The notes under the pieces: model-generated
Databases searched by the model: none
The model's input: the letters and a program-made list of their open reading frames with translations, nothing else
What the model was told of the DNA's origin: nothing
Made by a program: the position numbers and the translations under genes
In this document: piece after piece, positions 1-64,000 of the stretch
How positions within the stretch are numbered: the stretch's first letter is position 1
Layout of the letters: each line of letters opens with the position of its first letter
Source: Methanolinea mesophila
GTDB lineage: Archaea > Halobacteriota > Methanomicrobia > Methanomicrobiales > Methanospirillaceae
Assembly (NCBI RefSeq): GCF_017873855.1
Contig: NZ_JAGGKR010000001.1
Location: forward strand, 434,001-498,000
DNA: 64,000 nucleotides
Reading direction: 5' to 3'

Positions 1-264
1 TTCCGGGACGGGGGTGGGATTGGGAATATTTCTGGGAGTCGGGATGGGAGTGGCCGATTCACTGGGGAAGGGGGTCACGGGGGTCAGAAAATTGGTATCG
101 ATGATCGTGGTGGTGGTCGTCGTCGGGGTCGGGGTAGCCGCACGGGTCGCGGCACCTGTCGTTCCTCCCCCCGGGTTCTCCCTGGGGGGGGCGATGCATG
201 CACTGGAGAGGATGATCAGAACGAGAATAAACCCCACCAGGAACGAGAGACGAATACCACCCAT
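1..264 (-). CDS. Secreted lipoprotein, 3' part missing at the window edge
   Basis: The minus-strand frame is open from ATG at 264 to base 1 (88 codons), so the C-terminal part lies outside the window. The N-terminus is a lipoprotein signal: Arg5, a hydrophobic run at residues 8-19, and a lipobox LSSAC with Cys23 as the predicted lipidated residue. After it comes a low-complexity stalk rich in Thr, Pro and Ala (residues 25-88), typical of archaeal surface proteins held away from the membrane. No functional domain is visible in this fragment. A plus-strand frame over the same bases is a low-complexity shadow. Membrane anchoring is well supported; function is unknown. Confidence 0.75.
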   Translation of the reverse strand, partial: MGGIRLSFLVGFILVLIILSSACIAPPRENPGGGTTGAATRAATPTPTTTTTTIIDTNFLTPVTPFPSESATPIPTPRNIPNPTPVPE

Positions 265-375
265 AAGTTGAGGTTTGCCCCTGTCAGTATATAGTTATTT
301 ATTTTTCCACCGGTATGGAAGATCCATACCATTAAGTCTGGAAAAGGAGCACTTTTGACCAACAGGAGCATCCCC

Positions 376-762
376 ATGGCGAAAAAACAGGTATGGAACA
401 GGAAGGAAGATCTCCTGAACGAGGCCGACAAGCTTGTCCTTACCGCAGATATGCTCGCGTTCGAGAGTAAATACGAGGATGCGGTAAAAAACTACGACAA
501 AGCCCTGGAAATCGTTCCCGGGAACGCCGACGTATGGGCGTTCAAGGGTATCACGCTCGAAGGCGGACTCGGGCGCGAGGAAGAAGCCCTGAAGTGCTGG
601 GATACGGCGAAAAGACTCGATCATGAGATCGCGGACGCGATGGATATGAGCACCAATCGTGAAGAAGAGCCGGACCTGGAAGGCATCGACCTTAACGTCA
701 AAGACAGCTGCCGGGATAAGATTCTCAGGCTGATGATGAAAAAAGCGGAAAATCAAAGATAA
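376..762 (+). CDS. Small TPR-repeat protein
   Basis: This is a soluble protein of 128 residues from ATG 376, which has AGGAG 7 nt upstream. A TTG at 355 with its own AGGAG is an alternative start giving 135 residues. The middle matches a tetratricopeptide unit: a helix with Ala and Tyr at the usual positions (EDAVKNYDKALEIVPGNADVW), followed by a second degenerate unit (EEEALKCWDTAKRL). TPR units form helical scaffolds for protein-protein contacts. The C-terminal third is charged and has no recognised domain. The gene stands alone between a divergent lipoprotein gene and convergent tiny membrane genes, so the partner cannot be inferred. Confidence 0.75.
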   Translation: MAKKQVWNRKEDLLNEADKLVLTADMLAFESKYEDAVKNYDKALEIVPGNADVWAFKGITLEGGLGREEEALKCWDTAKRLDHEIADAMDMSTNREEEPDLEGIDLNVKDSCRDKILRLMMKKAENQR

Positions 763-770
763 TATTTTAT

Positions 771-959
771 TTATTTCACTTTTTTCTGGGCCATCTCGAG
801 TTCCACCAGGATCGGCGCTATCGTTCCGGTATCCACCGATCGTTTCGCGAGCCGGGTCATCCGCCGGACATAATAGATGTGCGCAATCTGGAAACTCACC
901 AGCAGTCCGAAACAGAACATCACGACGCTGATCAGCAGATAAGATGTGGTATCCACCAT
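771..959 (-). CDS. Tiny membrane protein, paralogue of its upstream neighbour
   Basis: A 62-residue protein with one N-terminal transmembrane helix (about residues 6-28) and a short cytoplasmic tail. ATG 959 is preferred over GTG 968 because AGGTGG lies 5 nt before it. That Shine-Dalgarno overlaps the last codons of the upstream gene, suggesting coupled translation. The tail carries VDTGTIAPILVELEMA, closely similar to VDTIVPLITEMERE in the upstream protein, and both tails follow a helix and basic residues. The two therefore look like paralogues and possibly a heteromeric pair. Family and function are not recognised. Confidence 0.65.
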   Translation of the reverse strand: MVDTTSYLLISVVMFCFGLLVSFQIAHIYYVRRMTRLAKRSVDTGTIAPILVELEMAQKKVK

Positions 960-968
960 ACGAACCAC

Positions 969-1145
969 CTAAGACTCCCTCTCCATTTCCGTGATCAAAG
1001 GAACGATCGTATCGACCTTCTCGCACTCGCGGGCCACTTCCAGAAATCTCTTTTCATAGTATCTTTTCATCAGGAGATAGCCAAGCATGAGGCCAATGAT
1101 AAACATCAGGATCCCGATTATCACGTACACCTGCAGATCATCCAT
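969..1145 (-). CDS. Tiny membrane protein (58 aa), first gene of a two-gene unit
   Basis: ATG at 1145 opens a 58-residue frame ending with TAG at 969-971. It has a hydrophobic helix at residues 6-25 (YVIIGILMFIIGLMLGYLLM), then a basic stretch KRYYEKR and an amphipathic tail. The stop overlaps the ribosome binding site of the downstream 62-aa gene, and tail similarity between the two supports both being real. The gene is divergent from the ParA-type ATPase gene that follows. No family is recognised. Support comes from composition, conservation between the pair and coupling rather than a database family. Confidence 0.6.
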   Translation of the reverse strand: MDDLQVYVIIGILMFIIGLMLGYLLMKRYYEKRFLEVARECEKVDTIVPLITEMERES

Positions 1146-1306
1146 CCCGTTGTAGTCCTCCTCACAGACCTATTCAGGATAGGACAGATAAAATTAACCA
1201 ATCTATCCCGGGCCGATCCTCACGGAATGACAGCTCTTCTATCCTTGCCCACAAGCCCGCCCGGAAAAAGTTAGGTTAAAATCTGATTATACGAAATACT
1301 CACCAT

Positions 1307-1313
1307 GAGGTGA
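1307..1313 (+). promoter_or_regulatory. Strong ribosome binding site before a non-AUG start
   Basis: GAGGTGA matches the archaeal anti-Shine-Dalgarno. It lies 3 nt before ATA 1317 and 6 nt before ATC 1320. No ATG, GTG or TTG lies in frame between the upstream TGA (1311-1313) and the Walker A motif, so this site fixes the start of the ParA-type gene at a non-standard codon. Confidence 0.65.
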
Positions 1314-1316
1314 GAA

Positions 1317-2165
1317 ATAATCCCGGTCATCGCATTCGCACACCATAAGGGAGGAACCGGAAAGACCACATCTTGTCTTAATGTCGCGGGATTCCTCCAG
1401 AAGAAGGGCAGATCGGTCCTGGTTATCGATCTTGACCCCCAGGCAAATGCCACGTCAGGACTCGGGATAGATCCTCACGCGCTTCCCCTGAGCGTCTACG
1501 ACCTCTTCATGAGCCGGTTCGAGGGGTTTCCCGACGTATCTTTTCAGGATGTGGTACTCGAGACCAGGTCGGGGGTATATCTCGCGCCATCGACCCTTGA
1601 TCTTGTCGGGGTAGAGCCGTTCCTCTATAATATCGAGAACAGGGCAAAGGTATTGAAAAATTTGCTCACCCGGGACCGCCCGGAATATGAGTTCATCCTG
1701 ATAGACACCCCGCCGAGCATGGGTCAGCTGGTGATCAACGGGCTTGTAGCGGCTGAGCATACGGTGGTGACGTTCGACAGGGGGATATTCGCCCTTCATG
1801 GTCTCGACACGCTCATGACCATCTTCGCGGATATCGAGGAACTGCTCGGGGAGCATGTCTCCCCGGATATGGCGATCCTCACCCGGTGGGATAATCCCGA
1901 ACAGGAGCTCCGGCGGGGGGTGCTGGCGCGGTTTGCGGATCACTTCAAAAAACCGGATCCCGAACTGGCCCGCGACAAAGAACAGTTGAGGGTCTTCGAG
2001 AGGGAGGTCCGTGACCGGTTCCCGGCCGTCTTTGTCGTTCCCTACAGCAGAGAGATCTACGAGGCCCAAAACGCGGGGCTTCCCATATCCCACTTCGCCC
2101 CGGAGTGCGATGCGGGAAGGGCGTACAGGGCGGTAGCCGGGAAAATTCTGGGGTGGAACGGATGA
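1317..2165 (+). CDS. ParA/MinD-family ATPase with apparent AUA start
   Basis: Predicted 282 residues. It has the deviant Walker A motif HKGGTGKTT (signature Lys11, Lys16), the A' motif VIDLDPQANAT and Walker B FILIDTPPS, all typical of ParA/Soj ATPases. These dimerise on ATP and position cargo such as DNA, chemoreceptor arrays or motility machinery on the nucleoid or membrane. The first usable ATG (1509) would delete Walker A. The frame upstream is closed by TGA 1311-1313, so initiation must occur at ATA 1317 (giving MIPVIAFAHHKGG) or ATC 1320, directly after a perfect Shine-Dalgarno. No ParB partner is visible. Its place just before a che/archaellum cluster suggests array or archaellum positioning, which is inference. 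Confidence 0.85.
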   Translation: MIPVIAFAHHKGGTGKTTSCLNVAGFLQKKGRSVLVIDLDPQANATSGLGIDPHALPLSVYDLFMSRFEGFPDVSFQDVVLETRSGVYLAPSTLDLVGVEPFLYNIENRAKVLKNLLTRDRPEYEFILIDTPPSMGQLVINGLVAAEHTVVTFDRGIFALHGLDTLMTIFADIEELLGEHVSPDMAILTRWDNPEQELRRGVLARFADHFKKPDPELARDKEQLRVFEREVRDRFPAVFVVPYSREIYEAQNAGLPISHFAPECDAGRAYRAVAGKILGWNG

Positions 2166-2214
2166 AAATGTACATGCGCCGGGGATTTGCACCAGGAGAG
2201 AGGAGGGGGAGTCC

Positions 2215-3852
2215 ATGACCGAGAAACTGGGAAGAAAAGCACTATTCATGGGGGTGACCGAGAAAACAAGGGAGGAATCGCCCCCCGGTGATGAGGAACG
2301 TACACTACTTGAGGAGTTGTCGGCAGCAACGCACGCGGCTCTCTCGGGAGATTATTCGGAAAGAATTCCGGAGACCGGTATGCCCGATATGTGGCGGGAG
2401 TTCGCTGCGTCGTTCAACCGGCTTCTGGAACAGACCGAAGAAGATCGTCGCGATTGCATCTCCCTTTTCCCTGCGTTCGAGAAATCTCCGGTTCCGATGA
2501 GCGTACGGTACGAATCGGGCAAGGTACTCCTGTCAAACGAAATGTACCGGTCGATCACGGAAGCAAACGTGCAGGACGATCCGGTCAGGTCGGGCGCACT
2601 GCAGATGAAGGAGATCGGGATGATCGCGGAGGCCGCCCGGAAGGACGCAGCGGTTTCTGAAGATATCCGTCTGGGGGATCCAACCGGGTCCGGCGGGGAC
2701 TACCGGATTACCGCGATTCCTCTGGGGGCTCCGGATCAGTCACCCCATTTCCTCCTTTACCTCGAAGATATCAGCAACACCGCATACTTTGAAAGGTCCC
2801 TGGGGGAACTCGAACACCAGGTGAGCGCCCTTGTAGTACGTCAGAACCAGATACTCCTTGAAAACCCGCTCCCCGTCCTGATTTCCGATTTTTCAGGCAG
2901 ACTCCTGATCGCGAACGAAGCATTCAGGCGGGTGTCAGGCGTTGCGATACCCGATGATGGCAGCGTCCGGTACTCGGATCTCCCGTTGGTGGAGAGCAAA
3001 GGCCAGAATATTGAAGATATCTCAAAATTCAGAAAAATCGGGTCCGCCGAGGTCACATTCGGGTTTCCCTCCGGGATCCATGTGCTCTGGCAGTACGGCG
3101 TCCCGGTCACTGCTCCCGACGGGACCGAACAGATTGTGCTGATCTTCTTCGATGTCACCGCCCAGAAAACCAGGGAGCAGGATCTCGAATCCACCGTCGC
3201 CGGGCTGCGGAAGGAAGTGGAGGCCCTTATGACCAGGCCTCCTGCCCATGCACCGGAACCACACCCACCTTACTCAGGAGAACCGCCCGCGCCGGATAAG
3301 ACTGATGAGGTTCCCCGGGCGTTCCCGAAATCTCCTGTCGGCGAAAAGAAGAAACAGGAGGCCGCCCCGGACCTGACCCACGATGTGGTCGAGTTCCAGC
3401 TGGGAGGTGAGAAATATGCCCTCGATATCAACTTTGCCCGGGAGATCGTGGAGATGATGCCAATCACTCCCATTCCCCGCTCCCCTCCTTATCTCCGGGG
3501 TGTCATGAATCTCCGCGGGGAGATCACCAACATCATCACCATCAACTCCATGCTGGGGCTTTCGGAATCATCCGGCGAACGGGGAAGGAAGATCATCGTC
3601 CTCTCCTCCGAAGCGACGGGTGGCGAGAACATAGGCATCGTCGTGGACGAGGTCCACAGCGTGATCCAGATAAGGGAATCGGATGTCGAGCACCTCGGGG
3701 GAGGGCTCTCCGGGCAGGCAAGCGGACATATCAAGGGGATCATCAAGACCGCGGGAAAAGGGGTGATCGACCGGAAAACGGACGATGAAAAGGACCTGAT
3801 CATTTGGATCGACATGCAGAAGCTGCTCCAGGATTTAATTCCCAGAAAATGA
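2215..3852 (+). CDS. PAS-PAS-CheW fusion protein (soluble chemotaxis adaptor)
   Basis: A 545-residue cytoplasmic protein without transmembrane segments, starting at ATG 2215 after GAGGAGGGGG. Residues about 35-70 look HAMP-like, about 80-190 and 205-315 are PAS-type sensor domains, a Pro-rich linker follows (about 335-385), and about 393-540 is a complete CheW domain (DVVEFQLGGEKYALDI, then NLRGEITNI). CheW domains couple receptors to the kinase CheA. Joining one to PAS sensors suggests an adaptor whose coupling is modulated by a ligand or redox signal. The CheW part is strikingly similar to the free CheW two genes downstream, indicating duplication. Alternative: a receptor-independent sensory input to CheA. 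Confidence 0.85.
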   Translation: MTEKLGRKALFMGVTEKTREESPPGDEERTLLEELSAATHAALSGDYSERIPETGMPDMWREFAASFNRLLEQTEEDRRDCISLFPAFEKSPVPMSVRYESGKVLLSNEMYRSITEANVQDDPVRSGALQMKEIGMIAEAARKDAAVSEDIRLGDPTGSGGDYRITAIPLGAPDQSPHFLLYLEDISNTAYFERSLGELEHQVSALVVRQNQILLENPLPVLISDFSGRLLIANEAFRRVSGVAIPDDGSVRYSDLPLVESKGQNIEDISKFRKIGSAEVTFGFPSGIHVLWQYGVPVTAPDGTEQIVLIFFDVTAQKTREQDLESTVAGLRKEVEALMTRPPAHAPEPHPPYSGEPPAPDKTDEVPRAFPKSPVGEKKKQEAAPDLTHDVVEFQLGGEKYALDINFAREIVEMMPITPIPRSPPYLRGVMNLRGEITNIITINSMLGLSESSGERGRKIIVLSSEATGGENIGIVVDEVHSVIQIRESDVEHLGGGLSGQASGHIKGIIKTAGKGVIDRKTDDEKDLIIWIDMQKLLQDLIPRK

Positions 3853-3861
3853 TGATCGGTC

Positions 3862-3886
3862 CCCGGCCAGGTATGCACCGGCCGGG
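3862..3886 (+). terminator. Hairpin between the PAS-CheW and receptor genes
   Basis: A perfect 7-bp stem CCCGGCC (3862-3868) / GGCCGGG (3880-3886) with an 11-nt loop lies 10 nt after the PAS-CheW stop. A TATA-like AACTTTTAAG follows at 3894-3903. It may end the upstream transcript, or the receptor gene may have its own promoter here. Confidence 0.4.
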
Positions 3887-3968
3887 AGCGAATAACTTTT
3901 AAGGATTGATATGAGAATTTTTAACAGACGATTTTTGCGGGCTGATCTATTGGACCGGGAGTAATGGA

Positions 3969-6272
3969 ATGAAAAAAGAAACTTTAAATGAGATTCTGGC
4001 TTCCATCGAGCGCGGAGACTATCAGGCCAGGATCGACGAGACCGGTGTTTCCGAAGCGGAACGGCCGTGTGTGAAGACAGTAAACACTCTTTTAGCCAGA
4101 TCCGAGGAGCTTGAAGCACGGGCGCTCACCATGATGGAACAGAACCCGATGCCCATCCTGGTGTTTGCCCCCGACTTTGCCATCCTTGCGACGAACGAAT
4201 CTTTTGCAAAGATGAGCGGGATAAGCCGGGAACAACTCCTCTCCATGAATGCGAGGGCGTTTAAAATCCTCGAACAGCACGGGGAAGGACTGCGTGACGT
4301 GATCAAGTCCAGGAAGAGGAGTTACGGCGAAGTCACCATCGACTTCCCGTCCGGCAGAAAAATCCTGGAACAGTACGGGATTCCCATCACCGATACCGGA
4401 GGAAACCTGATCAACCTCTTCGTGGTGTACAACGATATCACCGACCTCCGGAAGAGGATGACCGACCTGCAGGACGTGCAGAAACGTTCCGAGGCGATCG
4501 TCCAGGAAAACCCGTACCCCATGCTTGTCGTCAGGCCCGATATGGCCGTCATAAACCACAACAAAGCGTTTCTGGAGATCTCCGGATTCACAAAGGACAA
4601 AATGACCTCTCTTTCTCTCCGGGACCTCAAATACCTGAAGAGCTCCGGAGGAAAGATCGAAGACACGGTGAACAAGAAGATCCGTACCCAGGGCAAAGCG
4701 ACCATCGAATTCCCGTCGGGGGTGCGCGTGGTCAAATGGTACTACATCCCCCTGCTCGACCATGAGGGGAACGTAGACAACCTCCTTACGGTATATAACG
4801 ACGTCACCGATGAAGAGCGGAACATGGAGGAGATCAAGGGGCTCCAGCAGCGAACCTCGGCCATCGTGGAGGAAAATCCCTACCCGATCGTCCTTGTCGA
4901 CCCTGCCATGAACATCAACACCGTCAACCGCGCGTTCCTGGACATTTCAGGTTATTCGAAAGAGAAGATCGCCAATCTTACTCTCAAGGACTTCAAGTAC
5001 CTGAAAAGCGTGGGGGGCAAGATGGAGGACACCCTGAAGAACCGGCAGAGGACGCAGGGAGTGGCCACCATCGAGTTTCCCTCCGGGAAAAAGATCCTGG
5101 AATGGTACTACATCCCCCTCCTGGACAACAAGGGGAACGTTGCGAATATCCTCATCGTGTACAACGACATCACCGAGAAACGCCTCCTCGAGGAACGTTT
5201 AAAGAAGAGCATCCAGGAGCTCGCCGACAGTCTTGCCGCCGTCGCGGGCGGGGACTTTACGAAACCCGCGGTGACGTATCCGGACGATCCGCTGGAGAAG
5301 GTCAAGGCCGACCTGAACAAGACGCTCGCCGAGTTAAGAAATATACTTGGAGACATCCTTTCCCAGGCAAACCAGCTGGAACATGCGGTGATCGACGTGG
5401 GCAAGGGCGCCGACGAGATCGCCAAGGCTTCACAGCAGGTGGCTATCACGGCCCAGAAGACCTCCGACGACGTCAGGGTCCAGATCAACGAACTTGAAAA
5501 GGTCACCAAGGAGGTCTCGGACCTCTCGGCGTCCATCGAAGAGATCGCGAGCACCTCACAGGAGGTCAAGTCGGTTACCTCGAATGTGGCGAAAGAGGGC
5601 GACAACGCCGTCAGGGTGGGGAACGAAGCCAACTCCAAGATGAAGATCGTCCAGGAGATCTCCCAGCGGGCGGTGGACGAGATCAATAACCTCAATGCAC
5701 GGATGCGGGAGATCAGCAACATCGTGAAACTGATCACCGATATCGCCAACCAGACCAACCTGCTCGCCCTCAATGCAGCCATAGAGGCGGCAAGGGCGGG
5801 GGAGCACGGGAGAGGGTTCGCCGTGGTTGCAGGAGAGGTCCGGAATCTTGCCGGCGAATCGAAGAACGCCACCCGCAATATCGAGGACGTGATCAGCGGC
5901 ATCACCATGAGCAGCGAGAAGACTGCCGAGGCGATGAAGCGGGCCTATGAGGAGATTATTTCGGGAATCGGCAGCGTGAACTCCACGATCGAGGCGCTGA
6001 ACCATATGGTCACCGACGTGAACATCTCCGCGAACAGCATCGCGGATATCTCCCGGGCCACGGAAGACCAGGCTGAGGCGACCAACAACGTGACCAGGAA
6101 CGTGGACTTCATCAACAACCTCATCCTTACGGCGGAAAAGAGCATGGAGGACCTCGCCGCACTCGCCGAGGAATCCAGCGCATCGACCGAGGAGGTCGCG
6201 AGCGCCGCAAATGAGATCAGGACGATGGCGGCACACCTGCGAGAGATGGTCGGCAAATTCACGGTAAACTGA
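3969..6272 (+). CDS. Soluble methyl-accepting chemotaxis protein with three PAS domains
   Basis: 767 residues and no membrane span, so this is a cytoplasmic receptor. A short HAMP-like segment (about 1-40) precedes three PAS domains (about 55-160, 170-280, 290-400). The second and third are near duplicates: both contain a DLKYLKS or DFKYLKS stretch and a YYIPLLD strand. A second HAMP-like segment (about 415-465, AAVAGGDFTKP) leads into the coiled-coil signalling domain with the conserved tip (DIANQTNLLALNAAIEAARA). Family role: controls CheA through CheW and is adapted by CheR, CheB and CheD on Glu/Gln residues. ATG 3969 has GGGAG 8 nt upstream. Repeated PAS units suggest sensing of an internal small molecule or redox state; the ligand is not deducible. 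Confidence 0.93.
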   Translation: MKKETLNEILASIERGDYQARIDETGVSEAERPCVKTVNTLLARSEELEARALTMMEQNPMPILVFAPDFAILATNESFAKMSGISREQLLSMNARAFKILEQHGEGLRDVIKSRKRSYGEVTIDFPSGRKILEQYGIPITDTGGNLINLFVVYNDITDLRKRMTDLQDVQKRSEAIVQENPYPMLVVRPDMAVINHNKAFLEISGFTKDKMTSLSLRDLKYLKSSGGKIEDTVNKKIRTQGKATIEFPSGVRVVKWYYIPLLDHEGNVDNLLTVYNDVTDEERNMEEIKGLQQRTSAIVEENPYPIVLVDPAMNINTVNRAFLDISGYSKEKIANLTLKDFKYLKSVGGKMEDTLKNRQRTQGVATIEFPSGKKILEWYYIPLLDNKGNVANILIVYNDITEKRLLEERLKKSIQELADSLAAVAGGDFTKPAVTYPDDPLEKVKADLNKTLAELRNILGDILSQANQLEHAVIDVGKGADEIAKASQQVAITAQKTSDDVRVQINELEKVTKEVSDLSASIEEIASTSQEVKSVTSNVAKEGDNAVRVGNEANSKMKIVQEISQRAVDEINNLNARMREISNIVKLITDIANQTNLLALNAAIEAARAGEHGRGFAVVAGEVRNLAGESKNATRNIEDVISGITMSSEKTAEAMKRAYEEIISGIGSVNSTIEALNHMVTDVNISANSIADISRATEDQAEATNNVTRNVDFINNLILTAEKSMEDLAALAEESSASTEEVASAANEIRTMAAHLREMVGKFTVN

Positions 6273-6279
6273 GGCCGAA

Positions 6280-6756
6280 ATGAGCGGCAATGCAATCGAT
6301 GTAGTGGAGTTCGAGATAGGCGGGGAGCTCTATGCCATGGATATACAGCTGGCCCGGGAGATCGTGGAGATGGTCCCGCTCACGCCGCTCCCGAGGGCGC
6401 CGGCCTATATCTCCGGTATCATCAACCTTCGCGGGGAGATCACCACCATCCTTTCCATCGACGATCTCATCGGGATAAGGGGAAAGAAGGCGGGTAGCAC
6501 CCAGAAGATTATCATACTCGTTCCCGAGGCGGCGGGCGGGTCCAATGTGGGGATCATCGTCGACGATGTACATAGTGTGATACAGGTCGACCAGCAGAGC
6601 GTGGAGAAGATCGACGGAGGGCTTTCATCCGGCGCAGGAAATTACGTGAAAGGCATAATAAAATCCGGAGCCGAAACCGGGGCCGAGAAAGGGCTCATCA
6701 TCTGGCTCGATCTCGAGAAGCTGCTCCGCGACCTGGTGGACCTGGAGAAAAAATAA
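6280..6756 (+). CDS. cheW: Chemotaxis coupling protein CheW
   Basis: 158 residues forming one CheW (SH3-like) domain, with EFEIGGELYAMDI at the start and INLRGEITTILSI in the core. It bridges receptors and the CheA kinase at the base of chemoreceptor arrays. It begins 7 nt after the receptor stop and is followed 4 nt later by cheR, so it is cotranscribed. Its sequence follows the CheW half of the upstream PAS-CheW fusion almost segment by segment (AREIVEM, RGEIT, VDDVHSVIQ against VDEVHSVIQ), so the two are recent paralogues that may compete for or bridge the same array positions. Confidence 0.95.
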   Translation: MSGNAIDVVEFEIGGELYAMDIQLAREIVEMVPLTPLPRAPAYISGIINLRGEITTILSIDDLIGIRGKKAGSTQKIIILVPEAAGGSNVGIIVDDVHSVIQVDQQSVEKIDGGLSSGAGNYVKGIIKSGAETGAEKGLIIWLDLEKLLRDLVDLEKK

Positions 6757-6760
6757 TTTT

Positions 6761-7564
6761 ATGGACGATTTTTCGCTGCTGCTGACAACAATCGAGAAGA
6801 TCCTCTCGATCCGCTGTGGTAACTATAAAGAAGATTATATCAAACGGCGCCTCCTCTCCAGGATGAACGCGACGGGGGCCACGGGGTATCGGGAATACCA
6901 CAAGCTCCTCCAGAACAGTTCCGAAGAGCAGGAGAAACTCCGGAATGCCCTCACCATCAATGTCACCAAATTTTTCCGCGACCCTGAGGTCTTCGATCTC
7001 GTGAAGAGAGACCTGATCCCCCGGATACTCAAAAAGAAGAACCGGGTCCGGATCTGGAGCGCGGGATGCTCTTCAGGCGAAGAACCCTATTCATTCGCGA
7101 TTATTCTTGCGGAGCTCGGACTGTTTCATAAAGACCTTGACGGGCTTATCTATGCTACCGATATCGACCAGGAGATCCTGAAAAAAGCACGCGCGGGGGT
7201 GTATGAAAAAAGCTCCCTCGAGAATCTGAGCGAGAACCAGGTGCGCCGTAACTTCACACAGCGGACGGACGGGAAATTCGAGGTCCGTCCTCACCTCAGG
7301 GAACGTATCCGGTTCCAGCACCACGACCTGATGGCCGGTGTTCCGGTCTCGCGAAACCTGGACATCGTGTCCTGCAGGAACGTCACCATATACTTCACCG
7401 AACACCAGAAGAATGACCTCGCCCGCGAATTTTATGACGGGCTCGATAACGAAGGGTTTTACATTATGGGGATGTCCGAATTTCTGGGAAAGGAGGTCGG
7501 TACGTTGTTTACTCCCTATAAGCCCCTTCAGAAGGTCTTTGTAAAGAATCCAGGTCAGAAATAA
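6761..7564 (+). CDS. cheR: Chemotaxis receptor methyltransferase CheR
   Basis: 267 residues. It methylates glutamate side chains on chemoreceptors using S-adenosylmethionine, opposing CheB in adaptation. The N-terminal helical domain (about 1-75) contains YKEDYIKRRLLSRM, and the SAM-binding motif IWSAGCSSGEEPYS follows at about residue 106. Later motifs are VSCRNVTIYF and the region before the C-terminus. Size is normal for the family. It starts 4 nt after cheW. The last 56 nt overlap a convergent gene on the other strand. Confidence 0.95.
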   Translation: MDDFSLLLTTIEKILSIRCGNYKEDYIKRRLLSRMNATGATGYREYHKLLQNSSEEQEKLRNALTINVTKFFRDPEVFDLVKRDLIPRILKKKNRVRIWSAGCSSGEEPYSFAIILAELGLFHKDLDGLIYATDIDQEILKKARAGVYEKSSLENLSENQVRRNFTQRTDGKFEVRPHLRERIRFQHHDLMAGVPVSRNLDIVSCRNVTIYFTEHQKNDLAREFYDGLDNEGFYIMGMSEFLGKEVGTLFTPYKPLQKVFVKNPGQK

Positions 7565-8153
7565 GGTTCTTCTCGATGATCACCTGGGCCGGCAGCCTGA
7601 TCCTGACCTGGTAACGCTTCAGGGGGAAGATCTCCTCCGTGATGCGAAGGGCGGAACGCTCCAGGCTCCCGCCGAGGATAAGGTCGAAATGTTTCTCTTC
7701 TTCCTTGTACACTTCCAGGACATAGGCTGGTATTTCCCCCCAATTCCGGAATGGAATGGCGGCAAACAGGCGGTCGATTACCACCCTGCCGATCTCGGGC
7801 GGGACTGCGTGGGCCCTCTGGCTGATATGGACCAGGCATTCCTCGATCTCGATCTGCTCCTGCTCGAGGATCGAGCATCGTATATCAAGATCGACCGTAT
7901 GGAGCCCCTGCATGCAGAAACTGACCAGGTTGACGAGATAATCGATAAAAATATGCTTGTTCTCCTGATGCTCCCGCGAAATGGCTCTGATGGCAAGATC
8001 GACCGCTTGTTCCGGTATTTCATGTTCGTCCCGAATCCTTGTCATCAGGTCCGACTGTCCCGCGAGGTGCCTCTGCATCGCCAGGAACACTTCGTATCGT
8101 TTCCAGAATTCAAGCTCGTGCGTGGCAGGATGTACCGTGACTGGATCATTCAT
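7509..8153 (-). CDS. Helical protein of unknown function, convergent with cheR
   Basis: A soluble protein of 214 residues rich in Glu, Ile, Leu and Arg, largely predicted helical in its first two thirds (many EE/QE heptad-like stretches around residues 50-110). A more beta-like C-terminus follows. No catalytic motif is recognised. It starts at ATG 8153, overlapping the stop of the upstream small membrane gene, so the two form one transcription unit. Its 3' end overlaps cheR by 56 nt tail to tail, unusual enough to suggest either antisense effects or a recent shift of stop codon. Context hints at a link to chemotaxis, but no function can be assigned. Confidence 0.7.
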   Translation of the reverse strand: MNDPVTVHPATHELEFWKRYEVFLAMQRHLAGQSDLMTRIRDEHEIPEQAVDLAIRAISREHQENKHIFIDYLVNLVSFCMQGLHTVDLDIRCSILEQEQIEIEECLVHISQRAHAVPPEIGRVVIDRLFAAIPFRNWGEIPAYVLEVYKEEEKHFDLILGGSLERSALRITEEIFPLKRYQVRIRLPAQVIIEKNLISDLDSLQRPSEGAYRE

Positions 8154-8400
8154 TCTGGTCGGGCTCCTCCTTCTTCCTGTAATTCTGGGAGAAATTCTTC
8201 ATCATTGCCTTTTTCCTGTTATGGTCGCGGATCTCCTGGAAGATCAGGATGAAGTTGAACCCCACCACCGTGATGATCAGGGTCGAACTAACCCAGAACA
8301 GAGGAGTTATTCCCTGCACTATGAATGTTGCGGCGAGCAGGATGGCCACGAAGCAGATGAGGTAAAAAAATATCCAGGGCCGGATATTCATGACATCCAT
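8146..8400 (-). CDS. Small two-helix membrane protein
   Basis: 84 residues with two hydrophobic helices (about 9-28 and 32-52) joined by a short turn, then a very basic tail (HNRKKAMMKNFSQNYRKKEE) predicted to be cytoplasmic. It overlaps the start of the downstream 214-aa gene by 8 nt. The gene faces away from the HEAT-repeat membrane protein gene, leaving a 143-nt divergent promoter region. No family is recognised. Start ATG 8400 (MDVMNIRPW) or the internal ATG four codons later are both possible. Confidence 0.65.
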   Translation of the reverse strand: MDVMNIRPWIFFYLICFVAILLAATFIVQGITPLFWVSSTLIITVVGFNFILIFQEIRDHNRKKAMMKNFSQNYRKKEEPDQNE

Positions 8401-8494
8401 GGGATAGCGATGGTTGGTATCTTCCGGGCTAAAAAACCTCTGATTCTTGCCGGGCGTGTGAAAATCCGAGACCGTGGAATCTTAACACAGCCGA

Positions 8495-8522
8495 AACCGT
8501 ACCGTTTAAATGCTATACGGTT
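8495..8522 (+). promoter_or_regulatory. Inverted repeat spanning a TATA-like box
   Basis: AACCGTA (8495-8501) and TACGGTT (8516-8522) form a perfect 7-bp inverted repeat around GTTTAAATGC (8504-8513), which sits about 35 nt before ATG 8544. A palindrome centred on the promoter core is the classic layout of an archaeal repressor site. It also supports ATG 8544 over GTG 8529 as the start. Confidence 0.45.
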
Positions 8523-8543
8523 ATCATAGTGATCTTATCCGCG

Positions 8544-9764
8544 ATGGCATCCAGACTCCCCACCCCTTCCCTCCCCCTTCGGGGATACCTCAATCCGAAC
8601 GACGCGGTAAAACTGATGGTCATAGCAGTTTTTGCCGTCATCTCACTGGTCCTCACCGTCTCGTTCACCGAAGGGGCAGCGTCGGAGGCCACATTTAATG
8701 AGTTATACGCAGTCATCCCGCACCTGTATCTCATTCCCATAATTCTCCTCGCACTGTGGTATCCGAGAAGAGGGCTCCAGATCACCATCCTGCTCATCGC
8801 CGCGATCCTTCTGCTCATTCTCTATATGTATGCAAGGGGGGTAATCGTCGACCCCCTCCTCACCGTACTCAATTCCGGGATGGACATCGCAATTTTCGTC
8901 GCTCTGGCCCTGTACGCCAAGGACCGGACCCTTGTGGACTCTTTCCTCCGCAATTTCTTCGAACAGTCCGGAATGGAAGATTCGGTGAAAGGCATGGAAT
9001 CGGGCTCTTCCCGGGCAAAAGTCAAGTTTGAAGGGGCGTTTGAAGAGGTCATCCATGCACTCGGTTCTCCCGACGACGAGGTCAGGGAAGAGGCGGTGAG
9101 GGCGCTCGGCGAGCTGAACGATCCCCGGGCAGTGGATCCGCTGATTCAGATGCTTAACGACGAGAACCGGTATATCCGGCGCGAGGCCGCGAAGTCCCTG
9201 GGAAGGATCGGGGACCCCCGCGCGATCCCCCCGCTGATCAACGCGCTCAAGGATGACGATCGGTACGGTCGCGATGGTGCCGCTGAAGGACTGGGGGATA
9301 TGGGCGAAAAAGCCGTGCCCGCACTCGTGGAGCGGCTCTTCGACGAGGACTGGCACGTAAGGATGGGCGCCGCGGTCGCATTACGGATATCCGGTAATAA
9401 ATCAGCCATCGAGCCGCTCATCCGGGCACTCGAAGACGACAATCGTTTCGTCCGGAGGGAGGTGACCAAGTCTCTCGGAAGGATCGGGGATAAACGGGTG
9501 GTGGACCCCCTTATAAGAGCGCTGAAAGATCCCGACCGGAGCGTCAGGATCCGTGCTGCAGGGGCGCTTGCGAAGTGCCAGGACGACCGGGTGATACAGC
9601 CGCTCATCGAAGCCCTGAACGACGAGGATTCGGGAGTAAGGCTTCGTGTAATCCGTGCTCTCGAGGAGATCGATGACCCCCGGGCGGTCCACGCCCTGAA
9701 CAATTCTCTCGGGGATGCGCAGGGATCACAGGGAATTAAGAACGGAAAATTTGCGGAAAACTGA
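8544..9764 (+). CDS. Membrane protein with cytoplasmic HEAT repeats
   Basis: 406 residues from ATG 8544. Four predicted transmembrane helices (about 23-41, 56-73, 78-96, 104-125) are followed by a linker and about seven to eight PBS-lyase-type HEAT repeats (residues 165-395), each with the AVxALGxLxDPRAVxPLIxxLxD pattern. HEAT repeats form curved scaffolds for protein binding; a membrane-anchored array of them is an adaptor or platform. It lies directly upstream of archaellin and inside the che/archaellum cluster, so a role in motility or receptor assembly is possible but unproven. The promoter overlaps an inverted repeat. Confidence 0.85.
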   Translation: MASRLPTPSLPLRGYLNPNDAVKLMVIAVFAVISLVLTVSFTEGAASEATFNELYAVIPHLYLIPIILLALWYPRRGLQITILLIAAILLLILYMYARGVIVDPLLTVLNSGMDIAIFVALALYAKDRTLVDSFLRNFFEQSGMEDSVKGMESGSSRAKVKFEGAFEEVIHALGSPDDEVREEAVRALGELNDPRAVDPLIQMLNDENRYIRREAAKSLGRIGDPRAIPPLINALKDDDRYGRDGAAEGLGDMGEKAVPALVERLFDEDWHVRMGAAVALRISGNKSAIEPLIRALEDDNRFVRREVTKSLGRIGDKRVVDPLIRALKDPDRSVRIRAAGALAKCQDDRVIQPLIEALNDEDSGVRLRVIRALEEIDDPRAVHALNNSLGDAQGSQGIKNGKFAEN

Positions 9765-9813
9765 TTTCCGGCGTTCTATTTTGAATTACGGTGTTTTGAA
9801 CCGCAATGAAGGA

Positions 9814-9826
9814 TATCTTTATAAAG
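9814..9826 (+). promoter_or_regulatory. Archaellin promoter (TATA box)
   Basis: TATCTTTATAAAG is a strong archaeal TATA box about 70 nt before the archaellin ATG (9892). The expected transcript start is near 9847, leaving a leader of about 45 nt that carries GAGGTG at 9880-9885, 6 nt before the start codon. Confidence 0.65.
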
Positions 9827-9891
9827 GTTTAGGGCGACCTCACAATTACAGGCTAAATGGAGGGATCCGTTAGCCTCGTGAGGTGTAGCAA

Positions 9892-10473
9892 ATGAGAAAG
9901 ATGAGAAAGAACGAAGACGCGTTCACCGGGCTTGAAGCCGCGATTGTGCTCATTGCATTCGTCGTGGTTGCTGCGGTGTTCTCGTATGTAGTGCTCGGGG
10001 CCGGTTTCTTCACTACCCAGAAGAGCCAGGAAGTCGTCCACTCCGGTGTGACCCAGGCTGCCTCGAATATTGTGGTGAAAGGGGAAGTGTACGGTATTTC
10101 AACCACTCCGGGGGAAGTCAACAAGCTTAGATTTGATGTCGGACTTGCCGCCGGGGGATTACCGGTCGACATTGCACGGTCAACCCTTGTGATGAGTACT
10201 AAGGAAAATGTCTCGACACTGTCATATAATTCAGAAACCACTGATTCTCCGGGGGCAAACAACTGGAGTATCTCAGGAAAGAGCACAGGTGCATCCGATG
10301 ACACCCTGTTACAGAGTGACGAGACCTTTACCATCTATGTTCAGCCCCCGACGAGCATACCCCTTTACAACCGTACGACGTTCAACCTGGAGATCAAACC
10401 CGAAGTGGGAGCCTCTCTCGGTATCCAGAGAACGATCCCAGCCGGGGTAACCAACGTAACGTTACTCTACTAA
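9892..10473 (+). CDS. arlB: Archaellin (archaellum filament subunit)
   Basis: 193 residues. The class III signal peptide MRKMRKNEDAFTG is predicted to be cut after Gly13 by the prearchaellin peptidase (FlaK/PibD type), leaving the hydrophobic helix LEAAIVLIAFVVVAAVFSY that packs in the filament core. The rest is a beta-rich outer domain with four N-glycosylation sequons (Asn106, 124, 160, 188), consistent with a glycosylated filament. It is the only filament gene in the cluster. Its own strong promoter and a T-run after the stop suggest high, separate expression from the motor genes downstream. Confidence 0.95.
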   Translation: MRKMRKNEDAFTGLEAAIVLIAFVVVAAVFSYVVLGAGFFTTQKSQEVVHSGVTQAASNIVVKGEVYGISTTPGEVNKLRFDVGLAAGGLPVDIARSTLVMSTKENVSTLSYNSETTDSPGANNWSISGKSTGASDDTLLQSDETFTIYVQPPTSIPLYNRTTFNLEIKPEVGASLGIQRTIPAGVTNVTLLY

Positions 10474-10480
10474 TTCTCCC

Positions 10481-10487
10481 TTTTTTT
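10481..10487 (+). terminator. T-run after archaellin
   Basis: Seven T residues begin 8 nt after the archaellin stop, the usual form of an archaeal transcription terminator. They separate the abundant filament transcript from the motor genes. Confidence 0.5.
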
Positions 10488-10519
10488 GTATTCCCTTATT
10501 TTATTGCTAATAATTTTAT

Positions 10520-10545
10520 ATGGGATGCAATTTTCCAAATCCCAT
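10520..10545. repeat. Inverted repeat upstream of the archaellum motor genes
   Basis: ATGGGAT (10520-10526) and ATCCCAT (10539-10545) form a perfect 7-bp inverted repeat with a 12-nt spacer. It lies in the 247-nt gap between archaellin and arlCE, just before a second palindrome. It could be an operator or a transcript-end hairpin. Confidence 0.4.
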
Positions 10546-10556
10546 TGAGAGAAATG

Positions 10557-10591
10557 CCGATAGATCGCTTTCATTCGGCTGAATCTATCGG
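10557..10591. repeat. Second inverted repeat before the motor-operon promoter
   Basis: CCGATAGAT (10557-10565) and ATCTATCGG (10583-10591) are perfect 9-nt inverted arms, 17 nt apart. The repeat ends about 10 nt before a TATA box at 10602. Placement immediately upstream of a promoter suits a regulator binding site. Confidence 0.45.
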
Positions 10592-10601
10592 AATCCACTG
10601 C

Positions 10602-10610
10602 GTTATAAAA
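10602..10610 (+). promoter_or_regulatory. Distal promoter of the archaellum motor operon
   Basis: GTTATAAAA is a good TATA box. It would give a transcript start near 10635 and a leader of about 85 nt before arlCE. Confidence 0.45.
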
Positions 10611-10686
10611 CCCTGAAATATTGTTGGAATACATGTTTCCTCCCAAATTAGTGGGCTATATGGCCCCTCCAGGTCGTGTAACCAAA

Positions 10687-10696
10687 ACTATAATTA
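10687..10696 (+). promoter_or_regulatory. Proximal promoter, leaderless start of arlCE
   Basis: ACTATAATTA is centred about 29 nt before ATG 10721, the usual spacing for a leaderless archaeal transcript. No Shine-Dalgarno precedes that ATG, which agrees with leaderless translation. Confidence 0.5.
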
Positions 10697-10720
10697 GATC
10701 CAGTCAGAATTTTATTCATT

Positions 10721-11611
10721 ATGGCAGTGAACCAGGCGCAGGTAGACCACATCATCTCCACCGCCTCGGCCGACGACCCGGAGGTGAAGCTGCTCAAGCT
10801 CCAGGACGAGGTGGAGCTGATCAAGACCTCCATCAAAAGGCTCCTCATCGATATCCGCGAGCGGATGAACGACATGGAGAATCCGATCATCGTGAACCCG
10901 GGCAGGAGCGGATCGGACAACGAGACGTATTCCCAGATGGCAAAAACCCTCAAGGATACCTCGAGCGCCGTGGAATCTGCCGCCGGTGCCCTGAAGAGCA
11001 GCACCGAGGCAAAGAAGGACGAAGTGAAAACCGAGTCCCAGGTCTCCTCACCGGCACAGCCGTCTCCTTCGCCCGAATACGTGCCCGCCACCGTTTCACT
11101 GCCGGCGGCGCAGGCACAGGGCCAGGTCCGGTCTGATATAGACCTCCTTTCGGCGCTCCGGGCTCAGCTCTCCATGGCGAGTCCCGGAGAAGAGCATGCA
11201 GGCCCCGCGACCGAGAAGGACAAGGTCAGGCTCCAGAAAGTGTTCCGTCTCTTCGAGTGGACCTCTAAGAATGTGAAACGGTTCGGGCACGACAGGGTCG
11301 ACCTGATGCTCGATTCTTATTACGCCATGGGATATATATCAGAGCAAAATCTCCGTCTGGTCAAGGACATGGCCCGGCTGATGCCGTCGGACCTTGGGGA
11401 ACAGCACGAGATCCAGGCGGATGAATTCGTCTCCGAACTCTACGAGCTGAACCACATCCTGATCCCCACGGACTCGACTCTCGACCGGGATATGATCGAG
11501 GTGCTCATGGAGCAGCGTGAGGGAAAAGAAGGGAAGAAAGTGGGAGGACGTCCCCGCCGGTCAGAAGATGTCAGGGAAGAAGAATATATCCGCACCAACG
11601 ACCGAATATAA
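10721..11611 (+). CDS. arlCE: Archaellum cytoplasmic ring protein, ArlC/D/E type
   Basis: 296 residues, soluble. An N-terminal helical, coiled-coil-like segment (about 1-55) is followed by a low-complexity Ser/Pro/Ala linker (about 95-145) and a C-terminal FlaD/E-type domain (about 170-260; LFEWTSKNVKRFGHDRVDLMLDSYYAMGYI in pieces) ending in a charged tail. In euryarchaea such proteins form the cytosolic ring around the archaellum motor and receive the switching signal through CheF. It begins the arl motor operon and is followed 7 nt later by arlG. The exact C, D or E subtype cannot be fixed by eye. Confidence 0.85.
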   Translation: MAVNQAQVDHIISTASADDPEVKLLKLQDEVELIKTSIKRLLIDIRERMNDMENPIIVNPGRSGSDNETYSQMAKTLKDTSSAVESAAGALKSSTEAKKDEVKTESQVSSPAQPSPSPEYVPATVSLPAAQAQGQVRSDIDLLSALRAQLSMASPGEEHAGPATEKDKVRLQKVFRLFEWTSKNVKRFGHDRVDLMLDSYYAMGYISEQNLRLVKDMARLMPSDLGEQHEIQADEFVSELYELNHILIPTDSTLDRDMIEVLMEQREGKEGKKVGGRPRRSEDVREEEYIRTNDRI

Positions 11612-11618
11612 GAAATAG

Positions 11619-12089
11619 ATGTCTTCCGAGACCATAGTCACCGCCCTTTTTTTAATCAGCGCAGTCATCGCAGCGGGAGTGCTGATCAGCGCAATATTTC
11701 CGGCAATATACCGCACGGCGGATACGTTCGGTTCGGTCTCGCACGAGGCGGATACGCAGATGCGTACCGATGTCAAGATTGTCAACGGGTATTCCGCTAC
11801 AAGCCAGGATGCCACACTATGGTTGAAGAACGTGGGAACTTCCCGTATATCGACCGGAGAACTGGATGACGGGGATATTTTCATAGGTCAACCGGGCAAC
11901 TTCGAGCGGCAAAACCTGCAGGGAAAATATACCATCGAAGGAAACGGCAACGGGTTCTGGGACCCTGGTGAGACGCTGACCGTTCAGGTTCACAGCACTT
12001 ATCTCCCCACTACTTCAGGAGATACTGTATATTTCTCCATCGTACTGTCCAACGGGGTGAAGAGGTCGACGGAGTTCACCTCTGGTTAG
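11619..12089 (+). CDS. arlG: Archaellum stator protein, ArlG-like
   Basis: 156 residues. A single N-terminal hydrophobic helix without a long basic leader (TIVTALFLISAVIAAGVLI) is followed by a beta-sandwich-like pseudoperiplasmic domain (about 45-156). This is the architecture of ArlF and ArlG, which anchor the motor to the S-layer and cap each other. Assignment to G rather than F rests on the helix pattern (SAIFPAIYRTADTF) and on being first of the pair; the two could be swapped. It lies 7 nt after arlCE and 12 nt before its partner. Confidence 0.8.
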   Translation: MSSETIVTALFLISAVIAAGVLISAIFPAIYRTADTFGSVSHEADTQMRTDVKIVNGYSATSQDATLWLKNVGTSRISTGELDDGDIFIGQPGNFERQNLQGKYTIEGNGNGFWDPGETLTVQVHSTYLPTTSGDTVYFSIVLSNGVKRSTEFTSG

Positions 12090-12101
12090 TTCCTCATCAC
12101 T

Positions 12102-12581
12102 ATGGCAGCTGCTTCGCTTGTCGCCACGGCGCTCGGGATTATCCTTCTTCTCGTGACGGGTTATGTACTAGTCGGGGGGGCGCTTACCTCCAGCCAGGTG
12201 GTGATGGATGCCCAGAAGGATATGACCGCGGCCCAGGTCGAGATTATGGGGACCGGGATGGAGATTAACGGTGTTACTTTATCGGGAAATCCCTTTTACA
12301 TCCAGGTCAGGAATACGGGGAATGTTCCCATCCTTGACTTTGAACATACCGATATATTCCTGTTCCCTCCAAATGATGTCCCGGTCAGAATCCACTACAG
12401 TGCAGCCGGGGGAGGAAATACCTGGCAGAAATTCTCGATCAACCCCGATGTCATTTACCAGAATCAGTGGGACCCGGGCGAAGAGATGAACATCTCGGTT
12501 TCTTACAGCGGGACCGCCCCCAAGGCAGTGAAGATTACCACGGCAAACGGAGTCTCGGCCTTCTATACGATTTACCCGTAA
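12102..12581 (+). CDS. arlF: Archaellum stator protein, ArlF-like
   Basis: 159 residues with one N-terminal membrane helix (about 3-28, ATALGIILLLVTGYVLVGGA) and a beta-rich extracytoplasmic domain containing IQVRNTGNVPI and WDPGEEMNISV. The neighbouring ArlG has a parallel WDPGETLTVQV segment, so the two share a fold. ArlF binds the S-layer in studied archaea and acts as stator. The following 63-nt gap carries a TATA box, so arlH may also be transcribed independently. Confidence 0.8.
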   Translation: MAAASLVATALGIILLLVTGYVLVGGALTSSQVVMDAQKDMTAAQVEIMGTGMEINGVTLSGNPFYIQVRNTGNVPILDFEHTDIFLFPPNDVPVRIHYSAAGGGNTWQKFSINPDVIYQNQWDPGEEMNISVSYSGTAPKAVKITTANGVSAFYTIYP

Positions 12582-12598
12582 ACCTCCGCTACGCACAC

Positions 12599-12609
12599 TT
12601 TTATATAAA
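12599..12609 (+). promoter_or_regulatory. Possible internal promoter before arlH
   Basis: TTTTATATAAA lies 36 nt before the arlH GTG start, in the only sizeable gap of the operon. It would produce a short leader containing AGGTGG (12634-12639). Confidence 0.45.
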
Positions 12610-12644
12610 TTCGGAATTGAAGATCAATGTAGTAGGTGGCATAG

Positions 12645-13379
12645 GTGAATGACGGATTATCAGGGCTCCTGGGTGGCGAAGACAAGCATATTCTCTCCAC
12701 AGGCAATAGCGAAATAGATAAGAAGATCGCCGACGGGCTCCCGCTGGGTTCCCTTACCCTGATCGAGGGGGAGAACGACACCGGAAAGAGCGTGCTCACC
12801 CAGCAGATCATGTGGGGTGCGATGAAGCAGGGGCTCAATGTGGATCTCTATACCACGGAGATGACCGCGAAGAGTTTCCTCTCCCAGATGGAATCGATGA
12901 GCCTTGACGTCTCCGACTATTTCGCGTGGGGGTACATGCGGCTCTTCCACCTCCATATGGTAGGGTTCAAGTGGTCGAAGGAGGAAATGGACGGGATCCT
13001 GCAGCGGATCATCGATCATATCCGTACCAGCAAGGCCCAGGTCGCCATAATTGACTCCCTCACGATGTTCACCGAGTATACCCAGCAGGAGGCCATCCTC
13101 ACCTTCCTTACCAACTGCAAAAACCTGGTCGATCATGGGAAAACCATCCTGATCACCCTCCATACCTATGCCTTCCAGGAGGACACCCTGGTCAGGATCC
13201 GTTCCATCTGCGACGCCCACCTGATGATGAAGAAGTCGCTCATCGGCGACAAGTACGTGATGGTGATGGAAGTGGTCAAGGTCCGCGGTGCAAGAAAGAC
13301 CACGGGCAACCTGGTGAGTTTCGAGGTCCATCCCGGGTACGGCATGAAGATCATCCCCATCTCAATGGCGAAAGTGTGA
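12645..13379 (+). CDS. arlH: Archaellum motor protein ArlH (KaiC-like)
   Basis: 244 residues from GTG 12645, which has AGGTGG 5 nt upstream. It belongs to the RecA/KaiC superfamily, with Walker A GENDTGKS (residues 42-49) and Walker B VAIIDSL (about 129-135). ArlH binds ATP, forms rings at the cytoplasmic face and docks onto ArlI to control motor assembly or switching. Size and motifs are normal. It sits directly before arlI with one base between genes, the invariant order of archaellum operons. Confidence 0.95.
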   Translation: MNDGLSGLLGGEDKHILSTGNSEIDKKIADGLPLGSLTLIEGENDTGKSVLTQQIMWGAMKQGLNVDLYTTEMTAKSFLSQMESMSLDVSDYFAWGYMRLFHLHMVGFKWSKEEMDGILQRIIDHIRTSKAQVAIIDSLTMFTEYTQQEAILTFLTNCKNLVDHGKTILITLHTYAFQEDTLVRIRSICDAHLMMKKSLIGDKYVMVMEVVKVRGARKTTGNLVSFEVHPGYGMKIIPISMAKV

Positions 13380-13380
13380 C

Positions 13381-15249
13381 ATGAGTTCCCTTACGGCGGC
13401 CATCAACCTCCCGTTCAAACCGACCGAGAACGAGGAGGACAACGACTGTGCCAACAATATCGAGGCCTGCGCACTCTACCGCATGCTCCCGGTCAATGCC
13501 AAGGAGTATGTGAAGAAAAGCCCCCATCTCCTCGAATACCTCCATATTTTCCCGGTGGACGAGTACGGCATCCCCCTGTTCTTCTCGGAGCTGAAACGGG
13601 ATCTCCGTTCGATCAAGGAACCGAACCTGATCTACCCTGCAGACGATACGGTGTTCGTCCACATCTTCCACGACCCGAACGATGTCCGTAACTTCTACAT
13701 CCCGGTGGACCCCTCGTTCATGCACAGCGTAAAGCAGCTTACTCCTGCGGTGGAAGTGAAACTGATCGATCTTCTGGACTCGCTGGAAGAGGACCCGGTG
13801 ACCAACGAGGAGCGGGCGGAGGTACTCAAGAGCCTGATCTCGCAGGTGCTCTACGTAAAGCGCCCGGACGAAGTGCTGCCACAACTCACGCAGGGAGAGG
13901 GAAAGAAGGGATTCGGGGAGAAGATGAAGGAGTTCCTGAACAAGGACCTCACTGCGAAATCAAATCCCAAAAAGGACCGGGTCCTTGTCAAAGTGCCCAC
14001 CACCGCGGACGGGAGGATCATCGTAAGTCCCCAGGAGTACCGTGCCCTTGAATACATGATCATCCGGGACAAGATCGATGTGGGGATCCTCAAGCCTTTC
14101 ATCAACGACCCCTATATCGAGGATATTACCGTCGACGGGGTGGGTCCCGTCTTCATCGAGCATAAGATCTTCAAAGGGCTGAAATCAGTGGTGGGGTGGG
14201 ACGATACCGACGAGCTCGACCGTTTCGTGATAAAACTCGCCGAACAGGCGAAACGACCCATCACCTACCAGAACCCCATCGTGGATGCCACCCTGCCAGA
14301 CGGGTCACGTATCAATATCGTTTACAGTACCGATATCAGCCGGAAAGGGAGCAACTTCACCATTCGTAAAGCCATGGACGACCCGATCAGCATCCTCAAA
14401 CTGATCGAGTTCAAGACCTGCGATTACATGGTGGCCGCGTACCTCTGGGTGTGCATCGAGAACGGCATGTCCCTATTCATGAGCGGGGAGACCGCCTCCG
14501 GCAAGACCACGAGCCTCAATGCCATGACCACGTTCATCCCCCCGGAGAACAAGATCGTGACCATCGAGGATACCCCGGAGCTCCAGGTGCCTCACAAGAA
14601 CTGGACGAGAGAGGTTTCCAAGGGGAAAGGGAAGGGCGAAGGGGAGGGCTCGGACGTGACCATGTTCGACCTGCTCAAGGCGGCGCTGCGCCAGCGCCCG
14701 AACCAGATCCTCGTGGGTGAGATCCGAGGGGTCGAGGGGTCGGTTGCGTTCGGGGCGATGCAGACCGGGCACCCCGTCCTCTCGACGTTCCACGCCGCTT
14801 CGGTGGAGAAACTGATCCAGCGTCTTTGCGGTGATCCCATTAATATCCCCAAGACCTACGTGGATAATTTGAATATCGTGGTCATCCAGAGCGCGGTAAA
14901 ACGCCCTACAGGCGAGACTGTCCGCCGCATGCTCTCAATCAACGAGCTGGTCGGGTACAACCCGGAGACACAGGGATTTTCGTTCGTGGAGATGTTTCAC
15001 TGGGACCCGGTGACCGATACTTTTGAGTTTACCGGAAGGGGGAGCAGTTTCCTCCTCGAGAACAAGGTCGCCACCATGCTCGGGATCCCGGAGCACAAAA
15101 AGGCCGCCATCTATCTCGAGCTCGAAAAAAGGGCACGTATCCTTGAGCGGTTACACAAAGCGGGATATACAGGCTTCTATGATCTTTACCATATGACCAC
15201 CAAGGTGAAGAAGCAGGGGCTGCTCACCATCGATGTCGATGCAGTCTGA
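13381..15249 (+). CDS. arlI: Archaellum motor ATPase ArlI
   Basis: 622 residues, a type II/IV secretion ATPase. The Walker A motif GETASGKTT starts at Gly369, followed by the Asp-box region (IVTIEDTPEL), Walker B (ILVGEIRG) and the His-box (TGHPVLSTFHA). It hydrolyses ATP first to assemble archaellin and then to drive rotation. The family normally has about 550 residues; the extra length is in the N-terminal domain (about 1-200), which has a charged linker near 170-195. It overlaps arlJ by 17 nt, so translation is coupled. Confidence 0.96.
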   Translation: MSSLTAAINLPFKPTENEEDNDCANNIEACALYRMLPVNAKEYVKKSPHLLEYLHIFPVDEYGIPLFFSELKRDLRSIKEPNLIYPADDTVFVHIFHDPNDVRNFYIPVDPSFMHSVKQLTPAVEVKLIDLLDSLEEDPVTNEERAEVLKSLISQVLYVKRPDEVLPQLTQGEGKKGFGEKMKEFLNKDLTAKSNPKKDRVLVKVPTTADGRIIVSPQEYRALEYMIIRDKIDVGILKPFINDPYIEDITVDGVGPVFIEHKIFKGLKSVVGWDDTDELDRFVIKLAEQAKRPITYQNPIVDATLPDGSRINIVYSTDISRKGSNFTIRKAMDDPISILKLIEFKTCDYMVAAYLWVCIENGMSLFMSGETASGKTTSLNAMTTFIPPENKIVTIEDTPELQVPHKNWTREVSKGKGKGEGEGSDVTMFDLLKAALRQRPNQILVGEIRGVEGSVAFGAMQTGHPVLSTFHAASVEKLIQRLCGDPINIPKTYVDNLNIVVIQSAVKRPTGETVRRMLSINELVGYNPETQGFSFVEMFHWDPVTDTFEFTGRGSSFLLENKVATMLGIPEHKKAAIYLELEKRARILERLHKAGYTGFYDLYHMTTKVKKQGLLTIDVDAV

Positions 15250-16828
15250 GGGATTCGGCAAGCCAGTCCGTTCGCCGAGTGCGGGAAAAGTTCCTTTTGC
15301 AGACGTATTTACCAGGATAAAGAAATATTTCGCGAAAGTCACTGAAAACAAGCGGATGGGGCCGGACCTCCTGTTCATGATAACCTACATGGCCTCGATC
15401 ACCACCTCCAAGGCCACGAGGCCGGAGATCTTCGCGTATACTGCGGCCAGGACAGAGTTCGTACCCGCGAAATACATCGCCAAGGTGGAATTCTTCGTGA
15501 AGCGGTGGAACTACAGCTACGTGGAGTCCCTCACCACCATCGCCGAGCGGGTGAACAACGAGATGGTCAGGAGCATGCTGAACCGTTTCGCGAATTCGAT
15601 CGAGTCGGGGGTCCCCGACGAGGATTTTCTGACAAGAGAACTTGCCACCATCCGGAGTGTGTATAAAAATACCTATGAGCAGGGGCTGGAGATGCTCAAG
15701 AAATGGGGTGATGCCTACATCGCCATGCTCTTCTCCGGAGCGCTCGTGGGGATCATCATCATGGTCTCGGTCGCAATCTTCGCCCCGGACGATGTGAACC
15801 AGACCCTTGCTGCATCGTATTTCATCGTTATCTTCATCTCCGCATTCGGGCTTATCACCATGTACCGCTCGGTTCCCCTCGACGACAAAACGCATCACCT
15901 CGAGAGGGGTTCGAAGGAACAGACTCTGATTCGCCGTCTGGAAAAGAGGATCGTTCCGGTCGCAATCGTTGCCTCCGTCATCCTCCTGGTTATCACGTGG
16001 AACCCGGGCCTGATGATGCTCCTTCTCGGCCTGATGCTGCTTCCCCTCGGGATAATCGGCTACCTCGACGACCGGAATATCATTCTCAGGGATGCCGAGT
16101 TTACCACATTCATCCGTGGGCTCGGCGCGGTGATGGGCGGAAAGGGGATCTCGATCGGGACAGGCCTTTCGGAGATAGACCGCAAATCGCTGGTCGCCCT
16201 GGAGCCCTTCATCAACGGGGTCTATTCGAAGCTGAACCTCGGGCTCGACGAGGAGAAGACCTGGGGGCGGTTCATCGGGGAGAGCGGGAGCAACCTGATC
16301 TACAAATATTTCAATATTTTCCGCGATTCCATTCTGCTGGGGGGAAGGCCCGACAAAATCGGCCAGATCGTCGGTTCATCGATGCTGGAGCAGGTCCTCC
16401 TCCGGGAGAAACGCAATACCATCGCCATGGGATTCGTGATCCTCCTCATCCCCATGCATGCCATGATGGTCGGGATCTTCCTCTTCCTGTTCCATATCAT
16501 GCTCACCATGTCGAAGGCGATCGCGGAGGTAGTCTCGACGCTCGGGAGCACGGGAATGGGAACCACAGGCTCAATCAGCGGCTCGCTCGGGGGAGGAATC
16601 GAGATGTTCGTGAACTTTCCGGAAGCAGACATGACTATGTACGTGATCATCATGATCACCATTCTGACGGTGGCAAACACCATCGCAGGGAAGATCGTGA
16701 TGGGGGGGGACCGGTACATGTATTACTTCTTTGCGAGCACTCTGCTTGCGGTAACAGGGCTTATTTATATTGCAGCACCAATAGTTGTTGGGATGTTTTT
16801 CAATATTCCGACCTTCCAGGGGGTATGA
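15233..16828 (+). CDS. arlJ: Archaellum membrane platform protein ArlJ
   Basis: 531 residues, polytopic. Two T2SF (GspF-like) segments with conserved cytoplasmic helices (about 50-150 and 275-400) alternate with clusters of membrane helices (about 165-215, 240-280, 405-440, 465-525). ArlJ anchors ArlI and transmits its movements to the filament. It ends one base before the ATG of the next gene, which has no known arl counterpart. Start ATG 15233 lies inside the end of arlI; a later start is possible. Confidence 0.93.
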   Translation: MSMQSEGFGKPVRSPSAGKVPFADVFTRIKKYFAKVTENKRMGPDLLFMITYMASITTSKATRPEIFAYTAARTEFVPAKYIAKVEFFVKRWNYSYVESLTTIAERVNNEMVRSMLNRFANSIESGVPDEDFLTRELATIRSVYKNTYEQGLEMLKKWGDAYIAMLFSGALVGIIIMVSVAIFAPDDVNQTLAASYFIVIFISAFGLITMYRSVPLDDKTHHLERGSKEQTLIRRLEKRIVPVAIVASVILLVITWNPGLMMLLLGLMLLPLGIIGYLDDRNIILRDAEFTTFIRGLGAVMGGKGISIGTGLSEIDRKSLVALEPFINGVYSKLNLGLDEEKTWGRFIGESGSNLIYKYFNIFRDSILLGGRPDKIGQIVGSSMLEQVLLREKRNTIAMGFVILLIPMHAMMVGIFLFLFHIMLTMSKAIAEVVSTLGSTGMGTTGSISGSLGGGIEMFVNFPEADMTMYVIIMITILTVANTIAGKIVMGGDRYMYYFFASTLLAVTGLIYIAAPIVVGMFFNIPTFQGV

Positions 16829-16829
16829 C

Positions 16830-18008
16830 ATGAAAGAATCGACCCGTAGAGCTGTTATTTTTGCGGTAATCGTGATCGGCGGATCGGTGATGATCATCTT
16901 CGATCTCCCCACTTTCTACCTCGTTCTCGGGATCGTCATCCTCGGAATCCTCCTCCTCTTCCTGACCGGCGCAATAAAAATCCCTGCAATCAAACTGGCC
17001 CGAAAACCCCGGGCGAAGAAAACGGCATCCGGGAAGGAGCCCGTCGCACCATCTCCGAAAATAAAAGAGAAAAAACCGAAGAAGGAGAAGACTAAAGGTC
17101 AGGACACCGTCTCCGGGGGATCGTTTTCCCAGGCGTTCTCGATGCTCAAACTTGACCTCCGGCGACTCTTCCGGTCAAGCAAAGAGAAAACAACTCAGAC
17201 GAAGAAGATCGACGAGCTGCTCGAAAAATCGATCAAGGGCGAAGAAGTCTCGTCTCTTGCAACTATCGTTCCCGAGCTCGCCCCTCCCCAGAAAAAAGGA
17301 ATATCCGACCCGTTTTCAGAACTCGTGAAGGATCCGCTGAACCCTGACATGATTAACGATCTCCCGCTGGACGAAGATATCCCGCTCGCGAATGAAATGG
17401 ACCTGGGGGACGATTTTTCCGGGGAAATCTCCAGTGAAACGGAGGATAATTTTGACCTCTCGCACCTGGATATCGAGATCGGTGAGAACGAGTCTTCTAT
17501 TGCCATTGATGAGGAGGAGGATGACGAGGTCGCGGACATTCTCGCGGCACACCAGGATATGCTCTCGGAGGAAGAAGGTTCGGGAGTGGACCCCTTCACC
17601 TCCGGCCTGGATGGCCTAGGGGATATCGACCTTGGCGAGGTGGATCTCGATCAGGACATCGGCCAGGCGGGGACAGGGCAGGCCGGGGGAGATCGCCCCG
17701 CTCCGGCAGCTTCACCGGCAGTGGTGAGTGCGGTTGCTTCGCCGTCCCCTGCGCCCTCCCCGATGCCGGTGGTAAGCGGAGGAGGACCGGGTGGAAGAAG
17801 CGATTCGAACGAGTACGACATGGTCTCGTTCGGCACCGGCCACAGGGAAGACGATGACCTTATGGCCTCCCTTAAATCCGACGCGAAAGGAGTAAAGAGG
17901 CAAAATAATCTCAGCCTTCTTCGCGACCTGAAAGATGTGCGGGTCCCGGCCTCGGATCTCGAAAAGGAACTTGAGGGGATAGTCAGGTCGAAAAAACAAA
18001 GAGATTGA
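16830..18008 (+). CDS. Acidic membrane-anchored protein of the archaellum cluster, function unknown
   Basis: 392 residues from ATG 16830. Two N-terminal helices (about 8-24 and 27-48) form a hairpin, leaving both ends in the cytoplasm. A lysine-rich stretch (about 55-90) is followed by a very acidic, disordered-looking tail (about 170-260, many Asp/Glu), a Pro/Ala/Ser linker (about 285-320) and a basic C-terminal helix (about 350-392). It lies between arlJ and cheF, 1 nt after arlJ, in the same direction, so it probably takes part in motor assembly or in coupling CheY/CheF to the motor. I do not recognise the family. Confidence 0.75.
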   Translation: MKESTRRAVIFAVIVIGGSVMIIFDLPTFYLVLGIVILGILLLFLTGAIKIPAIKLARKPRAKKTASGKEPVAPSPKIKEKKPKKEKTKGQDTVSGGSFSQAFSMLKLDLRRLFRSSKEKTTQTKKIDELLEKSIKGEEVSSLATIVPELAPPQKKGISDPFSELVKDPLNPDMINDLPLDEDIPLANEMDLGDDFSGEISSETEDNFDLSHLDIEIGENESSIAIDEEEDDEVADILAAHQDMLSEEEGSGVDPFTSGLDGLGDIDLGEVDLDQDIGQAGTGQAGGDRPAPAASPAVVSAVASPSPAPSPMPVVSGGGPGGRSDSNEYDMVSFGTGHREDDDLMASLKSDAKGVKRQNNLSLLRDLKDVRVPASDLEKELEGIVRSKKQRD

Positions 18009-18047
18009 TGCACGAATGTTGACGTATCAGCGAGGGATGAGTGAATC

Positions 18048-18854
18048 ATGACCGAGGTCCCGGTAAAGATTGAGAAGGACGGGCAATGGGTGGTGACGAA
18101 GGTCGACGTCCAGCAGGATGCGATGCAGATCAGCGAGCCCGTGAACCGGAAGATCCCGTATAAGTCGATCGTGGACCTTGTAGAAAAGAAGAACGTTCTC
18201 CTGATTACGCTGAAAGGCGAACCTGGCGAGGTCATCCGGGTCGCGAGCGTAGAAAAGGTGCTGCAGGCATTAAAGCGGGTCATCATCATGTCCTGCAGCG
18301 CCTACCGCCTGACCGCGTACTTCATGTCGCCTGCGGTGAGGGGCGGGGTGATGGTCACGAATGCCCAGTGGGAAAAAGGTGCGATCGCGGTCCTCAAATC
18401 GAGCATCTGGTTTGTCAGCCAGAATAAGCAGGTCTCGGTCCCCCTCCGTGAGGTTGCCGGGATTGAACTGACGAAGCGTGAGGTGCAGAACAAGCAGGTC
18501 GATGTGGTAAAGATAGACCACCTTGAGAATACCGAGGTGGTCACGAGTTTCGTGCTCTGCCCGCTTTCCACCCTCAATGTGCTGTTCAATTTCTTAAAAG
18601 ACGCCACCAAGGACATGGACATGGCAGGAAACGAGCTCGATGCGCTCGGTGCCCAGGTCGGGATGCTCATCTACAGCGGAATGGACTCACATGCCATAGA
18701 GAACATGTTAAACGTCTCTCACAAGGACCTTGACACCATCTATGACAAGTTGATCCAGCTGGGACTCGCCGAGGTGATGTTCGTCAGGAAAGAGGTCCAG
18801 CTGACCCCGAAAGGGGTGCGTTACATCGCTGAAGCGGTGAAACCCCCGCAGTGA
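18048..18854 (+). CDS. cheF: Archaeal chemotaxis adaptor CheF
   Basis: 268 residues, matching the archaea-specific CheF family (DUF439). The N-terminal half is beta-rich (PYKSIVDLVEKKNVLLITLKG), and the C-terminal part has a winged-helix-like segment (LNVSHKDLDTIYDKLIQLGLAEV). CheF binds phosphorylated CheY and the ArlC/D/E ring, passing the switching signal to the archaellum. Its position between motor genes and cheY agrees. Length fits the family, and the call rests on remembered family features plus context. Confidence 0.85.
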   Translation: MTEVPVKIEKDGQWVVTKVDVQQDAMQISEPVNRKIPYKSIVDLVEKKNVLLITLKGEPGEVIRVASVEKVLQALKRVIIMSCSAYRLTAYFMSPAVRGGVMVTNAQWEKGAIAVLKSSIWFVSQNKQVSVPLREVAGIELTKREVQNKQVDVVKIDHLENTEVVTSFVLCPLSTLNVLFNFLKDATKDMDMAGNELDALGAQVGMLIYSGMDSHAIENMLNVSHKDLDTIYDKLIQLGLAEVMFVRKEVQLTPKGVRYIAEAVKPPQ

Positions 18855-19008
18855 TTTCCATTTTTGCGCCGGAAACATGATTTTGTAATCTTTCATTCCC
18901 CGGTTGTCCGGACCCTCACGAGAAAGGATCCCCGCAAACGATGCCGTGGTAAAATCCCGCGAGAGTTCCTCACGTGACAGCATGGCGTATTGTGGCTAAA
19001 GGTTACCT

Positions 19009-19017
19009 ACATATAAT
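19009..19017 (+). promoter_or_regulatory. Promoter of the cheYBACD operon
   Basis: ACATATAAT sits about 33 nt before the cheY ATG (19046), giving a very short leader. No Shine-Dalgarno precedes cheY. The 191-nt gap after cheF holds no gene. Confidence 0.5.
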
Positions 19018-19045
19018 TCTCTTGCGAAATTCTATTTGATCTGTT

Positions 19046-19408
19046 ATGGGCAGAATTTTGATCGTCGATGACACCCTCTTCATGAGGACCCTCCTTAAAA
19101 ATATCCTGTTTTCCGGGGGGCACGATATCGTCGGAGAAGCCGCGGACGGCGATGAGGCAGTGGCCAAATACAGGGATCTGAAACCCGATCTGGTGACAAT
19201 GGATGTAGTGATGCCGAAAGTAAACGGTATCGAGGCCCTCAAACAGATCCGGGCGATGGATCCCGGTGCACGAGTGGTGATGTGCACCGCGGTCGGGCAG
19301 GAGCAGATGGTGAAGCTCGCCATCAAGACCGGTGCCAGGGGATATATCGTGAAACCATTCCAGGCCCCGAAAGTGCTGGAAGAGATAAAGAACGTGCTGG
19401 GTTCATAG
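19046..19408 (+). CDS. cheY: Chemotaxis response regulator CheY
   Basis: 120 residues forming one receiver domain. The acidic pocket is Asp8-Asp9, the phosphoacceptor is Asp53 (VTMDVVMP), the switch Thr is Thr81 and the conserved Lys is Lys103 (VKPF). Phosphorylated by CheA, it signals through CheF to the archaellum motor. It begins a compact operon (cheY-cheB-cheA-cheC-cheD) with 1-nt gaps or overlaps. Confidence 0.97.
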   Translation: MGRILIVDDTLFMRTLLKNILFSGGHDIVGEAADGDEAVAKYRDLKPDLVTMDVVMPKVNGIEALKQIRAMDPGARVVMCTAVGQEQMVKLAIKTGARGYIVKPFQAPKVLEEIKNVLGS

Positions 19409-19409
19409 G

Positions 19410-20450
19410 ATGATCAGGGTCCTCGTGGTGGATGATTCGCTCTTCATGCGTACCCTCATCAGGGATATGCTGGAGAAGGATCCCGAATTCCAGGTGGTAG
19501 GGACCGCCATCGACGGCCAGGACGCGCTTTCGAAGATCCGGGACCTCTCTCCGGATATCATGACCCTCGATATCGAGATGCCCAGGATGGACGGACTGAC
19601 CGTCCTCCAGAAACGATCCGAATGCCCCCGTTTTCCAAAAACCCTTATGCTTTCCTCCCTGACCACCGCGGGGGGCGAAATGACCAGGAAAGCAATGGAA
19701 CTCGGCGCCGATGATTTCATGCTCAAACCAAGGGACGTGCGCGGGGTCCGGGGAATTGACAGGGAACTCCGGGACAAACTTAAAAACCTCATCAATATTT
19801 CCTATCCTGGAAAGAAGCTGATTCAACGCCAGAAAATCGCGAACCGCGCGGTGTTCGTCGGCTCTTCGGCAGGAGGGCCACCCATGCTTGACGTGCTCCT
19901 CTCGAAAATCCCCGCCCCCCTGGAAGCAGCGCTGGTCATCACCCAGCATATGCCGGAAGGAGGTTTTACCGCATCCCTCGCGACGCGCCTGAACCGTGTC
20001 TCCTGCATGCCGGTGAAAGAATCCGAGAACGGGGAGCACCTCATGGAAGGAACGGTATACGTATCGAAGGCAGGGTACCACTCCATTATCACGGGCCTTC
20101 TGAACGAACGAGGACGCCGGGGAGGAATGATCGTCCACGCCCGTTCGGCCCCCGTGCACAGCGTGCGACCGGCGGTCGACAAGACCTTTTCAACCGGTGC
20201 GACGGTCTTTGGTGACCGGTGTATCGGGGCGATACTCTCCGGGATGGGAAACGACGGCGGAGAAGGGATGGCCGCGATACGGAACGGCGGGGGAAAGACC
20301 CTGGTGTGCAGGGAAGAGGACTGCCTGGTCTGGGGTATGGCCCGATCGGCCATTACACGGAACAGTGTCGATATGGTGCTCCCCCTGGGGGAGATTGGAG
20401 GCCAGATCGTAAAAATGCTCGAGGAGATGGAGAACAATGTCCGATCTTGA
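19410..20450 (+). CDS. cheB: Chemoreceptor methylesterase/deamidase CheB
   Basis: 346 residues. An N-terminal receiver domain (1-120; Asp8, Asp9, phosphoacceptor Asp54, Lys106) controls a C-terminal methylesterase domain (about 145-340). The catalytic triad is visible: Ser153 in GSSAGG, His180 in QHMPEGG and Asp282 in GMGNDGGEG. It removes methyl groups placed by CheR. It begins one base after the cheY stop and overlaps the start of cheA by 14 nt. Confidence 0.97.
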   Translation: MIRVLVVDDSLFMRTLIRDMLEKDPEFQVVGTAIDGQDALSKIRDLSPDIMTLDIEMPRMDGLTVLQKRSECPRFPKTLMLSSLTTAGGEMTRKAMELGADDFMLKPRDVRGVRGIDRELRDKLKNLINISYPGKKLIQRQKIANRAVFVGSSAGGPPMLDVLLSKIPAPLEAALVITQHMPEGGFTASLATRLNRVSCMPVKESENGEHLMEGTVYVSKAGYHSIITGLLNERGRRGGMIVHARSAPVHSVRPAVDKTFSTGATVFGDRCIGAILSGMGNDGGEGMAAIRNGGGKTLVCREEDCLVWGMARSAITRNSVDMVLPLGEIGGQIVKMLEEMENNVRS

Positions 20451-22407
20451 GAGTTATCGTGCGCTCTATATTGCGGAGTCCAGGGAAAACCATGAGACGA
20501 TCGTGAAAAATCTTCTCATCCTGGAGAATGAAGCGGATGAACAGGCCATTGCCGAGATCTTCCGGGCCGCACATTCCCTGAAGGGGATGTCCGCATCCAT
20601 GGGCTTTGCCGGGATGGAGCGACTCTGCCACGCAATGGAAGACATTTTCCAGGAGGTCCGGAGCGGGACCCTGGAAGTGCACCCCGACCTTATCGACCTG
20701 CTCCTCGCCGCCGCCGACGACATGGAGTCCCTGCTCGATGAGATCGAGGGAGGCGGGGAAGGATCGCCGGAGACGGTGGATCAGCGGATCAGGCAGCTGA
20801 AGGAATGGGACCGGCGGCCGGATAAGGGGGGTGCCGGGGACGCCGCTGCGATACAGGACATTTACGAGCAGGAACTCTCAGATACCACGCAGGTATCCGG
20901 TACACAAGAAGGCCTCCATACCTACCTTTTACAGGTCCAGCTCAAAAGTTCGTGCGACAATAAAAACCTGCGGGGAATGATCGTCCTTTCAAACCTCGAT
21001 GAACTGGGAAAAGTCGTCGCAACAAACCCTTCCCGGGAGATTATCGAGGATGGCGTGTTCGACGGGTTCTTTGAAGTCTCAATCGCCAGCGATGCAGGGA
21101 AGGAGGCGCTTGAGGCGATCACCTCAGGCAGCGAGGTCGAGAGTGTCGTCATCATCGGGCAGGAAGTCCAAAAACCTGCGCCTCCAGATGCAGGGACTGA
21201 AACCGCGGAACTGCGGTCGGTTCAGGAACGAGGCGAGGTCGCGGTCGAAAAAGGAGAGAAAACCCGCGAGATCAGGAATATCAGGGTCGATATCGCCAGG
21301 CTTGACCAGATGATGAACCTGGTGGAAGACCTGGTGATCAACCGGGGCAGGATAACCCAGATCGCGAGGAAACACCAGATCAAGGAGCTCGACGAGACGC
21401 TGAATATGGTAGGGCGATCCGTCTCGGATCTCCAGAACCTGATGATGAATATCAGGATGATCCCGCTCAACCACATCTTCAACAGGTTTCCCCGGGTGGT
21501 CAGGGACGTGGCCCACCGGGAAGGCAAGGAGGTGGAGTTCGTGATCGAGGGGGGAGAGACCGAACTTGACCGGAGCGTGATGGACGGACTGAACGACCCG
21601 CTCCTGCATCTGATCAGGAACGGCATAGACCATGGCATAGAAACCCCCGAACAGAGGGTGTCGGAAGGGAAACAAAAGAAAGGGCTTCTCCGGCTCTCCG
21701 CGCGGAGGGACAAAGACAACGTGATCATCACCGTCGAGGACGACGGCAGGGGGATCGATACCACCCGGGTCCTGCAAAAGGCGGTGCATAAAGGACTCAT
21801 CGATCCCGAATCCGCGGCCACGCTCTCCAGGGAGGAGATATTTGACCTGCTCCTGCTCCCCGGATTCTCCACCGCCGAGAAGATCACGGATATCAGCGGC
21901 CGGGGCGTCGGCCTTGACGTAGTCAAAAACGCCATTGAATCGCTCAAAGGGACCATAAAAATTGAATCCGAGATCCACAGGGGAACGAAGTTCGAACTCC
22001 TCCTTCCTCCCACCATGGCGATCGTGAACGTGATGATGGTCCGGATAAACGACCACCGGTGCGCCATCCCGGTCAACAACGTGGTAGAAGTCGCGAGCCT
22101 TAACAACCTCAAGATCCATCACATCGGGACACAGGAGACCATCATGCTCAGAAACGAAGTGCTGCCTCTCGACAGGCTCGACGATATGTTCGGTGCTTCC
22201 CGGAGGTCAGAGATCCTCGTGGTGCTCCAGTACCAGAACAGGAAGCGGTCGATCGCGGTGGACCTTATCGAAGGCCAGCAGGAAGTGGTAATCAAACCGC
22301 TCTCCACGGTCATCGGGATGTGTAAAGGGGTGAGCGGAGTGACCATACCGGGGGATGGGGAGGTCGTCCCGGTCCTTGACGTGAATTCAATCCTGAAAGA
22401 GGCGTGA
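20437..22407 (+). CDS. cheA: Chemotaxis histidine kinase CheA
   Basis: 656 residues with the full class architecture. The Hpt domain carries phosphorylated His46 (AAHSLKG). A P2-like regulator-binding domain lies at about 160-245, the dimerisation helices at about 280-345, and the HATPase domain at about 350-520 (N-box HLIRNGIDHG, G1 VEDDGRGID, G2 DISGRGVGLDVV). A CheW-like P5 domain completes it (about 525-656). It autophosphorylates under receptor control and passes phosphate to CheY and CheB. The start overlaps cheB. Confidence 0.97.
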   Translation: MSDLESYRALYIAESRENHETIVKNLLILENEADEQAIAEIFRAAHSLKGMSASMGFAGMERLCHAMEDIFQEVRSGTLEVHPDLIDLLLAAADDMESLLDEIEGGGEGSPETVDQRIRQLKEWDRRPDKGGAGDAAAIQDIYEQELSDTTQVSGTQEGLHTYLLQVQLKSSCDNKNLRGMIVLSNLDELGKVVATNPSREIIEDGVFDGFFEVSIASDAGKEALEAITSGSEVESVVIIGQEVQKPAPPDAGTETAELRSVQERGEVAVEKGEKTREIRNIRVDIARLDQMMNLVEDLVINRGRITQIARKHQIKELDETLNMVGRSVSDLQNLMMNIRMIPLNHIFNRFPRVVRDVAHREGKEVEFVIEGGETELDRSVMDGLNDPLLHLIRNGIDHGIETPEQRVSEGKQKKGLLRLSARRDKDNVIITVEDDGRGIDTTRVLQKAVHKGLIDPESAATLSREEIFDLLLLPGFSTAEKITDISGRGVGLDVVKNAIESLKGTIKIESEIHRGTKFELLLPPTMAIVNVMMVRINDHRCAIPVNNVVEVASLNNLKIHHIGTQETIMLRNEVLPLDRLDDMFGASRRSEILVVLQYQNRKRSIAVDLIEGQQEVVIKPLSTVIGMCKGVSGVTIPGDGEVVPVLDVNSILKEA

Positions 22408-22411
22408 AAAT

Positions 22412-23047
22412 ATGTTATTGAACAGCCAGCAATGTGATGCACTGAGGGAACTTGGAAATATCGGGGCGGCCCATGCCGCAACAACCCTCTCGACCATGCT
22501 CATGACCAATATCGAGATGGATGTACCGGATATCAAGGTGATCGATATCTCGCAGGTTCACCAGTATGTCAGCGACGAGCTCGCCGCACTGGTCCTCTTC
22601 GAGATCACAGGAGAGGTTTCGGGCGGAGGATACGTACTTCTGCACATCCCCAAGAATTCGGTCATCCGGCTCACCAATGCGATGCTTGGCATGACGGAGC
22701 AGGACCGTGAACTGACTGAGATGGACGAGAGTGCGCTCCTCGAGATCGGCAATATCATGGTCTCTGCGTTCCTGGACGCGACGGCAGGGCTGCTCAATAT
22801 CATCATGCTCCCCTCCCCTCCGTCTCTCACCATCGATATGCCGCATGCCGCAGTTCAAAGTATCCTGGCGTCGGAAGGATTTATGGATATCAACGAAGTA
22901 GTCCTCTTCCGGACGGAACTGCGGAGCGATCAGCACAAGATCATCAATAACCTGTTCCTCCTGCCGAACGAGCCTATGCTCGACGAGATCGTGACAATGC
23001 TCGAAAACCTCTTAACCACCGCATCGGAGTCCCCGGGTACTTCATGA
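22412..23047 (+). CDS. cheC: CheY-P phosphatase CheC
   Basis: 211 residues. Two CheC-type active-site helices are present: LRELGNIGAAHAAT with Glu13/Asn16 and LLEIGNIMVSAFLDA with Glu111/Asn114, near the positions known in Thermotoga CheC. It dephosphorylates CheY-P, and its activity is usually boosted by CheD. It overlaps the cheD start by 4 nt, matching this partnership. Both catalytic pairs appear intact. Confidence 0.95.
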   Translation: MLLNSQQCDALRELGNIGAAHAATTLSTMLMTNIEMDVPDIKVIDISQVHQYVSDELAALVLFEITGEVSGGGYVLLHIPKNSVIRLTNAMLGMTEQDRELTEMDESALLEIGNIMVSAFLDATAGLLNIIMLPSPPSLTIDMPHAAVQSILASEGFMDINEVVLFRTELRSDQHKIINNLFLLPNEPMLDEIVTMLENLLTTASESPGTS

Positions 23048-23532
23048 GTAAAGAACAGCCTGATCCCCAGACGGTAATAATCGGCATCGGTGAGTTCCTG
23101 GTAGGAAAATTACCGATGTCGTCCATAGGCCTCGGATCCTGCATAGGCCTTGTGTTGCATTCCCGTACCGGAGGCATCGGGGGGATGGCACACGTGATGC
23201 TGCCCGATTCCCAGGGGAGGGAGGACCGGCCGGGTAAATTCGCCGATACCGCGGTTGAGATCCTGGTAAGCGAACTCTCCGCTGCCGGGTGCAGGCCCTC
23301 ACAGATGGTGGCCAAGATCGCAGGCGGCGCCTCGATGTTCAAGGGTTTTTCGGGGAATCTCAACATCGGAGAGCGGAATACCGAAGCTGTTCTCGTGGCC
23401 CTGAAAGGGAAAAATATCGAAGTGGCCGGAAAAGACGTGGGCGGGACGATGGGAAGAACGGTCACATACTATCCGGCACTCGGGGGAAGAATGGTAGTCC
23501 GCTCTGCCGATGGAACGTTAAAAGAGTTGTAG
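23044..23532 (+). CDS. cheD: Chemoreceptor glutamine deamidase CheD
   Basis: 162 residues. The catalytic Cys33 (LGSCIGL) and His50 (MAHVMLP), spaced as in Thermotoga CheD, mark the deamidase active site. It converts receptor Gln to Glu and binds CheC. It is the last gene of the che operon, translationally coupled to cheC. The 185 nt that follow, up to the convergent arginine decarboxylase gene, contain no gene that I can support. Confidence 0.96.
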   Translation: MSKEQPDPQTVIIGIGEFLVGKLPMSSIGLGSCIGLVLHSRTGGIGGMAHVMLPDSQGREDRPGKFADTAVEILVSELSAAGCRPSQMVAKIAGGASMFKGFSGNLNIGERNTEAVLVALKGKNIEVAGKDVGGTMGRTVTYYPALGGRMVVRSADGTLKEL

Positions 23533-23717
23533 AATATTCAGGGCAGGGTTCCCTTCAGATACCACAGATCGGCGTATGCTTGAAAATCACGAATTTACGG
23601 ATACCCCGAAAAAATCGCAGATCCGTGTCCACGAGAAAATATCCCAATCCATGGACACTTACTAATTGCAGGTCCGCTCATACCTTGAAAAATACCGATC
23701 TGCCGGAACCCTAAAAA

Positions 23718-24263
23718 TCAAGGAATAAATACCGCGGCCGCTATCACCGTGGTCCATAACCCGCTTTTATCGCCCTGTGCCGTCTGGCATACCTGCTGGG
23801 TTTTGATAATCTTCCCGCTCGCTTTATAGATCTGCTCCCGCTCCTGCCATGCCATGTCGATATCGAACTCGATACCCAGCGTGGTGGCGAGCATTGTTGC
23901 CGCAAGATCCTCCGCGTAATCGCCGGTTCTCTCGGCGGTCTCTCCGAATGCATGATGTTCCGAGAGATACCCGTATGAGTTGGGTTCTTTTGGAAGTGCG
24001 AGACCGACTGCGGCTGAAATCAGCCTGTTCGGTTCGTTCGTTTCGTTCTTTGCCATGACGCAATAGGTTATCTCGCCCGCTTCCAGCAGGTTTGTTCCTT
24101 CTTCGACTGATACCTGCCGGCAATTGGGCGGAAAGATACTCGAGACATATACCAGGTTGTACTTCTCGATATTCGCCTTCCGCAGGGCAAGTTCAAAAGA
24201 GGCGAGACGGTCTTTATGGACACCCATCCCCTTGGTGAAAAAGACCTTAGTCGGCACTGCCAT
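23718..24263 (-). CDS. pdaD: Pyruvoyl-dependent arginine decarboxylase
   Basis: 181 residues, matching the archaeal PvlArgDC family, which makes agmatine from arginine as the first step to putrescine. The proenzyme cuts itself between Ser41 and Ser42 (YVSSIFPP), the new N-terminal serine becoming the pyruvoyl cofactor. The first helix [15 protein letters not shown] and the C-terminal [15 protein letters not shown] fit the family, and length is normal (about 160-185). It stands alone on the minus strand, convergent with the che operon. Arginine supply genes (carAB, argG) lie just beyond it. Confidence 0.93.
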
Positions 24264-24343
24264 GCAATATCTTTATCTTTTTTTCTTCTTTAACTTTGCT
24301 GATTCTGAAAATGAGGGTTTTAATTGAATTTCCGGTGCCGGAT

Positions 24344-24370
24344 ATCCCCCGGTGGCCGCCGGGGATTTTT
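24344..24370 (+). terminator. GC-rich hairpin with T-run between divergent genes
   Basis: ATCCCCC (from 24344) can pair with GGGGAT (ending 24366) through a GC-rich stem, followed directly by a five-T run. Its position between two divergently transcribed genes is odd for a terminator; it may shield the secreted-protein gene from read-through or act in a leader. Confidence 0.3.
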
Positions 24371-24490
24371 ATGAACTCCGGGGTTATACCAATGAACTTT
24401 GCGGTTCAATGACCCTCTCCAGGGGAATGGAAGGTATTTATTAAACGGATTCTATAGTACACTTGCTGACACCTGATCAGCACCGAGATA

Positions 24491-24497
24491 GAGGAGG
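24491..24497 (+). promoter_or_regulatory. Ribosome binding site before an apparent AUU start
   Basis: GAGGAGG lies 8 nt before ATT 24506. The first standard start codon in frame is GTG 24545, in the middle of the predicted signal-peptide helix, so this site argues for initiation at ATT. Confidence 0.55.
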
Positions 24498-24505
24498 AAT
24501 CAAAG

Positions 24506-25324
24506 ATTAGATTTTCAGCGTTCCCGATCATCCTGGGAGCTCTCGTGGTATGCCTCGCGTTATGCAGCCCGGTTGTTGCAGACCGCCCGGTCAACCAGAC
24601 ACCCGAGACCCAGGGGATCGTGACCAGCACCGCGATCGAATGCGTCGGCACGGTGACCAACACCGCCTCGATGGTCTGGACCGTAAGCAGCGAAGCAGTC
24701 AATGGTGCCCCGCTCAGTGCGTCGGAAAACATCGCGACCACTTCCTACAGCGAGAACACCATGGCGGTCGACGGCTACGTCCGGTACGTTAAGGAATTCG
24801 GCCTCGATACCTCGAACCAGGTGGCAAACACCAACAACGTGGAGTCAACCCGGATCATCGAGTTCGATGCCGCAGCCGATGGCAATCCCATGGGAAGGAT
24901 GATCTCTTCCGAGGACATCCTGATCGATACCGCGGGCAACCCGGCATCTACGGCGGCAAATATGATCTGCCCCTTCGGATCCTCCAGCAGCAGCTCCATT
25001 CCGGCCTATTGCAACATCATCCAGGCAGGAAGCGACATTGACGTGACATCGGTCTCGGTGGCCACTGAGGCCTCCTCGAGGACCGTTGCAGCGTCCGCCG
25101 ATATACCGGCAGCGCTCTCCTACCATATCAGGGCAACGGGCCTGGGCGGAGAACCTGCACAGGGATCTATCAGTGCCTACATACGGTCTCACATCCAGGA
25201 AGGCCGTGGCGACAGCACTGACAAGGCGGAAGACATGATGTTCGAGGAGCGAACAACCGCCAGCGGTGAGATCACGCTCTTTGACAAACTGATGGAATAT
25301 CAGTCCGGCATGCGCCGAGTCTAA
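24506..25324 (+). CDS. Secreted protein of unknown function, apparent AUU start
   Basis: Predicted 272 residues from ATT 24506. The start gives a textbook signal peptide: one Arg, then AFPIILGALVVCLAL, and a cleavage site after SPVVA. Beginning at GTG 24545 would leave only about ten residues before that site. The mature protein is rich in Ser, Thr, Ala and Asn with many short beta-prone stretches, and has two cysteines about 15 apart (ICPFG, AYCNI) that could form a disulfide. No catalytic motif is seen. It is a single-gene unit followed by a T-run, probably exported to the cell surface. Confidence 0.75.
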   Translation: MRFSAFPIILGALVVCLALCSPVVADRPVNQTPETQGIVTSTAIECVGTVTNTASMVWTVSSEAVNGAPLSASENIATTSYSENTMAVDGYVRYVKEFGLDTSNQVANTNNVESTRIIEFDAAADGNPMGRMISSEDILIDTAGNPASTAANMICPFGSSSSSSIPAYCNIIQAGSDIDVTSVSVATEASSRTVAASADIPAALSYHIRATGLGGEPAQGSISAYIRSHIQEGRGDSTDKAEDMMFEERTTASGEITLFDKLMEYQSGMRRV

Positions 25325-25341
25325 GAGCTCCACACACTCCT

Positions 25342-25347
25342 TTTTTA
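25342..25347 (+). terminator. T-run after the secreted-protein gene
   Basis: Six T residues lie about 18 nt after the stop, fitting an archaeal terminator. The region from here to carA holds no further gene. Confidence 0.4.
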
Positions 25348-25458
25348 TTCCTCGTGAGCACCGGGCGATGTGCATTTCCGGGATTTGGTCCCATGGCGTC
25401 ACACCCTGATACCGGTGTGGAAATAATCCCTTCTTCATCCTGTTTGCACATCCGTCAC

Positions 25459-25467
25459 CTATTATAA
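25459..25467 (+). promoter_or_regulatory. carAB promoter
   Basis: CTATTATAA is centred about 24 nt before ATG 25487, so the transcript probably starts at or very near the start codon. No Shine-Dalgarno is present, in line with leaderless translation. Confidence 0.5.
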
Positions 25468-25486
25468 CTGATTGCACCAATTTAAT

Positions 25487-26551
25487 ATGGAAATCATGAA
25501 GGCGGTTCTGGGTCTGGAAGACGGGACCTATGTAGTCGGTGAAGGGTTCGGTGCGGAGGGGGAGCGTTCCGGGGAACTGGTCTTTTCCACCCAGATGACG
25601 GGGTACATGGAAGCGCTCACCGATCCGAGTTACCACGGGCAGATCCTGATGTTCACGTTCCCCACCATTGGCAATTACGGGGTTGACAGGAAAAATTTCC
25701 AGCACCCCCGTGTCTGGGCCATGGGGTGTGTGGCCAGGGAGATCTGCGAGAAACCTGCAGCACTGCCGAATATGAGAGATTTTTTCGAGGAGAACGGCCT
25801 TCCGGGCATTATGGGCGTGGATACCAGGATGCTCACCATTAAGACCAGGGTAAAGGGGACCATGAGGGCGACCCTTGTCGTAGGGAACGACGACGGGGAG
25901 TACGCCGTCGCATCAGCACGGGAAGCCCCGTCCATCTCGCTCGAGGAACTGATCCCCGAGGTCTCCTGCCGGGCACCCTACCGGGTGGAAGGAAAGGGAA
26001 AGAAAATTGCGGTCATCGACCTTGGAATTAAAAAGAACATGGTTATATCGCTCAGGAAAAGGGATGCGGACGTCTACGTATTCCCCCATGACGTGAAAGC
26101 AGACCAGGTCATGGACTGCCGCCCCGATGCCCTTTTCATCAGTAACGGGCCGGGCGACCCTGTCCATGCCCGGCATGCCATCGAATGCGTGAAGGAACTG
26201 GCAGGGACGCTCCCCGTATTCGGCATATGCATGGGAAACCAGGTGTGCGGGCTCGCCCTCGGCGCGGAGACCTATAAGATGAAGTTCGGCCACCGGGGAA
26301 CGAACCAGCCCGTCCGGTACAAGGACGGGAGCATTTACATCACCACCCAGAACCACGGGTTCGCGGTCGCCGCCGATACCCTTCCCGAAGGCAGCGCGCT
26401 CCTCTATTCGAACGTGAACGACGGGACCCTCGAAGGGTTCGAGGACCCCTATCTTGACATCACCTGTGTCCAGTTCCACCCTGAAGCGCATGGAGGACCA
26501 CGGGATACAGAGATGCCGTTCTTCGACACCATGTTCCGGAGGCTGGACTGA
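25487..26551 (+). CDS. carA: Carbamoyl phosphate synthase small (glutaminase) subunit
   Basis: 354 residues from ATG 25487; ATG 25496 (MKAVLGLEDGT) is an equally possible start. The N-terminal CPSase_sm_chain domain (about 5-135) contains TGYMEALTDPSY, and the class I glutamine amidotransferase domain follows, with nucleophile Cys248 (FGICMGNQ) and the C-terminal FHPEA containing the catalytic His-Glu. It frees ammonia from glutamine and tunnels it to CarB. Two bases separate it from carB. The product feeds arginine and pyrimidine synthesis. Confidence 0.97.
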   Translation: MEIMKAVLGLEDGTYVVGEGFGAEGERSGELVFSTQMTGYMEALTDPSYHGQILMFTFPTIGNYGVDRKNFQHPRVWAMGCVAREICEKPAALPNMRDFFEENGLPGIMGVDTRMLTIKTRVKGTMRATLVVGNDDGEYAVASAREAPSISLEELIPEVSCRAPYRVEGKGKKIAVIDLGIKKNMVISLRKRDADVYVFPHDVKADQVMDCRPDALFISNGPGDPVHARHAIECVKELAGTLPVFGICMGNQVCGLALGAETYKMKFGHRGTNQPVRYKDGSIYITTQNHGFAVAADTLPEGSALLYSNVNDGTLEGFEDPYLDITCVQFHPEAHGGPRDTEMPFFDTMFRRLD

Positions 26552-26553
26552 AT

Positions 26554-29500
26554 ATGCCCAGGCTTCCGCACATTAAAAAAGTCCTCCTTATAGGGTCGGG
26601 ACCGATCCAGATCGGCCAGGCGGCGGAATTCGACTTCTCCGGCTCGCAGGCTTGCAGGGCGCTCCGGGAAGAAGGAGTGAAGGTAATCCTGGTCAACTCC
26701 AACCCGGCCACCATCCAGACCGACCCCGAGATGGCGGATGAGATCTATATTGAACCCATTAAAGCCGACATCATCGCCGAGATCATCAAAAAAGAACGGC
26801 CGGACGGGATCCTGAGCGGCATGGGCGGCCAGACCGGCCTGAACATGACCGCGGAGCTCGCCGAACGCGGTGCGCTTGAGGGCGTGGAGATCCTCGGCAC
26901 CCCCCTCGAGGCCATCTACCAGGGGGAAGACCGGGAGAAGTTCAGGGCACTGATGCACAGGATCGGGGAACCCGTACCCACCAGCATGATCCTGAACAGG
27001 CTGGACCAGCTCGGGGAGGCGCTCTCGGTCGTAGGGCTTCCCGCTATCATCCGGCCGGCATACACCCTTGGGGGCGCCGGAGGCGGAATTGCCCACACCC
27101 CTGATGAACTCGCCCGTATCGTCGAGATAGGGCTTTCACGGTCGCGTATTCATCAGGTGCTCATCGAGGAGAGTGTCGTAGGCTGGAAGGAAGTGGAGTT
27201 CGAGGTGATGAGGGATGCCTCGGATACCTGCATCATCGTCTGCGGTATGGAGAACGTGGATCCCATGGGGGTCCACACCGGGGAGAGCGTGGTGGTGGCA
27301 CCGATCCTGACCCTGCGCGACGACGAGTTCCAGCTCCTCCGCAGTGCGGCGATCAAGATAATCCGGGCGCTCGACGTGCAGGGAGGATGCAACATCCAGT
27401 TCGCCTTCAAAGACGGGGATTACAGGATCATCGAGGTGAATCCCCGGGTATCGCGTTCGTCCGCGCTCGCTTCCAAAGCCACGGGATACCCCATCGCCCG
27501 TGTGGCGGCGAAGATCGCCATCGGGCTCCGGCTGGACGAGATCACCAACAGCGTCACGGGATGCACACCGGCGTCCTTCGAACCGTCCATCGACTACGTG
27601 GTGGTAAAGGTACCCCGCTGGCCGTTCGACAAGTTCAAGAGCGCCGATCGTACTCTGACCACCGCGATGAAGAGTACCGGCGAAGTGATGGCCATCGGAA
27701 GGTCCCTCGAAGAAGCGTTTAAAAAAGCGCTCCGGTCGCTCGATACCGACGTGACCCGCCATACCAACCCGAGTGAGATTCGGATGATCCTCTCCCGGCC
27801 GACGGACGAACGGTTCCATACCCTCTTCGACGCGTTCAGGTCGGGGTTCACCCTGGAGGAGATCGCCGGACTCACCAATATCACCCCCTTCTTCCTGGAG
27901 AAGATGCGGAATATCGTCGACCTGGAAACGCGCCTCGCCACGTTCCCGACAAGGAATGATATCGCGCTCGCAAAGAAATTCGGCTTTACCGACGCGGAGC
28001 TGGCGAAACTGACCACCAGGAGCTGGGAGGAGATCGAAGGCGTGGCGGGCAACCCCACCTACAAGATGGTGGACACCTGTGCCGCGGAATTCCCCGCGAC
28101 CACCCCGTACTTTTACTCCACCTGGGAGAGCGAGTGCGAAATTGTTCCCTCCGACCGGCAGAAGATCCTGATCCTGGGGTCCGGCCCGATCCGGATCGGG
28201 CAGGGTATCGAGTTCGACTATTGCACGGTCCACGCGGTGCAGGCGCTCAGGGAAGAGCATGTCGAGGTGCATATCGTCAACAATAACCCCGAGACCGTAT
28301 CCACGGACTTCGATACCTCGGATCGGCTCTTCTTCGAGCCGATGACTCTCGAGGATATCGTCAACATCCTGCTCAAGGACAATTATTACGGAGTAATGGT
28401 CCAGTTCGGGGGTCAGAACGCGGTGAACCTTGCGGTTCCTATCTACGACGAGATCCACCGCCTCGGCCTGCAGACCAGAATTCTCGGGACCACCCCCGAT
28501 TCCATGGATATCGCAGAAGACCGGGACAGGTTCAGCCTGCTCCTGAAGAAACTCGAGATCCCCAGTCCACCCAACAGCAGCGCGTATTCGCTCGAGGAGG
28601 CCAGGGTCAAGGCTGCAGCCATCGGGTACCCGGTCCTCGTCCGCCCGTCCTACGTCCTCGGGGGGAGGGCCATGGAGATCGTGCACGACGAGGTGGAGCT
28701 GGAGAGCTACATGAAAGAGGCGGTCCGGGTGAGCCGCCATCACCCGGTGCTGATCGACTCGTTCCTCCAGAACGCGGTCGAACTTGACGTGGACGCGGTC
28801 TGCGACGGTGAAGAGGTCCTGATCGGGGGGATCATGGAGCACATCGAGGAGGCGGGAGTCCACAGCGGGGACTCGGCGTGCGTGATCCCCACGCAGTCCC
28901 TCTCTCCCTCGATCCTGGAACGCGTTCGCGACTATACCCGGAGGATGGCCCTCGAACTCGGAGTGGTCGGCCTGGTCAACATCCAGCTTGCGATCAAGGA
29001 CGACGTGGTCTACGTGCTGGAAGCAAACCCCCGTGCGAGCAGGACTGTACCCTTCGTGAGCAAGGCCACCGGACTCCCCCTCGCTAAGATCGCGGCGAAG
29101 GTGATGATCGGGAAGAAACTAAAAGACCTTGGCTACGCGGAACGCCCCATCTGCCACGTCGCGGTCAAGGAGGTGCTCCTCCCGTTCAACAAGCTGCCCG
29201 GTGTGGACACGGTGCTCGGCCCTGAAATGAAGAGCACCGGCGAGGTCATGGGGATCGATTACGACTTCGGGCGGGCGTATTACAAGGCATCCGTCTCAGC
29301 GGACAACGAGCTCCCGGTCGAAGGGAACGTCTTCATCTCGGTATCCAGCGACCAGAAGGATGAGGTGATCGATATCGCCAGGAAACTGAAGAACCTGGGA
29401 CTTTCCCTGTATGGAACGTCGGGTACCGTCGAGTACCTGACCCAGGCCGGGATCGAGGCGCACCTGGTGCGAAAAGTCCAGGAAGGTTCGCCGAACGTGA

Positions 29501-29721
29501 TCGATATGCTCCGGAACGGGGAGATCCGCCTTATTGTGAATACCCCGATGGACAAGCAGTCCCGCCAGGATCACTACCAGATCATGCGGGTCGCAGTCGA
29601 TTATGGCGTACCGTACATTACCACGGTCCAGGCCGCAAGGGCCGCGGCGCTCGCAATCGAAGCCATCAAAAAATCGAAGATCACCATCGAACCCCTGAGC
29701 CACTATAATCCTTCGCGATAG
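26554..29721 (+). CDS. carB: Carbamoyl phosphate synthase large subunit
   Basis: 1055 residues with two homologous halves, each an ATP-grasp synthase unit. Both begin with a conserved dinucleotide-like LIGSGPIQIGQ / LGSGPIRIGQ motif (residue about 12 and 538). The oligomerisation domain lies between them and an MGS-like allosteric domain at the C-terminus (about 925-1055). It makes carbamoyl phosphate from bicarbonate, ammonia and two ATP. Length is typical (about 1050-1075). The T-run after the stop ends the carAB operon. Confidence 0.98.
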   Translation: MPRLPHIKKVLLIGSGPIQIGQAAEFDFSGSQACRALREEGVKVILVNSNPATIQTDPEMADEIYIEPIKADIIAEIIKKERPDGILSGMGGQTGLNMTAELAERGALEGVEILGTPLEAIYQGEDREKFRALMHRIGEPVPTSMILNRLDQLGEALSVVGLPAIIRPAYTLGGAGGGIAHTPDELARIVEIGLSRSRIHQVLIEESVVGWKEVEFEVMRDASDTCIIVCGMENVDPMGVHTGESVVVAPILTLRDDEFQLLRSAAIKIIRALDVQGGCNIQFAFKDGDYRIIEVNPRVSRSSALASKATGYPIARVAAKIAIGLRLDEITNSVTGCTPASFEPSIDYVVVKVPRWPFDKFKSADRTLTTAMKSTGEVMAIGRSLEEAFKKALRSLDTDVTRHTNPSEIRMILSRPTDERFHTLFDAFRSGFTLEEIAGLTNITPFFLEKMRNIVDLETRLATFPTRNDIALAKKFGFTDAELAKLTTRSWEEIEGVAGNPTYKMVDTCAAEFPATTPYFYSTWESECEIVPSDRQKILILGSGPIRIGQGIEFDYCTVHAVQALREEHVEVHIVNNNPETVSTDFDTSDRLFFEPMTLEDIVNILLKDNYYGVMVQFGGQNAVNLAVPIYDEIHRLGLQTRILGTTPDSMDIAEDRDRFSLLLKKLEIPSPPNSSAYSLEEARVKAAAIGYPVLVRPSYVLGGRAMEIVHDEVELESYMKEAVRVSRHHPVLIDSFLQNAVELDVDAVCDGEEVLIGGIMEHIEEAGVHSGDSACVIPTQSLSPSILERVRDYTRRMALELGVVGLVNIQLAIKDDVVYVLEANPRASRTVPFVSKATGLPLAKIAAKVMIGKKLKDLGYAERPICHVAVKEVLLPFNKLPGVDTVLGPEMKSTGEVMGIDYDFGRAYYKASVSADNELPVEGNVFISVSSDQKDEVIDIARKLKNLGLSLYGTSGTVEYLTQAGIEAHLVRKVQEGSPNVIDMLRNGEIRLIVNTPMDKQSRQDHYQIMRVAVDYGVPYITTVQAARAAALAIEAIKKSKITIEPLSHYNPSR

Positions 29722-29731
29722 CGCCTGGGAC

Positions 29732-29738
29732 TTTTTTT
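29732..29738 (+). terminator. T-run after carB
   Basis: Seven T residues 11 nt after the carB stop, the expected archaeal terminator form. Confidence 0.5.
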
Positions 29739-29816
29739 CCCCTTTCCGCTCATGGGGATGGCCTTATAATCAATCGCCCCGAAAAAGTACCTGGAGAATC
29801 GGAATCGATAATACCG

Positions 29817-29868
29817 CGGGACGGGCCGGCAGGTAATGCTTAAAAGTCCGGTATTTCCGCCTGTCCCG
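29817..29868. repeat. Imperfect inverted repeat flanking the argG promoter
   Basis: CGGGACGGGC (29817-29826) and GCCTGTCCCG (29859-29868) match as inverted arms at 9 of 10 positions. Between them lies GCTTAAAAG, a TATA-like element about 45 nt before the argG start. This arrangement would suit an operator, perhaps responding to arginine, but it could also be a chance GC palindrome. Confidence 0.35.
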
Positions 29869-29884
29869 AACAAGGAGCACGACA

Positions 29885-31063
29885 ATGGGTAAAGGAACCA
29901 TAGTAATGGCATACTCCGGAGGGCTCGATACCTCCATTTGCATCCCTCTTTTAAAAGAGCGATACGGGTTTGACAGGGTGATCACCGTAGCGGTCAACGT
30001 GGGCCAGAGGGATGAGGAGATCGCAATGGCCACCGAGAAGGGGAAGAAACTCGCCGATAAGCACTATACCATCGATGCAAGGGAACAATTCGTCAACGAG
30101 TACGTGTTCCCCGCCATCCGGGCGAACGGGTCCTACGAGGGATATCCCATGGGGACTGCGCTTGCCCGCCCCCTGATTGCGGAGGAGGTCGTCCGGGTGG
30201 CAATGGAAGAAGGCTCCCACAGTGTGGCACATGGGTGCACGGGGAAGGGAAACGACCAGTTGCGGTTCGATTTCATCTTCCGGATGGCCGGACTCGAGGT
30301 TATTGCACCCATCCGTGAGCTGAACCTCACCCGCGACTGGGAGATTACCTATGCGCAGGAGCACAACATCCCGGTGACCGTGGCAAAGGAAAAACCGTGG
30401 AGCATCGATGAAAATATCTGGAGCAGGAGTATCGAGGGCGGAAAACTCGAGGACCCCGCATATCACCCCCCCGAAGAGATCTATGGCTGGACCGCGGCGC
30501 AGGAGAAAGCCCCCGACACCCCGGAGATCATCTCCCTGCAGTTCCTGAAAGGTGTCCCGGTCGCCCTGAACGGCCAGGCAATGTCCGGGCTCGACCTGAT
30601 CCGGACCCTGAACGTCATCGCGGGGAAGCACGGCATCGGCCGGAGCAACATGATCGAGGACCGGATCCTCGGTCTCAAGGCCAGGGAGATCTACGAACAC
30701 CCCGCGGCAACCGTCCTCCTTACAGCTCACGCCGACCTTGAACTGCTCACCCTCACCCGGCAGGAGCTCTCGTTCAAGCGGATGGTGGACGACCGCTGGT
30801 CGGAACTCGCCTACATGGGCCTGGTGCACGAGCCGCTCTTTTTGGACCTGAACGCGTTCATCACCCGCTCACAGGAGAATGTCAGCGGACGCGTGGACGT
30901 GAAGCTGTACAAGGGATCCTGCAGGGTGCTCGGACGCTCCGCGCCGGAAGGGCTCTATTCCGAGGAGCTTGTGTCCTTCGACAGCGGGGCCCTGGACCAG
31001 TGCCACGCCATCGGGGTCTCCGCCTATTACGGTATACAGGCACGGATGAACAAAAAGAAATAA
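29885..31063 (+). CDS. argG: Argininosuccinate synthase
   Basis: 392 residues. The PP-loop [12 protein letters not shown] (about residues 9-20) binds ATP; later motifs include the STGKGND-equivalent [14 protein letters not shown] and [18 protein letters not shown]. It condenses citrulline and aspartate to argininosuccinate. ATG 29885 has AAGGAG 9 nt upstream. Carbamoyl phosphate from carAB just upstream supplies the pathway. Length is normal. The gene ends 5 nt before a convergent stop. Confidence 0.97.
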
Positions 31064-31070
31064 TTTTTTT
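31064..31070 (+). terminator. T-run between convergent argG and flavin-fold gene
   Basis: Seven T residues follow the argG stop directly and run into the stop of the opposing gene. Confidence 0.45.
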
Positions 31071-31473
31071 AAAGGATCTTTTTCCCGGCGTTCGGCCCGG
31101 GAGCACAATCGAAAATTTCCTCGATATGCATGACAATCAGCGATTTCGCAGGGAGCTCGGGCTTTTTATCGTGCACCATCTTCCGCATCTTCTCGTAATC
31201 GGGACCCGACGTCTTGATCTCGACCTTCCCCTTCAGCTGGAGACATTTCTTGCTCTCCGGCTCCCAGGCGTACACCGCGATCTTCGGGTTCTCCTTGAGG
31301 TTTGCGAGGGTCTTGTTCATGAAATTGTCCGCGAGCCAGAGGGTATCGTCGCTTACCATGACCACGAATGCTATCGGAGCGACGTTCGGCACTCCCGCTT
31401 TCGAGGCGGTCGCAACCGGGAAAAGTTTCACCTTGGAGAACGCCTCTTTCATCTCTGCCGTCATTTTGACCAT
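31069..31473 (-). CDS. Pyridoxamine 5'-phosphate oxidase-fold flavoprotein
   Basis: 134 residues from ATG 31473 (MVKMTAEMKEAF), preceded by GGTGA; the longer frame to 31617 has no support. The split-barrel pattern is clear: LFPVATASKAGVPNVAPIAF, then DTLWLADNFMNKTLANLKENPKIAV. These residues form the FMN- or F420-binding dimer typical of small archaeal PNPOx-like proteins. Such proteins reduce or bind flavin substrates; the real substrate is unknown. It is monocistronic, convergent with argG. Confidence 0.85.
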   Translation of the reverse strand: MVKMTAEMKEAFSKVKLFPVATASKAGVPNVAPIAFVVMVSDDTLWLADNFMNKTLANLKENPKIAVYAWEPESKKCLQLKGKVEIKTSGPDYEKMRKMVHDKKPELPAKSLIVMHIEEIFDCAPGPNAGKKIL

Positions 31474-31573
31474 TTTTTCACCATCCGGATATCCGGCACG
31501 GCGCTGCCGTAGTAGTGCCATCAACCTGCAAGACTTTATTTTTTTGGTTTCCAGGGGATGAGGCGGATGCCCG

Positions 31574-31980
31574 GGTTCACGAGGCTGATCTGTAGGGGAG
31601 GAGGACCGGATTTTCAACGAGTATCAGGTCCCGAATGAATTTCCGGGTTCAGAGTTGAGCATGTCGCTATTATTACCAGGTTCACGTGGAAGGAGGGTTA
31701 TAAGAATGAATTAGTAACAGGATTGATGGTGCCCTAAGAGTAAGGGTTCACGAGGAAGGCCGGTTATGAGGAGGAAAGGGCCTTGGGGGGGTCAGGAAGC
31801 TAAAAGCCAAGGTTCACGAGGAAGGCCGGTTCTGATGAGGAAGGGGCTTTGGGGGGGGGATCAGGATCCTAAAAGCCAAGGTTCACGAGGAAGGCCGGTT
31901 CTGATGAGGAAAGGGCTTTGGGGGATCAGGATCCTAAAAGCCAAGGTTCACGAGGAAGACCGGTTATGAGGAGGAAGGGT
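31574..31980. repeat. G-rich tandem repeat array (unit about 66 bp)
   Basis: Units beginning GGTTCACGAGGAAG start at 31745, 31811, 31880 and 31945 (spacing 66, 69, 65). Degenerate heads lie at 31574, 31646 and 31679. Each unit holds GGTTCACGAGGAAGGCCGGT, a purine-rich GAGGAGGAAAGGG block, a run of 5-9 G and CTAAAAGCCAA. Length differences lie mainly in the G-run, pointing to slippage. The last unit is cut short and leads straight into the ribosome binding site and ATG of the next gene. Spacing is not a multiple of three, so this is not coding. All G-runs are on one strand. Confidence 0.85.
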
Positions 31981-31985
31981 GACGT

Positions 31986-32924
31986 ATGAGCGTTCCTGCA
32001 TACCTTGAAACATGGAAAAGCGGGGAACTGGCCGGAAAGGTAGAGCGGGCCCTCTCGCAGCTCGATTCATGCACCGTCTGCCCAAGGGACTGCGCCGTTG
32101 ACAGGGCCGCCGGCGAGCACGGCTATTGCGGGATCGGCCAACATGCACGTATTGCCAGTTACGGCCCTCATTTCGGAGAGGAGCGACCGCTCGTCGGGCG
32201 TTTCGGATCGGGGACAATCTTCTTCTCGGGATGCCATATGCGGTGCAGGTTCTGTCAGAATTACCAGATAAGCCAGCTCCGCTATGGAAGCGAGGTCTCC
32301 GCTCCTGAACTCGCCAGGATCATGCTGGAACTACAGGACCGGGGATGCATCAACATCAACCTGGTCTCGCCCTCTCACGTCGTCCCCCAGATCCTCGAAT
32401 CGCTCCCGATTGCCGTCGAAGGAGGTCTCTCCATCCCCCTGGTGTATAATACAGGAACCTTCGACCGCATTGGGACGCTCGAACTGCTGCACGGCGTCGT
32501 AGACATCTACATGCCGGACGCGAAATACGGGAGCGACGAAATTGCCCGCGATCTCTCTGATGCCCCCGGTTACACGGAGATAATGCACGCGGCACTAAAG
32601 GAGATGTACCGCCAGGTCGGGAACCTGAAGACAGAGAACGGCATCGCGACACGGGGAATGATTATCCGCCACCTGGTCCTTCCGGGAGACCTCGCGGGGA
32701 GCGGGGAGGTGATGCGGTTCATCGCCCGGGAGATTTCAACGGATGCATACGTGAATATTATGGACCAGTATTACCCTTCCTGGAAGGCCAAGGAGACCGG
32801 TTATTCAGGAACCCCGCATGAATCGCTTCTCGGAAGACGTATTACTGACGACGAGTACCGGATTGCACTCGAAATTGCAAAAAAAGAGGGGCTTCACCGG
32901 GGATTTCCCGGGGCGGACGAGTAA
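31986..32924 (+). CDS. Radical SAM protein, PflA-related (COG1313-like)
   Basis: 312 residues. The radical SAM cluster motif is Cys83, Cys87, Cys90 (CHMRCRFC), later PSHVVP and LVYNTG resemble the PflA-related family. An N-terminal block with Cys29, Cys32, Cys36 and Cys48 (CTVCPRDC, YCGIG) could hold a second metal centre. Such enzymes reductively cleave SAM to start radical chemistry; relatives resemble pyruvate formate-lyase activase, but no glycyl-radical partner is nearby. Translation begins at the end of the repeat array with GAGGAGGAAGGG upstream of ATG 31986. The substrate is unknown. Confidence 0.85.
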   Translation: MSVPAYLETWKSGELAGKVERALSQLDSCTVCPRDCAVDRAAGEHGYCGIGQHARIASYGPHFGEERPLVGRFGSGTIFFSGCHMRCRFCQNYQISQLRYGSEVSAPELARIMLELQDRGCININLVSPSHVVPQILESLPIAVEGGLSIPLVYNTGTFDRIGTLELLHGVVDIYMPDAKYGSDEIARDLSDAPGYTEIMHAALKEMYRQVGNLKTENGIATRGMIIRHLVLPGDLAGSGEVMRFIAREISTDAYVNIMDQYYPSWKAKETGYSGTPHESLLGRRITDDEYRIALEIAKKEGLHRGFPGADE

Positions 32925-33147
32925 TTCTTATGGACTGGATCCTGCCAGGTTGAATTCATGGGAACCATATGCTCAATAAATGAATTTTCGAAAAAAAATG
33001 GCTAATGAACAAGATATTTCCTATTCCGCTTCGCTAGGTCGGTATGATGCCTGCACCTGGTCTCAATTGAGTCGACAACTGATCACTTAATCATCGTTAT
33101 GTGATAGGAGATCGAAGGATCCAATCTCTCCGGGAAACGTATAAGAT

Positions 33148-33187
33148 CCGCCGCCGGGGCGCCCTCCGGGGGCGGCGGAATCATCCT
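33148..33187 (-). repeat. GC-rich palindromic element, copy 1
   Basis: A hairpin-forming sequence with outer arms CCGCCGCC/GGCGGCGG, about 40 bp long. Its reverse complement matches the segment at 59084-59123 with only two differences. It lies in the 370-nt gap (32925-33294) between two convergent genes. That gap otherwise shows no gene, only this element and a second hairpin, which probably end transcription from both sides. Confidence 0.65.
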
Positions 33188-33195
33188 ATGAGGTT

Positions 33196-33213
33196 TGGGG
33201 GCGATAGCCCCCA
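33196..33213. terminator. Perfect GC hairpin between convergent genes
   Basis: TGGGGGC (33196-33202), loop GATA, GCCCCCA (33207-33213): a 7-bp stem with a tetraloop, 9 nt from the palindromic element. A transcript-end structure is likely. Confidence 0.5.
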
Positions 33214-33294
33214 GTAAGCATCTTCAGAGAAGTCGCACAACTATCAGCACAATTTTATTTTATGAGAAATATACAAGAAATTTCGCCAATTACC

Positions 33295-34473
33295 TCACAA
33301 ATACCAACAGAGAGGGTCGTCCCCGCCTATCTGCCCCGTCTCGTGATATGCCCTTACCCTGCACCCTCCTCCACAGGTGTCGACCGAGGGACAGCCCCTG
33401 CATTTTCCGGTAAGGATATTCGCATTGTTCCTGAATATACCGAGAACGGGATTCTCCTCGTCCCGCCACAAGGTGCTGAACGGTCGTTCGCGGACGTTCC
33501 CGATCAGAAAACCCTCCTCCTGGGCAAACTGGCAGGGATAGACATTCCCCAGGTGATCGATGTTGGCCACCCGCCGGCCCGCACTGCACCCGGCCCCCAT
33601 GCACCTGGCGAGAGTCCGGGCATGTCCACTCTCACCTTCATTGTCCTCATCCATTCTTTGCAGGATATGGACCAGATCCTGGGGAGCGTCGACGGTGAGA
33701 ATCTCCATCTCGCCCGGCTCGAGCATCCTGGCCCATAGGTACAGCAGCTCGAGCGCCGACTTCGCCTCGCCGGGGGTGAGTTGCGAGCCGTTCGCAAGTT
33801 CCCTTCCCCTTCCGCTGGGGACGAGCCAATAGAGGCAGAACCGCGGGACACCAAGGTCCCTGGCCATGCGGAGTACTTCCTCGAGCCCGGAAACGTTCTC
33901 CCTTGTCGCGGTGAACCGTATCCCGCACTTCAGGTCCGCGTCCAGGCAGTTCCGGATCCCCTGCACGGCCCGGTCGAAACTTCCCGGGACATTCCTCTGC
34001 CGGTCGTGGACCTCCGGCCCGGGCCCGTCGATGGATACGCCCGCATACTCGATACCGGTCTCTTTCAGCCGGGCCGCCACCCGGGGAGTGATCAGGGTGC
34101 CGTTGGTGCTCAGGGCCAGTTTGATCCCCTTCGCTCTGGCATGTCCGGCAAGCTCCCAGAAATCGTCCCGCAGGAGAGGTTCGCCCCCCGAGAGGAGGAT
34201 GAGGGGGACCCCCATACCGGCGAGGTCGTCGATCACGTGCATCGCCTCATTTGTCCCAAGTTCGAGCGCGGTGCCCGCCCTCGGACCAGAGGAGTTGTAA
34301 CAGTGGAGGCAGGAGAGATTGCACCGGGTGGTGAGGTTCCAGAACACCACCGGGGCATCCACCTTCGAAAATGCGAGATACCGGGAGGGGATCTCCCCGA
34401 AGGGTGCCGAACGGTGTTTGATCACCTCGCTCACTGTACCGCTCCCGTGGATCATCTGCGTTATCCGGTTCAT
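33295..34473 (-). CDS. ahbC: AhbC: radical SAM enzyme of the siroheme-to-heme b pathway
   Basis: 392 residues. Radical SAM motif Cys51-Cys55-Cys58 (CNLSCLHC), and a C-terminal SPASM-like Cys cluster (GNVYPCQF, CRGCPSVDTCGGGCR) for an auxiliary cluster. The pattern fits AhbC, which removes acetate side chains of 12,18-didecarboxysiroheme to give iron-coproporphyrin III. Identification rests on the operon, which has all four Ahb activities, and on motifs; NirJ for heme d1 is a close relative. It is the last gene of the heme operon, overlapping the gene before it by 4 nt. Confidence 0.85.
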   Translation of the reverse strand: MNRITQMIHGSGTVSEVIKHRSAPFGEIPSRYLAFSKVDAPVVFWNLTTRCNLSCLHCYNSSGPRAGTALELGTNEAMHVIDDLAGMGVPLILLSGGEPLLRDDFWELAGHARAKGIKLALSTNGTLITPRVAARLKETGIEYAGVSIDGPGPEVHDRQRNVPGSFDRAVQGIRNCLDADLKCGIRFTATRENVSGLEEVLRMARDLGVPRFCLYWLVPSGRGRELANGSQLTPGEAKSALELLYLWARMLEPGEMEILTVDAPQDLVHILQRMDEDNEGESGHARTLARCMGAGCSAGRRVANIDHLGNVYPCQFAQEEGFLIGNVRERPFSTLWRDEENPVLGIFRNNANILTGKCRGCPSVDTCGGGCRVRAYHETGQIGGDDPLCWYL

Positions 34474-34955
34474 TCCTGCTCCTTTCTGTTCCGGAGACTC
34501 CCGGTAGGCGATCTCTTGTACTCAGCCCCGCTGAACAGCACCAGGTAGGTATCTATTCCCGTGTCGGCCGCGATTTCCGCGACCTCGTTGCAGAGATCCT
34601 CTCTTCGCCGCGAATGATGGACGGTATAGAGCTCATAATCCCAGCGACCCGGGACGGGTCTCCGGCGGTAGCAGTGAGTAACTCCGGGAAACTCCGCCAC
34701 CCTTGCACCGAGCGACGACACGTCTGCCTGGTGAACATCCCATGCAACCAGCGCATTTGCAGTGATCCCGGCCTTTCGCTGGTCGATCCTCGCCCGGAAC
34801 CTCCGGATCACTCCCTGTGTGCGAAGGATCTGCAGTCTCCGGATGACCTCCGATTCCGGGATACCCGTTCTCCTTCCGATCTCCCTGTAGGGATGATCCG
34901 AGAGCGGGATCCCCCCCTCGATCTCCATCAATAGCATCCTGTCCGTGTTATCCAT
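34470..34955 (-). CDS. ahbB: AhbB-type siroheme decarboxylase subunit
   Basis: 161 residues from ATG 34955; the frame extends to 34988 but ATG 34955 overlaps the preceding stop by 8 nt. Lrp/AsnC-like fold: N-terminal winged helix (IGRRTGIPESEVIRRLQIL) and C-terminal ferredoxin-like domain with THCYRRRPVPGRWDYELYTV, the signature seen in NirG/H and AhbB. With AhbA it decarboxylates siroheme at C12 and C18. The A/B labels follow this motif and may be exchanged. It lies between ahbA and ahbC in the operon. Confidence 0.82.
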   Translation of the reverse strand: MDNTDRMLLMEIEGGIPLSDHPYREIGRRTGIPESEVIRRLQILRTQGVIRRFRARIDQRKAGITANALVAWDVHQADVSSLGARVAEFPGVTHCYRRRPVPGRWDYELYTVHHSRRREDLCNEVAEIAADTGIDTYLVLFSGAEYKRSPTGSLRNRKEQE

Positions 34956-35436
34956 GTTGCTCGTCTCCGTCGAACCTGAACCGCACATCTACCTTGTACC
35001 GGTCGAGAGTGACCAGGTTGAGCACCTTTTCGTCGGGTAGCCCGGTCTTCGCGATGATCTCCCCCACCAGCCTGACGCATTCGTCCTCGTCCCGGGTGCT
35101 GAGCGTGAACCATACGTTGTAGTCGTGCTCCCGCTGGTAATTATGGGAGACCTGGGGATATTCGTTGATTATCGTCACCACCCGGGGAATATCGCATGCA
35201 GGCACCTGCATTGCCACGAGGGTCGAATACCGGAGTCCAATCTTCCCGGTCTCGAGAATGGGGGAGATGCTCCGGATTATTCCGCGGGACTGGAGATCCC
35301 GGACCCTGGAGAGCACTTCGCTGCCGGGCAGTCCGAGTCTCCCGCCGAGCGCATCCCATGGTGACGGGATAAGGGGGAATTCCTCCTGGAGCAGGTCGAG
35401 AACCTTCAGGTCGACCGGATCAGGGAATTGTTTCAT
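34948..35436 (-). CDS. ahbA: AhbA-type siroheme decarboxylase subunit
   Basis: 162 residues. N-terminal winged helix (LGGRLGLPGSEVLSRVRDLQ) and a C-terminal domain with SHNYQREHDYNVWFTL, the motif of the NirD/L and AhbA group. It is expected to form a heterodimer with the next gene product and decarboxylate siroheme to 12,18-didecarboxysiroheme. Starts overlap the ahbD stop by 4 nt. AhbA-like proteins look like Lrp regulators, but the strict neighbourhood with two heme radical SAM enzymes favours the enzyme over a regulator. Confidence 0.82.
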   Translation of the reverse strand: MKQFPDPVDLKVLDLLQEEFPLIPSPWDALGGRLGLPGSEVLSRVRDLQSRGIIRSISPILETGKIGLRYSTLVAMQVPACDIPRVVTIINEYPQVSHNYQREHDYNVWFTLSTRDEDECVRLVGEIIAKTGLPDEKVLNLVTLDRYKVDVRFRFDGDEQHG

Positions 35437-36533
35437 GATATCGGCCCCTTTTCGTCACCCGGAATATACGGGCACCAGGGCTCCTCGTCGAGATAGTGAT
35501 CCCCGGAAAGGGATGATCCATGTGGGGTGATCCGGCCGCTATTATTCCACAAGCCGTAGGCCCGTGCCCTGCATCCCCCGCAAAGACGCCTGTACTCGCA
35601 CCTTCCACATTTCCCCCGGAGCCTCGTGAAATCCCTGAGATCCCGGAGTATCTCTGACCGGTACCATATCTCCCTGAAAGGCGTCGAAAGGATATTGCCG
35701 CAGCTGATCGGAAGATACGGGCATGGAGTGACGTCTCCGGTCGGCGTGATCCGGCAATAACTCTTCCCGGCGATGCATCCTCTCCCCCATTCTTCAAGCG
35801 GAAGTCCCATCTTCCGCGCGATCCGGATGAACTGCGGGGCACACGTGGGTCGGATGTGCACACCTGGCGCATTGATCGCGAGCACCTCGCGGATCATCGT
35901 TTCATACATTGCGGGAGTAACGTCCGTCATGGTCCCCCCCCTTCCGGTCGGCACCAGGAAGAAGACCTGGAAATCAGTGACTCCGAGGTTCCTCCCCATA
36001 GATATGATATCATGGATCTCCCGGAAGTTCTCCCAGGTGACGGTAGTATGGATCTGGACTCCAAGCCCCGCTCTGACCGAACCCCTGACTGCCTCGACCG
36101 CTTTCCCGAAGGCGCCCTCAACCCCGCGGAACCCGTCGTGAACTTCGGGCGAGCAGGAATCCAGGCTGATTGCTATCTTTTTCAACCCGGCCCGACGAAG
36201 CTTGGCTGCCATATCTTCGTCGACGAGGTACCCGCAGCTGCCCATTACCATTCGAAGACCTCGTCCGGTTCCGAACCTTATGATCTCGAAGATATCTTCT
36301 CTCATCGTAGGTTCCCCCCCGCTCAGGATTACCACAGGACGCGAGAGAGATATTATCCGTTCAATCACCTCTTCCGCTTCGGTCGTGGAGAGTTCTCCCT
36401 GAACGGGGTCTCCTGCAGAGATATAACAATGCGGGCATTTCAGCATGCACCTCGTGGTAAGATTCCATGAAATTATGCGGGGCGCTTCAGGGGGTTGTCC
36501 TAATTCCACGGGACCATCATAACCGGGATGCAT
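35433..36533 (-). CDS. ahbD: AhbD: heme b synthase (radical SAM)
   Basis: 366 residues. Radical SAM Cys29-Cys33-Cys36 (CMLKCPHC) and a SPASM-like C-terminus (CGRCEYRRLCGGCRARAYG, plus WCPY at the end). AhbD oxidatively decarboxylates two propionates of iron-coproporphyrin III to vinyl groups, yielding heme b. AhbC and AhbD are homologous; this one is assigned D because its C-terminus and its position before ahbA match known archaeal clusters, though exchange is possible. The start overlaps the end of the permease gene by 17 nt. Confidence 0.82.
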   Translation of the reverse strand: MHPGYDGPVELGQPPEAPRIISWNLTTRCMLKCPHCYISAGDPVQGELSTTEAEEVIERIISLSRPVVILSGGEPTMREDIFEIIRFGTGRGLRMVMGSCGYLVDEDMAAKLRRAGLKKIAISLDSCSPEVHDGFRGVEGAFGKAVEAVRGSVRAGLGVQIHTTVTWENFREIHDIISMGRNLGVTDFQVFFLVPTGRGGTMTDVTPAMYETMIREVLAINAPGVHIRPTCAPQFIRIARKMGLPLEEWGRGCIAGKSYCRITPTGDVTPCPYLPISCGNILSTPFREIWYRSEILRDLRDFTRLRGKCGRCEYRRLCGGCRARAYGLWNNSGRITPHGSSLSGDHYLDEEPWCPYIPGDEKGPIS

Positions 36534-37116
36534 ACATCACCACTCCCAGGTATGCTATCCCTACAACTACAAACGGGATAATCCCTGTCACGGTTAATTC
36601 GGCGGCTCCTATCACATACCCCATCGGGAAAAGCGCTCCTACCGGGTTCTGGGTTATCCCAAGGAGGACCAGAGGGAGCGTAACGAGTATTGCGAAGAGA
36701 TGGACGCTCCCCAGGGTCCTGGCGACAAGCCCGACTAATGTGCCACTAATCGCCGCGAGAATAAGGGAGAGTTCGGCGAAGGGAATGATCAGCGCGCCTT
36801 CGAAGAATGCACCGGCAAGCATCGCAGGCAGAAACTGGGCAGTATAGAGCAGCACGTAATTTGCAGTATATGCCGAAAAAATCTCATTCTTCGGTCGCTC
36901 GCTTACCACAAGACGGCGGAACATCCCGCTTAGTCTCAGTTTCACAAGATTGATCGCCGTTCCGGCGACCACTACGAAGATGAGCAGCACTGTGAGAACC
37001 AGCCCGGAATATCCCCATAACCCTGCCACCAGGACCGCGGCTGCCGGGACGATCATCCTCCCCGCCAATCGCAGGGGATGGCCAGTGTACTCTTTCATCA
37101 GCGGGGTCCACATCAT
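36517..37116 (-). CDS. ABC-type permease subunit of the heme operon
   Basis: 199 residues, polytopic with about five to six helices (about 24-55, 80-105, 108-150, 155-175, 178-198). It overlaps the ATPase gene by 4 nt and the heme synthase gene by 17 nt. The pairing of ATPase and small permease suggests an ABC-2-type exporter, possibly for heme or a heme precursor. It is smaller than most ABC-2 permeases and no characteristic cytochrome c maturation (CcmB/C) motif such as WWD is visible. Function is inferred from context. Confidence 0.75.
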   Translation of the reverse strand: MMWTPLMKEYTGHPLRLAGRMIVPAAAVLVAGLWGYSGLVLTVLLIFVVVAGTAINLVKLRLSGMFRRLVVSERPKNEIFSAYTANYVLLYTAQFLPAMLAGAFFEGALIIPFAELSLILAAISGTLVGLVARTLGSVHLFAILVTLPLVLLGITQNPVGALFPMGYVIGAAELTVTGIIPFVVVGIAYLGVVMYASRL

Positions 37117-38078
37117 CGCTTTTCGAACCTCGTTCTGGCTTCATCTACTACCGATACGGTGATCCGCGAATAGCCTTTATCCCGGGCATATTTTTCCACA
37201 AGTTTCCTTACCATCGGCCGGACGAATGCCGGAGCCCGGGAGACCTTTTCCTCTGCATCGCGGGTCCAGAACTCGTCTGTTGCCCCGGGATCACCGAATA
37301 CCTCGATGGTGCGTGGTACGCCGAACGGGAGCATCTTGGCAATAAGCGGGGGAAGATCCTCGATCCGTTCCAGGTGCTCGGTGAAAACCTGATCCCCGGT
37401 CGAGATCGTGACCGGGATGAGATCCTGCTCAAGCTCGGTGACGGAGCCGACCTCCTTCAGTCCTTCCCCGGTCAGGTGAAAAATCCGGTCTCCGTGGCGG
37501 ATTTCACTTATCCTGTTCGTCCCGTAGAGAACCGCGGCCCCCTCCCGGGCCCGTTCCCCGGCAAGCGAGAAGAAACGGGTTCTTGTATCGGAATCAAGTC
37601 CCAGTGACGGTTCGTCATACAGGAGGACCGGCTTTCCGCTTACAAGGGATTCGGCGAGCATGAGCTTGCGCTTCATCCCCAGGGAATAGCTCCCGGCAGG
37701 ACCCGAGGGGTCCAGGTCAAGGATCTTGAAAATCCGGTCGGAATCGTCCAGTTTCGTCAGGGCGTATATTTTTTTGAAAAATTCGAGATTGTCCCATCCG
37801 TTCACGTTCTCGAAATGGGAATTTTCATCGAAAACCGGAAAAATCCTGGCCCTGACGGTCTCCCGTTCGCGGTCCCCGTCGGCTCCGAGGATCAGGAAAC
37901 GTCCGCCCGAGGGGCGGCAGGTCGTTGAAAGGACGTTGAATAATGTCGATTTTCCCGTACCATTCTTTCCATAGATACAGCAGATCTCCCCGGGGTCAAC
38001 GGTGAAGGTGAGATCCCTGACTCCCTTCCCGCCGGGATACGTGTAAGCCAGGCTTTCCACGGCCACCGCAGGGATCAT
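37113..38078 (-). CDS. ABC transporter ATPase fused to a PCP_red-like domain
   Basis: 321 residues from ATG 38078, whose ATGA overlaps the upstream stop. ABC ATPase domain about 1-215: Walker A GKNGTGKST (37-45), signature YSLGMKRK (131-138), Walker B VLLYDEPS (151-158). A connector (about 216-265) leads to residues 268-321, which match the small PCP_red domain from the C-terminus of the light-independent protochlorophyllide reductase subunit (FW..DAEEKVSRAPAFVRPM, then EKYARDKGYSRITV). This domain on an ABC ATPase is not known to me. It may sense or bind a tetrapyrrole or iron-sulfur ligand to gate transport. Confidence 0.82.
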   Translation of the reverse strand: MIPAVAVESLAYTYPGGKGVRDLTFTVDPGEICCIYGKNGTGKSTLFNVLSTTCRPSGGRFLILGADGDRERETVRARIFPVFDENSHFENVNGWDNLEFFKKIYALTKLDDSDRIFKILDLDPSGPAGSYSLGMKRKLMLAESLVSGKPVLLYDEPSLGLDSDTRTRFFSLAGERAREGAAVLYGTNRISEIRHGDRIFHLTGEGLKEVGSVTELEQDLIPVTISTGDQVFTEHLERIEDLPPLIAKMLPFGVPRTIEVFGDPGATDEFWTRDAEEKVSRAPAFVRPMVRKLVEKYARDKGYSRITVSVVDEARTRFEKR

Positions 38079-39280
38079 ATCCCGAATTTCTCCCTCGCGC
38101 CGTCCATTATCTCGGGAGTGATGATAAAAACCCCAAGCTCGCGTGCGTACCGTTCTATCGCAAGCACCGCCATACTCCGGGCGAAGGGAGGTACATTCTC
38201 GATACGGGCACTGGCCTCCTCGGTCCACTCGAGTGACCCGCCTGCGGGGCAGGGAACGGAAGCAGGCTCACCTGAGGGGATCTTCCCCGGGATTTGTGCC
38301 CATCCACCGACTACCAGGACGTTCGCACCGGTATTCCTCACCACCCTTTCAGCTGTTGATCCGATATCGGAATAGCTGCCCTTGTGCATACCGGAACGGC
38401 TCACTACCACAAGGTCATACCCGCCCTGCTCCGCTTCACGGCAGATCTCGTTCCAGGGCACGCCTTCTTTCCGCACCGGATTCACCCGCGAACATCCCGA
38501 GTCGCGAGCGACCTCACACCCCCGGTCCAGATATTTCCGGTAAAGTTCGGCGAGGCTCCGATCGATTATGGTGTTGTGGAGCGTTTCCTGCTCGTTGAAC
38601 CTGAACACCTTGCCCGCCTCCTCGGAAAGGACCCGGGAGAGGAGGGAGAATACCGTGCGGTGCAACTGGGGGTTGAAGACCGATATGAGCGTGACCTCCC
38701 CGTTCATCATCGATGCGAGTCCTGAGCCTGTCTTCACGGCTCCGAAGGACTCCTCGCTCCCGTCAATCCCGACAAGAACCTTCCGGGGTATCCTGTCGTT
38801 CCTGATTATCAGGAGGTCGCACCCCGCGTGGCGGAGCACGGATGAAGCGGTTCCGCCGAGCGTGCGCGTCCCCTCTACCGTGCCAAGCCCTTGTGCACCC
38901 ATGATGAAGAGGTCATGACTTCTGGTCGCTTCGATCAGGATATCCGCGTTTTTTCCGTCTTTCAGGACCTCTCTCAACGGTATCTTCTCACCGGCACACT
39001 TCTCCGAGAGTCCCTTCATGTATTCAAGAGAGATTATCTCCAGCCCCCGTTCGATCAGGACCGAATGGATCCTTCTCTGGTAGTCCAGCTGGTCCTCATC
39101 CTGGTAGCGGGGGGGGAGGTAGGGCTCCAGTGCCCCGAATCTCGCGCGATGAAATCTTCCCGAATAGACATGATATCCCGAAACAGCCGCATGGAACTGT
39201 TTTGCAATCTCCACCCCGATCGTTTCGGAAGCATGAGAGCACGGGGATTTGTCCACTGCGATCGCGATATCACTGTACAT
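38075..39280 (-). CDS. Tandem universal-stress-protein with C-terminal PCP_red-like domain
   Basis: 401 residues from ATG 39280. Two UspA-type nucleotide-binding domains (about 1-162 and 164-328), with the pattern GAQGLG..GGTASSVLRH in the first and SRSGM..GSTAERVVRN in the second. A linker and a PCP_red-like domain follow (about 351-401: EWTEEASARIENVPPFARSM, then ERYARELGVFIITP). The same tail is found on the next gene product. This is the first gene of the seven-gene heme operon, overlapping the ATPase gene by 4 nt. Possible role: regulator or carrier linking nucleotide state to heme handling; inference only. Confidence 0.82.
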   Translation of the reverse strand: MYSDIAIAVDKSPCSHASETIGVEIAKQFHAAVSGYHVYSGRFHRARFGALEPYLPPRYQDEDQLDYQRRIHSVLIERGLEIISLEYMKGLSEKCAGEKIPLREVLKDGKNADILIEATRSHDLFIMGAQGLGTVEGTRTLGGTASSVLRHAGCDLLIIRNDRIPRKVLVGIDGSEESFGAVKTGSGLASMMNGEVTLISVFNPQLHRTVFSLLSRVLSEEAGKVFRFNEQETLHNTIIDRSLAELYRKYLDRGCEVARDSGCSRVNPVRKEGVPWNEICREAEQGGYDLVVVSRSGMHKGSYSDIGSTAERVVRNTGANVLVVGGWAQIPGKIPSGEPASVPCPAGGSLEWTEEASARIENVPPFARSMAVLAIERYARELGVFIITPEIMDGAREKFGI

Positions 39281-39445
39281 ATAACACCGGATAAAGATGG
39301 ATTCGCCGGAATTCCCTGGCGTTAGTTCATTCTGGTAATAATGAGTGTTCTGTAATAAAAGCTCTGCTCCTACATTCCCCGGCAAGGCTGCGATTCAGGA
39401 ACAGGACTAATTTTAATACACTTCCCGGGAAGAGTGAGGGATACC

Positions 39446-40789
39446 ATGCCGGGCGCGAGGCGAAGTAAGGGGCTGAGTATCGCCGCTGCAATAGCATTTG
39501 CTGTGGGAAACATGGTCGGTGCGGGGGTGTTCGTGCTAAGTGGCCTCGTCGTAGGGGTCGCGGGGCCCTCGGCGATCCTCTCATACCTTTTTTGCGGAAT
39601 AATCGTAGCCTTTTCAGGCATTTCCTATGCAGCCCTGGCATCGATATTCCCCGAAGACGGCGGGGGATATTTGTTCGCACGGAGGATGCTCGGAGCATTC
39701 CCCGGATTCATCGCCGGGTGGGCGATGTACATCAGTCTCACCATCGCATCCGCCTTTGTCCTGCTGGGCTTTGGCATTTATTTCAACCTGCTCCTGGGGA
39801 CGTCAGTCGACCCCAGGCTCTTCGCTCTCGGCGGCATCGTGGTCCTCGCGGGCCTGAACCTCCGCGGCTTGTCGGAAGCCGGAAAATTCGAGATAGGTCT
39901 TGTGGCCTCGAAGATCGCCATCCTGTCCGGGCTCATCGCAGTGGGACTCTTTCACATCACTCGCACGGATTTCGTGCCCTTCTTCGATTCGGGAATAGGA
40001 GGGATGATTCAGGGGATGACCATGGTTTTTTTTGCCTATATCGGGTTCCAGGTCGTTGCCCTCATGGGGGGAGAGGTGAAGGAATCCTCCCGGAACGTCC
40101 CTCTGGCCACGCTAATCTCGATCGGCATCGTCGCGATCATTTACATAGGGGTAATCGTGGCCCTTCTTTCTGCACATCTACCCTCTTACGGCAGCCAGAG
40201 CGTGTTCGATGCGTCGGTCGTGCTCTTTGGGGGGGCCGGTGCAGCAGTGGTCGCGCTTGGTGCGGTGTTCTCCACGCTTTCGTCCGCGAACGCAAACGTT
40301 ATAGGGGCATCCAGAATCATCATGGAAATGGCAAGCGAACGGCAGGTCCCCGGAAGGTTTGCACGTCTTTCCGCCGGGGGGCAGCCGGCGAATTCCATTA
40401 TTATCGGCGCGATCCTGGCAACTGCCCTGATCCTGTATGGAAACCTCAATTTCGTGGTGGACCTGACAAACGTAACCACCCTGGTGACCATGGCCCTGGT
40501 GAATATCAGTGCGTTCCTGCTGGTTCGCAGGGAAAATCTTGTACCACCTGAAAGGACATACTTCAGGATACCCCTGGGAGTAGTCATCCCTGCTGCAGGT
40601 GCGATCTCCTGTGTCCTGTTTATGGTGACGCTCGCCCCACTCACCATACTGGTGGGGTTCATCGTTCTTTTCGCAGGTTCTGCGATATATCTGATGGAGG
40701 ATACACCCCGGGGAGAGAGGATCGTGAGAGAGATACGGGACCGGCTGGGAAGGCGGGACGGGTCGGAACTGCCACAAAAATCTCCCTGA
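39446..40789 (+). CDS. APC-superfamily amino acid/polyamine permease
   Basis: 447 residues from ATG 39446 (GTG 39434 is less likely); GAGTGAGGG lies about 8 nt upstream. About twelve membrane helices; the first contains the APC substrate-binding unwound motif GNMVGAGVFVLSGL (about residues 23-36). Later helices have the family's FFAYIGFQ pattern. It exchanges or takes up amino acids with protons or other ions. It is divergent from the heme operon. The substrate cannot be told from sequence. Confidence 0.9.
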   Translation: MPGARRSKGLSIAAAIAFAVGNMVGAGVFVLSGLVVGVAGPSAILSYLFCGIIVAFSGISYAALASIFPEDGGGYLFARRMLGAFPGFIAGWAMYISLTIASAFVLLGFGIYFNLLLGTSVDPRLFALGGIVVLAGLNLRGLSEAGKFEIGLVASKIAILSGLIAVGLFHITRTDFVPFFDSGIGGMIQGMTMVFFAYIGFQVVALMGGEVKESSRNVPLATLISIGIVAIIYIGVIVALLSAHLPSYGSQSVFDASVVLFGGAGAAVVALGAVFSTLSSANANVIGASRIIMEMASERQVPGRFARLSAGGQPANSIIIGAILATALILYGNLNFVVDLTNVTTLVTMALVNISAFLLVRRENLVPPERTYFRIPLGVVIPAAGAISCVLFMVTLAPLTILVGFIVLFAGSAIYLMEDTPRGERIVREIRDRLGRRDGSELPQKSP

Positions 40790-40903
40790 TAATTGCCAAC
40801 GGGTGACACCCCCGGTTCGGAAAACATTCCGGGCGGTAATTATATCGTCATTTAATTTATCTATACCTCGTAAACGTGGATTCATGGGAGGCGTTGAAGG
40901 GTC

Positions 40904-42460
40904 ATGAAACAGATATACGGCTATCTCATCGCATTGGCCATATTCCTTATAATACTCGTGTTCTTTATCGTTCCCCAGCAGGGGGGACTGATATCGTCCA
41001 CTCAGTTGAATGCCGATGCGCTGGGGCAGGTACCTTCGCAATACAACGAGACATTGCCTATCCAGGAGGTGGATATTTCAAGTTCCGGACGGTCAATCTT
41101 CATCGCGTTCGTGATGCTTGCCCACGTCCTGTTTGCCAACCTTCACCTGGGAGGGGCCTGGGTGGCTGCCGGGACCGAATCGATCTACCTTAAAACCAAA
41201 AAAACCAGATATAAACGACTGGCGCGTTCGATTACGCTGTTCAACGTAATCCTCTTCTCTGCGGGAGCGACCTTCGCCGTCGGAGGGGTCTTATTCTTCA
41301 TCTCGCTCTTTCCCACGTTCGCCTCGGAGGCATTCCACATCTACTGGTGGCCACTGCTCGCGGAGGCCATCACCTTCGGGCTGGAAATTTTTTTCCTTTA
41401 TACCTACTGGTTCGCGTGGGATAAGATAAGCAACAAATGGCACCAGTTCCTTGGTTACGCATATGCGGTAGACGTATTCGCCCAGACCCTTCTGATCAAC
41501 ACGCTTGCGTCCGGGATGCTCACCCCCGGCGGGACCGCCATCGACTGGAACACCTCCGCGGGTCTTTTTACCATGCCCTTAAGTGTTCTCTCCGGCTGGT
41601 GGTTCAATGCCACGACCTGGATATTACAGTTCCATCGGCTTGCGGCGGCGGTGTCATACTTCGGGTTCCTGCTCGCGATGCTCGCGATGTTCCATTACCT
41701 TGACCGGAAGGACAAACCATCAAAGACCTATTGGGATCTTGTGGGGTCATACGGGCTCAGTTTCGGATTGCTGGGATTGATCTTCCAGCCATTGCTCGGG
41801 TTGATCTACATGAGCACGATCTTTCACGCGCAGCCCGGTGCCTTCGCAAGCATCATGCTTGCAAATCGTGCGTGGGAGATGGTCCTGATGGTGGGACTGC
41901 TCTCGTTCCTCTTTATCGCGTCGATCCTCTACCTCTACGACCGAAAGGAACGGATACTCACCGAAGTCGGCAACGAGCGCCTTCACCGGTTGTTCAAGCT
42001 CTTCATCGTGATCGCGTCCGTGGCCGGGTTTATCCTCGTCCAGCCCTATACCATGGATTTCGGGGTGAATCCTCTGGGATACATGAGCTACAAGCTCGTA
42101 GCGCTCTTCGTCCTCATCGTAATCGGGGCAATCGTCCTGGTTATTGACCTGGTGATGCTTCGGGAACCTACCAAAATGGAATGGGGCAACCTCTCGTCGG
42201 TTTCACGCAGCTATGCACTGATTGCCGGCGTCCTGGGCATGTGGATCGTGATTGTCATGGGCTTTGTCCGCGAATCGGCACGGTCTCCATGGACGATATA
42301 TGGGATTGTCCCGGTCCCGGGAGGGCAGGCATACCCTACCCCAATCCCCGTGGCGCAGATATTCGGGGTCTGGTTCATCATCACCGTGATGACCATCGCC
42401 ATATTCTGGTTCACCTCGAGGGTCACCGCCGAACATCCTGAAGAAGCGGAGAAGATCTAG
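40904..42460 (+). CDS. Cytochrome bd subunit I homologue (CydA-like) without CydB
   Basis: 518 residues, about nine to ten membrane helices. Compared with E. coli CydA from memory: AHVLFANLHLGG carries His74 at the place of the heme b595 ligand His19. PLLAEAITFGLEIFF with Glu154/Glu161 corresponds to the E99/E107 region. ILQFHRLAAAV gives His244 (His186, heme b558), RAWEMVLMVG a Met at the Met393 position, and RESARSPWTIYG the conserved GRQPW segment. An additional N-terminal helix (8-23) and the near absence of the quinol-binding Q-loop are unusual. No cydB is nearby; a 51-aa single-helix gene follows 12 nt later. Probably a heme b membrane protein for electron transfer or gas chemistry. Confidence 0.85.
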   Translation: MKQIYGYLIALAIFLIILVFFIVPQQGGLISSTQLNADALGQVPSQYNETLPIQEVDISSSGRSIFIAFVMLAHVLFANLHLGGAWVAAGTESIYLKTKKTRYKRLARSITLFNVILFSAGATFAVGGVLFFISLFPTFASEAFHIYWWPLLAEAITFGLEIFFLYTYWFAWDKISNKWHQFLGYAYAVDVFAQTLLINTLASGMLTPGGTAIDWNTSAGLFTMPLSVLSGWWFNATTWILQFHRLAAAVSYFGFLLAMLAMFHYLDRKDKPSKTYWDLVGSYGLSFGLLGLIFQPLLGLIYMSTIFHAQPGAFASIMLANRAWEMVLMVGLLSFLFIASILYLYDRKERILTEVGNERLHRLFKLFIVIASVAGFILVQPYTMDFGVNPLGYMSYKLVALFVLIVIGAIVLVIDLVMLREPTKMEWGNLSSVSRSYALIAGVLGMWIVIVMGFVRESARSPWTIYGIVPVPGGQAYPTPIPVAQIFGVWFIITVMTIAIFWFTSRVTAEHPEEAEKI

Positions 42461-42472
42461 GAGGAAATGGTT

Positions 42473-42628
42473 ATGGAAGTGAAGAAAGGAGAAGAAGAGA
42501 TCAAGGAGATCGTCAAGGAGATGCCCCGTTGGGAGAAGATCACCTGGGCCCTTCTGGTCGTGTACCTGATCATCGTGTTCGCGGTGTACTGGTACCTGGG
42601 ATGGCGGGTCCTCCCGTTCCCTCTCTAA
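42473..42628 (+). CDS. 51-residue single-helix protein behind the CydA-like gene (CydX-like?)
   Basis: A small open frame from ATG 42473 with AGGAGG 8 nt upstream (42459-42464, overlapping the cydA-like stop), ending TAA 42626-42628. An in-frame ATG at 42467 is too close to the Shine-Dalgarno. The first 20 residues are charged (EEEIKEIVKE), followed by one transmembrane helix (about 25-44, LLVVYLIIVFAVYWYLGW). Bacterial bd oxidases need tiny subunits (CydX, CydH/Y) with one helix next to CydA. This gene occupies the equivalent position, though no sequence identity is claimed. A T8 run follows. Confidence 0.7.
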   Translation: MEVKKGEEEIKEIVKEMPRWEKITWALLVVYLIIVFAVYWYLGWRVLPFPL

Positions 42629-42636
42629 TCCCGGAA

Positions 42637-42644
42637 TTTTTTTT
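42637..42644 (+). terminator. T-run after the small subunit gene
   Basis: Eight T residues beginning 9 nt after the stop mark the end of the cydA-like unit. Confidence 0.5.
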
Positions 42645-42793
42645 GATCCCGGAAGTCATTGAACAGGGAATGGTCTACTCAGGGAGGGTTTCTTTAAGGC
42701 GGGCTTTAAGCTAATATAGAGGGGTTTGAGCCCATCTGGAAGGAGCGCTTAATTTTTTGGAAATAATCCCGGGGAGAGCTGGAAAATTTTCAG

Positions 42794-42827
42794 GGAGGGG
42801 GTACATTCCGCCCAAAAACCCCCCTCC
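42794..42827. terminator. Hairpin between convergent units
   Basis: GGAGGGGG (42794-42801) pairs with CCCCCTCC (42820-42827), an 8-bp GC stem just before the end of the convergent beta-propeller gene. Confidence 0.4.
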
Positions 42828-42848
42828 ATCCCCTGCAACATTCCTGAA

Positions 42849-44798
42849 TTATTCTACTCTCATGGGGTATACCCCCGGACTGCAGGTGTCCGGAAGGTCT
42901 ACCTCGTTCAGGCGGTTCGAGAGGTCATTGAGGTCGGTCATGATGATCGAACCTGAAGAGACCGTATAAAGCACGTTCCCGATATACAACGACCTCTTCA
43001 CCGTATCAGGGGAATACCAGTAGGAATATGCATCTGCGTTCATCTGGTGCGTGATTGTACCTTTTTTGATGAAGCCGATGTCCGGGTCCACCCCAAAGAC
43101 ATATGCCCCCTGCCAGAGCCCGTGACCATACGGGCTCCCCTTCAGGTCGGATACGTAGGTCTTTTGTATCTCCGAAACCGGGATTACCAGCAGGTCTTTT
43201 CCTTTGTCGAAGAGGAAGGCCTTATGGTCCTGAAGGGCCGCGGAATCGGTCCCTGAATCGCCGATCTCCACCTTATCCACCATCACCGGATTATTCACGT
43301 CGGAGACGTCGAAAAGAGCCAGTTTCAGTCCGCCGACAGACACCCCGCCCCAATCGTTCGATTCCGTCTCTTTTCCGAGACCGATGATATGATTTTCGTC
43401 ATAGGGATGCAGGTAGTCGGAATATCCGGGGATCTTCAGTTTTCCAAGGATGCCCGGATGTGCCGGGTCGGAGAGATCGATAACGAAGAACGGGTCGATT
43501 CTCTTGAATGTCACCATATAGAGCCGATCGCCGAGGAACCGGGTGGAGTAGATCTTTTCATCTAGTGCGATATATTCAAGGCTTCCTACCGTGTGCATGG
43601 CACCGTCCAGGATGTAGACGCTGTTGTACTGCAGGGACCTGGAGGAGCTCCATTCGTTCACCGTGGTGGCGACCCGCAGGTTCCCGCCGTATTCGTCGAG
43701 GGAGAACTGGTTAAGGAGGTGGCCCGGTACATCCCCGGTAGATTGGTACTTGACGATTCCATCCATGATTGAGAAACGGTGGATGATGGTCTCTTCCCTC
43801 GGGGGTTCGTACATGGGACTTGTACTTCCCAGGGGTTCTGCCATAACCTGCCGCGGTGCGTAGTTCTGGTTTACATAGGCGACGTACAGGTTATCCGGCG
43901 AGCAGTAAAGCGTGGAGGAATAACCTGAGAGATAGGTCTCTGCCCTGACCGGTGAATCGTCGTTCACCTTGAAGGAAGAGATGGTATTGTACACGAAATT
44001 CCCAGGAATGGTCCGGAACCGGTAGAGATCCGGAACCATGACCGGTTCGTCTCCCACCTTCACCTCGGGGTACAGGGGTTCGTCCAGCACCCAGGGGACC
44101 GACTCGCTGGTAATCGCGTACACGTAATCCCCGACCATGCGCGAATCGTAGTAGTTCCCACTTATTGCAATATCCCGGGCCAGACGGGGGTGCGAGCGGT
44201 CGGATATATCGTAGACATACGCATGGGTGATCTCCCTTCCGTAGGGAACGGGTGCAACGCTTGCGGCAGGTTTGATATAGGTCTGTTCCCAGCCGGAGGC
44301 AAAGATAGTAAGCCTGTTACCCTCCAGGAACATCTCCCCCGGATTTCCCTCGATACGGGTTGTAGAGAGGGTCTTTGCGCTCTCAGCCGGATATGCGTCG
44401 ATGATGGCCAGTTCCCCGCAGGAGAGAATATAAATATATCTCCCGTCGTTCTTCACGAAATCCGCTTCGTCCACGCCTGCAACCTGGATGTTCGTTGTGG
44501 AATAATCGGAAGACACCACCGGGTAGGCTGCCGGAACAGCCATCTTCTCCATACCGGTTCCTGCCATCCCGATACTGCCGTCCAGCGTCGAAGACTGGAC
44601 GTACATCGGACTCCCTCCGGTTCCCCGGTCACGGTCTGACTGGAGATATAGCTTCAGGTCCTTTGGGTCTGTAATTCTGATGATTTCACTGGTATTCGTA
44701 CCTTCGATATCGCCTCCGGTGACAAGTGCGGCACCGATTACGGCAGCAATGACGGCCACACCTACGAGAATTATCGAGATAATATAACGGTCGGACAT
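42849..44798 (-). CDS. Membrane-anchored beta-propeller protein
   Basis: 649 residues from ATG 44798 (MSDRYIISIIL), preceded by GGGAGTGG; a start at 44810 is possible. One N-terminal membrane helix (about 6-28) anchors an extracytoplasmic domain. From about residue 100 the sequence matches the archaeal/bacterial secreted beta-propeller family distantly related to WD40 (COG4880-like; TNIQVAGVDEADFVKNDGRY, then repeated YVYDISD, FVIDLSDPAHP and LFDVSDVNNP blades). Such proteins probably bind surface ligands or partners. It is a single-gene unit; no enzyme motif is visible. Confidence 0.85.
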   Translation of the reverse strand: MSDRYIISIILVGVAVIAAVIGAALVTGGDIEGTNTSEIIRITDPKDLKLYLQSDRDRGTGGSPMYVQSSTLDGSIGMAGTGMEKMAVPAAYPVVSSDYSTTNIQVAGVDEADFVKNDGRYIYILSCGELAIIDAYPAESAKTLSTTRIEGNPGEMFLEGNRLTIFASGWEQTYIKPAASVAPVPYGREITHAYVYDISDRSHPRLARDIAISGNYYDSRMVGDYVYAITSESVPWVLDEPLYPEVKVGDEPVMVPDLYRFRTIPGNFVYNTISSFKVNDDSPVRAETYLSGYSSTLYCSPDNLYVAYVNQNYAPRQVMAEPLGSTSPMYEPPREETIIHRFSIMDGIVKYQSTGDVPGHLLNQFSLDEYGGNLRVATTVNEWSSSRSLQYNSVYILDGAMHTVGSLEYIALDEKIYSTRFLGDRLYMVTFKRIDPFFVIDLSDPAHPGILGKLKIPGYSDYLHPYDENHIIGLGKETESNDWGGVSVGGLKLALFDVSDVNNPVMVDKVEIGDSGTDSAALQDHKAFLFDKGKDLLVIPVSEIQKTYVSDLKGSPYGHGLWQGAYVFGVDPDIGFIKKGTITHQMNADAYSYWYSPDTVKRSLYIGNVLYTVSSGSIIMTDLNDLSNRLNEVDLPDTCSPGVYPMRVE

Positions 44799-44969
44799 TT
44801 CCACTCCCATCTCTATGAGAGGCTGGGACCGGAGAAGTTAATTATTTTGTCTTAACTGCGAGAATTTTTGTAATTATGAATTGAACAGCCTTGTCGTTAA
44901 TGAGTTCAGGCGAGGGGCTTGATATTTTGTAATAAATTGTACCAGCGCTGATTTTGCAGAAAAATGTAA

Positions 44970-45041
44970 CGCCCCGGCCGGGATTTGAACCCGGGTCAAA
45001 AGCTCCGCAGGCTTCTAGGATATCCACTACCCTACCGGGAC
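44970..45041 (-). tRNA. tRNA-Arg, anticodon GCG
   Basis: 72 nt on the minus strand. The acceptor arms GTCCCGG/CCGGGGC pair fully (one G-T), the T arm CCGGG-TTCAAAT-CCCGG is perfect and has the invariant TTC. The anticodon stem GAAGC/GCTTT frames the loop CTGCGGA with anticodon GCG, reading CGC and CGU. A four-nt variable loop and discriminator G follow; CCA is not encoded, as usual in archaea. The D arm is the least certain part. It lies between a propeller gene and gmd without an intron. Confidence 0.9.
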
Positions 45042-45096
45042 AGAGAGTTGCCTATAACCTTCGAACTACAAAGATAAATAGATGTGCCTTTTTCAT

Positions 45097-46065
45097 TCAC
45101 CTCTTTCGGGCATATCGTTCGATATCGGCCTTCATCATCATTTTTACAAGATCCTCGAATTTTACTTCCGGTTGCCAGCCAAGTATATTCCTCGCCTTTG
45201 ACGAATCTCCCATCAGGAAATTGACCTCGGCTGGCCGGAAAAATTTCGGATCCACCAGGACATAGTCCTCGTAGTCCAGACCGACCTCCTTGAATGCAAG
45301 GTCGACGAACTCCCTGACGGAGTGGGCCTCACCTGTAGCGATTACAAAATCATCCGAACTGTCATGTTGGAGCATCTTCCACATGGCTTTGACATAATCT
45401 CCGGCATATCCCCAATCCCTCTCGGCATCCAGATTGCCAAGCCTTAGGTCTTTTTGGAGCCCTGCATCGATACGTGCAACCGCATCGGTTATCTTCCTGG
45501 TAACGAATTCGATTCCCCTGCGCGGCGACTCATGGTTGAATAAAATACCATTTGCACAGAACATTTCGTAACTCTCGCGATAATTGATCGTAGCCCAGTA
45601 TGCGTAGACTTTGGCCACACCATAGGGAGACCTGGGATAAAACGGTGTTTTTTCATTTTGTGGCGTTTCCTGGACCTTCCCGAACATTTCACTCGAAGAG
45701 GCCTGATAATAGCGGCAATCCTTTTTATTCCTTCTGATTGCTTCCAGGACCCGGAGCGCCCCAAGTGCGTCGACTTCGCCGGTCAGAACCGGTTGCTGCC
45801 AGGAGGTTGCAACAAATGACTGGGCCGCCAGATTGTATACTTCATCGGGTCTGCATTGCTGGATCGCAGTGTCTAGGGAGCTCTGGTCCATCAGGTCTCC
45901 CTCAACAAGATGAATGTTATCGACGATATGTGTGATATTTGTCGTATTCGGGGTACTGAGCCTTCGGACAAGCCCATATACGTCATATTTTTGTTCCAGG
46001 AGTAATTCCGCGAGATACGATCCATCCTGCCCTGTAATTCCGGTGATTAAAGCTGTTTTAGTCAT
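45097..46065 (-). CDS. gmd: GDP-mannose 4,6-dehydratase
   Basis: 322 residues, extended SDR family. NAD(P)-binding [14 protein letters not shown] at residue 8, the catalytic Tyr-Lys as YGVAKVYA, and the family motif [14 protein letters not shown]. It converts GDP-D-mannose to GDP-4-keto-6-deoxymannose, precursor of GDP-fucose or GDP-rhamnose type sugars. The partner reductase is not in the window. It is divergent from the export genes and belongs functionally to the surface-glycan cluster. The family is usually 340-370 residues, so this one is slightly short. Confidence 0.94.
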
Positions 46066-46121
46066 GGTTTCAGCATCAGATCCTGTTGTATATTGGTAAT
46101 CACAGTATTTTTACTTAATAT

Positions 46122-46132
46122 CTTTTTATAGA
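46122..46132 (+). promoter_or_regulatory. Promoter of the polysaccharide exporter genes
   Basis: CTTTTTATAGA is centred about 29 nt before ATG 46156, giving an almost leaderless transcript. It begins the AT-rich glycan block. Confidence 0.45.
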
Positions 46133-46155
46133 GGAGCATTCAGATATTTAGTCAG

Positions 46156-46995
46156 ATGGTCTCGCAGGAGAATACAGAAGTCCCTACAATTATCATCCGA
46201 CCCCCGAGAAAATGGGTACCAATGGACTTCGGGGAGCTCTGGCAGTATCATGAACTTCTCTATTTTTTTACCTGGCGTGACGTTAAGGTGCGTTATAAGC
46301 AGACGGGGCTCGGTTTCACATGGGCAATAATTCAGCCTTTGTTTATGATGGTGGTCTTCTCGATATTCTTCGGTGGACTGGCCCATATCCCCTCGGAGGG
46401 CCTTCCCTATCCTTTGTTCAATCTTGCAGGGCTACTTCCATGGACGTTATTTGCCGAAGGGTTAACCAGGTCCACAACGAGTATGGTCACTAATGCAAAT
46501 ATTCTGACGAAAGTTTATTTCCCCCGCCTGATCATGCCATTATCCGGGGTGCTTTCACCTCTTGTGGACTTTGCGGCGGCGTTCTCAATTCTCGTTGTCA
46601 TGATGGCAGTCTACGGATTTATGCCGGGGTGGAACCTGATTTTTCTACCGGTTTTTATCATTTTTGCAGTGATAACCTCACTTGCTGTTGGATTATGGCT
46701 ATCAGCATTAAACGTTCAATACCGGGATTTCCAGTATACCCTTCCATTTATTATCCAGTTCTGGCTCTTTGCGTCTCCGGTTGTTTATCCCAGCACACTT
46801 CTTCCAGAATCAATCAGGTGGCTCTATGGACTGAACCCCATGGCAGGAGTCATAGAGGGGTTCCGATGGGCACTTTTAGGGACAACTCCTCCAGATGCAT
46901 TGATCGGGGTTTCAGTCGCAATGGTGATTGTCCTTTTATTCGGGGGATTTTTCTATTTCAGGAAGATGGAACAATACTTTGCAGATATTGTGTAG
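46156..46995 (+). CDS. wzm: Polysaccharide export ABC permease (Wzm type)
   Basis: 279 residues with six membrane helices (about 45-70, 78-95, 125-150, 155-185, 190-210, 245-268). The N-terminal cytoplasmic motif FFTWRDVKVRYKQTGLGFTW is the ABC-2 polysaccharide/polyol phosphate export signature. It forms the channel of an exporter for lipid-linked O-antigen-like glycans, with the ATPase 15 nt downstream. In archaea such glycans decorate the S-layer or lipids. Length is normal for the family. Confidence 0.92.
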   Translation: MVSQENTEVPTIIIRPPRKWVPMDFGELWQYHELLYFFTWRDVKVRYKQTGLGFTWAIIQPLFMMVVFSIFFGGLAHIPSEGLPYPLFNLAGLLPWTLFAEGLTRSTTSMVTNANILTKVYFPRLIMPLSGVLSPLVDFAAAFSILVVMMAVYGFMPGWNLIFLPVFIIFAVITSLAVGLWLSALNVQYRDFQYTLPFIIQFWLFASPVVYPSTLLPESIRWLYGLNPMAGVIEGFRWALLGTTPPDALIGVSVAMVIVLLFGGFFYFRKMEQYFADIV

Positions 46996-47010
46996 GGGCG
47001 GAGAGAATTA

Positions 47011-48267
47011 ATGGATACAGCAATAATTAAAGTGAAAAAAGTAGGGAAGAAATTTCGCCTTGGACAGAGAGCGTCGTACAGTACGTTTCGTGATGCAATT
47101 TCTGATACATTGAAAGCGCCTTTCAAAAAATTTACCAATAATCCAACTGTTGTGAATGAGTTCTGGGCGCTCAAAAACATCTCCTTTGAGATTGAAAAAG
47201 GCCAGGTTATCGGAATAATTGGAAGGAATGGTGCGGGAAAAAGTACCTTGTTGAAGATTTTATCCCGAATAACATTTCCCACCGAAGGAGAAATTGAAAT
47301 CCATGGCCGTGTAGGTTCTTTGCTCGAGGTGGGGACGGGTTTTCACCCAGAGTTAACAGGCAGGGAAAACGTATACTTGAGTGGTTCAATTTTAGGAATG
47401 AAAAGAAAAGAAATTGATGCGAAATTTGAGCAAATAGTTCGTTTCGCAGAAATTGAAAAATTTATCGATACTCCTGTGAAAAGATATTCAAGCGGAATGT
47501 ATGTAAGACTGGCATTCGCAGTTGCTGCACACCTCGATCCTGAAATTCTTCTAATCGATGAGGTTTTAGCAGTAGGGGACAACGAATTTCAGAAAAAATG
47601 TCTAAATAAAATGAAGGATGTGTCCAGGAGTGGTCGAACAATACTATTTATCAGCCACAATATGAGAGCAATAGCCGGATTGTGTGATAAATGCATTATG
47701 TTGGAAAATGGAATTTTAAAAAAATTTGGTGAGACAAATGAAGTCATTGAGGAATATCTATCGAGCCAGGATACTATCGACAGTGGAATTGCAGATCTCA
47801 CAAGCACCGATTTACGCGTAAATTCCATCGAATCGAGTAAATTTAAGTGGGTTAAAATTGAAATATTGAATTCCAACAATATACAAACATCATATATCAG
47901 ATTAAATGAACCCTTTTGCCTAAAAATCTCAGGAAAATTGACCGAAACAATAAGTGATATCCAATTTGGTTTTAGTATCGATTCTGTTATGGGATTATGT
48001 CTGTTCAATTCATATTTATCTGATTCACTCAATGTGACACAGTTCAAAGCTGGAGCGATCGAATTTATAATAAAATTTGAGAATAATATTCTCGGACCTG
48101 GTTTTTATACCATTAGTCTCGGAGCAAATGGGCCCGGAATTATTGATTTTATCCCTATTTCAATTCAATTTCAAGTTAGTGACATCGATATTGAAGGGAG
48201 GCCGTTACGGAAAAATTTTGTCGGAATGGTCAGTCCGCAGTGCGAATGGTCAATGAATAATTTTTAG
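47011..48267 (+). CDS. wzt: Polysaccharide export ATPase with C-terminal glycan-recognition domain (Wzt type)
   Basis: 418 residues. ABC domain about 1-250 with Walker A GRNGAGKST (71-79), signature KRYSSGMYVR, Walker B ILLIDEVLAVGD, and His in FISHNM. Residues about 265-418 form a Wzt-C-like beta-sandwich, the module that in bacteria recognises the finished chain. The presence of this tail indicates that chain ends are modified and read before export. The gene is strongly AT-biased in codon use compared with the flanking chromosome, suggesting transfer. Confidence 0.92.
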   Translation: MDTAIIKVKKVGKKFRLGQRASYSTFRDAISDTLKAPFKKFTNNPTVVNEFWALKNISFEIEKGQVIGIIGRNGAGKSTLLKILSRITFPTEGEIEIHGRVGSLLEVGTGFHPELTGRENVYLSGSILGMKRKEIDAKFEQIVRFAEIEKFIDTPVKRYSSGMYVRLAFAVAAHLDPEILLIDEVLAVGDNEFQKKCLNKMKDVSRSGRTILFISHNMRAIAGLCDKCIMLENGILKKFGETNEVIEEYLSSQDTIDSGIADLTSTDLRVNSIESSKFKWVKIEILNSNNIQTSYIRLNEPFCLKISGKLTETISDIQFGFSIDSVMGLCLFNSYLSDSLNVTQFKAGAIEFIIKFENNILGPGFYTISLGANGPGIIDFIPISIQFQVSDIDIEGRPLRKNFVGMVSPQCEWSMNNF

Positions 48268-48690
48268 AGTGAAATTTTACTCCAATATCGGTTTTTCTTT
48301 TATTCCATGGACATGTCCAAAATATTTCATTCACGAAAATCCCACATCAAAATTTAAGCAGTGAATTACCGGCCCTGAGGAAACTTTGTTTTTGCTAATA
48401 ATAAGACCGGAACACAAATGAAAATGTAAACTCAGGGAACGACCATTGAAAAATATTTACCGTTCTGATCACCTTTCATAGACGCAACGTGAAGAGCTTA
48501 ATGTCAAGGTCAGATAATAACTTTTCAAATACCTCAAGAATACTGAATTCCTTTTCTCTTCTGATCGTTATTGAGGAATTCTACAGAGCCGGATTTTTTT
48601 CTTTTTTGTTGTTAACGAGTAAAAATTAATAGTTTTAAAATCAAATTCTGAAAAAAAGTATTCCGTTTAATCTGAAATAAGTGGTAAAAA
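48268..48690. other. AT-rich gap without a gene in the glycan block
   Basis: 423 nt of AT-rich sequence between the exporter ATPase and a glycosyltransferase. No frame with start, ribosome binding site and coding pattern, no tRNA and no clear repeat is seen. It may hold promoter sequence for the next gene or debris from gene loss. Confidence 0.5.
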
Positions 48691-49527
48691 ATGATTTACT
48701 TGAACCCAGAAGTAATAAGCGGTTTGGGAGAAGATACCTTTTGGACGTGGTTTAAAAGGGAATTTCCTTCGTCCAAATTTGGCCTTCCAAATAGAATGTC
48801 CTCCGACGATATTCTATTGCAATACTCAACTCTTGGATTTCCAAACCTACCGGGAAAAAGCATCGCTCTTTTATGGGAATTGTATCCGGAAATGAAGGAA
48901 GTTTTTAAAAAGGATATTTGGGATCAAAAAATTGAAAGAATTTTTCAGTGTTCAAAATACTGCACTTATAGGACTGTTTCAAGTCCCTTAGCCGCCAGAT
49001 ATTACCAGGAATTTGGTCATGTCGATGTCTTACCGATTGGTGTCGATACAGAATTGTTCAAACCAAAAAGGGATAAGGAATTACTCAGAAAAAAATATGG
49101 TCTGCCTCTCGATAAGGAAATCGGCTTTTGGGGAGGCACTACCCATCCTATGAAAGGATATGACAGGGTTCTAGAATATGCAAAAAATCATCCGGATATT
49201 TATTGGATTATTGTCTGGAAATGGGATCTTGAATCAGATAATTTTTCCGGAGGCCATAATTTCATTAAGGTAAATCAAGAGACATTAAGTGAATTGATGA
49301 ATTGTGCGAATTTCATACTTTTTACGGGATTATTAAGGTCTTATTTTATGCTCGAATGGGAAGCGATGGCCTGTGATCTTCCTGTACGTCTATACGATTC
49401 TTCATTAGAAAGAGACTTTATCCCCTCTAATTCTCCAAGGGAAGACGTCTTTAGGCAGAAATGGGATAGAATAAATACTAAAGCATTGTGGACTCAATAT
49501 TTGGAAAACAAGGGGATAACATGGTAA
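48691..49527 (+). CDS. Glycosyltransferase, GT4-like with short N-terminal part
   Basis: 278 residues. The recognisable part is a GT-B C-terminal domain: LPIGVDTELFKPKRDKELL, then GGTTHPMKGYDRVLEY and the donor-binding FMLEWEAMACDLPVRLYD (Glu-x-Ala-Met-Ala pattern). The N-terminal acceptor domain is shortened to about 115 residues, compared with about 170 in full GT4 enzymes. It should transfer a sugar from a nucleotide donor in assembly of the exported glycan. It overlaps the next gene by 7 nt. Confidence 0.75.
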   Translation: MIYLNPEVISGLGEDTFWTWFKREFPSSKFGLPNRMSSDDILLQYSTLGFPNLPGKSIALLWELYPEMKEVFKKDIWDQKIERIFQCSKYCTYRTVSSPLAARYYQEFGHVDVLPIGVDTELFKPKRDKELLRKKYGLPLDKEIGFWGGTTHPMKGYDRVLEYAKNHPDIYWIIVWKWDLESDNFSGGHNFIKVNQETLSELMNCANFILFTGLLRSYFMLEWEAMACDLPVRLYDSSLERDFIPSNSPREDVFRQKWDRINTKALWTQYLENKGITW

Positions 49528-50480
49528 AAATATCAATTATATCACTAATATATAAATCTAAAAAATATGCTGATTTCATATATGAATCAGTAAATAAATA
49601 TACTCCTATGATTCGTACGGGCCATGCAGAATTTTTTTTTGTTGCAAATGATGCAACCGAAGAATTGATCGAACATCTCGTAAAACGAGGATATAAATTT
49701 ATAATCAATAATAATGAAAAAAGAACCCCTGAAGAACTTTTTAATTCGGGCTATGGAGAACCCGAATATATGCAATATGTCTATAAAGGGTATAATAAAG
49801 GGATTACTTCAGCAAGCGGGGATATTGTTGTCCTTGTCAATAGCGATAACTGTTTTTCTCCTGACTGGCTTGAAAATTTATTGAAATATTTAGGCCCAGA
49901 CTCTATTATCACATCTCATTTGGTTGAGAGAAATCATCCGGAACATGGCATATTCCCTGATGCATCTTATTGTGACTTTGGAAATAGCCCAAAAAACTTT
50001 GATGAAACGGGCTTTTTAAAGTTCGTTGAACAAAAAAAGGTGACGGGTTTGACCAAAGGAGGTGCATATATGCCCTGCGCCGTTTTTAAGAAAAATGCAA
50101 TAAAAGTGGGCCTGTATCCAGAAGGAAATCTTGCAGGTAAATCATTTAAGGATGTTGTAGAATTCGGCGACCAAAATTTTTATAGGAAATTATCAAATAT
50201 TGGCGTTCAACATTTTACCTCACTGGATTCGATTGTGTATCATTTCAAGGAGGGTGAGAAAGATGAAGACGTTCCAATTGTAGAAAATTCAATTCCGTTA
50301 AAGCGTTACTATAAACAACCTAATTATTTCCCTCTGAAGTCAATTAAAATTCAAAATTTAGACAACTATGAATTTTTAACAGTTGACAATACTCCAATAT
50401 TTTTTAAGATAATGAAAAATAATTTCATATCATTAAAGAATTTCTTCAACTCAGCAATTATAAAAATGAAAAATTTTTAA
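49521..50480 (+). CDS. Glycosyltransferase family 2-like protein
   Basis: 319 residues from ATG 49521 (MVKISIISLIYKS), inside the end of the previous gene. GT-A fold features are the N-terminal beta-strand, NDATEE in place of the usual acidic DDGS region, GDIVVLVNSDNCFSPDWLENLL (divalent-metal-binding acidic motif and a following Trp) and a C-terminal domain (GDQNFYRKLSN). It likely adds one sugar of the surface glycan. The base composition is very AT-rich. Family assignment is good; donor and acceptor are unknown. Confidence 0.82.
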   Translation: MVKISIISLIYKSKKYADFIYESVNKYTPMIRTGHAEFFFVANDATEELIEHLVKRGYKFIINNNEKRTPEELFNSGYGEPEYMQYVYKGYNKGITSASGDIVVLVNSDNCFSPDWLENLLKYLGPDSIITSHLVERNHPEHGIFPDASYCDFGNSPKNFDETGFLKFVEQKKVTGLTKGGAYMPCAVFKKNAIKVGLYPEGNLAGKSFKDVVEFGDQNFYRKLSNIGVQHFTSLDSIVYHFKEGEKDEDVPIVENSIPLKRYYKQPNYFPLKSIKIQNLDNYEFLTVDNTPIFFKIMKNNFISLKNFFNSAIIKMKNF

Positions 50481-50618
50481 TTTCCCCCCAATTATTAATA
50501 TAATAAATTTAATTGAATAATATCCGCATTATTTTTATCTTTAAGGACTGAAGATCACCGAAAACCAACTGTATTCAGGAATTATTTTGAGCTGTTCACC
50601 GACCATCATCAAGTAAAC

Positions 50619-50627
50619 TTTTTTATT
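50619..50627 (+). promoter_or_regulatory. Promoter of the amino-sugar synthesis genes
   Basis: TTTTTATTA is centred about 25 nt before ATG 50647, and no Shine-Dalgarno is seen, consistent with leaderless transcription of the three-gene sugar pathway. Confidence 0.4.
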
Positions 50628-50646
50628 AAGACTTCAAATAAAATAA

Positions 50647-51531
50647 ATGATTCCGATGAAAATTCTGGTTCTAGGCGCTACGGGGATGCTGGGGCATAAA
50701 GTCATTCAAATTCTCTCAAGGGAACATACGGTATATGGAACAGTAAGAAAGAAATTGCCAATAAAAGGTCATCCGGTCTTCGGTAAAATGAACTTAATAG
50801 AGAATATCGATGCCCTTCACTTCAATACACTGATTTCTGAAATTCATAAAATTGAGCCAGATGTGATAGTCAACTCAATTGGGATTGTAAAACAGCTTCC
50901 AGAAGCACACGATCCAATAAAAAGTATATCAATTAATTCACTTTTTCCACACCAGCTCGCAAGCGTCTGTCGAAATAGCGGGATCAGACTTATTCATTAT
51001 AGTACGGATTGTGTTTTTTCGGGAAATAAAGGGAATTACTCAGAAGAGGATTTTCCCGATGCGAACGATCTTTATGGAAGGACAAAATTACTTGGAGAAC
51101 TAAATGAAAAAAATTGTCTCACAATTAGGACCTCAATTATAGGCCGTGAGCTTACGTCATCTCATGGACTTATTGAATGGTTCCTCTCGCAGAATGGAAA
51201 ATCAGTACAGGGATTCAGAAAAGTCATCTTTTCGGGTTTGACAACAAATGCCCATGCAGAGATTCTTGAGAAGATTATTGTTGAATATCCACATATTTCC
51301 GGTCTGTACCATGTATCCTCACAATCAATTAGCAAACTTGATCTCCTTAATTTAGTCAGGGATATTTATGATCTTAAAATTGAGATTTTTCCCAATGATT
51401 ATGAAATTAGTGATAGAAGCTTGAATTCTCAAAAATTCAAGTCTAAAACAAAAATTTTTATTCCCGGGTGGAGAGAAATGATTGAAGAAATGCATCGTGA
51501 TTCTACGCCGTACTCCAATTTGAGGGACTAA
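50647..51531 (+). CDS. RmlD-like nucleotide-sugar reductase (UDP-L-QuiNAc/FucNAc pathway)
   Basis: 294 residues, extended SDR. NAD(P)-binding GATGMLGHKVIQIL near the start and catalytic LYGRTKLLGEL (Tyr-x-x-x-Lys). It resembles dTDP-4-dehydrorhamnose reductase, but it lies directly before a WbjB/CapE-like dehydratase and a WecB-like epimerase, and no rmlABC is present. By analogy with WbvR/QnlB it should reduce a UDP-4-keto-6-deoxy-L-hexosamine. The lack of the second cupin domain found in CapF/FnlB favours the L-QuiNAc rather than the L-FucNAc route. A start at ATG 50656 is possible. Confidence 0.85.
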   Translation: MIPMKILVLGATGMLGHKVIQILSREHTVYGTVRKKLPIKGHPVFGKMNLIENIDALHFNTLISEIHKIEPDVIVNSIGIVKQLPEAHDPIKSISINSLFPHQLASVCRNSGIRLIHYSTDCVFSGNKGNYSEEDFPDANDLYGRTKLLGELNEKNCLTIRTSIIGRELTSSHGLIEWFLSQNGKSVQGFRKVIFSGLTTNAHAEILEKIIVEYPHISGLYHVSSQSISKLDLLNLVRDIYDLKIEIFPNDYEISDRSLNSQKFKSKTKIFIPGWREMIEEMHRDSTPYSNLRD

Positions 51532-51532
51532 C

Positions 51533-52591
51533 ATGTTAACAGAGAAAACTGTTTTAATAACCGGTGGAACTGGTTCACTTGGAAAAGTACTCGTTCGCAG
51601 ACTGCTTTCAGGAGAAATGGGGTTACCAGAAAAAATAATTGTTTTTTCACGAGATGAGGCTAAACAACATGCAATGCGTGTCGAGTATCAAAATCTAAAA
51701 TGTCCAACCGATGAAGTAATCTATAATAATTTTCAACAACTCCTTGAATTCCGGATAGGGGATGTCAGAGATTTTCATAGCATCAGTGCAGTATTGCCAG
51801 ATGTAGACATCGTTTTTAACGCAGCTGCCTTGAAGCAAGTCCCTTCCTGTGAATATTTTCCCTTCGAAGCAGTCCAGACCAATATCCTGGGACCAGAGAA
51901 CATTATCAGAGCGATAAGAGAACATAATCTGAAAATTGAAACTGTAGTGGGCATATCTACGGATAAAGCGTGCAAGCCCGTCAATGTCATGGGAATGACC
52001 AAAGCAATCCAGGAAAGAGTGTTTATCCACGCAAATATGGATTGTAAAAATACAAGATTTATCTGTGTACGGTATGGTAACGTGCTCGCTTCGCGTGGAT
52101 CAGTTATTCCCTTGTTCCATGAACAGATTAAGAGCGGGGGACCGGTAACTATCACCACCGAAGATATGACGAGATTCCTTCTCAGTCTTGATCAGGCGGT
52201 CGACACCATCTTTGCTGCAATAAAATCTGGCCGACGTGGAGAAACCTTTATTCCAAGAGTGCCGTCTGCGAAGGTTACTGATATCGCAAATATTTTGATT
52301 GGGAATAGAGCGATTAATACTATTGTGACCGGGATACGCCCTGGTGAAAAGGTTCATGAAATTCTTGTTTCAGAAGAAGAGGCTCATCGGACTATCTCGA
52401 GGGGAAATTACTACGTAATACTCCCAATTCTCCCCGAATTATTGCCAAAAGAAGGGGTTGGAGAAATTATTGGTCATGAATTTAGTTCCGCTGACAATTT
52501 AATGAGCATTAGTGAATTGAAAAAACAGATGGAAAAATTCAATCTTTTACTCGAACAGCAGACCCCGGGAGAAGGTGAATTGCTAAGATGA
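51533..52591 (+). CDS. UDP-GlcNAc 4,6-dehydratase/5-epimerase (WbjB/CapE/FnlA type)
   Basis: 352 residues, SDR related to FlaA1/PseB. Glycine-rich GGTGSLGKVLVRRLL at residue 11; the catalytic region is ISTDKACKPVNVMGMTKA, where Met replaces the usual Tyr as in the CapE/PseB group, with Lys retained. YGNVLASRGSVIPLF is also family-typical. It would convert UDP-GlcNAc to a UDP-4-keto-6-deoxy-L-sugar, the first step toward UDP-L-FucNAc or UDP-L-QuiNAc. It starts 1 nt after the reductase and overlaps the epimerase by 4 nt. Confidence 0.88.
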   Translation: MLTEKTVLITGGTGSLGKVLVRRLLSGEMGLPEKIIVFSRDEAKQHAMRVEYQNLKCPTDEVIYNNFQQLLEFRIGDVRDFHSISAVLPDVDIVFNAAALKQVPSCEYFPFEAVQTNILGPENIIRAIREHNLKIETVVGISTDKACKPVNVMGMTKAIQERVFIHANMDCKNTRFICVRYGNVLASRGSVIPLFHEQIKSGGPVTITTEDMTRFLLSLDQAVDTIFAAIKSGRRGETFIPRVPSAKVTDIANILIGNRAINTIVTGIRPGEKVHEILVSEEEAHRTISRGNYYVILPILPELLPKEGVGEIIGHEFSSADNLMSISELKKQMEKFNLLLEQQTPGEGELLR

Positions 52592-53676
52592 AGGTTCTGA
52601 CGGTATTGGGGACAAGACCTGAAATTATCCGTCTCAGCCAGGTAATAAGAAAACTGGACCAGTCAGGGGACCATACACTCGTCCACACCGGCCAGAACTA
52701 TGATGTAAACCTTAGCGATATTTTTTTTCGGGATCTGAACGTAAGAGAACCAGATTATTATTTAGGGGTAAAATCATCCACGTTTGGGGAACAGGTCGGC
52801 ACCATAATCCAAGAGACCGAAAAGATCCTTGTGCGTGAAAGGCCGGACAGGCTCCTCATCCTTGGCGATACCAACAGTAGTCTTTCGGCATTTGTCGCGA
52901 AACGATTGGGGGTCCCGGTATTTCATATGGAAGCCGGCAATAGGTGCTACGACGATCGCGTTCCCGAGGAGATTAACCGGAGAGTAATCGATCATTGCAG
53001 CGATATCCTGATGCCCTACACCGAGAGAAGCTGTATGAACCTTTTACGAGAGGGAATCCCCGGTGAAAAGATATTCGTTATCGGAAATCCGATTTACGAA
53101 GTATTGCTACAGTATCGAGATAGTATCGAATCGTCATCGATTATGGAAAAACTCGGAATTGAGAGAGGTTCGTATCTTCTCGCAACTTTGCATAGAGCCG
53201 AAAATGTGGATGATCCTCAACGCCTGCGTTCGATAGTCAAGGGACTGAATACACTGCATTCTGTTCTCGGTCTGCCGGTAATCGTGAGTGTGCATCCGCG
53301 GACAAAGGCACGGTTGGAGTTAGCCGATTTGAGTGGGATTTCCGAAGGTCTCCGATTCTGCGTACCTTTTGGATTCATTGATTTCATAAATCTCGAGAGA
53401 AATGCATATTGTGTGATTAGCGATAGTGGAACAGTCCAGGAAGAATGCTGTATTTTTAAAGTACCGAATGTTACAATCAGGGATGTGACGGAAAGACCCG
53501 AAACGATAGAATCCGGGAGCAATATGCTCAGCGGCGCGGATGAGGATATGATAGTGCAATGCGTCAGGACCGTCACAGAATTGTCGCCTTCATGGATAGT
53601 ACCTCGTGAATACCTCGTGGATAATGTGAGTGGAACTGTTCTGAAAATTGTGAAAGGCTATTCTCATTTTTCCTGA
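52588..53676 (+). CDS. UDP-N-acetylglucosamine 2-epimerase-like enzyme (FnlC/WbjD/WbvD type)
   Basis: 362 residues. The motif LGTRPEIIRLSQVIRKL at the start, HTGQNYD and HMEAGNR and the later SDSGTVQEE are those of WecB-family epimerases. In this operon the enzyme is expected to act on the 4-reduced L-sugar nucleotide (C2 epimerisation), as WbjD/WbvD does. A plain UDP-GlcNAc to UDP-ManNAc epimerase is the alternative. The gene is translationally coupled to the dehydratase gene. Confidence 0.86.
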   Translation: MKVLTVLGTRPEIIRLSQVIRKLDQSGDHTLVHTGQNYDVNLSDIFFRDLNVREPDYYLGVKSSTFGEQVGTIIQETEKILVRERPDRLLILGDTNSSLSAFVAKRLGVPVFHMEAGNRCYDDRVPEEINRRVIDHCSDILMPYTERSCMNLLREGIPGEKIFVIGNPIYEVLLQYRDSIESSSIMEKLGIERGSYLLATLHRAENVDDPQRLRSIVKGLNTLHSVLGLPVIVSVHPRTKARLELADLSGISEGLRFCVPFGFIDFINLERNAYCVISDSGTVQEECCIFKVPNVTIRDVTERPETIESGSNMLSGADEDMIVQCVRTVTELSPSWIVPREYLVDNVSGTVLKIVKGYSHFS

Positions 53677-53689
53677 TGTGGTATTTCCG

Positions 53690-54883
53690 ATGAAGTTTGC
53701 AATTATCTCGCCTGTCCTGCCACCTTCTCCCTCGGGCCAGGCCGTAGTCCTGTATAAACTGCTACAGGACATACCCTCCGACGACTTCATTGTAATTTCC
53801 ACTCGCGATTACCACAAAAAATGCAGGGACTCTTGCACAGAGAGATTTAACTCCGAATATTTTTACATGCCTGGTTTACACATCCTTTTTAAACAATTCA
53901 TCCTCATTACAAATTTTTTTGGGGTTAAAATTTTTTTAAGGGCATATCTTAATAAGAGAGCCTCGGACTACACGAAAATACTCGCAAAAAACGGGTGCCA
54001 GCTGGCAATTGTATGCACTGCAGACCTTTTTGAACCTGACGCAGTCTGTTCCGCATGTAAAAAACTGCAAATCCCCCTTTATTTTTACATTTTTGATGAC
54101 TACATACTTCAATGGCACAATAGGTCTGAGCTTAAATTCGCGGGAGAAACGGGACCACTCGTCATTAAAAATGCAGAAAAAGTGATTGTTGCGAACGAAT
54201 GCCTGAAACGGGAATACCATAAGCGGTACGGGATCGAGTCAGATGTAATTCATAACCCGGTAAACATGGACTTTTACAAACGTCCGGGGAATTCAGGGTT
54301 TTCAAGTACGAACCTACGGATAGTATACACAGGAGACGTAGGGGAAGCACATTACGATGCGTTCCGGAATATGATCAGTGCCCTTAAATTAATAAATCGC
54401 AGGGATGTTAAACTTCATATTTACACGGGACGAAGAAAGGCCAGATTGGTGAAGGAAAGAATAACTGGTCCGTTCGTAGTGATCCATCCGCATCAGAGCA
54501 TAACGTCCATCCCTGATATCCAAGAGAATGCAGATATCCTGTTCCTTCCATTGGCATTTCGATCCAAATATCCGGATTTTATCATTGATTCGGCTTCTCC
54601 CGGTAAAATGGGAGAGTATCTTGCAGCAGGCAGAGCCATTTTGGTTCATGCCCCAGCGGGATCTTTTGTATCCTGGTATTTCAAGAAAAATAACTGCGGA
54701 ATTGTCGTCGATTCCACCCGTGTGGAAGATCTCGCAGGTGCCATCCGACAGCTGCTTGAAGATAGATCTCTTCGGCAGAATCTCGGAGATGCTGCAAAGA
54801 GCGCCGCAGATCGCGATTTCAATCTGGATCGGATTAGATCACAATTCAGACGGATAGTCTATGAGAACCAGACGACCAGATAA
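53690..54883 (+). CDS. Glycosyltransferase, GT4 family
   Basis: 397 residues from ATG 53690 (MKFAIISPVLPPSPSGQA). The N-terminal Rossmann part has the typical PPSPSG opening; the C-terminal half contains VYTGDVGEAHYDA, HPHQSITSIPDIQENADILFLPLAF and PGKMGEYLAAGRAILVH, a variant of the GT4 donor-binding site. It should build part of the surface glycan. It follows the sugar-nucleotide genes after 13 nt. Sugar specificity is unknown. Confidence 0.85.
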   Translation: MKFAIISPVLPPSPSGQAVVLYKLLQDIPSDDFIVISTRDYHKKCRDSCTERFNSEYFYMPGLHILFKQFILITNFFGVKIFLRAYLNKRASDYTKILAKNGCQLAIVCTADLFEPDAVCSACKKLQIPLYFYIFDDYILQWHNRSELKFAGETGPLVIKNAEKVIVANECLKREYHKRYGIESDVIHNPVNMDFYKRPGNSGFSSTNLRIVYTGDVGEAHYDAFRNMISALKLINRRDVKLHIYTGRRKARLVKERITGPFVVIHPHQSITSIPDIQENADILFLPLAFRSKYPDFIIDSASPGKMGEYLAAGRAILVHAPAGSFVSWYFKKNNCGIVVDSTRVEDLAGAIRQLLEDRSLRQNLGDAAKSAADRDFNLDRIRSQFRRIVYENQTTR

Positions 54884-54924
54884 ATCACCAGTAAGTCTGA
54901 TGGCAGTGCGAGAGTAGGTGACGT

Positions 54925-56145
54925 ATGCGTATCCTCCTAATCCATTCTAATTATGATGCGTTTGGCGGAGGAGAGATATATGTCAGTTCTTTAATGCGCC
55001 TTTTAAAGGCGCATGGGAATGATACATTCCTCTTCTCCTTTTCAAATCGTGAAGAATTCACGGACGAGTCCATGTGCATTGTAAGAGATCATTTTTACGA
55101 CAGGGATCAATATCCGGGCAGTTACATTCTCCGTTATTTTGCAAGATTTTACATTAACCCGCGCATCATCTTAAAATTACGGCACTGGATTTCCCAAATA
55201 AAGCCGGATATTATTCATATAAACGCAAATGACAGATATGGAATTTCGGTGCTGATTGCATTACATGGATTGAGGATCCCGGTTATCCAATCGGTTCACG
55301 CATATACTGTAGTTTGCATGAGTGAAACATCTAAAAAACCTTTCGGGGAATTATGCCGCTATTCCTACGGAATAGAATGTTTTAAAAATCGTTGCCTTCC
55401 CACCTGGAAATTTTTGGCAATTGCTCCTTCATACGCACTTAAATGGAATTTAACCAAGAGAATCGTTGACAGAATCATCGCACCGAACAACCAGTTAAAA
55501 CAACGGCTGCTCAATTGCGGAGCTAAAAATATGAGTGTCATCCAGCACTTTGTGGATCGTCCTCTGACATTGCCGGATACATCGGGTGTAGAACCGGGAA
55601 ACATCCTCTGTGTGGGAAGAATTAGTAAAGAAAAGGGATTTCAGTACGTAATTCTCTCAATGTTGGAGGTTCGCAATGAATTTCCTGCCGCCGTGCTGCA
55701 TATTTGTGGTGACGGGCCATATCTGGATGAATTAAAATTACTATCCAAATCCCTGAACCTCGACCAGGCGGTTCAATTTCACGGGTACGTCAACCAGAAC
55801 GATCTAGGGGGATTCTATGAAAGGGCGAACGTTGTAGTTTTTCCCTCAATGTGCCTTGAGATCTGTGGCCTCGTTAACCTAGAAGCTCTTGCATATGCCA
55901 GACCACTAATAGTGAGTGATCAATGTGGCGTTGAAGGTCTTTTCATAGATGAGTTGACGGTAAACCCTTCCGATGTCCGTTTATTGTCAGGAAATATTCT
56001 TTCTGTGTTGAAGGACCGGGACCGTTTTCAGGAAATGAGCAAAAATTCGTACGATTTATACAATCGCCGATACAGTCCTGAAATCCACTATGAAAGGTTA
56101 TACAGAGAATATTCCGAACTACAGGCAAAAAGGCGATCTGCGTAG
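54925..56145 (+). CDS. Glycosyltransferase, GT4 family
   Basis: 406 residues. The acceptor domain begins HSNYDAFGGGEIYVSSL. The donor domain contains CVGRISKEKGFQYVI and ends in FPSMCLEICGLVNLEALAYARPLIV, matching the E-x7-E region and the Gly-rich loop of GT4 enzymes. It is the last gene of the AT-rich glycan block, preceded by AGGTGACGT 3 nt before the ATG, and has its own 41-nt spacer from the previous transferase. Cell role: cytoplasmic assembly of the exported glycan. Confidence 0.88.
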   Translation: MRILLIHSNYDAFGGGEIYVSSLMRLLKAHGNDTFLFSFSNREEFTDESMCIVRDHFYDRDQYPGSYILRYFARFYINPRIILKLRHWISQIKPDIIHINANDRYGISVLIALHGLRIPVIQSVHAYTVVCMSETSKKPFGELCRYSYGIECFKNRCLPTWKFLAIAPSYALKWNLTKRIVDRIIAPNNQLKQRLLNCGAKNMSVIQHFVDRPLTLPDTSGVEPGNILCVGRISKEKGFQYVILSMLEVRNEFPAAVLHICGDGPYLDELKLLSKSLNLDQAVQFHGYVNQNDLGGFYERANVVVFPSMCLEICGLVNLEALAYARPLIVSDQCGVEGLFIDELTVNPSDVRLLSGNILSVLKDRDRFQEMSKNSYDLYNRRYSPEIHYERLYREYSELQAKRRSA

Positions 56146-56300
56146 AATAAATTCTTTTCCTTCATCCGTGCTTATCCTTCGTTTTCGTTTCATATTTTTC
56201 CCAGTCTCATCCTTCTTATTTTTGAAGGAAGTTATAGAATAGCAGATTATAGAGAACAACTTTGAATATAGAGTTCATTCAAAATTAATCTGAAGTCTTC

Positions 56301-56582
56301 ATGACCATCCTCCTCACGTGCCGCCGCTGCAAAGGGACCGGGGAGATCCCGAACGATCAGTACCGGATCTGCCAGGCCCTTGAATCCCACGAGACCCGGC
56401 GATATTTCCATATAAAAACCGAGGATACCATCGCGGAAGACGAGCTCCCGGAATCTGACGGCTGCAATGAAATCTCCAAGACCGTGGAATGCCCTGTCTG
56501 CAACGGTACGGGCCAGATCGAATTCGATGAAGAGGAATGGGAATTGCGGATAATATCGGACGAGGAAGAAGACGTAGCCTGA
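56301..56582 (+). CDS. Small protein with DnaJ-like zinc motifs
   Basis: 93 residues with two CxxCxGxG-type motifs: Cys7-Cys10 (CRRCKGTGEI) and CPVCNGTGQI near residue 65. These two together form one zinc-binding hairpin as in DnaJ zinc fingers. The middle and end are acidic (EDELPESD, DEEEDVA). No J-domain is present, so this is an independent zinc protein of unknown role, perhaps a chaperone-like or RNA-binding partner. Composition returns to the GC-rich chromosome here. Confidence 0.8.
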   Translation: MTILLTCRRCKGTGEIPNDQYRICQALESHETRRYFHIKTEDTIAEDELPESDGCNEISKTVECPVCNGTGQIEFDEEEWELRIISDEEEDVA

Positions 56583-56753
56583 TCCGCGAAATTCGGTAAT
56601 TCTGTTGTAACTTTTCAGGGGTCCGGCGTTTTCGTATTGTTCACCGTTTTTTTGAGCGCGTAGTGATGTTGGGATAAATTTTTAAAAAAACCTAAAAAAT
56701 TCATAAGAAGAATTTTCACCCCGGATGGCCCACCTCAGGGTGATCTGACAATT

Positions 56754-57020
56754 ATGATTCCGTGGATTGTGATCGGGTCCGTCGCGGCGCTCCTGACGAT
56801 GTTCGGGTTTGTGCCCCAGATCCTGAAGATGTACAGGACGAAGCTGGTCCACGATGTCAGTGTCCTCACGCTGTTCCAGTTCTCTGCAGGGGTTTTTCTC
56901 TGGGCAATCTATGGCTACGCGATCCAGGACCCGGTCGTCGTCGGGGCGAACATCGTCAGTTTCGCAACCCTCGTCGTGGCGCTGATCCTGTATTACCATT
57001 ATAGGAGAAGAACACCCTGA
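56754..57020 (+). CDS. SemiSWEET-like transporter
   Basis: 88 residues, three membrane helices (about 3-22, 34-55, 62-82) forming one half of a SWEET (MtN3/PQ-loop) unit. The PQ motif is Pro21-Gln22 (FVPQILKMYRTK), followed by VHDVSVLTLFQFSAGVFLW. SemiSWEETs dimerise and move sugars or related small molecules across the membrane. Length is typical. The gene stands alone; sequence up to the pyrophosphatase start (57021-57335, about 315 nt) holds only a promoter. Confidence 0.88.
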   Translation: MIPWIVIGSVAALLTMFGFVPQILKMYRTKLVHDVSVLTLFQFSAGVFLWAIYGYAIQDPVVVGANIVSFATLVVALILYYHYRRRTP

Positions 57021-57335
57021 CCCGATTACCAAGAAGGAAGGTCTTCCACGAGTGAGACCCTGCTGAGACTATACGTTCCATCCCAATCCATTGGTCGAAC
57101 ACCCCGTGCGTTATCCTTCGGCCGGCTATGACTGTCGAATACTGCGATATTTTCAATGATTTTACTCATTTCCGAAGATTTACCTAACAAAATTCCTGCG
57201 CACTCCTGCCTGCACCCCCGGGATGCCTTTGCTGCCAGGGTGATCTTTTTACCGGCATATCGCGTAGTAATATCAGGTTTTATAAAAGGGAGCAAGGGTA
57301 TCACACAGGTGGTAGCCCTCCCGGGAGGAGAATTC
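57021..57335. other. Gap before the pyrophosphatase gene
   Basis: 315 nt without a convincing gene. It contains the TATA box at 57278 and the ribosome binding site GGGAGGAG (57324-57331). An in-frame upward extension of the pyrophosphatase to 57156 lacks a start signal and does not resemble the family, and a minus-strand frame over the same region has no ribosome binding site. Confidence 0.5.
57278..57287 (+). promoter_or_regulatory. Pyrophosphatase promoter
   Basis: TTTATAAAAG is a strong archaeal TATA box 49-58 nt before ATG 57336. The transcript would start near 57308 and carry the ribosome binding site GGGAGGAG. Confidence 0.6.
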
Positions 57336-58955
57336 ATGCAGCAGGTATACGTGATCGGGCACCGTCACCCGGATACGGACAGCATCGGAAGTGTGCTCGG
57401 GTATGCCGAGTTCCTGAACAGGGAGGAGCCCGGCAAATACGTTCCGGCATATTCCGGGGAACTTAACGCAGAGACGAGGTTCGCCCTTGCCACGTTCGGG
57501 CTCGAGCCGCCTCTCCCGATCGAGAGTGTTGAGCCTGCCGTTTCCGATATCCCCTTCTTTTACACGAAGAGCGCTCCGGCAGATATGCCCACCATCGACG
57601 TAGCCGGGATGATGGACGAGTTCGAGGTGCGAAACATCCCCATCACCGATTCCCGGGGCGCACTGGTGGGGCTGGTGAGCGAGCACGGACTGGCCAAGGC
57701 CTACGTGACCCCTGATACACGAGGGGAGCAGCTCACGATCGGCCCCATCCCCCTCGCCACCCTAGCCAGGATCCTGAGCGGTGAGGTGCTCACCCAGGCA
57801 AAAGAGGAACTGCGGGGAAGAGTCACCATCGTCATCGACGCGCTGCACGTGTCCCTTTCCCGCCTTACCCACGAAGATGTAGCTATTGTGGGAGATAACG
57901 AGCCCGCACAGCTGGCGCTCATCTCAGCCGGGATTGCAGCGCTGATCGTGGCGGAAGGCGCCCCCGTAGGGAACCGCGCGCTCGCCGCGGCAAAGGATCG
58001 GGGCGTTTCCATCATCGGGACCCCGCTCGACGGTTTCTCTGTCGGAAGAATGGTCCATCTCTCGCTTCCCGCGGGAAAAGTGGTTGCCACCGACGTTCCC
58101 ACAATCCGGCTCGAAGAACCGCTCTCGTACGCCAAGAAGCTGGTCACCGATTCAAAATACCGAACTGCGTGCGTAGTGGACCGCGACGGAAAACTGCTCG
58201 GCATGATCTCCCGGAACACCTTCCTCGAGGAGATACAAAAGCAGGTGATACTCCTCGACCACAACGAGTATGCCCAGTCGGTCGAGGGAATAGAGTACGC
58301 GGAGATCCTGGAGGTCATTGACCATCACAGGCTCGGGGCGATCTCTACCCTCAAACCGGTCAGGTTCCTGAACGAACCCGTAGGCTCCACCTCTACGATC
58401 ATCGCTTCCAAGTTCATGGAGTCTTCCGTCGACCCCCGGGATCCCACGGCGGGGATGCTACTGGCCGGGATCCTCTCCGACACGCTCGTACTCCGGATGT
58501 CTACCACCACCCAGAAAGACGAGAAGGTGGTGTCTTATCTCTCGGGAATCACCGGACTCGACCCGGTGAAGTTCGGGACAGACCTCATCCGGAAAGGGAT
58601 GGACCTCGAGAATAAACCTCTGGACGAGCTGCTCACCCAGGATATCAAACGATACCTCCTCTTTGGAAGGGATATCATCATCGCCCAGGTGATGGCCGCT
58701 TCCGGAAGTTATGCGGCCGCGCATGGAGGCGAGATCAGGAAACACCTGGAGCAGCTCAGGAAAGGGCACGGGGTCGATCTCTATATGGCGCTTTTCACCG
58801 ATATTATTGGGAATTCGAGTGATCTTTTCGTTGCCGGCGACCACACGCTCCTCGCCGAGCTCGGTTATGAGGCGCAGCCGGTCCGGCTCGGGGGAGTAAT
58901 GTCGCGAAAGAAAGATTTCGTGCCGGTTTTCGGGCAAAAACTAAAAAATATCTGA
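57336..58955 (+). CDS. ppaC: Manganese-dependent inorganic pyrophosphatase with CBS and DRTGG domains
   Basis: 539 residues from ATG 57336, preceded by GGGAGGAG. The N-terminal DHH phosphoesterase motifs are GHRHPDTDSIGS (His9, Asp13, Asp15) and later DHHRLG. The first CBS motif (about 75-130), a DRTGG-type insert (about 130-245) and the second CBS motif (about 250-305) split the catalytic DHH unit, as in regulated family II pyrophosphatases. The DHHA2 part begins GSTSTIIASKF. It hydrolyses pyrophosphate; CBS domains usually respond to adenine nucleotides and DRTGG to diadenosine polyphosphates. Confidence 0.93.
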   Translation: MQQVYVIGHRHPDTDSIGSVLGYAEFLNREEPGKYVPAYSGELNAETRFALATFGLEPPLPIESVEPAVSDIPFFYTKSAPADMPTIDVAGMMDEFEVRNIPITDSRGALVGLVSEHGLAKAYVTPDTRGEQLTIGPIPLATLARILSGEVLTQAKEELRGRVTIVIDALHVSLSRLTHEDVAIVGDNEPAQLALISAGIAALIVAEGAPVGNRALAAAKDRGVSIIGTPLDGFSVGRMVHLSLPAGKVVATDVPTIRLEEPLSYAKKLVTDSKYRTACVVDRDGKLLGMISRNTFLEEIQKQVILLDHNEYAQSVEGIEYAEILEVIDHHRLGAISTLKPVRFLNEPVGSTSTIIASKFMESSVDPRDPTAGMLLAGILSDTLVLRMSTTTQKDEKVVSYLSGITGLDPVKFGTDLIRKGMDLENKPLDELLTQDIKRYLLFGRDIIIAQVMAASGSYAAAHGGEIRKHLEQLRKGHGVDLYMALFTDIIGNSSDLFVAGDHTLLAELGYEAQPVRLGGVMSRKKDFVPVFGQKLKNI

Positions 58956-59083
58956 ATATTTTTTTCAGATTTCGCGGATCCAACTCTTCATCAGAAAAGT
59001 TGATTCGTAAAATTTTTCAAAAAATTCCTTTTTCCTTTTGGTTACAGTATGTAATTGAATAACAATACCCTATGAGAAACTAC

Positions 59084-59123
59084 AGGATGGTTCCGCCGCC
59101 CCCGAAGGGCGCCCCGGCGGCGG
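59084..59123 (+). repeat. GC-rich palindromic element, copy 2
   Basis: Matches the reverse complement of 33148-33187 with two differences over 40 positions. Arms CCGCCGCC and GGCGGCGG bracket a CCCCGAAGGGCGCCCC centre, so the transcript can fold into a long GC hairpin. It is intergenic, AT-rich flanks on either side contrast sharply with it. Confidence 0.65.
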
Positions 59124-59213
59124 TTCTGGAACATGAACTGGAATTAGATTTTTTCGATAAGATATGATGAATATCAACACCTGAACTCAGTCAATTCCGC
59201 GAGTTCCTCGGCG

Positions 59214-59240
59214 GGGTGCCGCAGTGGCGGTGCGGCAGCC
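59214..59240 (+). repeat. GC-rich hairpin in the uvrA upstream region
   Basis: TGCCGCA (59217-59223) pairs with TGCGGCA (59231-59237), with two further G-C pairs outside a single mismatch, around a 7-nt loop. It lies about 200 nt before the uvrA start and could be part of a structured leader or a terminator. Confidence 0.4.
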
Positions 59241-59441
59241 CTGGGAGCGTCTTCCCGCGTGATTAGCGGAATAGTTCAATTATTCTCATATTCTCCCCAC
59301 TGTTTCAGCAGAGGGTTCCTTTACGCGCACAAGACACAGGACACACCTCATTATCCGCAAATAATCCTTATCCATTCCCCCCAATTACCCCGAAGATCAG
59401 CCCTATATGGATCAGAAGACCACCATAATCACACAATTGAA

Positions 59442-62243
59442 ATGAAAAAGATCATCATAAAGGGAGCGCGGGAGCACAACCTCAAAAATATCAACGTAGA
59501 GCTCCCCCGCGACAAATTCATCGTCATCACGGGGCTTTCAGGATCGGGAAAGTCCACCCTTGCATTCGACACCATCTATGCCGAAGGGCAGAGGAGGTAC
59601 GTGGAGTCCCTCTCTTCGTATGCCCGCCAGTTCCTGGGGCTGATGAACAAGCCCGACGTGGATGCCATCGAAGGCCTGTCCCCCGCGATCTCTATCGAAC
59701 AGAAGACCACCAGCAGGAACCCTCGCAGTACTGTCGGGACCGTGACCGAGATCTACGATTACCTGCGCCTCCTCTTCGCCCGCGTGGGCGTGCCCTACTG
59801 TCCCGAGCACAACACCCGGATAGAATCGCAGACCCCGGAGAAGATCGCGGACCGGATTACCGAAGAGATCCCCGGAATGGTGACGATTCTCGCACCGCTG
59901 GTCCGGCAGAAAAAGGGCACCTACCAGCAGCTCATAAAAGACCTCCAGAAGGAAGGGTATTCCCGGGTCCGGGTAAACGGGGAGGTCCACCGCACCGACG
60001 AGGAGGTCCTCCTCGAGCGTTATAAAAAACACGATATCGAGGTAGTGATCGACCGCCTGGAGACTTTTGACCGCTCCAGGCTGGTGGAGGCCTGCGAAGC
60101 CGCACTTAAAAAATCCGAGGGCCTGATCATCGCCGTTGACAAGGAGGGGAATGACCACCTTTACTCTTCGCTCATGGCCTGCCCCGAGTGCGGGTGCACC
60201 TTCGAGGAACTCCAGCCCCGCATGTTCTCCTTCAACAGCCCGTTCGGGGCATGCGAGGAGTGCAATGGCCTGGGTATCCGCATGGACTTCGACCCCGACC
60301 TGATCATCCCCGACCAGGACCTCTCCATCGCAGACGGAGCGGTGGCACTTTATCGCAACTACCTCGACGGCTACCGGGGACAATATCTCGGGGCAGTAGC
60401 GAAACACTTCGGGTTCTCCATCTTCACCCCGATAAAGGACCTGACCAAACGACAGTACGATGCCCTGATGTACGGTTCGCCGGAGACGATCCGGTTCTCC
60501 ATGAGCATGAAGAACGGCGACGCCCACTGGGCTCATTCAGGAAGCTGGGAAGGGCTCCTTCCCCAGGCTGAACGGCTCTACCGGCAGACACAGTCAGAAT
60601 ACAGGAAGCGCGAGCTGGAAAAGTTCATGCGGGTCACCGAGTGCCCGAAATGTCATGGGAAAAGATTGAAGGACAAGATCCTCGCGGTCAAGGTCGGGGG
60701 CAGGTCGATCATCGACGTGACCGATCTCTCGGTATCGTCCTGCTATAAGTTCTTCTCCGCCCTGGAACTTACCGAGAAGGAGGCCGAGATCGCCCGGCAG
60801 ATCCTGAAAGAGATCAATGCCCGGCTCGAGTTTCTCGAAAAGGTAGGTCTCGGGTATCTCACCCTCTCCAGGAGTGCAGGAAGTCTTTCCGGAGGTGAGG
60901 CCCAGCGAATCCGGCTCGCCACGCAGATCGGGTCCAACCTCATGGGGGTGCTCTACGTGCTTGACGAACCCTCGATCGGGCTCCACCAGAGAGACAACCA
61001 GAAACTGATAGACACGCTCCGCCGGCTTCGCGACCTCGGCAATACCCTGGTGGTGGTGGAGCACGACGAGGACACCATCAGGAGCGCAGACCACGTGATC
61101 GATATGGGGCCGGGAGCAGGGCTGCACGGGGGGTATGTGGTGGCGAAAGGCACCCCGGCACAGATAGAGAAGAACCCGAAATCCCTCACCGGACAATACC
61201 TGGCCCGGACCCTGACTATCGAGACCCCGGAGTCGCGGAGGGGCTCTGATCGTTTTATCCGCATATCGGGATGCCGGGAGAACAACCTGAAAAATATCGA
61301 CGTACAGATACCCATAGGAGTTTTTACCGTGATCACCGGGGTTTCTGGAAGCGGGAAGTCAACGTTCATGTACGACACCCTCTACCAGGCGCTGGTGAAG
61401 AAAATTCATCATTCCAGGGTTAACCCGGGAAAATACGACCGGCTCGATTTCGACTCTCCGATCGACAAGGTCATCGTGATCGACCAGAGCCCGATCGGCA
61501 AGACCCCCCGGAGCAACCCCGCCACATATACCAAGGTATTCGACGAGATCCGCCGGGTCTTTGCGGAGACAAAGGAAGCGAAGGTCCGGGGATATAAGCC
61601 GGGCCGGTTCTCGTTCAACCTGAAAGGGGGCCGGTGCGAAGCCTGCGAGGGGGACGGCCTGATCAAGATAGAGATGAACTTCCTGCCCGACGTGTACATC
61701 GAGTGCGAGGAGTGCAAGGGGACACGGTACAACCGGGAAACCCTGGAAGTCAGGTACAAGGGGAAGTCTATCTCCGACGTGCTGAATATGAGCGTGGAGG
61801 AAGCCCTGGAGTTCTTTGCCAATATCCCCTCGATAAGGACCAAGCTCGAGACCCTCTCCGCGGTCGGACTCGACTATGTCAAACTGGGGCAGAGCTCCAC
61901 CACCCTCTCCGGGGGGGAGGCACAGCGGATCAAGCTCACCCGGGAACTCTCCAAGCGCGGGACGGGGAGAACGATATACCTCCTCGACGAGCCCACGACC
62001 GGACTGCATTTCCATGATGTCAAGAAACTGATCGCCGTGCTGAACGAGCTCGTGGACAAGGAGAACACCGTGGTGGTGATCGAGCACAACCTCGATATCA
62101 TCAAGTCCGCGGACCACATTATCGACCTCGGGCCCGAAGGCGGCGATGCGGGGGGCTACGTGGTGGCCACAGGGACCCCGGAGGAGGTGGCCGCAGATGA
62201 TAAAAGCCATACCGGTGCATTCCTCAGAAGGATGCTTGCCTGA
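59442..62243 (+). CDS. uvrA: Excinuclease ABC subunit A
   Basis: 933 residues from ATG 59442 ([17 protein letters not shown]). Two ABC ATPase modules carry Walker A GLSGSGKS (near residue 31) and GVSGSGKS (near residue 630) and signature LSGGEAQR in each half. Zinc-binding Cys pairs occur as CPECGC...CEEC and CEAC...CEECKG. UvrA scans DNA for bulky damage and loads UvrB. Length matches bacterial UvrA (about 940). The uvrABC set in methanogens is of bacterial origin by established knowledge. It is followed by uvrC after 2 nt. Confidence 0.97.
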
Positions 62244-62245
62244 AT

Positions 62246-63796
62246 ATGATAGAATATTCAACCCTGCCCGCCGAGCCCGGCTGTTACCTCTTCAAGGATA
62301 AAAACGGTGCCATAATCTACGTAGGGAAGGCAAAAAACCTCAAAAAAAGGGTCGCTTCCTATTTCCAGAAACGGGACCACGACAAAAAGACCCGGAAAAT
62401 GCTCTCGCTCGCCGAATCGCTCGATTACCTGGTCACCGCCAACGAGGTCGAGGCCCTGATCCTGGAAAACAGCCTGATCAAGACCAACCATCCCAGATTC
62501 AACATCAACCTGCGGGATGCGAAGCAGTACGCCTATATCCAGTTCACCGACGATCCATTTCCCCGGGTGTGCATCGCGCGAAGGTCTGAGGGAAAGGGAC
62601 AGTTCTTCGGGCCCTTCGTCTCCGCCGCAGAACGCGATTACGTCCTTTCCGTGGTAAAACGGATATTCCGTCTGAGGACCTGCAAGAGACTGACCGGGCG
62701 CGCCTGCCTCCGGTATCATATCCATACCTGCAGCGCACCCTGCAGAGGGATGATCGACCAGGATGCATATCGCGAGCAGGTGAAAAGGGCCTCGATGGTG
62801 CTGAAGGGGAGGAGCAGGGACCTGATCGGAGAACTCCGCCAGGAGATGGCGGCATGCGCGGAGAGCCAGGATTACGAGCGGGCCATGGTACTGAGAGATC
62901 AGACCCAGGCAATCGAACGGCTCTCGGGGAAGCAGGACATGGCCCGGCAGGTGCAGGGAGACGAGGACATTATCCATTACCTTGCGCACGCGGGAAACAT
63001 CTATCTCATGCTTTTCCAGGTGCATCACGGGACTCTGATCAATAAGAAGGAGTACATTTTCGAAGAGACCCCCGATATGCTCGAGGAGTTCCTCGTGCAG
63101 TATTACGGGGAAAACCCGGTTCCTTCCGACCTCATCCTTCCCTCCGAGGTGGATGCCACCCTCGAAGAGTACCTTGCCGTCCAGCGCGGTAAGAAGGTCA
63201 CGATCACGGTACCGAAAATTGGCGCCAAGAAGAGGCTCCTGGACCTGGTCGAGAAGAACATCGAGATCTCGTTCTTCGGGGACCGGATCAAGCTCGAGGA
63301 ACTCCAGGAGAAACTTGCCCTGGACACCCTGCCGGAGGTCATCGAGTGCTTCGACATCTCCCATATCTCGGGTACCGCGGTAGCGGGATCCATGGTCCAG
63401 TTCCGGAACGGCAAACCGGACAAGCGGAATTATCGCAGGTTCCGGATCAAGACCGTGGAAGGGATCGACGACTTCTCCGCAATCGCCGAGGTGGTAAAGC
63501 GAAGGTACTCGCGTCTCAAGAAAGAGCACGGCACGCTCCCCGACCTCGTGGTGATCGACGGAGGAAAAGGGCAGCTGTCTGCTGCCCGGAAAGAATTGAA
63601 GGCCCTGGATCTCCCCCTCCCGATCATCGGCCTTGCGAAGAAAGAGGAACAGGTCTTCGTGCCCGGTCACTCGCACCCGCTCTCCCTCGAAAAGAAGGAG
63701 AAGGCGTCCCTGTTCCTCCAGGAGATCCGGGACGAGGCACACCGGTTCGCCATCTCCTACCACCACCTGCTGCGAAGAAAAGAGGTGCGGCAATGA
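62246..63796 (+). CDS. uvrC: Excinuclease ABC subunit C, short form
   Basis: 516 residues. The GIY-YIG nuclease domain (about 8-90; [20 protein letters not shown]) cuts 3' of damage, a UVR motif is at about 195-230, and the UvrC RNase H-like endonuclease domain (about 340-490; [32 protein letters not shown]) cuts 5'. It ends right after [13 protein letters not shown], so the helix-hairpin-helix tail of about 80-90 residues found in E. coli UvrC is absent. It overlaps uvrB by 4 nt. Confidence 0.96.
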
Positions 63797-64000
63797 CGGA
63801 ATTCAACCTGAAATCGGAGTTTTCCCCCAGGGGTTCGCAGCCTGAAGCCATCCGAAAACTTGTCGACGGGGTAAGCGCCGGACTCCGCTGCCAGACCCTG
63901 CTGGGGGTGACGGGGTCGGGCAAGACTTTCACCATGGCGAACGTCATCCGGCAGGCCGGGCGCCCTGCCCTGGTAATCGCGCACAACAAGACCCTGGCGG
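63793..64000 (+). CDS. uvrB: Excinuclease ABC subunit B, 5' part only
   Basis: The first 69 codons of UvrB ([20 protein letters not shown]). The helicase motif [16 protein letters not shown] and the following AHNKTLA are visible. UvrB verifies damage after UvrA and recruits UvrC. The frame runs off the right edge. It starts inside the uvrC stop, so the order uvrA-uvrC-uvrB is a coupled operon. Confidence 0.97.

Follow-up and report, generated by a model that had tools for sequence, protein, structure and literature searches.

Results

An overlapping operon joins heme b synthesis genes to an ABC transporter and a tandem Usp protein

The window analyzed here, a stretch of 64,000 nucleotides from the Methanomicrobiales methanogen Methanolinea mesophila, carries seven minus-strand genes that overlap one another by 4, 4, 17, 4, 8 and 4 nt, and all seven begin with ATG. 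Table 1 presents the genes with their family assignments, which were made with Pfam and NCBIfam. The initial annotation had described a seven-gene overlapping operon on the minus strand, and its coordinates and all six overlaps were reproduced. Its account of the genes likewise stands but is incomplete, in that it overlooked the PCP_red domains of the Usp protein and the ABC ATPase, as well as a nearby gene for CydA, which lies one gene beyond the operon. At a separate position, a tandem repeat with a 69-bp unit in 3.5 copies (31745-31976) overlaps a small ORF between a PNPOx-like gene and a radical SAM gene.

Table 1. Coordinates of the operon genes, their PCP_red domains and the neighboring CydA gene in the window.
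Feature	Position	Strand	Supporting match
Tandem Usp with C-terminal PCP_red, 401 aa	38075..39280	-	PF00582 in two stretches, 7e-31; PF08369, 5e-13
PCP_red of Usp	38093..38227	-	PF08369, over cut-off in genome-wide search
ABC ATPase with C-terminal PCP_red, 321 aa	37113..38078	-	PF00005; PF08369, 2.2e-17
PCP_red of ABC ATPase	37134..37268	-	PF08369, 67 bits in genome-wide search
Small ABC-2 type permease, 199 aa	36517..37116	-	Profile of trio permeases, E 5.8e-9
AhbD-like radical SAM/SPASM (heme synthase)	35433..36533	-	NirJ2, 333 bits; AhbD, 325 bits
AhbA, siroheme decarboxylase subunit	34948..35436	-	NF040708, 125.6 bits (cut-off 140)
AhbB, siroheme decarboxylase subunit	34470..34955	-	NF040707, 160 bits (cut-off 125)
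AhbC-like radical SAM/SPASM	33295..34473	-	NirJ1, 312 bits; AhbC, 302 bits
CydA-like bd cytochrome subunit, probable heme client	40904..42460	+	PF01654, 2e-26

Complete ahb gene sets recur in Methanomicrobiales

AhbA-D convert siroheme to heme b. Inspection of the window reveals the siroheme decarboxylase pair, with AhbB over its curated cut-off and AhbA slightly under. For the two radical SAM/SPASM proteins, NirJ1/AhbC and NirJ2/AhbD are by far the best models, and the scores fall under the strict equivalog cut-offs of 650 bits for AhbC and 500 bits for AhbD, so that these labels are given on the basis of best family and operon context. Siroheme supply is represented in the same genome by a SirC-type dehydrogenase that scores over the TIGR01470 cut-off (G000:C1:2268436-2268990).

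A census of 199 Methanomicrobiales genomes found AhbB over cut-off in 71, and in all 30 AhbB loci of the order that were inspected (L088-L117, the window's own included) the D-A-B-C set is complete and in the same order. That constancy, together with the recurrence of Usp, ATPase and permease genes across phyla described below, argues that the operon is beyond chance. These results run against a survey from 2021, which covered 326 genomes and reported AhbABCD in 0 of 32 Methanomicrobiales (PMC8351635), and the initial annotation's view of heme use as rare among methanogens does not apply to this order. Homologues of AhbA, B, C and D also share one operon in Methanosarcina barkeri and in sulfate reducers. 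In the window, in contrast to the M. barkeri operon, the ahb genes are preceded by the trio of Usp, ATPase and permease; the paper describing the M. barkeri genes mentions no transporter (PMC3942049). The initial annotation had considered a transport or regulation module within an Ahb operon to be undescribed, and our literature search likewise found no paper describing one.

PCP_red ties the Usp protein and the ATPase to tetrapyrrole chemistry

PCP_red (PF08369, gathering score 32.5) lies at the C-terminus of both the Usp protein (49.3 bits) and the ATPase (63.2 bits; 67 bits in the genome-wide search), and a genome-wide search with PF08369 found no third copy in the window's genome. A profile of the Usp, ATPase and radical SAM tails was compared with the PDB and matched the C-terminus of BchB/ChlB and the stand-alone protein Asr4154, with E values of 4e-12 to 3e-16; no other match was convincing. 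BchB/ChlB of dark-operative protochlorophyllide reductase thus carries the same C-terminal PCP_red as the Usp protein and the ATPase (2kru, 2ynm, 3aek), whereas its nitrogenase-like catalytic body is absent from both, such that the tail alone is common. Consistent with this, BchB models are matched by the Usp protein and the ATPase over the tail only, where Usp residues 338-400 correspond to model positions 472-534. The presence of PCP_red on both proteins ties them to tetrapyrrole chemistry independently of gene position.

Literature searches found no text establishing a role for PCP_red, even in BchB, no paper linking Usp and PCP_red with heme, and nothing relevant on PCP_red, or on Usp with protochlorophyllide reductase and radical SAM. 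In other archaea and in an unrelated context, PCP_red stands at the start of small cysteine-rich proteins (L009:1123-1641, L012:1495-1995 and L013:1486-2007). The matches behind L010 and L011 were left out, as mechanical ORF picking favored a Top6A-like gene, and those behind L014-L016, which score below cut-off, were set aside.

The trio resembles the heme transporters CydDC and CcmAB and belongs to neither family

The Usp protein comprises two Usp domains with the Usp fold, and its predicted model (pLDDT 89) matches the ATP-bound tandem Usp 3ab8 with a TMt of 0.85. Five histidines (H37, H44, H72, H207 and H235) are invariant in a 29-row alignment. These histidines, combined with a fold that matches ATP-bound tandem Usps, suggest that the protein could act as a holder or gate for heme.

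Across the ATPase family, Walker A and the YSxGM signature are kept, as is Walker B where readable. Every readable member, the window's included, has Asn in place of the H-loop His (xTN[DR] or xSND), and ATP turnover may be unusual given this substitution. The top-scoring model for the window ATPase is the drug exporter drrA. A fusion of ATPase and PCP_red initially appeared unique to the window's genome, an idea that was dropped because a genome from another family of the order carries one (L157/G414). That protein is also 321 aa long, with 58% identity to the window ATPase overall and 61% over PCP_red, and the adjoining permease is 57% identical to the window permease.

The permease gives only a weak match to ABC2_membrane_3 in Pfam. 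Its predicted model is of modest confidence (pLDDT 78) and weakly matches ABC-2 folds (ABCG25, NosY, Wzm). Size and layout had suggested CcmB, an assignment that was rejected in favor of these general ABC-2 matches; by Pfam, the permeases of the window, L007 and L062 match ABC2_membrane_3 and none matches CcmB.

Two known systems invite comparison. CydDC is the ABC heme transporter required for cytochrome bd maturation in E. coli (PMC10374445), and the trio likewise links ABC transport to a bd-type cytochrome, with heme handling by the trio as a proposal. CydDC consists of two half-transporters with fused membrane and ATPase parts, whereas the window encodes the ATPase and permease separately; unlike CydDC, its ATPase carries PCP_red and has a Usp partner, and no CydB is present. 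CcmB is a heme translocase (PMC11868835), and CcmAB is heme-linked and, like the trio, pairs a separate ATPase with a small permease (about 200-240 aa). In contrast to CcmAB, the window permease is missed by the CcmB model, drrA is a better-scoring model for the ATPase than ccmA, and the operon holds no other Ccm genes. We propose that the module may work like CydDC or CcmAB while being a member of neither.

The trio follows CydA rather than heme synthesis

CydB (PF02322) was sought in six CydA-encoding genomes, namely the window's and those of five relatives, and is absent from all of them, which indicates a CydB-less bd-type cytochrome and not a canonical CydA plus CydB quinol oxidase. An alignment of 40 rows shows H74, H180 and H244 of CydA to be invariant; the counterpart of H74 in Geobacillus CydA is the N-terminal conserved His, a heme ligand. 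The CydA proteins of all these archaea fall into a single group. CydA without CydB is also a feature of the CydAA'-type bd oxygen reductases, that is to say the OR-N family (PMC10839748). As in that type, two CydA paralogues adjoin in three relatives (G436, G474 and G472), whereas the window's genome has a single CydA.

Each of the 199 genomes was then scored for the three markers, where PCP_red occurs in 12 and CydA in 10. Nine of the 10 CydA genomes encode PCP_red (Fisher p = 2e-12, ancestry ignored) and all 10 encode AhbB, with positives confined to four genera and mostly draft genomes. From the other side, AhbB is found in 10 of the 12 PCP_red genomes (p = 7e-4, ancestry ignored), and PCP_red in only 10 of the 71 AhbB genomes. 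That is to say, PCP_red tracks CydA far more closely than it tracks ahb. The initial annotation had offered that the trio acts on heme or an intermediate, or regulates the pathway. Its tie to heme is borne out; because the trio follows the heme consumer CydA and not heme synthesis, a role in delivery or maturation is a better fit than one in regulating the Ahb pathway. Individual genomes depart from the pattern: G045 (99% complete) has the trio but lacks CydA and any good AhbB, G457 combines the trio and ahb genes with no CydA match, and G460 has CydA and ahb genes, on a short contig, with no PCP_red match.

The same census bears on another reading, in which the trio is a safety valve for heme or porphyrin: the Usp protein would detect an excess of heme or Fe-coproporphyrin, and its expulsion by the ABC-2 exporter would guard the cell against the free heme that is produced for CydA. 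The standing of a drug exporter as the best-scoring ATPase model and the same co-occurrence with heme genes are both compatible with such a role. However, 61 of the 71 AhbB genomes lack a PCP_red match, and the module tracks CydA and not heme synthesis, such that we regard a safety valve as unlikely.

Gene order in relatives was inspected for the trio beside ahb, whose absence from all relatives the initial annotation had named as counter-evidence. The order Usp-ABC-permease-D-A-B-C in G411 (L146) is identical to that of the window, and trio and ahb genes lie within one island in G479 (L148) and G436 (L145), so that the counter-evidence named by the initial annotation does not hold. In the one-contig genome G436, ahb, CydA and the trio occupy ~15 kb of one strand in the order cupredoxin, AhbD-A-B-C, cupredoxin, CydA, CydA', a sugar-dehydrogenase/fasciclin protein, Usp-PCP_red, ABC, permease and a heme-type radical SAM protein. 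In the Usp tree, the window protein groups with L147, a second copy in G411 (support 100/100), whereas the Usp of the G411 operon (L066) stands elsewhere. Both the window protein and L147 have long branches, which leaves their exact placement unsure. At least two changes of archaeal label are required by branches with good support. The same operon layout with two Usp subtypes, in the window and G411, argues for a functional tie, and the tree suggests that Usp-ABC-permease-D-A-B-C may have been assembled repeatedly, as the Usps come from two separate clades.

In relatives, ahb and CydA are flanked by cupredoxin-like proteins (L145:1652-2524, L145:6192-6920 and L007:3570-4646), which could serve as an electron donor to CydA. 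No such protein was found in the window itself.

Usp-PCP_red proteins accompany heme genes across bacteria and archaea

One scan of named genomes yielded 71 loci with Usp relatives, of which 65 had a usable Usp. These loci come from Myxococcota and other 'Deltaproteobacteria', Rokubacteria, Chloroflexota, Acidobacteriota, Nitrospinota, Planctomycetota, Borrarchaeum and Methanomicrobiales, and some of the Usp proteins carry five or six PCP_red stretches. A heme-type radical SAM gene lies within 3.5 kb in 35 of the 65 loci, with PCP_red on the radical SAM protein itself in 28 of these; CydA lies within 7 kb in 24 and the ABC ATPase within 1.5 kb in 15. At least one counted feature (heme-type radical SAM, CydA-like cytochrome and/or ABC exporter) is near the Usp in 55 of the 65. 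Usp-ABC-permease is also the gene order found in Methanoculleus, Methanoregulaceae, Borrarchaeum, Chloroflexota, Bacillota and Planctomycetota, and the trio is a conserved module. Many bacteria have a pair of Usp and radical SAM genes with no ABC exporter nearby.

Two further observations concern these neighborhoods. In Nitrospinota and Myxococcota, heme-type radical SAM proteins bear between one and three C-terminal PCP_red domains (L049:6478-8295, L027:11075-12754 and L022:2286-3509). Between CydA and Usp, there is also a conserved uncharacterized protein of ~230 aa (L062:9313-9999, L046:9303-9998 and L086:9324-10001), for which a single member gives a weak PNPOx_N match.

Usp proteins are commonly linked to stress. 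The transporter might accordingly move a thiol or other small molecule with Usp as a general redox or oxygen-stress regulator, where linkage to ahb and CydA would reflect only a shared need under oxygen, and the cupredoxins in the islands accord with this. It is rather improbable in our judgment, as it leaves unexplained the PCP_red found on the Usp protein, the ATPase and the heme-type radical SAM proteins of the same neighborhoods. Least probable is that the proteins help make a modified heme (e.g., heme d or a variant) destined for oxidases of the CydA type and others, in which case PCP_red would present the substrate to radical SAM enzymes: a tetrapyrrole enzyme is already known to carry PCP_red, the domain occurs on the radical SAM protein in those 28 loci, and Methanoculleus-type islands have an extra heme-type radical SAM gene beside the permease, but the window operon has none beyond AhbC and AhbD, and an ABC exporter is unexpected for cofactor modification.

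Discussion

Domains, gene order, conservation and co-occurrence with CydA are directly established for the module. The reading we favor, to which we give an even chance of being correct, is that the operon supplies heme to, and loads it into, a bd-type cytochrome built from CydA without CydB. AhbA-D would make heme b from siroheme and, in an ATP-dependent step in the cytoplasm, the tandem Usp with its PCP_red tail would retain or gate either heme or a late intermediate. The PCP_red tails of the Usp protein and the ATPase may touch the tetrapyrrole directly, or may dock the two proteins together. Transport by the ATPase and the small ABC-2 permease would follow, bringing heme into the membrane or across it for uptake there by CydA. 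Heme binding by the module, the direction of transport and delivery to CydA are steps that we infer.

A broader and more tentative possibility extends beyond this operon, which we consider rather less than evenly probable. PCP_red, the tag also present in BchB, could be a tetrapyrrole-handling tag of an undescribed bacterial and archaeal heme trafficking system, in which a Usp carrier, a heme-type radical SAM protein and an ABC-2 exporter load CydB-less bd-type and other terminal oxidases.

Heme delivery to bd-type cytochromes outside CydDC is poorly understood, and the module gives three testable proteins, together with a functional hint for PCP_red, an uncharacterized domain that chlorophyll synthesis also uses. 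For an order thought to be without heme synthesis, the findings suggest that a gene island, largely complete in itself, enables methanogens to assemble a cytochrome that reduces oxygen.

Follow-up and report, generated by a model that had tools for sequence, protein, structure and literature searches.

PCP_red domains on a tandem universal stress protein and the neighbouring ABC ATPase in an operon with ahb-like genes of the methanogen Methanolinea mesophila

Two neighbouring minus-strand genes of Methanolinea mesophila, located in the 64-kb stretch of DNA analyzed here (the window), encode proteins that end in a PCP_red domain. The first is a 401-residue tandem universal stress protein with two Usp domains (positions 38075..39280), and the second is a 321-residue ABC ATPase (37113..38078). 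Both belong to an operon that continues into a permease gene and genes for siroheme-to-haem enzymes, and a gene for a CydA-like oxidase subunit of the bd family is located divergently alongside. The favoured interpretation of these data, possible but held tentatively and short of probable, is that PCP_red docks the tandem Usp to an ABC transporter that helps either to provide haem or to assemble an oxygen reductase of the CydA type. A Usp with PCP_red is already in print as an automatic annotation. What is new is the setting of an already known domain, and the gene cluster may matter more than the tails.

The identity of the two C-terminal tails was examined at the level of sequence. The sequence-only reading of this DNA had assigned both to PCP_red from two shared motifs, W-x2-(D/E)A-x7-P-x-F-x-R followed by E-(K/R)YAR-(D/E)-x-G-x3-IT, and both were found as quoted: in the ABC ATPase as WTRDAEEKVSRAPAFVR (residues 271-287) and EKYARDKGYSRIT (residues 295-307), and in the Usp protein as WTEEASARIENVPPFAR (residues 352-368) and ERYARELGVFIIT (residues 376-388). 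A six-frame reading of the window located the first motif at two sites only, one in each tail. The residue ranges proposed for the tails, 268-321 of the ATPase and 351-401 of the Usp protein, fit start codons at ATG 38078 and ATG 39280, respectively. The Pfam model PF08369 (PCP_red; curated cut-off 32.5 bits) then confirmed the assignment, scoring 63.1 bits (E 2.5e-17) for the ATPase tail (37134..37268, minus strand; G000:C1:471134-471268) and 48.9 bits (E 6.5e-13) for the Usp tail (38093..38227, minus strand; G000:C1:472093-472227), and these two tails are the only PF08369 matches in the entire genome. When the ATPase tail alone was compared with PDB sequences, it matched the C termini of BchB/ChlB and the isolated PCP_red domains 2KRU and 2L09, and a profile built from 18 archaeal tails, both window tails among them, recovered the same set at E 5e-14 to 5e-9.

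An AlphaFold2 model of the ATPase tail (mean pLDDT 85) comprises three helices and a short bridge. The best structural match to this model was 2KRU (Foldseek probability 1.00, rmsd 0.8 over 49 columns), and VIA gave Z 8.4 for the same pair, with 56 aligned and an rmsd of 2.8. The predicted structure of the Usp protein shows the same order of elements in its tail. Both tails are thus predicted to adopt the short three-helix fold of the solved PCP_red domain 2KRU, in agreement with the shared fold that had been proposed. RuvB-type AAA+ proteins have a lid domain similar to the ATPase tail model (Z up to 7.7), a likeness that points to a common small helical fold and indicates no function. A histone-like resemblance of the tail was seen as well, and neither it nor the lid-like matches were used to assign function. 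Fold lists suggest that PCP_red is possibly ordered in 2YNM and maybe not in other BchB structures.

Chance resemblance of the tails is ruled out by the HMM scores, the PDB sequence matches and the fold. There is no support for the two tails having arisen by a recent duplication from one gene into the other, as the window tails are 32% identical to each other while the window ATPase tail is 58% identical to the tail of the ATPase at locus L014, and 46% identical to the Usp tail at locus L019.

The seven minus-strand genes run head to tail in the order Usp-PCP_red, ABC ATPase-PCP_red, ABC-2-like permease, AhbD, AhbA, AhbB and AhbC, with successive reading-frame overlaps of 4, 4, 17, 4, 41 and 4 bases. 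The Usp protein matches PF00582 in two stretches (107.5 bits), and its predicted structure resembles tandem Usps, for example 3ab8 with ATP. The motif of ATP-binding Usps is G-2x-G-9x-G(S/T); the second Usp domain here reads SRSG-MHKGSYSDI-GS, with the first glycine of the motif replaced, and its relatives read GRYG, GRHG or GRWG followed by GS. The ABC ATPase carries an ABC-2/DrrA-like nucleotide-binding domain (PF00005, 76.4 bits) in which Walker A (GKNGTGKS), the signature (YSLGM) and Walker B (VLLYDE) are intact. Its permease partner is a hydrophobic ABC-2-type protein of 199 residues (36517..37116) that reaches only 14.1 bits with PF12698, below the cut-off, and the protein in the same position at locus L029 scores 27.7 bits with PF01061, over the cut-off of 26.9.

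The remaining four genes of the operon encode an AhbD/NirJ2-like radical SAM-SPASM protein (35433..36533; TIGR04055 333 bits and TIGR04545 325 bits, cut-off 500), an AhbA-like siroheme decarboxylase subunit (34948..35436; NF040708 125.6 bits, missing the cut-off of 140), the siroheme decarboxylase subunit AhbB (34470..34988; NF040707 159.8 bits, over the cut-off of 125) and an AhbC/NirJ1-like radical SAM-SPASM protein (33295..34473; TIGR04054 312 bits and TIGR04546 302 bits, cut-offs 650). The AhbC- and AhbD-like proteins scored equally or slightly better against the NirJ1 and NirJ2 models, under the cut-off there as well. Because AhbA, AhbC and AhbD fall below their curated cut-offs, haem b is not certain to be the end product. 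The genome also encodes McrA, and the organism is therefore a methanogen.

The CydA-like protein (518 residues; 40904..42460, plus strand, after an amino-acid permease gene) matches PF01654 at 92.8 bits (cut-off 26.2). Its conserved residues are H74, E154, E161, H244, E457 and R460, the first four of which align with conserved residues of 5doq. CydB (PF02322) was detected in none of 12 genomes tested, that of the window included, and in 10 of 14 control genomes. For archaea, Murali et al. reportedly described bd-family oxidases of the CydAA' type in 2021. The present protein is likewise CydA-like without CydB, and locus L020 holds a tandem CydA-like pair of which one member lacks the two conserved glutamates. 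The present oxidases differ from the CydAA' type in occurring in what are apparently Methanomicrobiales methanogens and, in the genus termed g17, in being encoded directly downstream of a cupredoxin gene (six of the six g17 genomes with CydA). In that genus only, the arrangement suggests that a cupredoxin feeds the oxidase. In L029 a cupredoxin gene follows ahbC, and in L014 one separates Usp from ATPase. For the window's operon such a partner was rejected, the single cupredoxin of the genome being on another contig. The cupredoxin family occurs in 109 of 199 genomes of the class and the GSDH family in 62 of 199, so that the mere presence of either is uninformative and position alone carries information.

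The distribution of the unit was followed in the same 199 genomes of the window's class. PF08369 identified PCP_red in 11 of them, with 13 domains in total. A search in which the Usp protein without its tail served as query returned exactly the same 11 genomes, with 12 Usp copies, and all 12 carry the PCP_red tail. An ABC ATPase and a permease are the next transporter genes after Usp in each of the 11 readable loci; the remaining locus, L021, ends before these genes, and in L024 the permease is cut by the contig end. The ATPases of seven relatives, aligned in full, are 27-28% identical to that of the window. A PCP_red-tailed ATPase was found only in the window genome and in L014, which belongs to a Methanomicrobiales MAG, and the domain is absent from the ATPase in all nine other loci with a readable ATPase C terminus.

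CydA (PF01654) is present in 10 of the 199 genomes, nine of which also have PCP_red. The associated Fisher p value of 4.9e-13 is inflated by kinship, as several g17 genomes share the unit by descent. The one genome with CydA and no PCP_red (G146) has a contig that ends inside ahbD, and two genomes (G004 and G133) have PCP_red and no CydA. AhbB exceeds its cut-off in 77 genomes overall, in 10 of the 11 with PCP_red and in all 10 with CydA. The G004 genome, which is 99% complete, is a genuine counter-example, encoding Usp-PCP_red, ATPase and permease with neither CydA nor an AhbB over the cut-off, and in two further genomes (G113 and G158) the ahb genes are on another contig. Of 12 Usp loci, ahb genes adjoin the unit in four (window, L020, L027 and L029) and the CydA-like gene in six (window, L019, L020, L021, L025 and L027); several of the other loci are on short contigs.

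From these observations we infer docking as the role of the tail, haem as cargo, the oxidase as client and the Usp as sensor. The two tails are genuine PCP_red domains and would serve for docking. The tandem Usp, a cytosolic protein that probably binds nucleotide, would be held through PCP_red to an assembly in the membrane that handles tetrapyrroles and has at its core the ABC ATPase and permease of the next two genes. The Usp would report nucleotide or stress state. Given the siroheme-to-haem enzymes of the operon and the CydB-less CydA alongside, the module would most likely make haem, carry it or a similar compound through the membrane, and thereby supply or assemble the oxidase. Several observations point the other way: G004 has neither an AhbB over the cut-off nor CydA, G133 lacks CydA, the ahb genes are elsewhere in G113 and G158, the ATPase and permease fail the cut-offs for CcmA and CydC/CydD (see below), and AhbA, AhbC and AhbD score below theirs.

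It could be that the ABC pair exports a non-haem compound and belongs with the Usp to an island for defence against oxygen or stress, with co-regulation as the only tie to the ahb genes. The ATPase scores highest against multidrug-type DrrA (117 bits) and the ABC model of PQQ-dependent alcohol dehydrogenase (93.5 bits), both under the cut-off, the G004 genome has the unit without AhbB over the cut-off or CydA, and cupredoxin and GSDH-fasciclin genes often adjoin the unit. However, the window and L029 both have the unit in a tight operon with ahbDABC, and its co-occurrence with CydA is strong, which makes this alternative rather unlikely.

The sequence-only reading had further proposed that the domain recruits both proteins to a tetrapyrrole or an iron-sulfur complex. 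This was borne out in part: at the operon level a link to tetrapyrroles is present, with ahbD-A-B-C directly after the transporter genes and co-occurrence with the bd-family subunit, but the tail itself offers no invariant ligand. Across the 18 aligned tails, invariance is confined to W, A and P, with G and T nearly invariant, and no invariant His, Cys, Met or Tyr was found as a candidate haem ligand. A stronger version, in which a tetrapyrrole, either haem or an Ahb intermediate, is bound directly by the tail, the Usp and ATPase acting as haem carriers or sensors, draws on the domain being native to DPOR, a tetrapyrrole enzyme, and heading a haem operon here. It is improbable, given the missing ligand residue, a fold match to a small helical AAA+ lid-like domain rather than a known haem fold, and the occurrence of archaeal PCP_red elsewhere together with CGGC domains, next to a gene for a prismane protein or a COX1-like fragment, where no haem synthesis genes were recognized among the proteins scanned. 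Docking is favoured over tetrapyrrole binding because the tail occurs on every Usp copy and on few of the ATPases, and because it has no conserved ligand residue.

The same distribution tells against the other proposal of the earlier reading, that the two proteins bind each other: a homotypic contact of the tails, tethering Usp to ATPase, would suit the window and MAG L014, where both neighbours carry PCP_red, but is most doubtful, and is rejected as a general function, since the nine other readable ATPases are tail-less and their Usp neighbours are tailed.

The docking interpretation can be extended. In its broadest form, PCP_red would serve tetrapyrrole machines in general as a docking module, and the operon would encode machinery dedicated to haem movement and assembly (Usp adaptor, ABC transporter and Ahb enzymes) for a CydB-less bd-type O2 reductase in methanogens reported to be without haem synthesis or cytochromes, with a secreted cupredoxin, not quinol, as donor in one genus. 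Taken as a whole, this combination is unlikely.

A small reading frame of about 62 residues, termed component X, is present between Usp and ATPase in seven relatives and is fused to the end of Usp-PCP_red in three more. Nine of these ten sequences were aligned, L023 being left out as a repeat of L022; they share an invariant F-H-[RQ]-H-I and match CDC48_2 weakly, at 20.8-23.4 bits around a cut-off of 22.4. The fusion suggests that X works together with Usp-PCP_red. Component X is absent from the window and L014 loci, the two genomes with a tailed ATPase. Under the docking interpretation, the ATPase of the window genome and of this one related MAG would have gained a PCP_red of its own; that its tail replaces X is only a guess, and one drawn from two genomes.

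The tails belong to the same family as the PCP_red of BchB/ChlB (PF08369; 2KRU, 2YNM chain D), by HMM and by sequence, and share its predicted three-helix fold. The difference is that PCP_red is here fused to Usp and to an ABC ATPase, without a nitrogenase-like domain: Pfam places Usp or ABC_tran before the tails, not the nitrogenase-like catalytic domain of DPOR subunit B, and BchB models match the Usp tail alone, at 29-30 bits versus about 500. Asr4154 of Nostoc (2L09), a stand-alone PCP_red, is likewise unattached to BchB and matches the profile at E 5e-14; unlike the fused tails it is a separate small protein. To our knowledge, what PCP_red does is unsettled even in DPOR; its presence on a Usp, joined in a few genomes by a copy on the adjoining transporter motor, provides a simple test system outside chlorophyll synthesis.

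The haem- or thiol-linked exporters CcmAB and CydDC also combine an ABC ATPase and a membrane partner with haem synthesis and a bd-type oxidase, and by analogy the ABC pair described here possibly does the same job. Membership of either family was rejected, the scores being 70.1 bits against a cut-off of 131.6 for CcmA (TIGR01189), and 61.5 against 329 and 59.9 against 435 bits for the NCBIfam CydC/CydD models. A profile search of the window proteins gave no CcmB match for the operon's ATPase or permease. We know of no Usp or PCP_red in the CcmAB and CydDC systems.

In the part of PMC12159084 available, automatic annotation is the basis on which a USP with LI-POR_suB-like_C is reported in Methanomicrobiaceae; its architecture is apparently that of the Usp-PCP_red protein described here, and a role in methanogenesis is suggested for it. 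That part deals with neither an operon nor an ABC transporter, nor with haem genes or an oxidase, and the term 'ABC transporter' does not occur in the main text. A search of titles and abstract openings, with subscription papers largely outside its reach, found no treatment in print of the ABC-PCP_red fusion or of the operon. Two surveys, as far as their accessible text goes, report AhbABCD in 0 of 32 and cytochrome bd in 0 of 32 Methanomicrobiales genomes (PMC8351635), and the full haem pathway, among methanogens, in Methanosarcinales only (PMC7618691). Against this published absence of both, ahbDABC-like genes and a CydA-type oxidase occur together in a Methanomicrobiales methanogen, and if the oxidase works, it bears on the oxygen survival of hydrogen-using methanogens. 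For bacterial PCP_red contexts, a plasmid search returned seven records, all of them bchB.

In several relatives, a small component is encoded between the genes for the universal stress protein with a C-terminal PCP_red domain (Usp-PCP_red) and the ABC ATPase, where it occupies a separate reading frame (L020:10121-10306, L022:8583-8768 and L026:1274-1459). The same component was found fused to Usp-PCP_red in three loci in all, among them L019:9668-9868 and L029:9675-9884. The motif F-H-[RQ]-H-I is invariant in this component, which matched CDC48_2 weakly and which we take to resemble ribosomal protein S17. Upstream of the Usp gene, several relatives carry a gene for a large protein that joins a GSDH (sorbosone dehydrogenase-like) part to a fasciclin part (L020:6547-8820, L022:4972-7281); this gene is absent from the window's own locus.

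Cupredoxin-domain proteins are encoded within or adjoining the cluster (L020:2192-2917, L060:2774-3361, L014:808-1749 and L029:14863-15357), and in all six CydA-bearing genomes of one genus, g17, a cupredoxin gene immediately precedes the cydA-like gene. A CydA-like bd-family oxidase occurs without CydB in methanogens (window 40904-42460; L020:2994-6422), the latter being a tandem pair of genes, the second lacking the two conserved Glu residues, as in a CydA/CydA'-like arrangement. Downstream of the window's cydA-like gene, in convergent orientation, is that for a 653-aa Beta_propel (PF09826) protein (42849-44810; 538 bits).

In more distant archaea, PCP_red was found N-terminal to a CGGC domain within one fused protein (L054:9554-10069, L057:10008-10505 and L058:9949-10467). 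The fusion gene adjoins a prismane (hybrid-cluster) protein gene in L054 and a gene for a COX1-like protein of 166 residues in L058. A flavin-reductase-like protein (L059:1312-2166) matched PCP_red weakly at its C terminus (19 bits, under the cut-off).
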